Of a DNA stretch of 35,076 nt, positions 1-35,076 are shown one piece after another. Position numbers and translations under genes: made by a program. Numbering within the stretch: the stretch's first letter is position 1; the number at the start of each line of letters is the position of its first letter. A model generated the notes under the pieces. It saw only the letters and a program-made list of their open reading frames with translations. It did not search any database and was not told where the DNA came from. Source of the stretch: Planctomycetota bacterium (GTDB lineage: Bacteria; Planctomycetota; MHYJ01; JACPRB01); contig JACPRB010000306.1 of NCBI GenBank assembly GCA_016190155.1, positions 1 through 35,076 on the forward strand, read 5' to 3'.

Positions 1-186
1 CGCGTCGTCGAAATCCTTGTCTCCCATCATGAACTTCCCCGCCTTGATCCCCACGAACTCCATCTTCACGCCGCCGCCGAGGTCCAGGACGATCTTCTCC
101 GCCGCGTCCTTTTCCTGCCCAGCGGCCGGCACGGAAGATCCTATCCAACCCATTGCGACCAGGCCAATGCTCAGGAAGCGAATCAT
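1..186 (-). CDS. Secreted SUMF1/formylglycine-generating-enzyme-like protein, N-terminal fragment
   Basis: This gene runs off the left edge of the window and is missing from the ORF track because its stop lies outside. The 62 visible codons start at ATG (complement 184-186), with an AAGGGAG Shine-Dalgarno about 9 nt upstream. Residues 1-24 look like a Sec signal peptide (MIRFLSIGLVAMGW..., cleavage near AAGQ). The following KMEFVGIKAGKFMMGD resembles the first strand of the SUMF1/FGE-sulfatase domain, usually read as 'vw I p G f MG'. In this family the domain either makes formylglycine or serves as a generic secreted fold. Only the first strand is visible, so activity cannot be judged. Confidence 0.7.
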   Translation of the reverse strand, partial: MIRFLSIGLVAMGWIGSSVPAAGQEKDAAEKIVLDLGGGVKMEFVGIKAGKFMMGDKDFDDA

Positions 187-275
187 CTACCATTCTCCCT
201 TCAAAGGTCCCAAGGAGTATACGAACGGCACGAGCGATTGGAACAATACTTCGGGGGCGGTCCCGCAGTCCGGAT

Positions 276-656
276 CTAAGGACCGGGACTGCCGGACCGC
301 GCCGATTTTTCCGCCGAAGCCTTGGCGAAGACGGAAGGGCCGTTCGCCGCGGTCGTCCAGCCGGAGACGGTGCGTACGATCCGACCGGTCCCTTCCAGGT
401 CGTGCAGCGCTTCGGCGAGGTCCTGGTTGCGCACCCGCAGGATGTGCCGCAGGTCTTCTTTGCGAAGCGCCCCGCGAACCTCCAGCGAACGCACGATCCG
501 TTCCGACAAAGGCGCCTCCTCGGCCGGCACCGGCGTCTCCCGGAGTTCCAACCGCACCGGCCCATCGGCATCGACCAGCGCCATTGTCACCGGCGGGGGC
601 GAGGCCGCGGCGCGATGTTCGATCGAAAGCACGATCCCGTCATGGCGGCGGCGCAC
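276..656 (-). CDS. Small protein with winged-helix-like C-terminal half, unknown function
   Basis: The ORF encodes 126 aa from a GTG start. The open frame extends a few codons further upstream to a TAA but offers no better start, so the N-terminus is uncertain. Residues about 49-95 (SERIVRSLEVRG...LRHILRVRNQDLAEALHDLEGTGRI) have the helix-helix-helix-strand pattern of a winged-helix domain. The tail (VFAKASAEKSARSGSPGP) looks low-complexity and may be read-through. The frame continues upstream of the GTG as WHDRWGDSNLYV, which reads like protein and raises the possibility of a 5'-truncated gene. I do not recognise the family. Confidence 0.4.
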   Translation of the reverse strand: MRRRHDGIVLSIEHRAAASPPPVTMALVDADGPVRLELRETPVPAEEAPLSERIVRSLEVRGALRKEDLRHILRVRNQDLAEALHDLEGTGRIVRTVSGWTTAANGPSVFAKASAEKSARSGSPGP

Positions 657-815
657 GTAGAGATTCGAATCGCCCCACCTATCGTGCCATGCGCGTTATG
701 GTGAGTGGGCTTCCCAACTCGTCGCACCCCAGCGACTTCGTGTCGCGAGACTGCACATAACGAAATCGGCTGTCGGCTTGGTAGAACTCTCTCCTCTATT
801 CATTGGAGGGCTACC

Positions 816-881
816 ATGTTGACGGGTTTCCTCAAGACAGACCCAGCGCTGTCACGATACCGGGGGACGCCGGTGGGGTAA
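816..881 (+). pseudogene. Truncated 5' end of a gene interrupted at a palindrome
   Basis: An ideal ribosome binding site (GGAGGG, 805-810) sits 5 nt before an ATG at 816. The reading frame gives only 21 residues (MLTGFLKTDPALSRYRG...) before a TAA. That stop lies inside the 32-bp palindrome at 873-904. A strong start signal followed by an immediate stop at a rearrangement junction suggests the first part of a gene cut off by insertion of the neighbouring IS remnant. The ORF track misses it because of its length. It could also be a genuine short leader peptide. The family is not identifiable. Confidence 0.4.
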
Positions 882-904
882 TGTGCAGCTGCACATTACC
901 CCAC
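873..904. repeat. 32-bp perfect palindrome
   Basis: The sequence gtggggtaatgtgcag is followed immediately by its exact reverse complement, with no spacer. It lies exactly where the degenerate transposase loses similarity to its family and where the truncated ORF starting at 816 terminates. A near match to one arm (ctgcacataac, 751-761) occurs about 125 bp to the left. The simplest reading is abutted terminal inverted repeats of an IS481-like element, or a deletion junction between two ends. Confidence 0.8.
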
Positions 905-1506
905 GCATGGAAGTCGCCGCGGGCCAAGAGAGCCTCGCGCAGGATCGGGATGAGGGCGGCGACGTCGTCGGAGAGCGCGAAGCGCGCGGCCATGATCGCG
1001 CGCGAGGCGTCGTCCATATGAACGCGAGGAGATAGCTCTTCCACTTCGCGCGGCGCGGACCGTAGACGAAGGGGCCGTGCATCGTATCGGCAAGCCAGAG
1101 CATTTGCGGGATGCCGAGGTCGCGGCGCCGCGCGGGCTCGGGCGGCCGCCCGCGCCGGCGATGGCCGACGCGCTTCTCGGCCTCCCGGTGGATGGCACGC
1201 GCCGTCCACTCGGGGTGCTCGTCGGCCAGGGCGAGGAGGAGGTGCAGAGCCTCCTCGTCGATCGCGCGCCGGGGCGCCGCGATCCTTGCGGGACTTCTTC
1301 TCCAGACCTTCCACCCCGGAGGCGCGGTAGCGCGTGTACCAGCGCAGGATGGTTTCGGCGGAGAGCGCCACCGGCGTTCCGTCGGGGCCGACCTTGGGTT
1401 GGACCGAGAGCTGGCGCGCGATCTCCGCGAGCGACATGTTGGGGGCCGCGTGCAACAGCGGCGCGAGGACCGAGTACCTCCACAGCGCGAGTTCCGATGC
1501 GTTCAT
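896..1506 (-). pseudogene. Degenerate IS481-like DDE transposase (two frameshifts, 3' truncated)
   Basis: The ATG-started N-terminus (MNASELALWRYSVLAPLL..., HTH including LSAETILRWYTRYR) is the helix-turn-helix region of an IS481-type transposase. After KKSRKD the similarity moves to another frame near 1285 (AIDEEALHLLLALADEHPEW, then LGIPQMLWLADTMHGPF with the first catalytic Asp). Near 1012-1022 it moves back (DDASRAIMAARFALSDD, carrying the FIDDxSR rve core signature). It stops after LLARG at the palindrome, before the last catalytic residues. The 224-aa ORF in the track mixes two frames and is not a real product. The element cannot encode an active transposase. Confidence 0.8.
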
Positions 1507-1710
1507 CGTGCATCCTCCCTTCGCGAGGAGGTGTACCGCATCCGGACCGATTCGTCGCCGGCCAACCTCTGTTGGTGGACGCCAAGCGGGAAGCCGAAGG
1601 GGTGCGCCGAGGCGTGAAGCGCGGGAAAAGCGGGCCGGCGGGCCGCCTCGGAACAGAGTTCAAGCGGGGCACGGCACGCGAAGGAGGGACGACTCAAAGA
1701 GCGGGCACGA

Positions 1711-2175
1711 TCAGCGGGCGAAGAGCCCGACGACCGAGTGCTTGGGCTCCATCTCCTTCCAGTCGCGAAAGATCCGGGCGATGCGGATGACGCCGAAGCG
1801 AAAGAGTCGCGTGAGGAAAGGCTTGGGCCCGAGCGTGCCCTCCTGACCGGAAAGACGGAGCCGCCCGACGACCTCCTCGAACTCCGCGCGCAGGTGCCGT
1901 ACGGTCGTGCGGCCCAAGTGCCGGAGCCTCGCCCACCGGCCCAGCGGGATTTCGTCGATGAAGAGCGCCCGAAGGGTCCGCACCATAACCGCCGTGCGGA
2001 GGTAGTGATAGGGTAGCCTGCTGGGGACTACGATCCGGAAGTGTCCACCGAGTTCCGTCAACGCCGCGAGGACGCCCTCACGCGAGTCAAACCCCAACCC
2101 TGACGCCGTCCTCCGCCCTTGGCGGGCTCCGCGCGGCTCCCCTCTCCCGCGCTTCGGGGCTCCTACGGTGACCAC
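1711..2175 (-). CDS. Hypothetical basic protein upstream of the transposase remnant
   Basis: The ORF encodes 154 aa. Residues about 37-154 are rich in hydrophobic and basic residues with predicted helices (LRTAVMVRTLRALF..., WARLRHLGRTTVRHLRAEFEE) and look like real protein. The first 30 residues are Arg/Gly-rich and probably not translated, so the true start is likely internal. The gene reads in the same direction as the degenerate transposase 200 bp downstream. It may be a former IS accessory ORF or a host gene beside the insertion. There is no recognisable catalytic motif, signal peptide or membrane segment. Confidence 0.4.
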   Translation of the reverse strand: MVTVGAPKRGRGEPRGARQGRRTASGLGFDSREGVLAALTELGGHFRIVVPSRLPYHYLRTAVMVRTLRALFIDEIPLGRWARLRHLGRTTVRHLRAEFEEVVGRLRLSGQEGTLGPKPFLTRLFRFGVIRIARIFRDWKEMEPKHSVVGLFAR

Positions 2176-2241
2176 GGCGTTTCAAAGACCGCGGAAACTT
2201 TCGCCCAATTCCACTTCAAAAAGCGTGTCAGTCGACATGCC

Positions 2242-2295
2242 GAACGGAGAACTGCCGAACGGTCGAACGACGAACCGTTGAACGGAAGAACCGGC
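2242..2295. repeat. GAACnnnn octamer array
   Basis: GAAC recurs at 2242, 2249, 2257, 2265, 2272, 2280 and 2288, a spacing of 8 nt with two 7-nt steps. The four bases between cores vary. The array ends about 20 nt before the start of the PIN-like gene at 2318. It belongs to the same family as the arrays near 23.4 kb and 31.5-32.0 kb. Confidence 0.75.
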
Positions 2296-2317
2296 GACAG
2301 CTATCATAGGCGTACTC

Positions 2318-2722
2318 GTGGGCCCCTCGTTCAACGGGTTTGTACCTGACGCCGACGTCATTCGCGCGGCCCTGCTCGGACGGGACGCGTACCCCGTGTT
2401 CATGCTTTCCGGCGTTCCTCTCTACTCCACCGCCAGCGCCATTGAGCGCGCCAGAACCGTCGAGCCCGCGGGCGGCAGCACAAATGACATGCACACGCGC
2501 CTCCGCCTTCTGCCTCTGCAGATCGCGGACCGCGTGCATTTCGAGCAGCGCCTCGTGGAGGCGAAGCAGCGCTATCCCGAAGGTCGCATCGACCAGATCG
2601 AAGTGATCGCGCTGGCGCTGGCGCACTCGATCCCCCTGTGGTCCGATTGCGTCCAGACGCCTCTCCTGCAGGCCTTCACCACACGACAGATGATCCAGGA
2701 CTTCGGCCTGGCCAAGTCTTGA
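2318..2722 (+). CDS. PIN-domain-like protein
   Basis: This is a 134-aa protein. An in-frame TGA at 2279 limits the start; GTG at 2318 is the first usable codon, with no clear Shine-Dalgarno. The C-terminal part (RIDQIEVIALALAHSIPLWSD) resembles the acidic helix and following strand of PIN ribonucleases, where Asp/Glu residues bind Mg2+. An acidic DAD near residue 12 could supply the first metal ligand. PIN assignment is from pattern only. No antitoxin gene lies beside it. Its stop overlaps the start of the PGPGW gene by one base (TGATG), which suggests translational coupling. Confidence 0.5.
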   Translation: MGPSFNGFVPDADVIRAALLGRDAYPVFMLSGVPLYSTASAIERARTVEPAGGSTNDMHTRLRLLPLQIADRVHFEQRLVEAKQRYPEGRIDQIEVIALALAHSIPLWSDCVQTPLLQAFTTRQMIQDFGLAKS

Positions 2723-3123
2723 TGATCATCTCGTGGAATGCGGTCCTCTGGGGGTCGCTCGTCTTCGCAGGCTCGATCCTCATCACGGCGACCCTCGCGA
2801 TCGTCGTCATCCTCCGCCTTCCGGCGGATTACTTCACGATGCCGCGGCGGGCGCCTCCGACGCCAAGGCATCCCGCGTTGCACGTTCTCCGCCTCGTGGC
2901 GAAAAACCTCGCAGGGTTGCTGCTCATTCTCGCCGGAGTGGTCATGTCGGTTCCGGGCATCCCCGGCCAGGGGATCCTAACCTTGCTCATCGGGATCTTG
3001 CTCGTCGACTTCCCGGGCAAGTACCGCATCGAGCGTTGGCTCATCCGCAGGCCGCGCATCGCCCGCCCGATCAACTGGCTCCGCCGGCGGTTCCGTAAGC
3101 CGCCCATGGAGATTCCTGGGTAA
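2722..3123 (+). CDS. PGPGW-type transmembrane protein
   Basis: The track lists a 161-aa ORF, but the start is better placed at ATG 2722, which overlaps the preceding stop by one base and gives 133 aa. There is one N-terminal membrane segment (about 8-32) and a second hydrophobic region (about 63-95) containing GVVMSVPGIPGQG. That glycine/proline turn is characteristic of the small PGPGW (putative transmembrane protein) family. The C-terminus is strongly basic (RRPRIARPINWLRRRFRK) and predicted cytoplasmic. The function of the family is unknown to me. Confidence 0.75.
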   Translation: MIISWNAVLWGSLVFAGSILITATLAIVVILRLPADYFTMPRRAPPTPRHPALHVLRLVAKNLAGLLLILAGVVMSVPGIPGQGILTLLIGILLVDFPGKYRIERWLIRRPRIARPINWLRRRFRKPPMEIPG

Positions 3124-3264
3124 GAGCCCGTGACGAAATAACCGGTGCACTCCGCATACCGTCATGCTGCATGTGGAGCGTTCGCTGAGGCAGGAGACGG
3201 TTCCTGAGGAAGAACCCGTGCTTCACGTCGAACAGGGTTGCAGGAACCCTGAAGGAGGCCACCC

Positions 3265-4611
3265 ATGATCGTCAAGACCGCATGGGCGACCGCAACGGCC
3301 GGCATCCTGCTCCTCTGCGGTTGCCTCGGAACGCAGCAACCACCCACCGATCTGCAGATCGCCTCGGCAAGCGCCTCGGAAGTGGTGTTGAACTGGAAGT
3401 ACGACAATCTGCAATATACGCAGTTCGAGATCGAGCGCACCCTGGATCAGAACGGCCAGCCGGATCCGAACGCATGGGCGGACACAAACCCCGCCTTCGT
3501 TTCCACGCTTTCCTTCACCGATGTAAATCACGCGACCGGCACGACGTACTGGTACAAGGTCCGGGCGTGGTGGGGAGAGAGGTTCTCCACTTGCACGCAA
3601 CCGGTGCAAGCGGCGGTGCCTCAGCCCGATCTCGCGTCCCCCTCCGATGAGCCAACGCAGGGTTCGGTGTTCGCCGGGGGAGACGACTTTACATTGGCGG
3701 TCGTGGACGGGAAAGTGTGGACCTGGGATGTTTTCACCGATACTCCCGTCCCCGTGCAAGTGCAGGGTCTCGCCGAGGTGGTCGCCGTCTCGGCGCAGGG
3801 TCAGCACCGCGTTGTCCTTAAGAGAGACGGCAGCGTTTGGGCATGGGACAGCGCGCAGACCAGCCCCAGGAGAATCCAAACACCCGAGACTATGAGGTCC
3901 ATCGATGCGGATTCCCGCGGAGGCCATTCCGTGACGACAGACGGCCGGGTCTTTCGTTGGACATACGACGCGGCCGGAGAGCCACAAGAGAGTTACATGG
4001 CCGACCTGACGGGCGTGAGGGCCCTGGCCTCCAACGAACGTTGGATCCTCGCGCTTAAGGAAGACGGGACGGTTTGGTCTCAAGGCTACAATAGCAGTGG
4101 CGAGTTGGGGATTGGCACCACGAGCACCTACGAAACGGCGTTCCGGCAGGTGGTCGCCCCCAGCGACCCGACGGCCTTCCTGACCGGAGTGGTCGCGATC
4201 GGAGTCTCGGGGATGCACAGCCTCGCCCTGAAAGAAGACGGGACAGTGTGGGCTTGGGGCAACAACTTCGCAGGTCTCGTTGCGATGGGGCAAGGCACGA
4301 CGATCTCTTCCCCTGTCCAGACATCGGTGTCCGACGTACAGGCGATAGCCGTCGGCGACATCCAAACGGTCTTTCTCAAGAACGATGGAACCCTGTGGAT
4401 CTCCGACGCCTCCGATGTAAGACCGCACCCAGTACCCGGCCTCTCCAACGTGCGCGATGTTGGGTGCTCTGGGGAACATGAACAACAGGCGACGGTGAAA
4501 GAGTCCGATGGGCGCTTGACTGTTTGGCGGTGGGGTCACGGGGGCACGGGTCCGGACGGAGAGCGAATGCCCGCTCCCCCTAAGAGTCCCACGCTCATGC
4601 CAATTCCCTGA
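3265..4611 (+). CDS. Lipoprotein with FN3 domain and RCC1-type beta-propeller
   Basis: The gene encodes 448 aa with a strong AAGGAGG site 8 nt before the ATG. The N-terminus is a lipoprotein signal (GILLLCGC lipobox, Cys near residue 20), so it should be membrane-anchored and exposed outside the inner membrane. Residues about 30-115 form a fibronectin type III domain (APTDLQIASAS-like start, TTYWYKVRAW end). About seven RCC1/alpha-tubulin-suppressor-like repeats follow, each with an LKEDGTVWAWG-like core. Such propellers usually bind partners; no catalytic motif is visible. The codon use is slightly less GC-biased than the nuo genes. It is convergent with nuoD, 15 bp away. Confidence 0.85.
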   Translation: MIVKTAWATATAGILLLCGCLGTQQPPTDLQIASASASEVVLNWKYDNLQYTQFEIERTLDQNGQPDPNAWADTNPAFVSTLSFTDVNHATGTTYWYKVRAWWGERFSTCTQPVQAAVPQPDLASPSDEPTQGSVFAGGDDFTLAVVDGKVWTWDVFTDTPVPVQVQGLAEVVAVSAQGQHRVVLKRDGSVWAWDSAQTSPRRIQTPETMRSIDADSRGGHSVTTDGRVFRWTYDAAGEPQESYMADLTGVRALASNERWILALKEDGTVWSQGYNSSGELGIGTTSTYETAFRQVVAPSDPTAFLTGVVAIGVSGMHSLALKEDGTVWAWGNNFAGLVAMGQGTTISSPVQTSVSDVQAIAVGDIQTVFLKNDGTLWISDASDVRPHPVPGLSNVRDVGCSGEHEQQATVKESDGRLTVWRWGHGGTGPDGERMPAPPKSPTLMPIP

Positions 4612-4626
4612 GCGACGAAGGGGCCC

Positions 4627-5751
4627 CTACCGATCGATCTCGCCCAACACGATATCGATCGACCCCAGGATCGCCACCAGATCCGCGATGAGGACGCCCC
4701 GGGCCATCTCCGGCAGCACGCTCAACGTGCAGAAGCTCGGCGCGCGGATCTTCACGCGCACCGGCGTGTCCGCGCCTTCGCTGATGATATAGAAGCCCAG
4801 CTCGCCTCGCGGATTCTCGATGGCGGTGTACGCCTCTCCCTTGGGGACCTTGAATCCGCGCTTGACGTCCGCGCTGAACTTCCCCGGCGGCAATCCGTCC
4901 AGCGCCTGCCGGATGATCCGGCAACTCTGGACCATCTCCTCGATGCGCACCCAGTACCGATTCCAGCAGTCGCCCACCACGCCGATCCCTTCCTTGCCCA
5001 CCGCCACGTCGAACTGGAACTTGTCGTAGCCGCTGTACGGCTCCGCCTTGCGGACGTCCCAATCCACGCCGCTGGCGCGCAGGTTCGGACCGGAGACGCC
5101 CCAGGCGATGCCGAGGTCGGCCGGAATCACCCCGATCCCCTTCGTTCGCGTGATGAAGATCTGGTTGTACGTGAGCAGCTCGTTGTAGTCCTTGAGCCGT
5201 TCGTCGAAGATGTTCAGGAAGTTGTACACCATCTCCGCGAACTTCTTGTCGATGTCCTTCCACACGCCGCCGACGCGGACGTAGTTGTACGTCAGCCGCG
5301 CGCCGCTGGCGTACTCGAACATGTTGAGGATCATCTCGCGCTCGCGGAAGGCGTAGAGAAACGGCGTGAACGCCCCCACGTCCAGCCCGTACGTGCCGAA
5401 CGCCAGCAGGTGCGACGCGATGCGGTTGAGCTCCGCCATGATCACCCGGATGTGCTTGGCGCGCTCGGGGATCTCAGGCTTCAACAGCTTCTCGACGGCC
5501 AACGCGAACGCGAGGTTGTCGCTCATCCCGGACAGATAGTCCATCCGGTCCGTGTATGGGATGTACTGCTCGTAGCGCAGGCTTTCCCCGATCTTCTCCG
5601 CGCACCGGTGCAGGTAGCCGATCACCGGCGTCGCCTCGCTGACCAACTCGCCGTCGGTCCGCACCATCAGGCGCAGCACGCCGTGCGTGGAGGGATGCTG
5701 CGGCCCCATGTTCAGCAGCATGTCCTGGGTTTCAAGATCCTTGACCGGCAT
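4627..5751 (-). CDS. nuoD: NADH-quinone oxidoreductase subunit D
   Basis: This 374-aa protein aligns across its length with the 49-kDa subunit of complex I. It shows the N-terminal LNMGPQHPSTHGVLRL quinone-site loop, then IGYLHRCAEKIGE and YTDRMDYLSGM. It sits in the peripheral arm and helps form the quinone pocket next to cluster N2 of NuoB. The start at 5751 has an AGGAG site about 9 nt upstream, which lies inside the short inserted segment between two copies of the gene's own first ten codons. nuoB precedes it, and nuoC, normally between them, is missing. Nothing in the protein looks damaged. Confidence 0.95.
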   Translation of the reverse strand: MPVKDLETQDMLLNMGPQHPSTHGVLRLMVRTDGELVSEATPVIGYLHRCAEKIGESLRYEQYIPYTDRMDYLSGMSDNLAFALAVEKLLKPEIPERAKHIRVIMAELNRIASHLLAFGTYGLDVGAFTPFLYAFREREMILNMFEYASGARLTYNYVRVGGVWKDIDKKFAEMVYNFLNIFDERLKDYNELLTYNQIFITRTKGIGVIPADLGIAWGVSGPNLRASGVDWDVRKAEPYSGYDKFQFDVAVGKEGIGVVGDCWNRYWVRIEEMVQSCRIIRQALDGLPPGKFSADVKRGFKVPKGEAYTAIENPRGELGFYIISEGADTPVRVKIRAPSFCTLSVLPEMARGVLIADLVAILGSIDIVLGEIDR

Positions 5752-5834
5752 CAGCGTGGCTCCTGCTTGCCCTGAGCGAGACGCCGCAGGCGTCGAGTCG
5801 AAGGGTCCTGGGTTTCGAGGTCTTTGACGGGCAT
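5751..5834 (-). CDS. 27-codon leader ORF made of a duplicated nuoD start plus a short insert
   Basis: A second ATG at 5834 opens a 27-codon frame beginning MPVKDLETQD, identical to the first ten residues of NuoD. It then runs through an Arg-rich stretch and stops with a TGA that overlaps the nuoD ATG by one base (TGATG). The DNA copies (5805-5834 and 5722-5751) differ at 4 of 30 positions, all at third codon positions. The intervening 53 bp contain a GACGCC-gca-GGCGTC hairpin flanked by ccctgag and tcgaaggg, a type of short element that I recall as common between genes in environmental bacteria. Translation is unproven; it may simply be a relic. Confidence 0.45.
   Translation of the reverse strand: MPVKDLETQDPSTRRLRRLAQGKQEPR
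5752..5804. repeat. Short hairpin insert between duplicated nuoD starts
   Basis: The 53-bp segment contains the perfect stem GACGCC/GGCGTC with a 3-base loop, inside the frame gccctgag...tcgaaggg. It is bounded on both sides by a copy of the first 30 bases of nuoD. It resembles a REP-like or miniature palindromic element and supplies the ribosome binding site now used by nuoD. Confidence 0.55.
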
Positions 5835-5868
5835 GGTTACCGGAGCGCCTTTCCGAGTCTCATAGGGA

Positions 5869-6396
5869 TCAGTAGACCGACGAACTCACCACCCGATCCT
5901 TCGCCGGCATCTCCTCGCTCTTGGCCAGCGATTGGCGGCGGATCTTCTCCTGCAGCTTGATGATGCCGTCCAGAAGCGCCTCCGGACGCGGCGGACACCC
6001 CGGCACATAGACGTCCACGGGCACGACCTTGTCCACGCCCTTCACGACGCTGTAGCCGTACTTGTAATACGGACCACCGCCCACCGTGCACGCCCCCATG
6101 GCCAGCACGTACCGCGGCTCCGGCATCTGCTCATAGAGCTGCTTCACCACGAGCGCCATCTTCGCGTTCACCGTGCCGGCGACGATCATGAGATCGCTCT
6201 GCCTCGGCGTGGCGCGTGGAATGACGCCCAACCGGTCCCAATCATAGCGCGACGCAGCCGCCGCCATCATCTCGATGGCGCATCAGGCGATGCCGAAGAG
6301 CATCGGCCAAAGGCTCGACGCCCGCGACCAGTTGACGATCGCGTCGACGCTCGTGATCAGGAGATTCTTTCCGAATCGACCTTCGATCAAGCTCAT
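5869..6396 (-). CDS. nuoB: NADH-quinone oxidoreductase subunit B with in-frame UGA at the first N2-cluster cysteine
   Basis: The ORF track gives only 133 aa from 6270. Reading upstream recovers the family's N-terminus, from ATG at 6396 ([20 protein letters not shown]...[11 protein letters not shown]), then a TGA at 6283-6285, then [14 protein letters not shown]. The full frame is 175 codons, normal for NuoB. The family motif here is G-[LI]-A-C-C-A-[VI]-E-M-M, so the UGA replaces the first of two adjacent cysteines that bind cluster N2. The other ligands are intact (C39, MGAC C103, PGCPP C134), as is the rest. Options are selenocysteine insertion, a nonsense mutation making a pseudogene, or a sequencing error. 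A start at codon 43 would lose two ligands and cannot work. An AGGCGG site precedes the ATG. Confidence 0.85.
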
Positions 6397-6406
6397 AGGG
6401 CCGCCT

Positions 6407-6435
6407 AATATAATGCCACGCTCAAACTTTTACAA
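6407..6435 (-). promoter_or_regulatory. Possible sigma70-type promoter for nuoB
   Basis: On the minus strand, TTGTAA and TATATT are separated by 17 nt, and TATATT lies 10 nt before the nuoB ATG. The -35 element matches the consensus at 4 of 6 positions and the -10 at 5 of 6. The site lies within and just after the end of the RicT-Rieske gene. The local A+T richness is unusual for this window. Confidence 0.35.
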
Positions 6436-7702
6436 ATATCTGCCCGTTCTCGACCTTGCATTCGAGCGTGAACAGCCGCGAGGGCCCGGAAACGCTCTCC
6501 CCCGTGACCACGTCGAATCGCCAGTGGTGCAGAGGACATGTCACGATCGTCCCCTCCAGCGTCCCCTCCGCCAAAGGCGCCCCCTGGTGCGGACAGGCCC
6601 CCTCCGTCGCGTAGATCGTCCCGTTGACCTTGAAGAGGGCGATCTGCCGCCCGGCGATCTCAAACGACCGGCCCCGCCCCTCAGGGACGTCTTCCACCTT
6701 GGCGACGGCCGTGAAGTCCACCGCCGGCGGCGGCTCCTCGACGTGAACCGTCGGAATGGTCTTCGTCTCCTCCAACGACGGCTCCGGTGGTTCCGAGGGC
6801 CCGGCTCCGCCGTCGGCCTTGGGCGCGGCACACCCCCGGCAGCCGGCCGCGGTCTTGGGCGCCCCGACGATGTCTTCGAAACCGACCACGACCCGCTCCT
6901 CGGACCCCTCAGGCACGATGGTCACTTCGCGCAGAAGCAGATTCTGGTCCACCACCACGCCGGCCGCCCCCTGGCGCGTCTGGATCCTCGCGCCCCTGGG
7001 AGGCAGCAGATCCCGCGCCTCGCCGTAGGCCACATACTCGTAACGCAGGCAGCACAAGAGCTTCCCGCATCGGCCCGTGATCTTCGACGGATCCGCCGTG
7101 TGCTTCTGGATCTTCGCCATGTCCATCGTGATACCGCCCAGATCCTTGAGCAGCCCGCGGCAGCACAGCTCCAGTCCACAATGCCCGCAATCGCCCACCA
7201 GACGAGCCTCGTCGCGCGCCCCCACCTGCTTCAGCTCGATGCGACAACGAAACTCGTGCGCGAGCCTCCGCACGAGCTCGCGGAAGTCGACGCGCGTCTC
7301 CGACACGAAATAGACGACCACGCGCTCGCCGCCGAAGAGATGATCGAGCTCGACGACCTTCATCGGGAGATTGAGCTTCTTCACCTCCTCCCTCGCGTAT
7401 TGGATCTGGCGCGCGCGCGTCTCGCGACCGATGCGTTCGGCGTTGCGAAGATCGTCGGGCGAAGCCCTCCGGAGCAGATCGCCCAAACCGTCGGACGACG
7501 CCGCCTCCGAAAGGAGCTCCAGCGACGTCAACACGGTTCCGAGCTCCCGGCCGCGATCCGTCCGCACGATGCACCGGTCCCGCTGCTTGACCAGTCCTTC
7601 GCGGTCGGTCTTGAATCGGCTCACATAGGCCATCTTCCCGTAGCGCACGGTCGCGCAGTAGAGCGCGCGCTTCGCCTGTACCGTTCGTGGATCTCCCGCC
7701 AT
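6422..7702 (-). CDS. RicT/YaaT (PSP1) protein fused to a C-terminal Rieske [2Fe-2S] domain
   Basis: The 544-aa ORF in the track overlaps ispG. The likely start is ATG 7702, 5 nt after the ispG stop, with an AGGGG site formed by the ispG stop region, giving 426 aa. Residues about 12-280 are a PSP1/RicT domain with its cysteine set (CGHCGLELCC 172-181, RCGKLLCC 212-218). In B. subtilis RicT works with RicA and RicF in RNA maturation and carries Fe-S clusters. After a Pro/Glu linker (281-330), residues 331-426 are a Rieske-type domain with both ligand pairs, CPH (370-372) and CPLHH (389-393). B. subtilis RicT has no such extension. No signal or membrane segment is seen, so the protein should be cytoplasmic. 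Confidence 0.9.
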   Translation of the reverse strand: MAGDPRTVQAKRALYCATVRYGKMAYVSRFKTDREGLVKQRDRCIVRTDRGRELGTVLTSLELLSEAASSDGLGDLLRRASPDDLRNAERIGRETRARQIQYAREEVKKLNLPMKVVELDHLFGGERVVVYFVSETRVDFRELVRRLAHEFRCRIELKQVGARDEARLVGDCGHCGLELCCRGLLKDLGGITMDMAKIQKHTADPSKITGRCGKLLCCLRYEYVAYGEARDLLPPRGARIQTRQGAAGVVVDQNLLLREVTIVPEGSEERVVVGFEDIVGAPKTAAGCRGCAAPKADGGAGPSEPPEPSLEETKTIPTVHVEEPPPAVDFTAVAKVEDVPEGRGRSFEIAGRQIALFKVNGTIYATEGACPHQGAPLAEGTLEGTIVTCPLHHWRFDVVTGESVSGPSRLFTLECKVENGQIFVKV

Positions 7703-7707
7703 CGGAC

Positions 7708-8820
7708 TCACCCCTGCATCGCTGATGCCGCACGTTGCGCCGCCAGACGCCGAATCTCCTTCTCCAGCTCGTCGACCATGTCGCACTCTCTCACGCGCCG
7801 GAGTTCCTTCCCTTCCCGAAAGATGACGCCCCGCTCTTTCTCTCCGGCCACGCCGATGTCCGCCTCGGCCGCCTCGCCGGGTCCGTTGACCGCGCATCCC
7901 AGGATCGAGATCCGGATCGGGACCTTGACATCCTTGATGCGCTCCTTCACCTCGTTGACGATCTTCTCCAGATCGATCTGAATGCGCCCGCACGCCGGGC
8001 AAGCGACGATCTCGGGCTCGCGCACCCGCCGGCCCGTCGCCTTCAGGATGTCCCACGCCGCCTGCACCTCGAGCGCCTTATCTCCCGTCAGCGATACTCG
8101 AATCGTGTCCCCGATCCCGTCGCATAGGAGCGAGCCGATGCCGACCGCGCTCTTGATCGCGCCGTACCCGGGAAGGCCCGCTTCCGTCACGCCCAGATGC
8201 GAAGGAACGTCGGAGATCTCGGCCCACCGGCGATAGCTCTCGATCATCCACGACGTCGTCGTGGATTTCAGCGACACGACGATGTCCCGGAATCCGATCG
8301 ACTCGAGAAACTCGCAGTGACGTCGCGCGCTCTCGACCATCGCCTCGGGCCGCGGACTGCCGTACTTCTCCAAGAGGTCCTTCTCGACCGAGCCGGAGTT
8401 GACCCCGACCCGCATCGAGACGCCTTTCTTCCGGGCGGCCTCGGCCACGAGCCGAACCCGCTCGCGACCCACCGTGTCGAACGTACCCGCCAGTCCCGCG
8501 ATGTTCCCCGGATTCAGCCTGATCTTGTCGACCCCCTGCTCGATGGCCGTCAGCGCGAACTTGTAGTTGAAATGGATGTCGGCCACGAGGGGGACGGGAC
8601 CCAGAAACCCCTTGACCGCGCCGACCGCCTCGGCGTCCGCTTGGTCAAAGACCGCCACACGGACGATTTCGCACGCCGCATCCAACATCCGCCGGACTTC
8701 GGCCTTCGTCGCCTCCACATCGGAGGTCTTCGTGGTGGTCAACGACTGGACCCAAATGGGATTCTCGCCTCCGACGACGAGCTTCCCGCAAGGGACTTCA
8801 CGGGTCCTATGACGCTTCAT
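7708..8820 (-). CDS. ispG: 4-hydroxy-3-methylbut-2-en-1-yl diphosphate synthase (flavodoxin/ferredoxin)
   Basis: This 370-aa protein matches IspG/GcpE, the [4Fe-4S] enzyme converting MEcPP to HMBPP in the non-mevalonate isoprenoid pathway. Visible features are the TIM-barrel start (VGGENPIWVQSLTTTKT), LVADIHFNYKFALTAIEQG, KIRLNPGNIAG and the C-terminal cluster ligands in CPACGR and LGCAVNGPGEA. The length is that of the short bacterial form. The start at 8820 has no strong Shine-Dalgarno. It heads a minus-strand run with the RicT-Rieske gene and nuoB, all three being Fe-S proteins. Confidence 0.95.
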   Translation of the reverse strand: MKRHRTREVPCGKLVVGGENPIWVQSLTTTKTSDVEATKAEVRRMLDAACEIVRVAVFDQADAEAVGAVKGFLGPVPLVADIHFNYKFALTAIEQGVDKIRLNPGNIAGLAGTFDTVGRERVRLVAEAARKKGVSMRVGVNSGSVEKDLLEKYGSPRPEAMVESARRHCEFLESIGFRDIVVSLKSTTTSWMIESYRRWAEISDVPSHLGVTEAGLPGYGAIKSAVGIGSLLCDGIGDTIRVSLTGDKALEVQAAWDILKATGRRVREPEIVACPACGRIQIDLEKIVNEVKERIKDVKVPIRISILGCAVNGPGEAAEADIGVAGEKERGVIFREGKELRRVRECDMVDELEKEIRRLAAQRAASAMQG

Positions 8821-8875
8821 GCAGCAGGCTATGCTACAGAAAGCCGACCGGGATCACAATGGAGTCCCCAGCCCG

Positions 8876-9142
8876 CTACCGGACCGCCTTGCACACGATC
8901 AGGTACCGAGCGGGCAATTCCGGTCCCGCAGGTTCGAAACTCTCGAACTCCCAGCCCGCCTTCTCCATGGCCCGCAGGTAGTCCGGAACCTCCTCGAACT
9001 CCAAGGGCGCGCTCACCACGCGCTCCGGATGGGCCCGCGGCAATCGCGCGTCGCTGACGGCCGATTCCATCCTCCGCCAATCGGGTTCCACGTGGCATCC
9101 CAAGGCGACCACCATTCCCACGGCGACCAATACATTTTTCAT
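8876..9142 (-). CDS. Small putative lipoprotein
   Basis: The track lists 110 aa, but the internal ATG at 9142 gives an 88-aa protein that starts with a clean lipoprotein signal (MKNVLVAVGMVVALGC), so that start is preferred. The mature part has no recognised domain. The C-terminal half (LRAMEKAGWEFESFEP...ARYLIVCKAVR) looks like a small alpha/beta fold, as seen in short DUF-type 'how-well-did-it-change' domains. It is divergent from the kinase gene and follows no other gene closely. Confidence 0.65.
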   Translation of the reverse strand: MKNVLVAVGMVVALGCHVEPDWRRMESAVSDARLPRAHPERVVSAPLEFEEVPDYLRAMEKAGWEFESFEPAGPELPARYLIVCKAVR

Positions 9143-9230
9143 GGCGATTCCGCTGGCTCCCGCTCCCACGTTTGGGGGATCATATAATGCGGACGAACGG
9201 CGGCGCAATCTCCCTGCGAGGATTCCGCCC

Positions 9231-10349
9231 GTGGCTCATCGCCCTAACGAAGACCTGGAGCGCCTTTCCGCGGAGCTCGCGCTCGAGAAGGCGGGCGACG
9301 CCGGCCGGCTCCAGGACCGGCTCGAAACGATGCTGAATACCGGGCTGATCGACACGGACACCCTCTTCCGGCTGCTCGAGAAGCGCGAGTCGCAGATCGA
9401 GGCGCCGCCCGACGTCAAGGCGCGGCTCTTCGGACGTCTCGCGGTGGAGGGCGGATTCGTCTCGCCTCCCGACCTGGAGGCCGCGCTCCGAGAACAGCAG
9501 GTGCTGGTGCAGCGCGGTCTGCCCATGCCGCTCGGCCAGATCCTCCAGCGCGCGGGCAAGCTCCAGATGCACCAAGTCCTCGAACTCCTGCGCCGACAGG
9601 ACAAGCACGTCGTCTCATGCCCCTGCGGCAAGCGTTATCTGATCGAGCATCCACGGCCGGACTCGCGCTATCAATGCGGCCGTTGCGGCCGCCGGCTCGA
9701 GGCGCCCGAACCGACGGCGCTGCCGGCCGGCACCCGCGTGGGTCGATTCGAAATCGAGGCGGAGATCGGCCGCGGCGCGACGGGCATCGTCTACCGCGCC
9801 CGCGATCTTCGGTTGAATCGGACCGTGGCGTTGAAACTGCTCGCCGGCCACGACGCCCAGCGGTTCCGGCGCGAGGCCGCGGCGATCGCCCGGCTGCGCC
9901 ACCCGCACATCGTGGCCGTCCATGAAGCCGATGAGGCGGACGGCCGCCAGTACGTCGCCATGGATCTCCTGGAAGGGCGGACCCTCGATCAAGCGGATCT
10001 CGGCCGGCGTCAGGCCGTCGAGGTCCTTCTGCGCGTCGCGCGCGCCGTCGCCTACGCGCACGAGCAGGGCGTGGTGCATCGCGACTTGCGGCCCCGCAAC
10101 ATCATCGTGCAGCGAACGCGCCGGGGCGTCTGGCCGTTCGTGCTGGACTTCGCGGTCCCGCCGCCCGACGCGCCGGCTGATCTCGCCGCCGACTGCGCGT
10201 CCCTGGCGGCGATCCTGCGCTCGTATGCGGGCGGCGACAAGCGGCTGCTCGCCCTGGCCGCCGAGCCGCCGGCGTCGGCCGAACGGTTCGCCGAGGAGCT
10301 GCGCACGTGGCTGGAGGCATCTCGTCCACGCCGGCGCGAAGAGGGCTGA
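9231..10349 (+). CDS. Truncated Ser/Thr kinase-like protein with zinc ribbon
   Basis: GTG 9231 is preferred over the track start at 9141, which would overlap the divergent lipoprotein; this gives 372 aa. Residues about 60-125 form a helical module shared with the 1402-aa kinase. A zinc ribbon follows (CPCGKRYLI...CGRCG, 130-152). The kinase N-lobe is intact (GRGATGIVY 180-188, VALK with K202). The catalytic loop is HRDLRPRN (283-290), with Arg replacing the usual Lys. The DFG motif reads DFA (306-308). There is no activation segment, APE motif or normal C-lobe, and the protein ends about 65 residues later. It may be a pseudokinase or scaffold. TATAAT at 9183-9188 could be a -10 element but has no matching -35. 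Confidence 0.75.
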   Translation: MAHRPNEDLERLSAELALEKAGDAGRLQDRLETMLNTGLIDTDTLFRLLEKRESQIEAPPDVKARLFGRLAVEGGFVSPPDLEAALREQQVLVQRGLPMPLGQILQRAGKLQMHQVLELLRRQDKHVVSCPCGKRYLIEHPRPDSRYQCGRCGRRLEAPEPTALPAGTRVGRFEIEAEIGRGATGIVYRARDLRLNRTVALKLLAGHDAQRFRREAAAIARLRHPHIVAVHEADEADGRQYVAMDLLEGRTLDQADLGRRQAVEVLLRVARAVAYAHEQGVVHRDLRPRNIIVQRTRRGVWPFVLDFAVPPPDAPADLAADCASLAAILRSYAGGDKRLLALAAEPPASAERFAEELRTWLEASRPRRREEG

Positions 10350-10358
10350 CGGCGCCTC

Positions 10359-10868
10359 CTACGGCCTCGTCGACGCGGCGGTGCTGCGGAATCGGGCCAG
10401 CTCCCGCGGCTCTCTCCCGAATTCCGGGATGATGACGAACATGCGCAGTCGGGTCCCCAAAAGGCGCGCCACCTGTTCCCCGAGATCCGATCCGACGGCA
10501 CGCGGGATCCCCTTGACGGTCAGAACGCCCCCTCGGAACCGCACCTGAAGGTTCCACACGGCGTCGTTGTCGATGAGCCGGACGTGATCCACCTCCGTCA
10601 CATCGAGCGCGCGACGACGAGTCCAATGGAAGAAACTCGTCGAATGGACGAGTCTCTTGCGCTCGTGATCGAGCGCGAGCGTCTCTCGGCGCCCCATGAC
10701 AAGCACGGAGACGACGAGGAACGAAACCAGCACGCCGGCCGCCCAAGCCAACGAGGCGCCGCTCAGATGAAAGACGCCGGCGCTGATGATCCCCAACGCG
10801 GACAGGGCCGCGCCGTTGGCCGCCGACCGTCTCTCGTACAACACTTCGTTACTCGCCCGATGCATCAC
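10359..10868 (-). CDS. Two-helix membrane protein, unknown function
   Basis: The gene encodes 169 aa from an ATG. Two closely spaced membrane segments lie at about 19-36 and 40-58, after which MGRRETLALDHERKRLVHSTSFFHW begins a soluble beta-rich part with alternating strands (VRLIDNDAVWNLQVRF, LTVKGIPRAV). The layout resembles small membrane proteins with a PH-like cytoplasmic domain, but this is a structural guess. It is convergent with the truncated kinase, 9 bp away. Confidence 0.65.
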   Translation of the reverse strand: MMHRASNEVLYERRSAANGAALSALGIISAGVFHLSGASLAWAAGVLVSFLVVSVLVMGRRETLALDHERKRLVHSTSFFHWTRRRALDVTEVDHVRLIDNDAVWNLQVRFRGGVLTVKGIPRAVGSDLGEQVARLLGTRLRMFVIIPEFGREPRELARFRSTAASTRP

Positions 10869-11315
10869 TCACCCAACTTTTATTCGCCGCGGCGCGAAAA
10901 GTCTTCAAGATTATGTGGGCTCCGCGCTCCCGAAAAACGGCATCGTTCAAATGAGAGTAACAGTCCCGGCAGGCTCATCGAGCACAGGAGCTTCTTCTCA
11001 GGGTCCTCCGCGTCCTCTGCTGTGCTAATCGATCAAATCTTTGTGCTACGACAAGATTTTTCATGAACCTCCAGGCCAGTCGCCGGAGTATCTCTGAGGA
11101 AGCCAGGAAACCAGGAAAGGAAGTCGGTCGTCCTACCCTTCGGTCTTCCTCCTGGCTTCCTGGCTTCCTCAGAGTATTCTCCGGACGGAAGACGGAGGAT
11201 CCCCGAGTTCGGTTGCGGTCGCCGCGCTGGGCGCTCTGCGCCTCTCTGTTTCCTCGCACAACCCCAGATTGAACCGTGCCCGAAAAACGACTCGGAATCG
11301 CGAATCCGCCGCCGT
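10869..11315. other. 447-bp intergenic region with repeats, no gene seen
   Basis: No ORF here looks coding. The left part holds AGCACAG...CTGTGCT (an inverted heptamer pair near 10980-11025) around a CT-rich tract. The middle holds the imperfect inverted repeat at 11085-11182. The right part is CT-rich. The region separates two minus-strand genes, so it should contain the promoter of the membrane protein gene at 10868. Confidence 0.6.
11085..11182. repeat. Long imperfect inverted repeat built from 8-bp units
   Basis: A left arm (11085-11123, ggagtatctctgaggaag...) and a right arm (11145-11182) are near-exact reverse complements over about 38 bp around a 21-bp spacer. Inside each arm the motif GGAAnCCA repeats every 8 bp (ggaagcca, ggaaacca). 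It could form a strong cruciform or RNA hairpin and may act as a terminator-like structure for neither neighbour in particular. Confidence 0.75.
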
Positions 11316-11825
11316 TCAGGCCGGGTCTTCTCCGGGTCCTCTCTCGCCGTACAACTCGGGCGCCGCCCACGGCGCCAACGCCATCACCACCGCCGCCCGC
11401 GTCGCCTCCTCGCGCGTCACCCTGCCCCGCGTCGCCGCTGCGACGGCTCCCCCGCCCCGGCCGGCGAAAAACCGGCCGAGCTCCTCATCCCCCTTCACGA
11501 CGGCGTGCACGAGCCGATCCGGCAGCGGGAAGAACGGGCTCCCTCCCAACGACGTGCGCTTCCCGTCGGTCACCGCGGCCAGCGTGACGTTGTAATAAGT
11601 TCCGCGCAGACGAAACACGCCGGCCTCGATCCCCACGCCGAAATCGGCTCCGGCCAGCGCGCGTTCGGCACGCGAGAGGGCCCCCTCCACGATCTGACCG
11701 AGCGAAACCGGCTGGGGAGGCGCGCCGCCGGGGGCGGCCACACCCAGGACCTTGACCCTCCGTCCGAACGCCGCTCGAACGGCCCGCAGCTTCACCGGAT
11801 TGGAGGTCGCGACATGGACGATCAT
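11316..11825 (-). CDS. DUF84/YjjX-type non-canonical purine NTP phosphatase
   Basis: This 169-aa protein starts MIVHVATSNPVKLRAVRAAF, the substrate-binding loop of the Maf/ITPase-related DUF84 family. It also has the family's GVGIEAGV and GTYYNVTLAAV motifs. The family (E. coli YjjX) hydrolyses inosine/xanthosine triphosphates and so cleans the nucleotide pool. Its ATG overlaps the stop of the upstream methyltransferase gene by 4 nt (ATGA), so the two are probably translated together. The function is from family membership; the active site was not checked residue by residue. Confidence 0.85.
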   Translation of the reverse strand: MIVHVATSNPVKLRAVRAAFGRRVKVLGVAAPGGAPPQPVSLGQIVEGALSRAERALAGADFGVGIEAGVFRLRGTYYNVTLAAVTDGKRTSLGGSPFFPLPDRLVHAVVKGDEELGRFFAGRGGGAVAAATRGRVTREEATRAAVVMALAPWAAPELYGERGPGEDPA

Positions 11826-13684
11826 CGTCCGGCCTTGCGAGCCTGACTCCGGATATGGCCCGCCAGCTCGATCGCTTGCCGGATGTTCCCGAACGGGGGG
11901 ATGATGTAGAACCCCGGCGCGAACTCCGCGGCCGCGTCCGCCAGCTCGAACGCGATCTTCATCCCCTCGTCCCGCTGCGCCTCCTCGGGAACGGACTTCA
12001 TCCGCTCGACGAGGGCCGCCGGCATCGCGATCCCCGGCACCTCATGGGCCAGGAACTCCGCGTTGCGCGCGCTGACCATCGGCAGCACGCCGAAGAAGAC
12101 CGGGAAATCCCCGACCGTCTCGCGCAAACGCCGATAGACCTGCGGGATCTTGCCCCCGTCGTACAGCGGCTGCGACAGCGCGAACTGCGCGCCCGAATCG
12201 ATCTTCTTCTTGAGGCGCCGGATCTCGATGTCCACGTCCCTCCGGTTCGGATTGAACGCGCATCCGATGGAGAAGCTCGTCCGCCCCTCGATGGGATTGC
12301 CCGCGTAATCCTTCCCCTCGTTCATGTTGCGGATCAGTCGCACCAGCTCGAAGGAGTTCAGATCGTAGACCGAGGTGGCCATCGGCTGATCGCCGACCTT
12401 CGCCGGATCGCCCGTCACCGCCAGGATCGAGGAGACCCCGAGCACCGCCGCTTCGAGCAGCGTCGACTGCAACGCGATCAGATTGCGATCGCGACACGAC
12501 AGGTGCATGATCGTCGGAATGCCCTCACGCTCCATCAGATGGGCCATCCCCACGTGTCCCATCCGCATGACCGCCAGCGGATTGTCCCCGATCGTCACGG
12601 CGTCCACTCCCGCGTCGCACAGCTTGCGCGCCCCTCGCAGGATCTTCCGGTAATCGAGCCCCCGAGGCGGATCGAGTTCCACCACGACCAGCCGTTCCGC
12701 CGCCACTCGCTCCCGCAGCGGACGCTTCGGAGGCGCCGACGCGGGGCCGCGCACCTCCACCACCGGGGCCGCCGGCGGCTCGAGCGCGGCCGCCCTGAGG
12801 AAGCGCCGGGGCATGGGGCGACTGCCCTTGAGCTTTTCGGCGATGGCGCGGATGTGGGCCGGTCCCGTCCCGCAGCACCCGCCCACCAGATTGGCTCCCG
12901 CGTTGACCATCCGTTTCGCCTGCGCCGCCAGATATTCCGGGGTGGTGAGGTAGATGTAGCGTCCGTCGACGAACTCCGGCATGCCGGCGTTCGGAAAGGC
13001 GGACAGGCGCGCCCTGGTCATCGTCCCCATCCGCTCGAGCACCTTGGCGGTCCAGTGCGGAACGGTGCAGTTGGCGCCGATGACGTCGGCGCCCGCCCGT
13101 TCGAGCTCCGCCAGCGCCTGCTCCGCGGAGACTCCCAGGGGCGTCTTGAGGTTCTCGACGAACGCCATCTGGCAGATCACGGGCAACCTCGTCCGATCCC
13201 GCGCCGCCTTGAGCGCGATCTTCAATTCGCCCAGATCCGTGAACGTCTCCAGGATCAGCGCGTCGCACCCGCCCTCGGCCAGCGCGGCCGCCTGCTCCCC
13301 GAACACGTCGAGCTTCTGGGCATCCGTCGGAGCCGCCTCCTCGTGCTTGATCCCCGTCAGCGGGCCGACCGAGCCCGCGACGAACACCTCGTCGCCGGCG
13401 GCCTCGCGCGCGAGGCGGGCGGCGGCTACGTTGATCTCGCGGACCTTGCCGTCCAGCTTGTACCGCGACAGCCGCAGCCGATTCGCCGTGAACGTGTTCG
13501 TCTCGATGAGTTCCGCGCCGGCTTCGACGTACTCGCGGTGAATCGTGCGTACGAGATGCGGCATCGTGAGATTGATCTCGTCCCAGCTCGGTCCGATGGG
13601 AACCCCCTTCGCGTAGATTTGAGTGCCCATCGCGCCGTCACCCACAAGGACGCGATCTTCGAGAGCTTTCAGGAAGTCCGGCAT
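11822..13684 (-). CDS. yitJ: Bifunctional homocysteine S-methyltransferase / 5,10-methylenetetrahydrofolate reductase
   Basis: The 620-aa protein is a two-domain fusion like B. subtilis YitJ. Residues 1-290 are a homocysteine methyltransferase barrel (LVGDGAMGTQIYAKG; zinc Cys in GANCTV near 205 and in GGCCGTGPAH near 272). After a Pro/Ala linker, residues about 325-620 are an MTHFR barrel (VTIGDNPLAVMR, SILAVTGDPAKVGDQ for FAD, ALSQPLYDGGKI for substrate). It should link folate one-carbon units to methionine synthesis. There is no B12-binding domain, so the methyl donor for the first half (methyl-folate or S-methylmethionine) is open. The downstream DUF84 gene overlaps it. Confidence 0.92.
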   Translation of the reverse strand: MPDFLKALEDRVLVGDGAMGTQIYAKGVPIGPSWDEINLTMPHLVRTIHREYVEAGAELIETNTFTANRLRLSRYKLDGKVREINVAAARLAREAAGDEVFVAGSVGPLTGIKHEEAAPTDAQKLDVFGEQAAALAEGGCDALILETFTDLGELKIALKAARDRTRLPVICQMAFVENLKTPLGVSAEQALAELERAGADVIGANCTVPHWTAKVLERMGTMTRARLSAFPNAGMPEFVDGRYIYLTTPEYLAAQAKRMVNAGANLVGGCCGTGPAHIRAIAEKLKGSRPMPRRFLRAAALEPPAAPVVEVRGPASAPPKRPLRERVAAERLVVVELDPPRGLDYRKILRGARKLCDAGVDAVTIGDNPLAVMRMGHVGMAHLMEREGIPTIMHLSCRDRNLIALQSTLLEAAVLGVSSILAVTGDPAKVGDQPMATSVYDLNSFELVRLIRNMNEGKDYAGNPIEGRTSFSIGCAFNPNRRDVDIEIRRLKKKIDSGAQFALSQPLYDGGKIPQVYRRLRETVGDFPVFFGVLPMVSARNAEFLAHEVPGIAMPAALVERMKSVPEEAQRDEGMKIAFELADAAAEFAPGFYIIPPFGNIRQAIELAGHIRSQARKAGR

Positions 13685-13707
13685 AACCCCCTAGCGGTAC
13701 TCAATAG

Positions 13708-13751
13708 CGAGTAGATAGTAGATAATTTGTACCTCGTCCACTATCTACTCG
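13708..13751. repeat. 12-bp inverted repeat between genes
   Basis: CGAGTAGATAGT (13708-13719) and its exact reverse complement (13740-13751) flank a 20-bp spacer. Partial copies of the same motif (gtagata, gatactgggtactgg) lie inside and beside it. It sits in the gap between the coiled-coil protein stop and the methyltransferase start, and could fold as a hairpin in the transcript. Confidence 0.7.
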
Positions 13752-13765
13752 ATACTGGGTACTGG

Positions 13766-14230
13766 TTAGTAGTCCTTTCGTTTCTTCTCCTTCTTCGGCC
13801 GCGGCAGGAAGCGCTTGAGCATCTCCGGCCCGATCCTCCGGAGCATATCGTCGCGCACGTCCTGAGGCATGGCGTCGTAGAAGTCCAACACCCGCTTCAG
13901 CAAACGCTCCTTGCCTTCCTCCTCCATCGCCCGCCACGTCTCGGCCGCCGCCTTGGCCGCCTTCTGCACCGCTTCCTTCTCTCCCGCCTCTTCGAGCTTC
14001 TCGCTGAGCGACCGGGCCGATCTCCAGAACTCCAGCAACCGCTTCCCCACTCCCTGATCGCGCCTGGGCACGAGCTTGTCCAGTTCCGCCCGCGCCTCTT
14101 CGAGCTCTTCTTCCAGCGCCCGGATCTTCTCCCGCAAGACGCCCGCGCCTTCCTTCTCGGACCCTTCGTCCTGCGCCGCGACGCCGCCCAACATCGCCGC
14201 CGCGCATCCTACAGCCGCCATGAAACGCAT
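13766..14230 (-). CDS. Exported coiled-coil protein
   Basis: The track shows a 301-aa frame, but the gene starts at ATG 14230 (154 aa), preceded by GGGAGGTG. Residues 1-19 are a signal peptide ending near GVAAQ, so the product is periplasmic or surface. Residues about 30-57 (LREKIRALEEELEEARAELD) form a coiled coil. The rest is helical and charged with a Lys/Arg-rich tail. It follows the large TPR kinase by 35 bp on the same strand and is probably the last gene of that operon. The family is unknown. Confidence 0.75.
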   Translation of the reverse strand: MRFMAAVGCAAAMLGGVAAQDEGSEKEGAGVLREKIRALEEELEEARAELDKLVPRRDQGVGKRLLEFWRSARSLSEKLEEAGEKEAVQKAAKAAAETWRAMEEEGKERLLKRVLDFYDAMPQDVRDDMLRRIGPEMLKRFLPRPKKEKKRKDY

Positions 14231-14265
14231 GCTCACACCTCCCCCGGCTCGCCCATCCACGCTGC

Positions 14266-17200
14266 TCACGGTTTCGACTGCGCCTCTCTCGCCTCCGCCA
14301 GCCAGCCCTCGACCCAGCTTCGGTAAACCCAATCCGGAGACGCCGCATTCAAGGACGCCTCGAGGTCCGCGATCGCCCCGACGAGATCCCCCTGCAGATG
14401 CTTCACGCGTCCTCGATTCCCGAGGGCCGCTTCGAGATTCGGCTGACGCAGCAGAGCTTGATCGTAGTCTTCCCTCGCCCCGGCCAAGTCCTCCATGTCC
14501 TGCTTCGCCAATCCTCGCTGGAAGTACGCCGCCGCCGAGTCCCCATCGAGCTCGATCGCCCGCGTGCAATCGGCGATGGCCTCCTGGTATTCCTTCCGCT
14601 CCTGACGCGCCAGCGCCCGCTGGATATAAGCGTTGACGTACCCCTTCCTGATTTCCAAAGCCCGCGTGCAATCCTCCAGCGCTCCGGCGAAGTCCTTGCG
14701 GTCGTGCCTGATCACGGCACGGCCGACGTACATCTCGGCACGGTTCGGATCCATGGCAACTGCGCGATCGTAATCCTCCACTGCGGCCTCTAAGTCGCCT
14801 CGCAGATACTTCGCATTTCCCCGCTCGGCGAATACTCTGGGATCGCTCGTTTTCAACGCGATCGCCTGATCCAGATCCGCAATCGCCCCCGCCGTATCCC
14901 CTTGTTGGCTCCTGACCACCCCCCGATAAGCGTACGCCATGCCGAAGCGAGGCCGGATCTCCACCGCCCGCGTGAAATCGGCCTTCGCCTCCGACAGATT
15001 CTTACGATACCACCGGATAAGCCCCCTCTGGTAGTAAGCCGCAGCGCAGCCGGGGTCCGCCTCGATCGCACGCTCGCCGTCGGCAATCGCGCCGCCCATG
15101 TCCCCCATGGCCTGCTTCGCTTCGGAACGGCGAATGTACGCCGGAGCGTACCCCTTGCGCGCCTCGCCCGCCCGCGTGTAATCCTCGATCGCCCCGGAGA
15201 AATCGCGCCGAGCGACCTTGGAATTGCCCCGCTCCAGATACGCCTCCGCGAAGTCCCCCTTGAGCTCGATGGCCCGATCCAGATCGGCCGCCGCTCCGGC
15301 GTGATCCCCGCGCGCGGCCCTGGCCGTCGCCCGAAGATAATAATCGTGCGCCTCCCGCGCGTCCCGCTCGATCGCCACGTCCAGCAGCGCAAGCGCGCGA
15401 CAGACGTCCGCGCGCGCCTCATCGAGTTCCCCGATCTCATGCCGACATCGCGCCCGGCCCAGAAAAGCCTCCCCCAGGTCCTTCCGGAACGCGATCGCGC
15501 GGTCGTACTCGGCGATCGCCCCCGTCCAATCGAACTCGTCCTGCTTGGCGCGCCCTCGTTCAAGACTCGCCTGCGCCTGCCGCGCGCGTTCCGCGCGGAT
15601 CTCCTCGGCCCGCTCGCGATCCGCCGCGCCCCCCTTGGAGTCGCCCAAGGCTCGCCCCCGCGCCTCATACGCCTCCGCGAAATCGCCCTGCAGCTCGATC
15701 GCGCGGCTGAAATCCGCGACCGCTCCAGCCAAGTCGCCTCGTTCGATCTTGGCCAAGCCGCGATCGTAGTGGACGTCGGCTCGCCCGTTCTCCAGTCGAA
15801 TCGCCCGATCGAAATCCGCGATCGCCCGATCGATCTCCTTGGACGCCGACCTCGCCCGACCACGTCCCACATAGGCCGCCGCCAGATCCTCCTGGAGCTC
15901 CAGAGCGCGGTCGAAATCGACCACGGCTCCGACCATGTCTCCCTGCTTCCGCTTCGCTTCTCCGCGCAAGCGATACGCCTCCGCCCACGAGCCGTCCCCT
16001 TCGATGGCTTGATCGAAATCGGCCACGGCTCCGACCGAATCGCCCAACTCCAGCCTCACCTTCCCCCGACCACGGTGAACGCGCGGGGACCGCTCGTTCA
16101 ATTCGACGGCCTCGTCGTAGTCGGCCAGAGCCCCGCCCAGGAAACCCAGGGCATATTCTGCCTCAGCCCGAACCGCGTAGCCTTCTCCGAAACCAGCATC
16201 GATCGACAACGCCTCGTCATACTCCGCGATCGCGCCGACAAAATCCCCTGCTTCAGCCTTGGTGCGTCCCTGCGCCACATGCAGTCTCTTCCTCACCTCC
16301 AGCCGCAGGCGTCGAACTTCCTCGCCGCCTTCGCTGAACTGAATCGCCAGATCCAGATCCGCCAGCGCCGCTTGAAGGTCGCCCAGGGACGAGCGCGCCT
16401 TCGCGCGGGCCACGTAGGCTTCCGTGAAACTCGCCCGCAGCTGAATGGCCTGGTCGAACTCCGCCAGCGCCCCGGCCATGTCGCCCGCCGCCTGCTTGGC
16501 CAATCCGCGTTCCAGAACCTCCCGGGCGCTGTTCGACGCCAACTCGTTCTTCACGCCGGCCAGACGCCCCTGGACCCATCCTCGCTCCGGCCAATCCGTC
16601 GGAGCGCGCCTCAAGGCCAGCTCGAAATCCGCGACGGCCCCGTTCAGGTCGCGCAGAGCCTGGCGGGCGATCCCTCGACGGTAATGAGCCTCGACGTAGT
16701 CGGTCCGGAGGTCGATGGCGCGGCTGAAAGACTCGATCGCCGCTTGAAGGTTGTTCTGATCCTGGTACGCCAGCCCGCAATGGTAGCGAGCCTCCGCGGA
16801 ACTCCCGTCGAGCTCCACGGACCGCTCCATATCGGCGACGGCCCCCGCCACGTCCCCGACCGCGTGCTTCGCCCGCCCGCGGTCGAGATAAACGGCCGGA
16901 TCATCTTGCTTGAGCTCGATCGCACGATCGTAGTCGACGATCGCGCCCTTCGGATCCCCGGAGATCTGCCGGATCCGGCCCCGTTCGGCATGAAGCGCCG
17001 CGTCGCCCTCCCGCAGTTCCAGGGCGCGGTCATAAGCCGCCATCGCTCCCGCCATGTCGCCGTTCGCGCATTTGGAGCGGGCTTGTGTCGCGTAACTCAC
17101 CCAGTCATCCTTGATCGGACCCGGCACGGCGAACGTCTTCCTGGGCGAGGGCGCCTTAGACCGTCCATCGTTGGACACCACGAAGGCGATTGACGCCAGG

Positions 17201-18474
17201 AGCAGCATCATGCCGGCTCCGGCCGCCATCCAGAGCGCCTGTCTCGACTTCCTCGCGGCGCCTTTCCCTTTCGAGCGGGACGCGGCCTCGGCCGCCTGGA
17301 CGTACCCATCAAGTTCCTCGGCCAGCGCCGTCGCGCTCTCCTGTCTGCCTTTCGGCTTCTTCTCCAAGGCTCTCAGGCAGATGTCGTTCAGCGCCCGGTC
17401 CACGTGTCGATTGACTTTCCTCGGCGGACGGGGGGAATCATTGAGGATCGCGCGGAACATCTCGGCGAGATTCCGGCCTTGATGGGGCGGCTGCCCGACG
17501 AGCATCTCGTATAGGATGACGCCCAACGCATAGACGTCGGTGCGGGGGGAGATCAGATCCGAGGCCCCCCGGACCTGCTCAGGCGCCATGTACAGCGGCG
17601 TTCCCACCTTGGCGCCGGTCTTCGTCAGAACTTCGGCCGACTGATCCAGGTACGCCAACCCGAAATCCCCAACCTTCGGGACGCCTTTCGCGGTGACGAG
17701 GATGTTCGCCGGCTTGAGGTCGCGGTGGATCACCCCGCGTTCATGCGCGACGCCCACGCCTCGCGCCACCTGTCCCACCAGCAGGGACGCCTCACGCGGG
17801 TGGAATTGCTTCTCCGTCAGGAGGTCGTTCAACGAACGACCTTGAACGAGTTCCATCACCAAGAAGGTGCGTCCGCCCACCTGTCCCAGGTCGTACAGGG
17901 AGATGAGATTGGGGTGGGAGAGTCCGGCCAGGACGTGCGCTTCGCGCTGGAACCGCTGGCGGCTCGACGGCTTGAGCGCGAATGCAACGCTCATGACTTT
18001 GATCGCGACGAACCTCTCCAGCAACGGGTCCCACGCCCGATACACCGTCGACTGCCCGCCGTCTCCGATCTTCTCGCGAATCTCGTAGCGGTCGAGCTTC
18101 GGAGGGATGTCCGCCGGAGGCGTCACGGGGGCCGGGGTCGCCTGACGGTCCTGCAGGAGGCGGGTCAGGTTCTCGATCTGCTGCGGCGAGAGGCCATCCT
18201 TGCGCGCCAGCAAGTGGCCGAGTCCCGGCAGAGGCGAGACCCCCTGTTTGGAGAGGCGAGCGATCGCCGCCAGGCATTCGTCCACCTGCTCGCGGCTGCA
18301 GATGCCTTGAGACACGACGAGTTCCGCCAGGGAGGCGTCCTCGTCCGGAACCCGAGAATCCCTTCGCTGCGGCTGCACGTCGACTTCAATTGTACCTGAT
18401 CTGCCGTGTCCGAAAAGCCTGTCGACTACTTCCTGAACGGTTCCGGACGGGAGGCCCCGTGCTTCGCCCGGCAT
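14266..18474 (-). CDS. Transmembrane Ser/Thr kinase with about 26 C-terminal TPR repeats
   Basis: This is a 1402-aa protein. Residues about 45-112 are the helical module also found in the 9.2-kb kinase. Residues 130-390 are a complete Hanks-type kinase (GDGGQSTVY loop, K159, HRDLKPAN 250-257, DFG 270-272, APE 297-299). One membrane helix lies at about 412-434. The remaining 950 residues are roughly 26 tandem TPR units with the core GDxxGAIADYDRAIEL, predicted outside the cytoplasm. TPRs bind proteins, so this looks like a receptor kinase sensing or assembling an exported complex. The ATG at 18474 overlaps the upstream gene by 49 bp; GTG 18378 is an alternative start. The long antisense ORFs are shadows of the repeats. 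Confidence 0.9.
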   Translation of the reverse strand: MPGEARGLPSGTVQEVVDRLFGHGRSGTIEVDVQPQRRDSRVPDEDASLAELVVSQGICSREQVDECLAAIARLSKQGVSPLPGLGHLLARKDGLSPQQIENLTRLLQDRQATPAPVTPPADIPPKLDRYEIREKIGDGGQSTVYRAWDPLLERFVAIKVMSVAFALKPSSRQRFQREAHVLAGLSHPNLISLYDLGQVGGRTFLVMELVQGRSLNDLLTEKQFHPREASLLVGQVARGVGVAHERGVIHRDLKPANILVTAKGVPKVGDFGLAYLDQSAEVLTKTGAKVGTPLYMAPEQVRGASDLISPRTDVYALGVILYEMLVGQPPHQGRNLAEMFRAILNDSPRPPRKVNRHVDRALNDICLRALEKKPKGRQESATALAEELDGYVQAAEAASRSKGKGAARKSRQALWMAAGAGMMLLLASIAFVVSNDGRSKAPSPRKTFAVPGPIKDDWVSYATQARSKCANGDMAGAMAAYDRALELREGDAALHAERGRIRQISGDPKGAIVDYDRAIELKQDDPAVYLDRGRAKHAVGDVAGAVADMERSVELDGSSAEARYHCGLAYQDQNNLQAAIESFSRAIDLRTDYVEAHYRRGIARQALRDLNGAVADFELALRRAPTDWPERGWVQGRLAGVKNELASNSAREVLERGLAKQAAGDMAGALAEFDQAIQLRASFTEAYVARAKARSSLGDLQAALADLDLAIQFSEGGEEVRRLRLEVRKRLHVAQGRTKAEAGDFVGAIAEYDEALSIDAGFGEGYAVRAEAEYALGFLGGALADYDEAVELNERSPRVHRGRGKVRLELGDSVGAVADFDQAIEGDGSWAEAYRLRGEAKRKQGDMVGAVVDFDRALELQEDLAAAYVGRGRARSASKEIDRAIADFDRAIRLENGRADVHYDRGLAKIERGDLAGAVADFSRAIELQGDFAEAYEARGRALGDSKGGAADRERAEEIRAERARQAQASLERGRAKQDEFDWTGAIAEYDRAIAFRKDLGEAFLGRARCRHEIGELDEARADVCRALALLDVAIERDAREAHDYYLRATARAARGDHAGAAADLDRAIELKGDFAEAYLERGNSKVARRDFSGAIEDYTRAGEARKGYAPAYIRRSEAKQAMGDMGGAIADGERAIEADPGCAAAYYQRGLIRWYRKNLSEAKADFTRAVEIRPRFGMAYAYRGVVRSQQGDTAGAIADLDQAIALKTSDPRVFAERGNAKYLRGDLEAAVEDYDRAVAMDPNRAEMYVGRAVIRHDRKDFAGALEDCTRALEIRKGYVNAYIQRALARQERKEYQEAIADCTRAIELDGDSAAAYFQRGLAKQDMEDLAGAREDYDQALLRQPNLEAALGNRGRVKHLQGDLVGAIADLEASLNAASPDWVYRSWVEGWLAEAREAQSKP

Positions 18475-19055
18475 TCCCGTTGAAGGGTCTGCATCGCCGG
18501 CCAGAAGTCCGCCCCGTCCGCCCGCTGAAGCTGCTCAAGCCGCTCGGGCGGCACGCAGCGATGCCGGCGCGCATGGATCGTGGCTCGCTTGAGCACGGCC
18601 TCACGAAAGGAAGGGATCAGCGCCTCGAAAGCCTCTCGACGGCGGGCGGGATCCAGGGCGCGAATCCGCTCCAGTTCGCTCGGCCGATCCCGCCGCGCCC
18701 AGTTGAAGAAGAGTTCGCGCGGGAACGCCTTCCTCGCGGGAGGACCGAGATGCCGGAAGAACCCCTGCGCCAGTTCGGCGTACTGCCTGCGTTCGTCGGG
18801 ACTCAGCTTCTCCATGCGTTGACGGATCTGCCGGCGCGTCTCTTCCGGCAGCTCCCGCCAACGTCGGGCGTTCTCCGACAGACGCTGGCGCTCTTCCGGC
18901 GCCAGGCTCTTGAGGGCCTCCAGGCGCTCCCGCAGGACCTTCTTGCGCTCCGGCGTGAGATTCTTGAACCATTCCAGTTTGGCTCGATCCGGCTGCGCTT
19001 CCTGCACCGCAGGGAGCGTCAAGGCCGCCGCCACCCATATCGCCGCGATGGTCAT
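18426..19055 (-). CDS. DUF3106-like exported helical protein
   Basis: This 209-aa protein begins with a signal peptide (MTIAAIWVAAALTLPAVQ). It is then almost entirely amphipathic helix with repeated 'LxPERxxxLRERLExLxxLxPEERQRL' spacing, as in DUF3106 and CpxP-like periplasmic proteins. The DUF match is by pattern. The start is 2 nt after the anti-sigma stop (TAGGATG), so it is probably translationally coupled to it. The end overlaps the annotated start of the TPR kinase. Its job may be to feed the extracytoplasmic side of that kinase. Confidence 0.75.
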   Translation of the reverse strand: MTIAAIWVAAALTLPAVQEAQPDRAKLEWFKNLTPERKKVLRERLEALKSLAPEERQRLSENARRWRELPEETRRQIRQRMEKLSPDERRQYAELAQGFFRHLGPPARKAFPRELFFNWARRDRPSELERIRALDPARRREAFEALIPSFREAVLKRATIHARRHRCVPPERLEQLQRADGADFWPAMQTLQRECRAKHGASRPEPFRK

Positions 19056-19056
19056 C

Positions 19057-19554
19057 CTAGTGTCCGTCGAATGGATCTTGCCCTTCGCTCAGACGATCCG
19101 CCGCCACCAATTCCAAGGCCCCGATCAACTCCATCTCCTCGATCCACTCGCGGCGGTCCTCCCGCGTCAACTCCAGGAACAGATCCCGATCCTCGGGAGT
19201 CATCCGATCGATTTCTTGGCGCACGACGGGGTCCGCCCCTTCGGGAGCCGCCGGGTGTCCCATCAGCACGCCCACGGTGATCACGACGGCCGCCGCGGCC
19301 GCCAACGGAGCCGCCACGCGAAAGACACGTGCCAGCGGACCGCGCACCCTCCGGCGGACGCGCCCCAGGATGTCCGCCTCGATGGGTGGATAATGCAGCA
19401 GGAGCTCCCACGTCTCTTTGAGCGGTGCCTGCTCTCGCCGACATCCGGAACAAGCCTCGAGGTGATCCCGCACCGGTACCGCCAGGTCGGGCCCCAAGCG
19501 CCGATCCAGATACTCCGGCAGCAGATCCAGAATGCGTTTGCAATCCATGCTCAA
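19057..19554 (-). CDS. Membrane-anchored zf-HC2-type anti-sigma factor
   Basis: The product is 165 aa. The N-terminal MDCKRILDLLPEYLDRRLG...HLEACSGC carries the H-x3-C-x2-C zinc-binding set (HLEACSGC) of ECF anti-sigma factors. A membrane helix lies at about 78-100 (RVAAPLAAAAAVVITVGVLMG). The extracytoplasmic part is acidic and ends with ELTREDRREWIEEMEL, similar to DUF3106-like pieces. No sigma factor gene is next to it, which is unusual for this family. It is followed at once by the DUF3106-like gene and the kinase. Confidence 0.85.
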   Translation of the reverse strand: MSMDCKRILDLLPEYLDRRLGPDLAVPVRDHLEACSGCRREQAPLKETWELLLHYPPIEADILGRVRRRVRGPLARVFRVAAPLAAAAAVVITVGVLMGHPAAPEGADPVVRQEIDRMTPEDRDLFLELTREDRREWIEEMELIGALELVAADRLSEGQDPFDGH

Positions 19555-19630
19555 GGGTGTAACACGCGGGATCGTGGAAAGTTGCGGACCTTTCTTAGCG
19601 GCTTGTGGCTGGCTTAAGGCTTACGGCTGA

Positions 19631-20152
19631 TTATTCGACGGTGGTCTTCAGATGCTCGACCGCCTGCTCCAACGATACTCGCTGGCCTCCGGAGAGGTTC
19701 TTGGAAACGCGTTCCATCTCCTGAATGGCCATGAGCACGTGGGAGCGCCGCCGCAGCAAGTTCACCCGCAGATCGTCGAACGCCTGGGCGACTTCCTTGA
19801 GGTAGTCCCCGCGCCGCAGCTGGACGGGCGTCTCAAGGTCGTTGTTCCGCAACCGCCGAAGCGATCGTTCGATGCTGAACGCGGCGCCGGCCACGCGATG
19901 CGTCTTCCGAAGCGTGACCACTCCCATCAGGAAACAAAAGAGGAGGAAGAACACGCCGATGCCGATCATGAACTGCACCATGATCGATCCCGTTTCCGGC
20001 ACGAGCAAATAGCTGGCGCAGTAGTAGGCCCAGCCGAAGAGCGCGATCACGATCACGGCCGCCCACGCCCAGAGGTGGGCATAGGACAGCTGAAAGGGCA
20101 AATCGATCACGAAATTGCGCCGCCGAACCTGCGACGTCTGCGTCATAGCCAT
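19631..20152 (-). CDS. HAMP-domain membrane protein
   Basis: The track start is a TTG; ATG 20152 with GAGG 8 nt upstream is preferred, giving 173 aa. Two membrane helices (about 25-45 and 58-78) are followed by a HAMP domain (THRVAGAAFSIERSLRRLRNNDLETPVQLRRGDYLKEVAQAF). A coiled-coil tail follows. There is no kinase, methyl-accepting or cyclase domain, so it would pass a signal to a partner or act as a dimer switch. It is separated from the anti-sigma gene by 76 bp on the same strand. Confidence 0.8.
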   Translation of the reverse strand: MAMTQTSQVRRRNFVIDLPFQLSYAHLWAWAAVIVIALFGWAYYCASYLLVPETGSIMVQFMIGIGVFFLLFCFLMGVVTLRKTHRVAGAAFSIERSLRRLRNNDLETPVQLRRGDYLKEVAQAFDDLRVNLLRRRSHVLMAIQEMERVSKNLSGGQRVSLEQAVEHLKTTVE

Positions 20153-20328
20153 GGTCGACCTCAATCTCGCTCTAGCTAACTAATCCTTCTCCCCGTCCCA
20201 CAGTTTTAATTTATAACTCGAGACCGTGCGCGGATTCAACCGTGGCGAAGGCACGAACCCTCCTTCGCCGTCGCCCCCATCACCAAGCCCCTGGGAAGGT
20301 ACGGAGGGTAAACCGTCGAACGGAACGA

Positions 20329-21651
20329 TCACGCCCGCGTCAGGAAGTAGATCGTATCGAGCCTGATCTTCTTCGCCGCCGCCACCACCTCGGCCGTCGA
20401 AACAGCCTTGGTGCGCTCGATCATCTCGGCCCCCGGCATGACCCGGCCGTGCCAAAGCATCTCGTGCAGCACCCCGATCTTCCCAGTCGGGCTGTCATCA
20501 CGCGATCGAACACGATCGACCAACGAGGCGCGCGTCTTCTCCATCTCCTCGTCGCTGATCCGTCCCGCCTGCACCGCCGCCAGTTCCTCCCGAATCGTGC
20601 GCAACGCGTCGGCATACTTGGCGAAATCGATGCCGGCCGTAATGAACAGCACCCCCTTGGCCAAATCGATCCACGAATGCACCGAGTACGCCAGGTTGTC
20701 GCGTTCCCGCACGTTCACGAAGAGCTTCGAGTGCGCGAAGCCCCCCAGGATGCCGTTGGCCATGCTCAAGGCGAAGATCTCGTCGTCGCTCCACCGTATC
20801 CCCGTACGCGCCCCGATCACGAGATTGCCCTGTTCCACATCCATCTTCTCCACGATCTCGCGAGGGACGGCCGGAGCCGCGCGATCCGTCGTCGGCGGCG
20901 GCATCGATACCTCTCCCCGGCGCAGCTTCCCGAACGCGCCGCGGACCATCGAGGCGATCTTCTGGGGCGCCACGTCGCCCACCACGAACACGTCGATGGG
21001 CGCCGCTCGCAAGATCCGCAGGTGCATCTCTCGCAGGCTCGCCGGGTCGAGGCGCGGCAGATCCTCGATTCGTCCGTACTCGTAAATATGGTAGGGCTCG
21101 TTCTTGCACATCTCCCGAAGGCAACGCTCGTAGGCGTAGGAAGCGCGGTCGTTGATGAGCCCCTCGATGAGGCGCTTGAGGTTCTCCTTCTCCTGCGCCA
21201 CGACTTCAGGCGGGAAGACGCCTTTCCGGAGCACGGGCTCGCTGATGACTCGTCCCAGAAACTCGATCGCCCGCCGCAGCGCGCCGATGTTGCGCGGCGT
21301 GTAGCGATCGTTCACCACATCCAGGGAAAACGACGTCACCTGCTGCTCGCCCATCTTGAAGACGTCCGCGCCGAACGAGGCGCCGTACAGATCCTCGAGA
21401 AAGGTCGTAATCGCGCGCATCGTGGGCGTCCGACGGCAACCGCGCCGCAAGAGGTGCGGCAGGAGCGCGATCCGCGTCACGTCGGCGCCCAACGGCTCGT
21501 GGATGAACACCCGCAGGAAGACCGTCTTGAACTTCGTGGTGGGATGCACGAAGAGCCGCACCCCCTCCGCCAGCTCGCACTTCTCGAAATCGACGACGCG
21601 TTCAAACTCTACGCGTGACTTCGTCGGACGCACCCCGGACGCCTTCGGCAT
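20329..21651 (-). CDS. M16-family peptidase-like protein lacking the HxxEH zinc motif
   Basis: This is a 440-aa two-domain M16 (insulinase/processing peptidase) fold. ATG 21651 shares a base with the mutL stop (TGATG) and has AAGGGGG before it. The region where active members have HxxEH reads LLPHLLRRGC, so no zinc site is expected. LEDLYGASFGADVFKMGEQQ and the C-terminal RERDNLAYSVHS resemble B. subtilis YmfF/AlbF, which is also inactive or atypical. It may act as a chaperone, or pair with an active partner not in this window. The track's 633-aa version includes shadow sequence. Confidence 0.85.
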   Translation of the reverse strand: MPKASGVRPTKSRVEFERVVDFEKCELAEGVRLFVHPTTKFKTVFLRVFIHEPLGADVTRIALLPHLLRRGCRRTPTMRAITTFLEDLYGASFGADVFKMGEQQVTSFSLDVVNDRYTPRNIGALRRAIEFLGRVISEPVLRKGVFPPEVVAQEKENLKRLIEGLINDRASYAYERCLREMCKNEPYHIYEYGRIEDLPRLDPASLREMHLRILRAAPIDVFVVGDVAPQKIASMVRGAFGKLRRGEVSMPPPTTDRAAPAVPREIVEKMDVEQGNLVIGARTGIRWSDDEIFALSMANGILGGFAHSKLFVNVRERDNLAYSVHSWIDLAKGVLFITAGIDFAKYADALRTIREELAAVQAGRISDEEMEKTRASLVDRVRSRDDSPTGKIGVLHEMLWHGRVMPGAEMIERTKAVSTAEVVAAAKKIRLDTIYFLTRA

Positions 21652-23369
21652 CACGCCCCCTTCCGCTTGAAGAACCGCTCCAGATCCTCCAGGGTCAGTT
21701 TGATCGCCGTCGGCCGCCCGTGGGCGCACGTCGCGGAATACTCCAGATCCCGCGCGTCCGCCAGCAGCCTCCCGATCTCCTCGGCCCCCAGCCGCCGCCC
21801 GAACTTGATCGCCGCCCGACAGGCGAGGAACTCCAGGGCCTCCTCGACGAACGGCGCCGCCCGGCCCGCCTTCGCCTCGCTCTCTCCGTGCTCGCGCGCC
21901 GCTTCCAGGAAGTCCCTTACGAGACTCCTCGGGTCGACGTCCGACACCAGCGCGGGCACCGCGCGGACGGCGACCGAGGCCGGCCCGAACTCCTCGATCT
22001 CGACCCCCAGCGACGCCAAGAGCTCCCGATGCTGATCCAGGCGGAGCCGATCGCGATCCGAGACCTCCAGCACCGCCGGCAACAGCAGCCGCTGCCGGGG
22101 GACCTCGCTGGAGCGGTATTGCCGCCGCAGCTCCTCCAGGAGCGCCCGCTCGTGCAACGCGTGCTGATCGATGATTCGAAGGCCGTCCTCGACCTCCTCG
22201 ACGATGTACCGGTCGTGCACCTGGAAGCACCGCCGTCCCGTCGCCACCAGCGGCGCGACCGCCGCGGAAGTCGCCGGCGCGGCCGGCCCGCCCGCGAAGA
22301 ACTCCACGATTTCGCGGTGCGCCGGCAGAAGCGGAGTCCCGCCGCCCGGCGCTTCTTCAGGCGCGATTCGAGGCGCGAGTTCGCTCTCCATCAAACGCGC
22401 CCGCAGCGCGCCCAGGATCAGATCGTGGATCTTCCAGACCGAGCGGAACCGCACCTCGATCTTCGTCGGATGCACGTTCACGTCGACCTCGCTCGGCGGG
22501 ACGTCGAGGAACAGGAACGCGATCGGAAAACGCCCGTGCGGCAGCATCTCGCGGTAGGCCTCATTGACCGCCCGCGTCAGGACGCGATCGCGGATGAACC
22601 GGCCGTTGAGGAAGACGAACTGCGTCCGCAGCGACAGGCGAGCGAACTTCGGCGGCGCGAGGTACGCCGTGAACACGACCGAAGAATCCTCCAGCCGCGC
22701 CTCGATCAGCGATTCCATCAGTTCTCGATCGAAGAGCGCGCCCACGCGCTCCCGGACGCCGGACGCGGGCGGCAGCGTTCGCCGGACGGCGCCGTCGCTC
22801 TTGAGCTCGAAGCGGACCTTCGGATGCGCCAGCGCGAAACGGTCGATCGCCTCCTCCACGTGCTCCAGCTCGACCTCGGGGGCGCGCAGGAACTTGCGGC
22901 GCGCGGGGATGGCGAAAAACAGATTCCGCACCTCGACGGTGGTGCCCTCCGGATGCGCCGCCGGAGAGACCTCGCCCGGTTTCCCGCCCTCCATCGTGAT
23001 CTCCGCGCCTTCCGCCGCTCCGCGCGGGCGGCTCACCACGCGGGCCCGCGCCACCGCCCCGATCGAAGCCAGCGCCTCACCGCGGAAGCCGAACGTCCGA
23101 ATCCGGAACAGATCATCCGCGCAGGCCAACTTGCTCGTCGCATGCGGCGCGAACGCCTCCGGAAGATCCTCCGCGGCGATCCCGCCCCCGTCGTCGGTGA
23201 CGCGGACCAACCGCCGTCCCCCCTCCTCCACCTCGACGACGACGCGGCCGGCCCCCGCGTCGAGCGCGTTCTCGATCAGTTCCTTGACGACGGACGCCGG
23301 GCGCTCGATCACTTCCCCCGCGGCGATCTTGTTGACCACGTCCGGCGGCAACACGCGGATGGCGCCCAT
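21651..23369 (-). CDS. mutL: DNA mismatch repair protein MutL (endonuclease type)
   Basis: The likely start is the second ATG (23369, MGAIRVLPPDVVNKIAAGEV), giving 572 aa. The GHKL ATPase is complete: KELIENALDAGA, DDGGGI and TFGFRGEALASI. The C-terminal half has the metal-dependent endonuclease motif (IIDQHALHERALLEE), with ACRAAIKF and CAHGRPTAI further on. It can therefore nick DNA, as MutL does in bacteria lacking MutH. The linker is about 50 residues, shorter than in E. coli. It is coupled to the M16-like gene by a TGATG overlap, an odd partner for a repair gene. Confidence 0.95.
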   Translation of the reverse strand: MGAIRVLPPDVVNKIAAGEVIERPASVVKELIENALDAGAGRVVVEVEEGGRRLVRVTDDGGGIAAEDLPEAFAPHATSKLACADDLFRIRTFGFRGEALASIGAVARARVVSRPRGAAEGAEITMEGGKPGEVSPAAHPEGTTVEVRNLFFAIPARRKFLRAPEVELEHVEEAIDRFALAHPKVRFELKSDGAVRRTLPPASGVRERVGALFDRELMESLIEARLEDSSVVFTAYLAPPKFARLSLRTQFVFLNGRFIRDRVLTRAVNEAYREMLPHGRFPIAFLFLDVPPSEVDVNVHPTKIEVRFRSVWKIHDLILGALRARLMESELAPRIAPEEAPGGGTPLLPAHREIVEFFAGGPAAPATSAAVAPLVATGRRCFQVHDRYIVEEVEDGLRIIDQHALHERALLEELRRQYRSSEVPRQRLLLPAVLEVSDRDRLRLDQHRELLASLGVEIEEFGPASVAVRAVPALVSDVDPRSLVRDFLEAAREHGESEAKAGRAAPFVEEALEFLACRAAIKFGRRLGAEEIGRLLADARDLEYSATCAHGRPTAIKLTLEDLERFFKRKGA

Positions 23370-23443
23370 GGCGTCACAACATAGCACGGCGCCCGCGGGA
23401 AGTCACACCCCGGCGAGGGACACCCGAGTCCAGTTCGACAGTG

Positions 23444-23475
23444 GAACGCGCGAACGGGTGAGCGGGCGAACCTAC
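23444..23475. repeat. GAACnnnn octamer array
   Basis: GAAC (once GAGC) begins at 23444, 23452, 23460 and 23468, exactly 8 bp apart. A gttcgaca on the other orientation precedes it. The last unit overlaps the stop codon of the NHL gene. It is the same family as the arrays at 2.2 and 31.5-32.0 kb. Confidence 0.7.
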
Positions 23476-24380
23476 TGGATGACCCGCACCACCTTGCCTT
23501 CCCGCGTCAATACCTGGATGCGATGGTTGCCCCCGTCGGCGACGACGAGGTTGCCGTCCGGATCGAACGCGAGATCCTCCGGATCGTCGAAGCGACCCGG
23601 CTCCTTCCCCTCGCCGCCGATCGTGGAGAGAGGGCGTCCTTCGAGATCGAAAACCTCGATCTTGCTTCCGCGCTTGTCGGTGACGAAGAGTTTCCCGTCC
23701 GGCGAGACGATCGCGAAATCGGGCTCGCGCACCACGCCGTCCCCGAAGCGAAATCGGAGCCGCCCCTCCTTGTCGTAGCATCCGACGTAGCCGTCCTTGC
23801 TGAACGTGACGTACACCCGATCCGCGGTGACGCATATCCCCTCCGGATCGTGCTCGACCTTGAACATGCGCAGGTACCGCCCGTCGCCGCCGAAGACCAT
23901 GATCCGGCGGTGATCCTCGTCGGTCGCGTACAAATCGCCGTTCGCGTCGCGCGCCAATCCTTCGGGATCCTCGAATTCGCCCTCGCCGTGACCACGCCTG
24001 CTGATCACGCGCACGGGCTTGACCCCTCTCCCTTCGATGCGGATCTCGATGAGATTGTGGTCCCCGATGATGACCAGGTGCCGCGGCTCGACGACGACCA
24101 TGCTGTCTCCGGCCGTCAGGCGGGGGATCCCGTCGAGGGTCTTCGCCTGCGCCAGCACCGCGCCGGTCTTGTCCAGCATGAAGAACGTGCTGGAGTCCTC
24201 GTCGGCGACGTAGAGGTTCCCTTCGGAGTCCACGGCGAGTCCCTCAGGGTCCTGGAACCGGCCGTGCCACGGCTCTCCACCCGATCGCCACCACCGCTTG
24301 ATGGGCTTGCGGGCGAAGACCCCCGCCGCGGCGATGCCCAGGAGCAGCACCACCGCGCCGATCCACACGAGTTTGCGCAT
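23472..24380 (-). CDS. NHL-repeat beta-propeller protein with N-terminal membrane anchor
   Basis: The gene encodes 302 aa. Residues 4-22 (LVWIGAVVLLLGIAAAGVF) are an uncleaved anchor or signal. Five to six NHL repeats follow, each with the core 'FxDPEGLAVDxxGNLYVADxxxxRI' (FQDPEGLAVDSEGNLYVAD, FEDPEGLARDANGDLYATDE, FDDPEDLAFDPDGNLVVAD). NHL propellers bind ligands or proteins outside the membrane. The sequence is highly acidic on the outer faces. It is separate from mutL and probably its own unit. Confidence 0.85.
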   Translation of the reverse strand: MRKLVWIGAVVLLLGIAAAGVFARKPIKRWWRSGGEPWHGRFQDPEGLAVDSEGNLYVADEDSSTFFMLDKTGAVLAQAKTLDGIPRLTAGDSMVVVEPRHLVIIGDHNLIEIRIEGRGVKPVRVISRRGHGEGEFEDPEGLARDANGDLYATDEDHRRIMVFGGDGRYLRMFKVEHDPEGICVTADRVYVTFSKDGYVGCYDKEGRLRFRFGDGVVREPDFAIVSPDGKLFVTDKRGSKIEVFDLEGRPLSTIGGEGKEPGRFDDPEDLAFDPDGNLVVADGGNHRIQVLTREGKVVRVIQ

Positions 24381-24448
24381 GGGGGAAATCTACCGGCGCC
24401 GGTCGAAGGAAGAAAGAACTTCCTTTGCCCCCGCCTCTCCTCCAGGCT

Positions 24449-25234
24449 ATGTTCCTTCCCGTGCTCTTCCACGGCAGCGAATTCGTCGTTCAGCCTGAAT
24501 ATGCGGCTCTGTTCCAAACGAGCGGCGTGCAAGACGTGGAGGACGCGTTCCGCGTCTGGTGCCCGGATCCGCCCGGCCATCGCCGGTCCCGCGTCGTCGA
24601 GATCCACGCGCCCCGCCACTTCTTCTTCAAAGCGTACGACTATCGCGGCTTGTGGCGTCTTCGGACCCTCTTCATTCCCGCCCGCGTCAAGCGCGAGTTC
24701 CGGAATCTGATCGGCCTGTCCGCGCTCGGACTGCGCGTGCCCCGCCCGATCGCCTACGGCCAGACGCGCCGCTTCGGCTTCATCCTGCGCTCGTTCCTGA
24801 TGACCGAGGCCGTCGCCGGCGCGATCGACCTGCGGGAGGTCGCCGACGGAAAACCCGCGCCGTTTCCCCTCCCTCGACCCGCCGAACGACGCTCGTTGAT
24901 CGCGACCTTCGCGCGGCAGCTTCGCCGATGCCACGACGCGGGCTGGTTCCTGCACACGGCCTTCTTCAAGAACCTGCTCCTCACGCGCGGAGCCGACGGG
25001 TACGCGCTGCATGTGATCGACGTCCCATTCGCGCGCATCTGGAGAAATCGCCTCCTGCCGGGGCAAGCCCGGGTCCGAGACCTGGGTTGCTTGTTGCAGG
25101 GCGCCCGCCAGATCCTGACGGGCGCGGAACGGCTGCGGTTCTACCGTATGTACGCCGCCGTTGAGCGTCTTACCCAGGCGGACAAGACGTTCCTGCGCCG
25201 CGTCGAGCGCTATCAACGCCGACACTACCCCTGA
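24449..25234 (+). CDS. WaaP/InaA-like (lipopolysaccharide kinase family) protein
   Basis: The track uses a TTG at 24425; the ATG 24 bp downstream gives a better 261-aa protein. The fold is kinase-like: VVEIHAPRHFFFKAYDY supplies a strand with the ATP lysine, EFRNLIGLSALGLRVPRPIAYG the helix C region, and LRRCHDAGWFLHTAFFKNLLLT the catalytic loop, followed by HVIDVPFARI. In WaaP the loop has an HxD; here it is HTAFFKN, closer to the 'HGxLYPKH' form of InaA proteins. A canonical catalytic Asp is thus not obvious. The start has no strong Shine-Dalgarno. Confidence 0.7.
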   Translation: MFLPVLFHGSEFVVQPEYAALFQTSGVQDVEDAFRVWCPDPPGHRRSRVVEIHAPRHFFFKAYDYRGLWRLRTLFIPARVKREFRNLIGLSALGLRVPRPIAYGQTRRFGFILRSFLMTEAVAGAIDLREVADGKPAPFPLPRPAERRSLIATFARQLRRCHDAGWFLHTAFFKNLLLTRGADGYALHVIDVPFARIWRNRLLPGQARVRDLGCLLQGARQILTGAERLRFYRMYAAVERLTQADKTFLRRVERYQRRHYP

Positions 25235-25240
25235 CGCCGC

Positions 25241-25561
25241 CTATTGGTTGAACTGGCACCCGATCTGGTGCCACCCTACGCTCTCGGTGGATTGCCCCGA
25301 CCAGATGACGCGCGCGTTCATCTTACGCGGCGGACCGAACTGCGTCTTCGGCAGATACAGCGTAACGAGCACGCCGTGCTCGAAAGGCTGGCCCACCTCC
25401 AGCCGCGCTCCGCCGCGGCTGATGTCCACGAGGATCGCGAACTGATCCGTCGACGGGTTCTTCGGATTCACGACGCGCAGGACCGACCGTTGCGGCAGTC
25501 TCTCGAAAAACCGGCGGTCGGCGGCTCGAGAATCCCCCTTGTTCTGTGTGCTGGTCGTCAC
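25241..25561 (-). CDS. Single PilZ-domain protein
   Basis: The gene encodes 106 aa. Both signatures of a c-di-GMP-binding PilZ domain are present: RFFER (RxxxR) near residue 17 and DISRGG (DxSxxG) near 47. The protein is essentially the domain alone, and the family's fold ends at the C-terminus. It lies 53 bp downstream of the coiled-coil gene in the same direction and is likely part of that operon. Its stop is 6 bp from the convergent WaaP-like gene. Confidence 0.85.
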   Translation of the reverse strand: MTTSTQNKGDSRAADRRFFERLPQRSVLRVVNPKNPSTDQFAILVDISRGGARLEVGQPFEHGVLVTLYLPKTQFGPPRKMNARVIWSGQSTESVGWHQIGCQFNQ

Positions 25562-25614
25562 GGTTCACCCCTAACGTGTCCCCCTGATGTATCGACAACC
25601 CATTACGACCGGAC

Positions 25615-27627
25615 TCACTGTTTCTCGTCGGTAGGCGTGGCGTGGGGAGGCAGGACGCGCGCCAGCTTCGCCATCAACCGCTCCAGCCGCAGCGCAACCC
25701 GTGCCGCCTCCTGTTCCGAACGCTTGGCCTCCCGGCCGATCTGGCGCACGTTCTGGAGCTTCTTCTCCAGCGCTTCCAACCCGGCATCGATGCGCCCCGG
25801 CAGCTCCAGCCGGTCCTTCGCCTTTCGCGCCTTCTCGCGCTCGCGTTCCAGCTGCGCCTTGAGGTGCGCCGCCTCCTGCCGCGCCTCCTCAAGGCGCTCG
25901 TCCCCCGACCCCGGGTCCACGGGGGCGGCTTCCTTGGACTTGCGCCGATGCCGGTCGAGCGCCTCGCGCAACCGAGCCACCTCCTGCTGAAGCGGCTCCG
26001 ATTCCGCGCGCGCCTTGGCCAGCTCCTGCTGCGCCGTCTCGACCTGTTGCGTGAGCTCGGTCAGCTTGACGCGCAGCCCCGTCTGCTTGCGCTGGGCGGC
26101 CAGCGCCTCCTGAAGACGCTCCGCCTCGGCGCGCAGCTTCTCGATCTCGCCCGCGCCCGCCTGCGCCTGCTCACGTTCCTCGACCCACTGCCGCCGCGCC
26201 TCTTCGACGGCGGCCCGGGCGTCCTTGAGATCCCATTCCAATCGCTGGACCTCGGCCTCGCGCTCGCGGATCCGCTTCTCCGCCTCCTGCAGCTGCGCCC
26301 GCAGTTCGTTCGCCTGCGCCTCCTTCTTCTCGAGCTCCTCGTCGGACCGCCTCTGCGCCTCGTCCGCCGCGGCGCGGGCGCGCTCGCCGACCTCCAGCAA
26401 CTCCTGGACGTGCGTCTGAAGCGCCTTCTGAGCTTCCTCGGCCTGCTCGTGTTCCTGAGCCAGTTGCCGGACCACCCTGGCCAGCTCCGCCTTGACGGCG
26501 TCCATCTGGCTGGCGCGATCCTTCAGCCGCTTCGCTTCCTTCGCCCGCTCCTCGAGCTGCGCGTACGCGCTCACCGCTCCTTGCGCCACATGTTTCGCCT
26601 TCTGCCGCTCCTTCTCCAACAGCTCCTGGGCGCGCTCGACGTCCCCCTGGGTCGCGGCCGCCTCCTTCTCCAGACGTCCGAGCTCCGCGCGCAGCTTGAC
26701 CGTCTCCTGCCGCGCCTCCCTCGCCCTTTCCTGCTCCTGGTCGAGGGCCTTCTCCAGCCGTTCGCACTCCTTTTGCAGCCGGGCCCCTTCGGCCTTCAGC
26801 TTCCGGTTCTCCTCCTGCGCCTGTTCGACCTGCGCGTACGCCGCCACCGCGCCTTGCCCGGCCTCGCTGGCCTTCCGCTGCTCCTTCTCGAGCTGCTCCT
26901 TGAAACGCTCGACCTCCCGCTGCCCCTGCTCGAGCTCCTTCTCCAGCCGTCCCTGGTCCTTTCCCAGCTTGATCGTCTCGCTGCGCAGCTTCCGGTTCTC
27001 CTGCTGCCCCGTCTGGAACCGCTCCTGCAGCTCCTCCAGAGCGGCCGCTCCCCGCTCCGCCTCCTCCGCCCGCTTCTCCTCGGCCTCCGCCTGGCCCTTG
27101 AGCTTCTCGATTTCCTTGTGCGCCCGATCGAGCTCCGTCTGGGATTTCCGGTGCTCCTTCCGGAGGTCCTCCAGCTCCCGCTGGACCTCGTCGCGTCCTT
27201 TCCGGACCTCCCCCAGCTCGACATGAAGCGCCTGGGCGGCCGCCTCCGCCTGCTTGCGGATCGACTGCTCGTCGATCTCGCTCTTCAGCTGCATCTGCTT
27301 CTGGAGGTTCTCCACCTGCTGCACGAGTTCGTTCTTGCTGGCCTCCAGCAGCTCCGCGCGACCCTTGAAGGCCTTGGCCTGCTGCAGGAGCTTCTCCAGC
27401 TTCTTGCGGGCGTCCGCGATGACGTGCTCCCGGAGCGCCTTGGTCTGGATCGTCGTGGCCTCGTCCACCGCCTGCCGGATGAGCTGCTGGATCTGCCGCT
27501 CGTCGACGACCTTGACGACCTGAACCCCCTGCTTCTGCAGCTCGGAGAGCGTCTTCCGATGGCTGCCGCGGTCGAGCATCTTCTGGACATCGAGGGGCTC
27601 TTCCTGGCCGGACCCTTGAGCGGGCAT
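25615..27627 (-). CDS. 670-aa coiled-coil protein between two PilZ genes
   Basis: Residues 1-30 are disordered, and residues 31-75 contain QGVQVVKVVDERQIQQLIRQA, which may be a short folded part. Residues about 75-600 are almost unbroken heptad-type coiled coil rich in Glu, Lys, Gln and Ala. There is no signal peptide, membrane helix or ATPase motif, so it should be a cytoplasmic rod or scaffold. It starts 3 nt after the stop of the tandem-PilZ gene. A filament or spacer regulated by c-di-GMP is a plausible role. The 901- and 619-aa antisense ORFs are shadows of its repetitive codons. Confidence 0.85.
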   Translation of the reverse strand: MPAQGSGQEEPLDVQKMLDRGSHRKTLSELQKQGVQVVKVVDERQIQQLIRQAVDEATTIQTKALREHVIADARKKLEKLLQQAKAFKGRAELLEASKNELVQQVENLQKQMQLKSEIDEQSIRKQAEAAAQALHVELGEVRKGRDEVQRELEDLRKEHRKSQTELDRAHKEIEKLKGQAEAEEKRAEEAERGAAALEELQERFQTGQQENRKLRSETIKLGKDQGRLEKELEQGQREVERFKEQLEKEQRKASEAGQGAVAAYAQVEQAQEENRKLKAEGARLQKECERLEKALDQEQERAREARQETVKLRAELGRLEKEAAATQGDVERAQELLEKERQKAKHVAQGAVSAYAQLEERAKEAKRLKDRASQMDAVKAELARVVRQLAQEHEQAEEAQKALQTHVQELLEVGERARAAADEAQRRSDEELEKKEAQANELRAQLQEAEKRIREREAEVQRLEWDLKDARAAVEEARRQWVEEREQAQAGAGEIEKLRAEAERLQEALAAQRKQTGLRVKLTELTQQVETAQQELAKARAESEPLQQEVARLREALDRHRRKSKEAAPVDPGSGDERLEEARQEAAHLKAQLEREREKARKAKDRLELPGRIDAGLEALEKKLQNVRQIGREAKRSEQEAARVALRLERLMAKLARVLPPHATPTDEKQ

Positions 27628-27630
27628 CCG

Positions 27631-28308
27631 CTATTTCTCCTGATTGACCTGTCGGACGAAGGCGCAGCCCAGCGCGAAATGGCCCGGCTTGTCGGAACCG
27701 CTCGATCTCAGGATCTTGGCGTGGAACGATTGCTTGGGCCCCAGGGCGCTCTGCGGAAAATCCACCTCCAGAACAAGGTCTCGAACATATTCGCGCGTCG
27801 TCACGATCTCGACGCCGCCTTTGGAGACGTCCTGCAGCAGCGCGGGACGGAAGACCTTCTCCGCCCACGGCCCCGGAGTCACGCAACGAACCCGGAGCAT
27901 GAGCTTCTGCTCCCAGCGCTCGTAGCGCCGTCGCTCCCGTCCGGCCCGCACCACGGGTTCCGCCCGCAACCCGCCGGCCTTCTCGTCGCGCTCCGCGGGC
28001 GCCTCGCCGGCGACGCGCACGAACTGGCATCCCAGAAGCTCCTCGTCTTCTTCCGAACGCCGTTTCCAGACGATGCGACCCGGCAGCGTGCGCGGCCCCC
28101 CGAACACGGATTCGGGAAACTCCAGCTCCACCAACGCGCCCTCCTGAAGCGGGCGCTTCGACACCAGCACGACGCCGCCTTGGCTCAGGTTGATCACCAT
28201 GCCGACCTGCGCGGTCTCGTCGCGCGGCATCGACCCGCCCAGGATCTTGACCTTCACTCCGTACTTACGTCCGATGCGCGGATACCGACGGCGCTCCTTG
28301 TTCGGCAT
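27631..28308 (-). CDS. Tandem PilZ-domain protein
   Basis: This 225-aa protein has two PilZ domains. Domain 1 (about 5-100) has RRYPR and NLSQGG; domain 2 (about 125-220) has RRYER and DVSKGG. Both therefore keep the c-di-GMP-contacting RxxxR and [DN]xSxxG residues. The linker is charged. The ATG at 28308 lies 7 nt after a good -10 element, with no room for a leader, so the mRNA may be leaderless. It is the first gene of the PilZ-PilZ / coiled-coil / PilZ run. Confidence 0.88.
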   Translation of the reverse strand: MPNKERRRYPRIGRKYGVKVKILGGSMPRDETAQVGMVINLSQGGVVLVSKRPLQEGALVELEFPESVFGGPRTLPGRIVWKRRSEEDEELLGCQFVRVAGEAPAERDEKAGGLRAEPVVRAGRERRRYERWEQKLMLRVRCVTPGPWAEKVFRPALLQDVSKGGVEIVTTREYVRDLVLEVDFPQSALGPKQSFHAKILRSSGSDKPGHFALGCAFVRQVNQEK

Positions 28309-28315
28309 GGCCTAA

Positions 28316-28344
28316 ATTATGCACTGCCTTCGACTCGGGGTAAA
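28316..28344 (-). promoter_or_regulatory. Possible promoter of the PilZ operon, leaderless
   Basis: Minus-strand TTTACC and CATAAT are separated by 17 nt. The -10 element ends 7 nt before the ATG, so transcription should begin at or next to the start codon. The -35 element matches consensus at 4 of 6 positions and the -10 at 5 of 6. Confidence 0.4.
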
Positions 28345-28464
28345 TAGTTTGGAACGTCGCGGACATTCCCCGAATCGCCCCTCATCGATTTCCTATCTCC
28401 CGGTCGCCGGATCTCCAGGTCTTTCTCGGTCATCCGGGAAGCGTCGAGACGCGCGAACCCGCCT

Positions 28465-29256
28465 TCACAGCGGAACAGCCTCAGCTCGACGACGCGTAAA
28501 ACGCATCACCTGCGTGTAGCCCACCGACCGGAGCAGCTCGACGGCGGAGTCGAAATCCTGTCCGACGTGCTGCGGATCGTGCGCGTCGGATCCCAGGGTG
28601 ACGGGCACGTCGAGTTCGCGGGCCAGTTCGAGGAACCGGCGGCTGGGGTAGATCTCCCGGCACGCCCGGCGCAGGCCGCTCGTATTGACGTCGAGCGCCA
28701 TCTTCGCCTTCTTCACCGCTTGCAGCGTCCGCAGGATGAGGTCCTCGTAGGACTGTTGAGGCCGAAAGCCGAATTTCTTGATGAGATCGGGATGCCCCAA
28801 CACGTCGAAGAGCCCGCTCTCCACGGCTTGGACGACCAGATGGAAGTACTGCCGGTAGACGTCGTAGAGATCCGCGTGCCGGTACCGGCGGATGTTCGCG
28901 GGATTGTCGAATCCCCAGTCCCCGATGTAATGGACGGATCCGATGACGTAATCGAAGTCGTACTCGTTGATGATGTTGTAGACGAAGTCCTCCATCCCGG
29001 GATGAAAGTCGGCTTCAAGTCCGAGCTTGATCGGATAGCTGGGAAGCGCGCGGCGCACGTCCACGACCTTCTGGATGTACTCGGGAAACTGTTCCAGCGT
29101 CATGCGACAGTTCGGGTCGTAATCGGCCGGCATGGGGCTGTGATCCGAGAAGCCGATCTCGCCGATCCCGCGCTCGATGGCGCGCCGCACGTATTCCTCC
29201 GGCTCGCCGACGGCGTGCTTGCACAGAGGCGTATGCATGTGATAATCAACAAGCAC
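28465..29256 (-). CDS. hisK: PHP-family histidinol-phosphatase
   Basis: The gene encodes 263 aa from a GTG. It has the PHP metal-binding set: HMH at 6-8 (VDYHMHTPLCKH), FSDHSPMP, GLEADFHPG, GSVHYIG, GHPDLIKKFG and GSDAHDP. This is the HisJ/HisK arrangement that dephosphorylates histidinol phosphate in the second-last step of histidine synthesis. Related PHP phosphatases act on other sugars or phospho-compounds, so the substrate is inferred. No other his gene is in the window. It is divergent from the EEP gene, 40 bp away. Confidence 0.85.
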   Translation of the reverse strand: MLVDYHMHTPLCKHAVGEPEEYVRRAIERGIGEIGFSDHSPMPADYDPNCRMTLEQFPEYIQKVVDVRRALPSYPIKLGLEADFHPGMEDFVYNIINEYDFDYVIGSVHYIGDWGFDNPANIRRYRHADLYDVYRQYFHLVVQAVESGLFDVLGHPDLIKKFGFRPQQSYEDLILRTLQAVKKAKMALDVNTSGLRRACREIYPSRRFLELARELDVPVTLGSDAHDPQHVGQDFDSAVELLRSVGYTQVMRFTRRRAEAVPL

Positions 29257-29296
29257 GGGGGCCGATGGTAACGCGGGCCGAACGTGCGGACAAGAG

Positions 29297-30121
29297 ATGC
29301 TTAGAGTCCTGACCTACAACGTGCTCGAGGGCGGCGCCGACCGAGCCATGGGCGAACGCACGGAGCCCATCCTCGACGTGCTGCGCGAGACGGCGCCGGA
29401 CGTGGCGGTCCTGGTGGAAGCCAACGGCTTCGACCAGGAGGCGCGCCGGCGCGTCTTCGAAGAAGCGACGAACATGCGCGCCTTCGTGACGACCGCGCCG
29501 ACGGGATATCACGTCGCCATCCTCGTCGGCCGCGGACATCAAGTCGCCTGGCACGCGCCCGAACCGGGACGCTTCTTCCACGCGGCGGCCGCGTTGGCGA
29601 TCGACCTGCCCACCAAAGTCGTCAAGGGTGCCACGAACCTGCCGCGACGCTTGACCGTGGTCGCCGCGCACCTCGATCCGTTCAGCCCCGAGGCACGGCT
29701 GGCGGAGGCGCGCGTCCTGGCGCGCCATGCCAATCCCCTCGATCGCGTCGTACTGATGGGAGACTTCAACGCCCTGCCGCCGGACGACCCGATCGATCCC
29801 TCCGTCCTGCAACTGCCCCGCAGGATACTGGCGCGCCACGTCGGCGTCCCCGTGCGAGAGGGCGTCTTCGACACGCGGGCGCACGACGTCCTGCGGTGGG
29901 CCGGCTTCCAGGACGTCTACCGCAAGCTCAACGCCAAGAAACCCGGGTGGACGCTCTTGACGACGCGCTTCGCGGCGGAGCTGCGCTCGCGCATGCGAGT
30001 GGATTTCGTCTACGCGACGGAGAAGCTCGCCGCCAAGGCGATCCGCGCGGAAGTTCTCGAGACGGACGCGACGCGCCGGGCGAGCGACCATTACCCGATC
30101 GTCGTGGAGTTCGAGGTGTAG
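29297..30121 (+). CDS. Endonuclease/exonuclease/phosphatase (EEP) superfamily protein
   Basis: The protein is 274 aa. Motifs in order are LTYNVLEGG (Asn/metal Glu), DVAVLVEANGF, VAAHLDPFSPEARLAEAR (His), LMGDFNALPPDD (DxN) and the C-terminal ATRRASDHYPIVVEF (catalytic SDH). All metal and catalytic positions of the DNase I-like fold are present. The family cleaves DNA, RNA, inositol phosphates or sphingomyelin. There is no signal peptide, so a cytoplasmic substrate is likely. It ends directly against the trxB stop. Confidence 0.88.
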   Translation: MLRVLTYNVLEGGADRAMGERTEPILDVLRETAPDVAVLVEANGFDQEARRRVFEEATNMRAFVTTAPTGYHVAILVGRGHQVAWHAPEPGRFFHAAAALAIDLPTKVVKGATNLPRRLTVVAAHLDPFSPEARLAEARVLARHANPLDRVVLMGDFNALPPDDPIDPSVLQLPRRILARHVGVPVREGVFDTRAHDVLRWAGFQDVYRKLNAKKPGWTLLTTRFAAELRSRMRVDFVYATEKLAAKAIRAEVLETDATRRASDHYPIVVEFEV

Positions 30122-31078
30122 CTACCGCCGCTCCAACCACCGCTCCGCGTCGATGGCCGCCATGCACCCCATCCCGGCGGCTGTGACGGCCTGCCGGTAC
30201 ACATGATCCACGCAATCGCCGCCGGCGAACACCCCCTCGACGCTCGTCATCGTGCCGTCATGCACCTTGACGTAGCCCTTCTCATCCAAAGCGAGTTGCC
30301 CCTTGAAGGACTTCGTCGCCGGCTCGTGCCCGATCGCCAGGAAGAGCCCGTCGCATTCCAAGACCGACTCCTTGCCGGTCTTCGTGTCTTTCAACCGCAA
30401 CCCCATCACCTTCTTCTTCTCGACGTCGAGGACCTCGGCCACCTCAGAATTCCACCGGAACTCGATCTTCGGGTTCTTGAGCGCCCGCTCCTGCATGATC
30501 TTCGACGCACGCAGCGCTTCGCGGCGATGCACGACCATCACCTTCGAGGCGAACTTCGTGAGGTACTGCGCCTCTTCCAGCGCGGAATCGCCTCCGCCCA
30601 CCACCGCGAGGCGCTTATTGCGGAAGTGCGGCAGCGCCCCGTCGCACACCGCGCACGCCGAGATATAGCCCGACTTGCGCAGCGCCGCCTCGGACGACAG
30701 GCCCAGCCACTTGGCGGACGCGCCCGTGGTGATGATCACCGACGCACCCACCCATTCGCGCTTCCCCGCCCAGATCCGGAACGGATGCGACGCGAAGTCC
30801 ACGCGGTCCACCCACGCCGTCTCGATGCGCGTCCCGAACCGCTCGGCCTGCCGGCGCATCAGGTCCATCAGCTCCGGCCCCTTCACGCCGTCGGGAAAGC
30901 CCGGATAATTCTCGACGTCGGTCGTCAGCATAAGCTGGCCGCCCGGCAATTCCTCGCGCACGGTCTGATCGGCCTCGCCCTCGATGAGCAGCGGCTTCAG
31001 GTTCGCGCGCGCCGCGTAGATCGCCGCGGTGTATCCCGCGGGACCGGACCCGATGATGATGACGTTCTCTGTGACCAT
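30122..31078 (-). CDS. trxB: Thioredoxin reductase
   Basis: This 318-aa protein is the low-Mr bacterial TrxB: FAD loop GSGPAGYTAAIYAARANL, redox disulfide CAVC at 142-145, NADPH loop GGGDSALEEAQYL and the C-terminal FAD motif VFAGGDCVD. It transfers electrons from NADPH to thioredoxin. The start has a strong AAGGGGAGA site. The thioredoxin gene is not adjacent. Confidence 0.95.
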   Translation of the reverse strand: MVTENVIIIGSGPAGYTAAIYAARANLKPLLIEGEADQTVREELPGGQLMLTTDVENYPGFPDGVKGPELMDLMRRQAERFGTRIETAWVDRVDFASHPFRIWAGKREWVGASVIITTGASAKWLGLSSEAALRKSGYISACAVCDGALPHFRNKRLAVVGGGDSALEEAQYLTKFASKVMVVHRREALRASKIMQERALKNPKIEFRWNSEVAEVLDVEKKKVMGLRLKDTKTGKESVLECDGLFLAIGHEPATKSFKGQLALDEKGYVKVHDGTMTSVEGVFAGGDCVDHVYRQAVTAAGMGCMAAIDAERWLERR

Positions 31079-31099
31079 GGTTCTCCCCTTCCGCCTGCT

Positions 31100-31531
31100 T
31101 CACTTGGGCGGGCCGCTGTCCCGCTCCAATGCGGGATGTTCCAGCTCGACCGTAAGATAGTGACTGATCTGCGTCGCGATCCAAATGTCGCCGGCCCGCC
31201 GGAGCTTCACCCGATAACGCCAAAGCCGGCCGGAACGATCCGTGTATCCGCGCACCACGTACGATCCCCACTCCGGATGCTCCGGATCCCGCTCGTAGAA
31301 GACGTACTTCCGCGGATTATATCGTTCTCCGCGCCATTCCAGAACGTCCAAGCGCAGTTGAAGCTCGTAGTGCGCGACCTGGCAGGGATCGCGCCGGAAC
31401 GACTCCGCCGCCCAACTCGCGATCTGCGCCTCGCCGGGCGCGGGTAAATCGATGTCCGGCGCGTCGACGGCGTGCGGCTGCGTGCAGCCGAATAAGCCGA
31501 GGATCGCGAGCGCCCTGATCGCCGCTCCCAT
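31100..31531 (-). CDS. Small lipoprotein
   Basis: The track start (31567) would translate part of the octamer array; ATG 31531 gives 143 aa with a clean lipoprotein signal (MGAAIRALAILGLFGC). The mature part has Trp/Tyr-rich beta strands (YVFYERDPEHPEWGSYVVRGYTD, LWRYRVKLRRAGDIWIA), as in small NTF2- or lipocalin-like domains. The family is unknown. It lies 21 bp upstream of trxB in the same direction and may share its transcript. Confidence 0.65.
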   Translation of the reverse strand: MGAAIRALAILGLFGCTQPHAVDAPDIDLPAPGEAQIASWAAESFRRDPCQVAHYELQLRLDVLEWRGERYNPRKYVFYERDPEHPEWGSYVVRGYTDRSGRLWRYRVKLRRAGDIWIATQISHYLTVELEHPALERDSGPPK

Positions 31532-31546
31532 GGATCGGCCCGACCG

Positions 31547-31618
31547 TTCACTCGTTCTTACGTTCATACGTTCTTCCGTTCACCCGTTCTTCGGTTCATC
31601 CGTTCACCGGTTCAGCCG
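31547..31618. repeat. Nine exact 8-bp GTTCnnnn units
   Basis: GTTC begins every 8 bp from 31547 to 31611 without slippage, nine units in all (for example gttcactc, gttcttac, gttcaccc). The variable half is mostly AT[AC]C or CACC. It lies 16 bp upstream of the lipoprotein start. The 8-bp period rules out coding. Confidence 0.85.
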
Positions 31619-31660
31619 CAAATCCCGTCACGGATGAAAGCCCGTAACATTCGGCTTCCG

Positions 31661-31700
31661 GAACGAATGAACGGACGAACGGGTGAACAGGCGAACGGTC
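31661..31700. repeat. Five exact 8-bp GAACnnnn units, inverted
   Basis: GAAC begins at 31661, 31669, 31677, 31685 and 31693. This is the reverse orientation of the array 43 bp to its left, so together they form a large inverted repeat that could fold. Confidence 0.85.
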
Positions 31701-31709
31701 ATGGGCCGG

Positions 31710-31952
31710 CTACCGCTCTTCTTCCTCTTCCTCGCCCTCGTCCCCATGAACCACGCCCTGTTCGCCCTCCGAAAGGCGGAACGCCACGATCTTGTGGGCG
31801 TTCACGAACGTCTCGAGCTGGTCGATGTCGAGGACGATGTAATCGGGATTGACCTCCTTGAGGATCCCCACCCAAGGCTCGGTATTCTCCTCCGTCCAAA
31901 CCTCGACCTCGCGGTCCAGGAACTCCACGAGTTTCTTGAGCATGACGCCCTT
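31710..31952 (-). CDS. Small Sm-like (LSM-fold) protein with acidic tail
   Basis: The likely start is ATG 31952, giving 80 aa; ATG 31940 with AAGGG before it is an alternative. Residues about 5-60 (KLVEFLDREVEVWTE...WVGILKEVNPDYIVLD...FVNAHKIVAFR) show the Sm pattern: a short helix, then five strands with a Gly at the bend of strand 2 and a hydrophobic last strand. This resembles small bacterial Sm-like proteins distinct from Hfq, which lacks the acidic EEEEEER-type tail. RNA binding is an inference. It is flanked on both sides by octamer arrays. Confidence 0.6.
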   Translation of the reverse strand, partial: KGVMLKKLVEFLDREVEVWTEENTEPWVGILKEVNPDYIVLDIDQLETFVNAHKIVAFRLSEGEQGVVHGDEGEEEEEER

Positions 31953-31975
31953 CATTGTAACGCGGGAACCCCGTA

Positions 31976-32023
31976 GTTCATACGCTCGACAGTTCATCCG
32001 TTCAACCGTTCGGGTGAACGGTT
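31976..32023. repeat. GTTCnnnn octamer array with inverted end
   Basis: GTTC units start at 31976, 31992, 32000 and 32008 (gctcgaca fills 31984), then gaacggtt at 32016. The 8-bp phase is kept across the inversion. It fills the gap between the Sm-like gene and the radical SAM stop. Confidence 0.75.
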
Positions 32024-33873
32024 CATGGGTTCACCACCGGCAGCCCCGTCGCGCCGATGGGCGTCCCGGGCCTCGGCCACGGCAGCCCCGCCGCCTTCGC
32101 CTCCGCCCGATCCTTCGCCATCGTCCACGTCGCCTGATAATCCCGCCACAGATGCGCGCGAGATACGCCGACGTCCAGATGATCCCACGGCAGCGGCTCT
32201 TCGGCGGCGAACTCGCGGCGCGCATACAAGTCCGGATCGATCCCCGCCGCGGCGAAGCTCTCCATCCACCGCTCGAAGTCGAAGAACTCGCGCCACTCGT
32301 CGAACTTCGCGCCGCGCTTGTGCGCCTCGATGAGCGCCTTCCCCACCGGCCGGCCGCCCCGGGCGAGCACCGCCTCGACATAGCTCGTCCGCGGATCGTG
32401 CATCTTGAGGTGCACGCGCGAACCCCGCGACACTTGGGCCAACCGCCTCTCCACGTCCTGCAGGTACGCGAAGTCCTTCTGGCCGGCGAACTGGAACGGC
32501 GTGTGCGGCTTGGGAATGAAGGGGCTGATCGTGACGTTCACATCCGCGGCCTGCCCGCGCACCTCCTTGCCGATCAGGCTGATCCTCTTCGACGTCTCGA
32601 CGATGCCCCGCAGATCCTCCTCGGTCTCCGCCGGCAGCCCGATCATGAAGTAGAGCTTCACGTGATTCCAGCCCTCCTGGAACGCCGCCCGCGCCGTCGC
32701 CAGGAGATCCTCGTCGTGGATGGGCTTGCGGATGATCTTGCGCAGCTCCTCGCTTCCCGCCTCGGGCGCGACGGTGAAGCCGCTCTTGCGCACCGTCTTC
32801 ATCAGCGCGGGCAGCTCCCGCAGCTTGCCGTCCACCCGCAGGCTCGGCAGCGACACGCTGACCCGCCGCGCCTTGAATCGCGCGTTGAGCCGCGTCATCA
32901 GCTCGTGGATCCAGGGATAATCGCCGCTCGACAGCGACGTGAGGGCGATCTCGTCGTAGCCCGTGTTCGCGTAGGCGGTCTCGGCCTGCCGCACCAGGTG
33001 CTCGACCGGCCGCAAGCGCAGCTTGTTCTTGAAGTTCACGGCGTGGCAGAACTTGCATCGATGCCGGCAGCCGCGCATGATCTCGAGGTTGATTCGGTCG
33101 TGCACCACCTCCACGTACGGCACGATGGGCTTGACCGGATAGAACGCGTCCTCCAGAGACGGAACGACCGCCTTCTTGACCGGGAAGGGCGCCCCGTCAC
33201 GCGCGACGATTCTGGTCAGTCGGCCGTCCGCTCCCCACTCGAAATCGTACAGCGCCGGCACGTACGCGCCCGGCACCTTTTCCGCGCAGAGCTTCACATA
33301 CGCGTTGCGGCTCCACCCGCCTCGGCGCACCTCCTGCAGCGCATCGATCATCGCGGCCATCGCGACCTCGCCGTCGCCCAGGATCAGCACGTCGAAGAAC
33401 TCCGCGACCGGCTCGGGATACGACGCGTTCACGCCGCCGCCGACGACGATCGGATCGCGCTCGCCGCGCTCCCCGGCGTACAGGGGAATGCCGGCCAACT
33501 CCATCATGTTGATGAAGTTCGTGTACCCCATCTCGCTCTGGAGGCTGAAGCCGACGATGTCGAAGTCGCGCACCGGCCGGTGGCCGTCCACCGTGAACAG
33601 CGGAATCCCGTCGGCGCGCAGGCGCTCCTCGAGGTCCGGCCACGGCGCGAAGAAGCGTTCGCACAAGGCGTCGGGGCGGGCGTTCACCAAACCGTACAGG
33701 ATCTGGACGCCCAGATGCGCCATCCCGATCTTGTAGGCGTCCGGGAAGCCGACGGCGACGCGCACCTGGACATCGTTCCAGCCCTTGCGGACGGAGTTCC
33801 ACTCCGCGCCGATGTATTGGCTCGGCGTCTGCACGAACGGCAGGTGCCGTTCGATTCGATCCCAAAGCATCAT
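32023..33873 (-). CDS. B12-binding-type radical SAM protein (TIGR03960-like)
   Basis: The start is placed at 33873 (MMLWDRIERHLPFVQTPSQY), where family members begin, giving 616 aa. The N-terminal third is a Rossmann-like B12-binding-type domain (GWNDVQVRVAVGFPDAYKIGM, IVVGGGVNASYPEP, DVLILGDGE). The radical SAM core follows with MRGCRHRCKFCHA (CxxxCxxC) and YDEIALTSLSSGDYPW, as in the TIGR03960 family. The C-terminus holds YFMIGLPAETEEDL. It acts on an unknown substrate. In many genomes this family is near rne/rng or has a partner domain (DUF2344); neither is seen here. Confidence 0.88.
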   Translation of the reverse strand: MMLWDRIERHLPFVQTPSQYIGAEWNSVRKGWNDVQVRVAVGFPDAYKIGMAHLGVQILYGLVNARPDALCERFFAPWPDLEERLRADGIPLFTVDGHRPVRDFDIVGFSLQSEMGYTNFINMMELAGIPLYAGERGERDPIVVGGGVNASYPEPVAEFFDVLILGDGEVAMAAMIDALQEVRRGGWSRNAYVKLCAEKVPGAYVPALYDFEWGADGRLTRIVARDGAPFPVKKAVVPSLEDAFYPVKPIVPYVEVVHDRINLEIMRGCRHRCKFCHAVNFKNKLRLRPVEHLVRQAETAYANTGYDEIALTSLSSGDYPWIHELMTRLNARFKARRVSVSLPSLRVDGKLRELPALMKTVRKSGFTVAPEAGSEELRKIIRKPIHDEDLLATARAAFQEGWNHVKLYFMIGLPAETEEDLRGIVETSKRISLIGKEVRGQAADVNVTISPFIPKPHTPFQFAGQKDFAYLQDVERRLAQVSRGSRVHLKMHDPRTSYVEAVLARGGRPVGKALIEAHKRGAKFDEWREFFDFERWMESFAAAGIDPDLYARREFAAEEPLPWDHLDVGVSRAHLWRDYQATWTMAKDRAEAKAAGLPWPRPGTPIGATGLPVVNP

Positions 33874-34068
33874 TTCAGGGGTCACGTTCGCATGGCCCGG
33901 AGCGCGGATACTATGCCAAGGACGCACGCCCGGCGCCAGAGTCGCCTATCTTCGCAGTGTACGGAACCAAAGCGAATATAAGGATCGGTGAGAAGGAGAT
34001 TCAAGGCGAGAGAGCGCCCGAAAAGTCGAATGGGAGTGTGAGGGTTGATCGATGCGCGAGGTGCGCTC

Positions 34069-35064
34069 ATGAGAACACTCACATGGGTTTGGGTCGTCGC
34101 GCTCCATATCCTCGCTTGCGTATCGGCGGCGGGACAGGATCGCCCATATGGCCCCGAGGTGGACCGGCCTCGGCTCTTCACGGATCAGGAGGCCGCCGCC
34201 CGGCAGGTGATGGATCTCCTGGGCGTCAATACCGAGAAGGTCCGTGTCACCTATCACGATGGCGGCACGGCAACCGCAAGGCTGGCCACTGCACGTGGCG
34301 ATAAGGCGCACATCGAGGTCAATCTGGGGGCACTGCAGGACATAGCCACTCCTCCCTCTTCCGCCCTCTTCCACGAGTTCTGGCATTACTTTCAATCCCT
34401 TTACTATGACGGAGGAGAGGATCCGACTACCTGTGAGCCTCGGCATCCACTGCACCCCACTGCCATGGGTTGTGCATATCAGGACCTGGGCCTACGCCTT
34501 GGCAGGAAGAATCCGTTCGAGGCGGAAGCGTACCTCGTGGGAGAAGCCCTTGCCGAACTCTTCGCACGCCCGCAGAAGAAGAGGATCCCCGACGGATTCT
34601 ACACACCACCTCGGAAGAAAATCCTCGGGTTCATCCCCTGGCCGCTGAGGAACAAGCCCGTTCCTGTGAACCGGTTTGTGTACGATCCAGACCAACCCTT
34701 CATTCGAAACTCCCCGGATACATTTCCGGAGGACATCCGGCGCATCCTCTCGTACCTGCTGCCTCAGCTGGAGGCCGCTTGGGAAGGCACGGGCAAGAAC
34801 CCCACCCATCTGAACGTCCTTCGCGAACGCATGGAGCAGCTCTCTGCCGTTGAGAATGGCACCGGCAACCCGAATGAAAGATCAGGCCCCAAGGTGGCCC
34901 AAGCCCGATCCCTGTCCACCGGTATCATGCTCGACATGGCTCGGATGAGCTTGGACGCGGTCTCCTGGGCGCCGCCTTCGCACGACACCGCGCAAGAAGA
35001 GGCTGCGGAGCCTTCCCGGGCGGGCGTACAATCCGCTATCGAGCAGATGGTCGGCACGCCTTGA
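34069..35064 (+). CDS. Secreted HEFWH-motif putative metallopeptidase-like protein
   Basis: The track's first codon is a TTG; ATG 34069 with GAGGTG 7 nt upstream is preferred, giving 331 aa. A signal peptide ends near SAAGQ (residue 22). HEFWH at 102-106 fits HExxH of zinc peptidases, and FEAEAYLVGEALAELF about 45 residues later supplies a candidate third Glu ligand in a helix. The rest is unfamiliar. A Cys pair (TCEPRHPLHPTAMGC) could form a disulfide. The C-terminal third is helical. Similar 'HE(F/Y)WH' proteins are often listed as DUFs; protease activity is a guess. Confidence 0.6.
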   Translation: MRTLTWVWVVALHILACVSAAGQDRPYGPEVDRPRLFTDQEAAARQVMDLLGVNTEKVRVTYHDGGTATARLATARGDKAHIEVNLGALQDIATPPSSALFHEFWHYFQSLYYDGGEDPTTCEPRHPLHPTAMGCAYQDLGLRLGRKNPFEAEAYLVGEALAELFARPQKKRIPDGFYTPPRKKILGFIPWPLRNKPVPVNRFVYDPDQPFIRNSPDTFPEDIRRILSYLLPQLEAAWEGTGKNPTHLNVLRERMEQLSAVENGTGNPNERSGPKVAQARSLSTGIMLDMARMSLDAVSWAPPSHDTAQEEAAEPSRAGVQSAIEQMVGTP

Positions 35065-35076
35065 CCCGCCTCATGA

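Follow-up and report, generated by a model that had tools for sequence, protein, structure and literature searches.

The closest described system is the RicT protein (YaaT) of Bacillus subtilis, a component of the RicAFT complex, or Y-complex. Its [4Fe-4S] cluster is held by C161, C166, C198 and C203, and C167 helps to hold a second cluster together with RicA and RicF (PMC6751060). Fe-S clusters are needed for the complex of RicT with RNase Y, and in Bacillus the binding of RicT to RNase Y requires RicA and RicF (PMC10470536). A 2017 paper cited in PMC10470536 proposes, to judge from its title, a possible response of the complex to redox changes. The functional studies of RicT found in the literature all concern Firmicutes, and none was found outside this group.

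The window, a stretch of 35,076 nucleotides from a Planctomycetota genome, contains a gene in which a RicT domain is followed by a Rieske domain. The features of this gene are listed below (aa, positions in the encoded protein).

6422..7702, minus strand: ricT-Rieske fusion gene, 426 aa, a single open frame from ATG, with full-length homologues in four further genera
6854..7663, minus strand: RicT/PSP1 domain, aa 14-283, matched by NF041131 and folded in the model
7049..7180, minus strand: six RicT cysteines C175, C180, C181, C212, C217 and C218, the RicT Fe-S site, invariant
6830..6844, minus strand: GCxGC motif (C288, C291), which opens the linker immediately behind the RicT domain and does not vary among the five fused proteins
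6719..6853, minus strand: linker, aa 284-328, pLDDT below 50 at 286-324, 26-59% identity
6425..6718, minus strand: ferredoxin-type Rieske [2Fe-2S] domain, aa 329-426, PF00355, Foldseek match to 5bok
6587..6595, minus strand: first Rieske ligand pair, C370-P-H372, invariant in all five fused proteins
6527..6538, minus strand: second Rieske ligand pair, C389-P-L-H392, with C and H invariant in all five fused proteins

The N-terminal part belongs to the RicT family. The RicT_YaaT_fam model (NF041131) matches aa 43-254 with 209.5 bits against a cut-off of 70, and PSP1 matches aa 76-160 (3.7e-24; 85.3 bits, cut-off 27). The C-terminal part is a Rieske domain, as seen from its PF00355 match (aa 331-408; 69.6 bits, 2.2e-19), the 2Cys-2His ligand set CxH...CxxH, and the Rieske fold of the AlphaFold2 model recognised by Foldseek. 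The original prediction of one 426-aa frame with the full RicT cysteine set and both Rieske ligand pairs is confirmed, and this architecture is conserved in five genera. Across 50 aligned sequences, five fused and 45 unfused, the six RicT cysteines never vary, and their spacing is identical to that of C161, C166, C167, C198, C203 and C204 in B. subtilis (PMC6751060). All ten metal-ligand positions and the GCxGC motif are invariant in the fused family. This motif was not found at the corresponding place in unfused RicT relatives and is specific to the fused family. RicT proteins of the Flavobacteria type (L058-L090) have a similar extra cysteine pair, CGxC, within the N-terminus MACGxCG, whereas the GCxGC of the fused family lies towards the other end of the chain.

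An AlphaFold2 model built from five sequences reached a pLDDT of 55, too low for use. With 70 rows the model reached pLDDT 84.6 and pTM 0.56, and it consists of two well-folded domains with a disordered linker at aa 286-324; at this pTM it gives no reliable packing of one domain against the other. Blocks within the Rieske part (aa 331-426) exceed pLDDT 90. The cysteine region, aa 175-218, is modelled at lower confidence, as expected because the cluster is absent from the model. The best PDB match of the Rieske half in Foldseek is 5bok (TM 0.91, target-normalised; E 1.2e-10; 39% identity), and the 50 matches listed are solely Rieske structures, with nothing for the RicT part. Two confidently modelled domains on a disordered tether would suit electron exchange.

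The Rieske part evolves faster than the RicT part, with identities of 40-53% and 63-74%, respectively. The pN/pS ratio of the Rieske part is 0.45-0.78, which are upper values because synonymous sites are near saturation, and with the ligands fixed this corresponds to purifying selection. Origin of the fused domain by recent duplication of a free-standing Rieske protein of the same family was considered and is unsupported, as the four such proteins group apart (99/98). The Rieske tree, with 100 columns, is too short to place the source of the fused domain.

The search for PSP1 and Rieske domains in one protein, suggested with the original prediction, found the full-length fusion in all five sampled genomes of the window's GTDB family. 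These represent five genera, with 56-63% identity to the window protein, and are separately assembled MAGs of 64-99% completeness. The three relatives with GTDB-derived names are all MAGs of Planctomycetota, and groundwater is the source of at least two. Outside the family, RicT was found at E 1e-20 or better in about 170 of the 294 Planctomycetota genomes searched, in dozens of families; the 177 matched genomes include a few that match by a Rieske protein only. Among the matches listed, which stop short of the lowest-scoring ones, none from outside the family extends through the Rieske part. In a second phylum RicT is present in 183 of 198 genomes, with Rieske in none of those itemised. A non-exhaustive scan of 85,462 species genomes with two peptide patterns ranked only the window's family as fused. 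Since the fusion is confined to this family among the Planctomycetota and second-phylum genomes searched, it is an innovation of one family that probably arose in one event. Relatives with two separate genes, which had been considered as evidence against the fusion, do not exist within the family, as none of the five genomes has a separate RicT; the sampled outgroups do all have RicT without Rieske, which is just what a single fusion event would predict. The original prediction named no earlier description of the fusion, and a literature search that covered few subscription papers found none combining a RicT or PSP1 domain with Rieske.

Candidate RicA or RicF genes (PF06133) scored above the cut-off in none of the five family genomes. 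The same search recovers B. subtilis. Placement of the fused proteins in RicAFT is therefore unsupported. The absence rests on the five genomes jointly, because each is an incomplete MAG. A weak YlbF-like match in G000 was rejected as RicA or RicF, being a coiled coil without cysteine. Unfused RicT relatives in the phylum are mostly without RicA and RicF too (G007 is an exception). One Bacteroides control genome, from the same phylum as Flavobacteria, has no YlbF-family match. RNase Y is encoded in all five family genomes and in every genome searched. The search for ricA and ricF homologues had been proposed together with the idea of an electron donor or redox input built into the complex; this wording is unsupported and has to be changed, because RicA and RicF are undetected. 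The fusion is to be read as a RicT without its known partners, rather than as part of a Ric complex.

The fusion gene occupies an operon-like position between ispG and nuoB. These two neighbours and nuoD, listed below, encode redox enzymes, two of which carry Fe-S clusters.

7708..8820, minus strand: ispG (gcpE), immediately upstream of the fusion gene with a gap of 5 nt, TIGR00612/PF04551
5869..6396, minus strand: nuoB, immediately downstream of the fusion gene, with an in-frame TGA at 6283-6285
4627..5751, minus strand: nuoD, TIGR01962, 489.5 bits, over the cut-off

The ATG of the fusion gene is preceded by GGGGTGA, and the ispG stop lies 5 nt before. The ispG gene adjoins the fusion upstream in all five family genomes, and in two of the others the genes overlap by 4 nt; in four of the five, nuoB is directly downstream. 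Neither gene adjoins ricT at 15 unfused loci, within flanks of about 1.5 kb or less, and thus the fusion and the new address belong to one lineage. A small lipoprotein-like gene with no Pfam match (window 8876-9208, minus strand) is conserved ahead of ispG, in the window and in no fewer than three other genomes of the family. In a related family (G005; L139, 5674-8254), nuoB is preceded by a gene for a Rieske ferredoxin and by sufS- and sufU-like genes, the latter two identified by eye, which again links Rieske proteins and Fe-S assembly with nuoB. Elsewhere in the window, a 1402-aa frame (14266-18474, minus strand) starts with a Ser/Thr kinase domain and contains many TPR repeats.

The TGA codon of the window nuoB takes the exact place of the first cysteine in the tandem pair ligating cluster N2 (GIA-U-CAIEM). 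UGA is present at the identical codon in three genera (the window, G001 and G002), and a fourth has TGC. A second copy was found in G002, on a contig that also carries selD and a peroxiredoxin gene.

G002, contig C10 (L136), 5-307 and 1479-2558: second nuoB copy and selD (TIGR00476, 336 bits)

The second copy has TGC; 177 of 180 nt around the codon are identical, and the upstream sequence differs. It resembles Sec/Cys isoform pairs and could be a paralogue or belong to a second strain in the MAG. A tRNA-Sec with anticodon UCA was found in G000, G002, G003 and G004, and SelB scores above the cut-off in G000, G001, G002 and G003. NuoB was matched in 225 genomes of the phylum, and these include other rows with internal stops. 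Four such loci, with apparent TGA or TAA stops inside the gene, were read and rejected as Sec sites, as they have a Cys codon there.

In each of the three UGA-containing genes a stem of 6 bp capped by a GCUG loop is possible about 24 nt downstream of the UGA, as found by eye; in the window (6249-6264) one of its pairs is G-U instead of the A-U of the other two genes. Such a stem and loop fit the loose rules for bacterial SECIS elements. However, other pairings are favoured by minimum-energy folding, and this stem is also possible in the Cys-codon copy of G002; the SECIS element therefore remains putative. A 2026 catalogue of prokaryotic selenoproteins does not mention NuoB (PMC13188914). Taken together, these findings make NuoB a strong candidate for a new selenoprotein family, with Sec as an Fe-S ligand in complex I.

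We favour, at a little under even odds, a role of the fusion as a redox-responsive RNase Y specificity factor of the RicT family, with a low-potential Rieske ferredoxin domain gained in the family ancestor. The C-terminal domain would have been acquired once, on a flexible linker, by the ancestor of one Planctomycetota family. We infer that the RicT core would hold a [4Fe-4S] cluster on C175, C180, C212 and C217, and that the tethered Rieske domain would exchange electrons with this cluster or else with some redox partner in the cell. RicT would then associate with RNase Y according to the cellular redox state, and the processing of selected transcripts would follow. The GCxGC pair, together with C181 and C218, may supply in cis the ligands of the second cluster that RicA and RicF provide in Bacillus. 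As these two proteins are required in Bacillus and were not found in the family, the partnership with RNase Y may not carry over. On the other hand, since unfused relatives are mostly without RicA and RicF, the Rieske domain does not seem to be needed to compensate for them.

One alternative is that the Rieske domain is mainly a protein-protein interaction or folding module that replaces the bridging by RicA and RicF, with a cluster of structural importance and no redox signalling. This would agree with the missing RicA and RicF, with the co-occurrence of the fusion and the extra cysteine motif in one family, and with the flexible tether of the model. We consider it unlikely, as unfused relatives do without both RicA/RicF and Rieske, and as the 2Cys-2His set is kept while the remaining Rieske domain drifts, a pattern that points to a role for the cluster itself.

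It is similarly improbable that RicT of this family has ceased to act on RNase Y, the fusion having an unrelated Fe-S or redox function. The failure to detect RicA and RicF in the family and the restriction of functional RicT papers to Firmicutes would fit such a change of role, but the RicT sequence, its six cysteines and RNase Y are all retained across the sampled lineages.

The fusion might also be primarily an electron carrier, its Rieske domain serving Fe-S enzymes such as IspG and its RicT part localising or regulating it. The constant adjacency of ispG, the frequent adjacency of nuoB and the dioxygenase-ferredoxin type of the Rieske part point in this direction, and IspG requires reduced ferredoxin or flavodoxin. 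However, with a potential of about -150 mV, Rieske ferredoxins of the low-potential kind are too oxidising to be good donors for IspG, gene adjacency is no proof of electron transfer, and free-standing Rieske proteins are encoded in the family as well, which makes this role quite unlikely.

We give as little credence to a self-contained redox-sensing RicT that acts without RicA and RicF and is tied through its operon to a complex I with Sec-containing NuoB. Each chain would carry up to three putative Fe-S clusters, namely the RicT [4Fe-4S], a second on C181, C218 and GCxGC, and the Rieske [2Fe-2S]; Sec at the N2-cluster ligand of NuoB, encoded in the same operon, would tie transcript processing to the respiratory redox state. 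Finally, the window's genome is a 360-contig MAG, but an assembly error or frameshift joining two genes, the objection raised with the original prediction, has a negligible chance, because the identical fusion is conserved in five separately assembled genomes of five genera.

The fusion makes a possible redox role of RicT directly testable in one natural polypeptide, in a lineage without detectable RicA or RicF. The fusion also shows that RicT has been remodelled outside Firmicutes. The candidate selenoprotein NuoB is possibly the more important result: if true, one of the ligands of the terminal Fe-S cluster in complex I would be a selenocysteine, of which we found no earlier report.

The Rieske part shares CxH...CxxH with dioxygenase Rieske ferredoxins of the HcaC/BphF type and with NirD. 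It matches the PRK09965 and NirD models below their equivalog levels (68.7 versus 113 and 61.1 versus 74.65, respectively). Unlike these proteins, it is fused to RicT, and neither an oxygenase nor a nitrite reductase is among the identified neighbours. Unfused Planctomycetota RicT proteins have the core and the six cysteines in common with the fusion, mostly at 35-50% identity; they have no Rieske domain, and the similarity stops near fusion residue 280, where they end or continue into an unrelated tail. With B. subtilis RicT the fusion shares the PSP1 core, the CxxxxCC...CxxxxCC spacing and the presence of RNase Y in the genome. In contrast to the B. subtilis protein, it has no detected RicA or RicF, adds the GCxGC motif and a C-terminal Rieske domain, and is encoded between ispG and nuoB.
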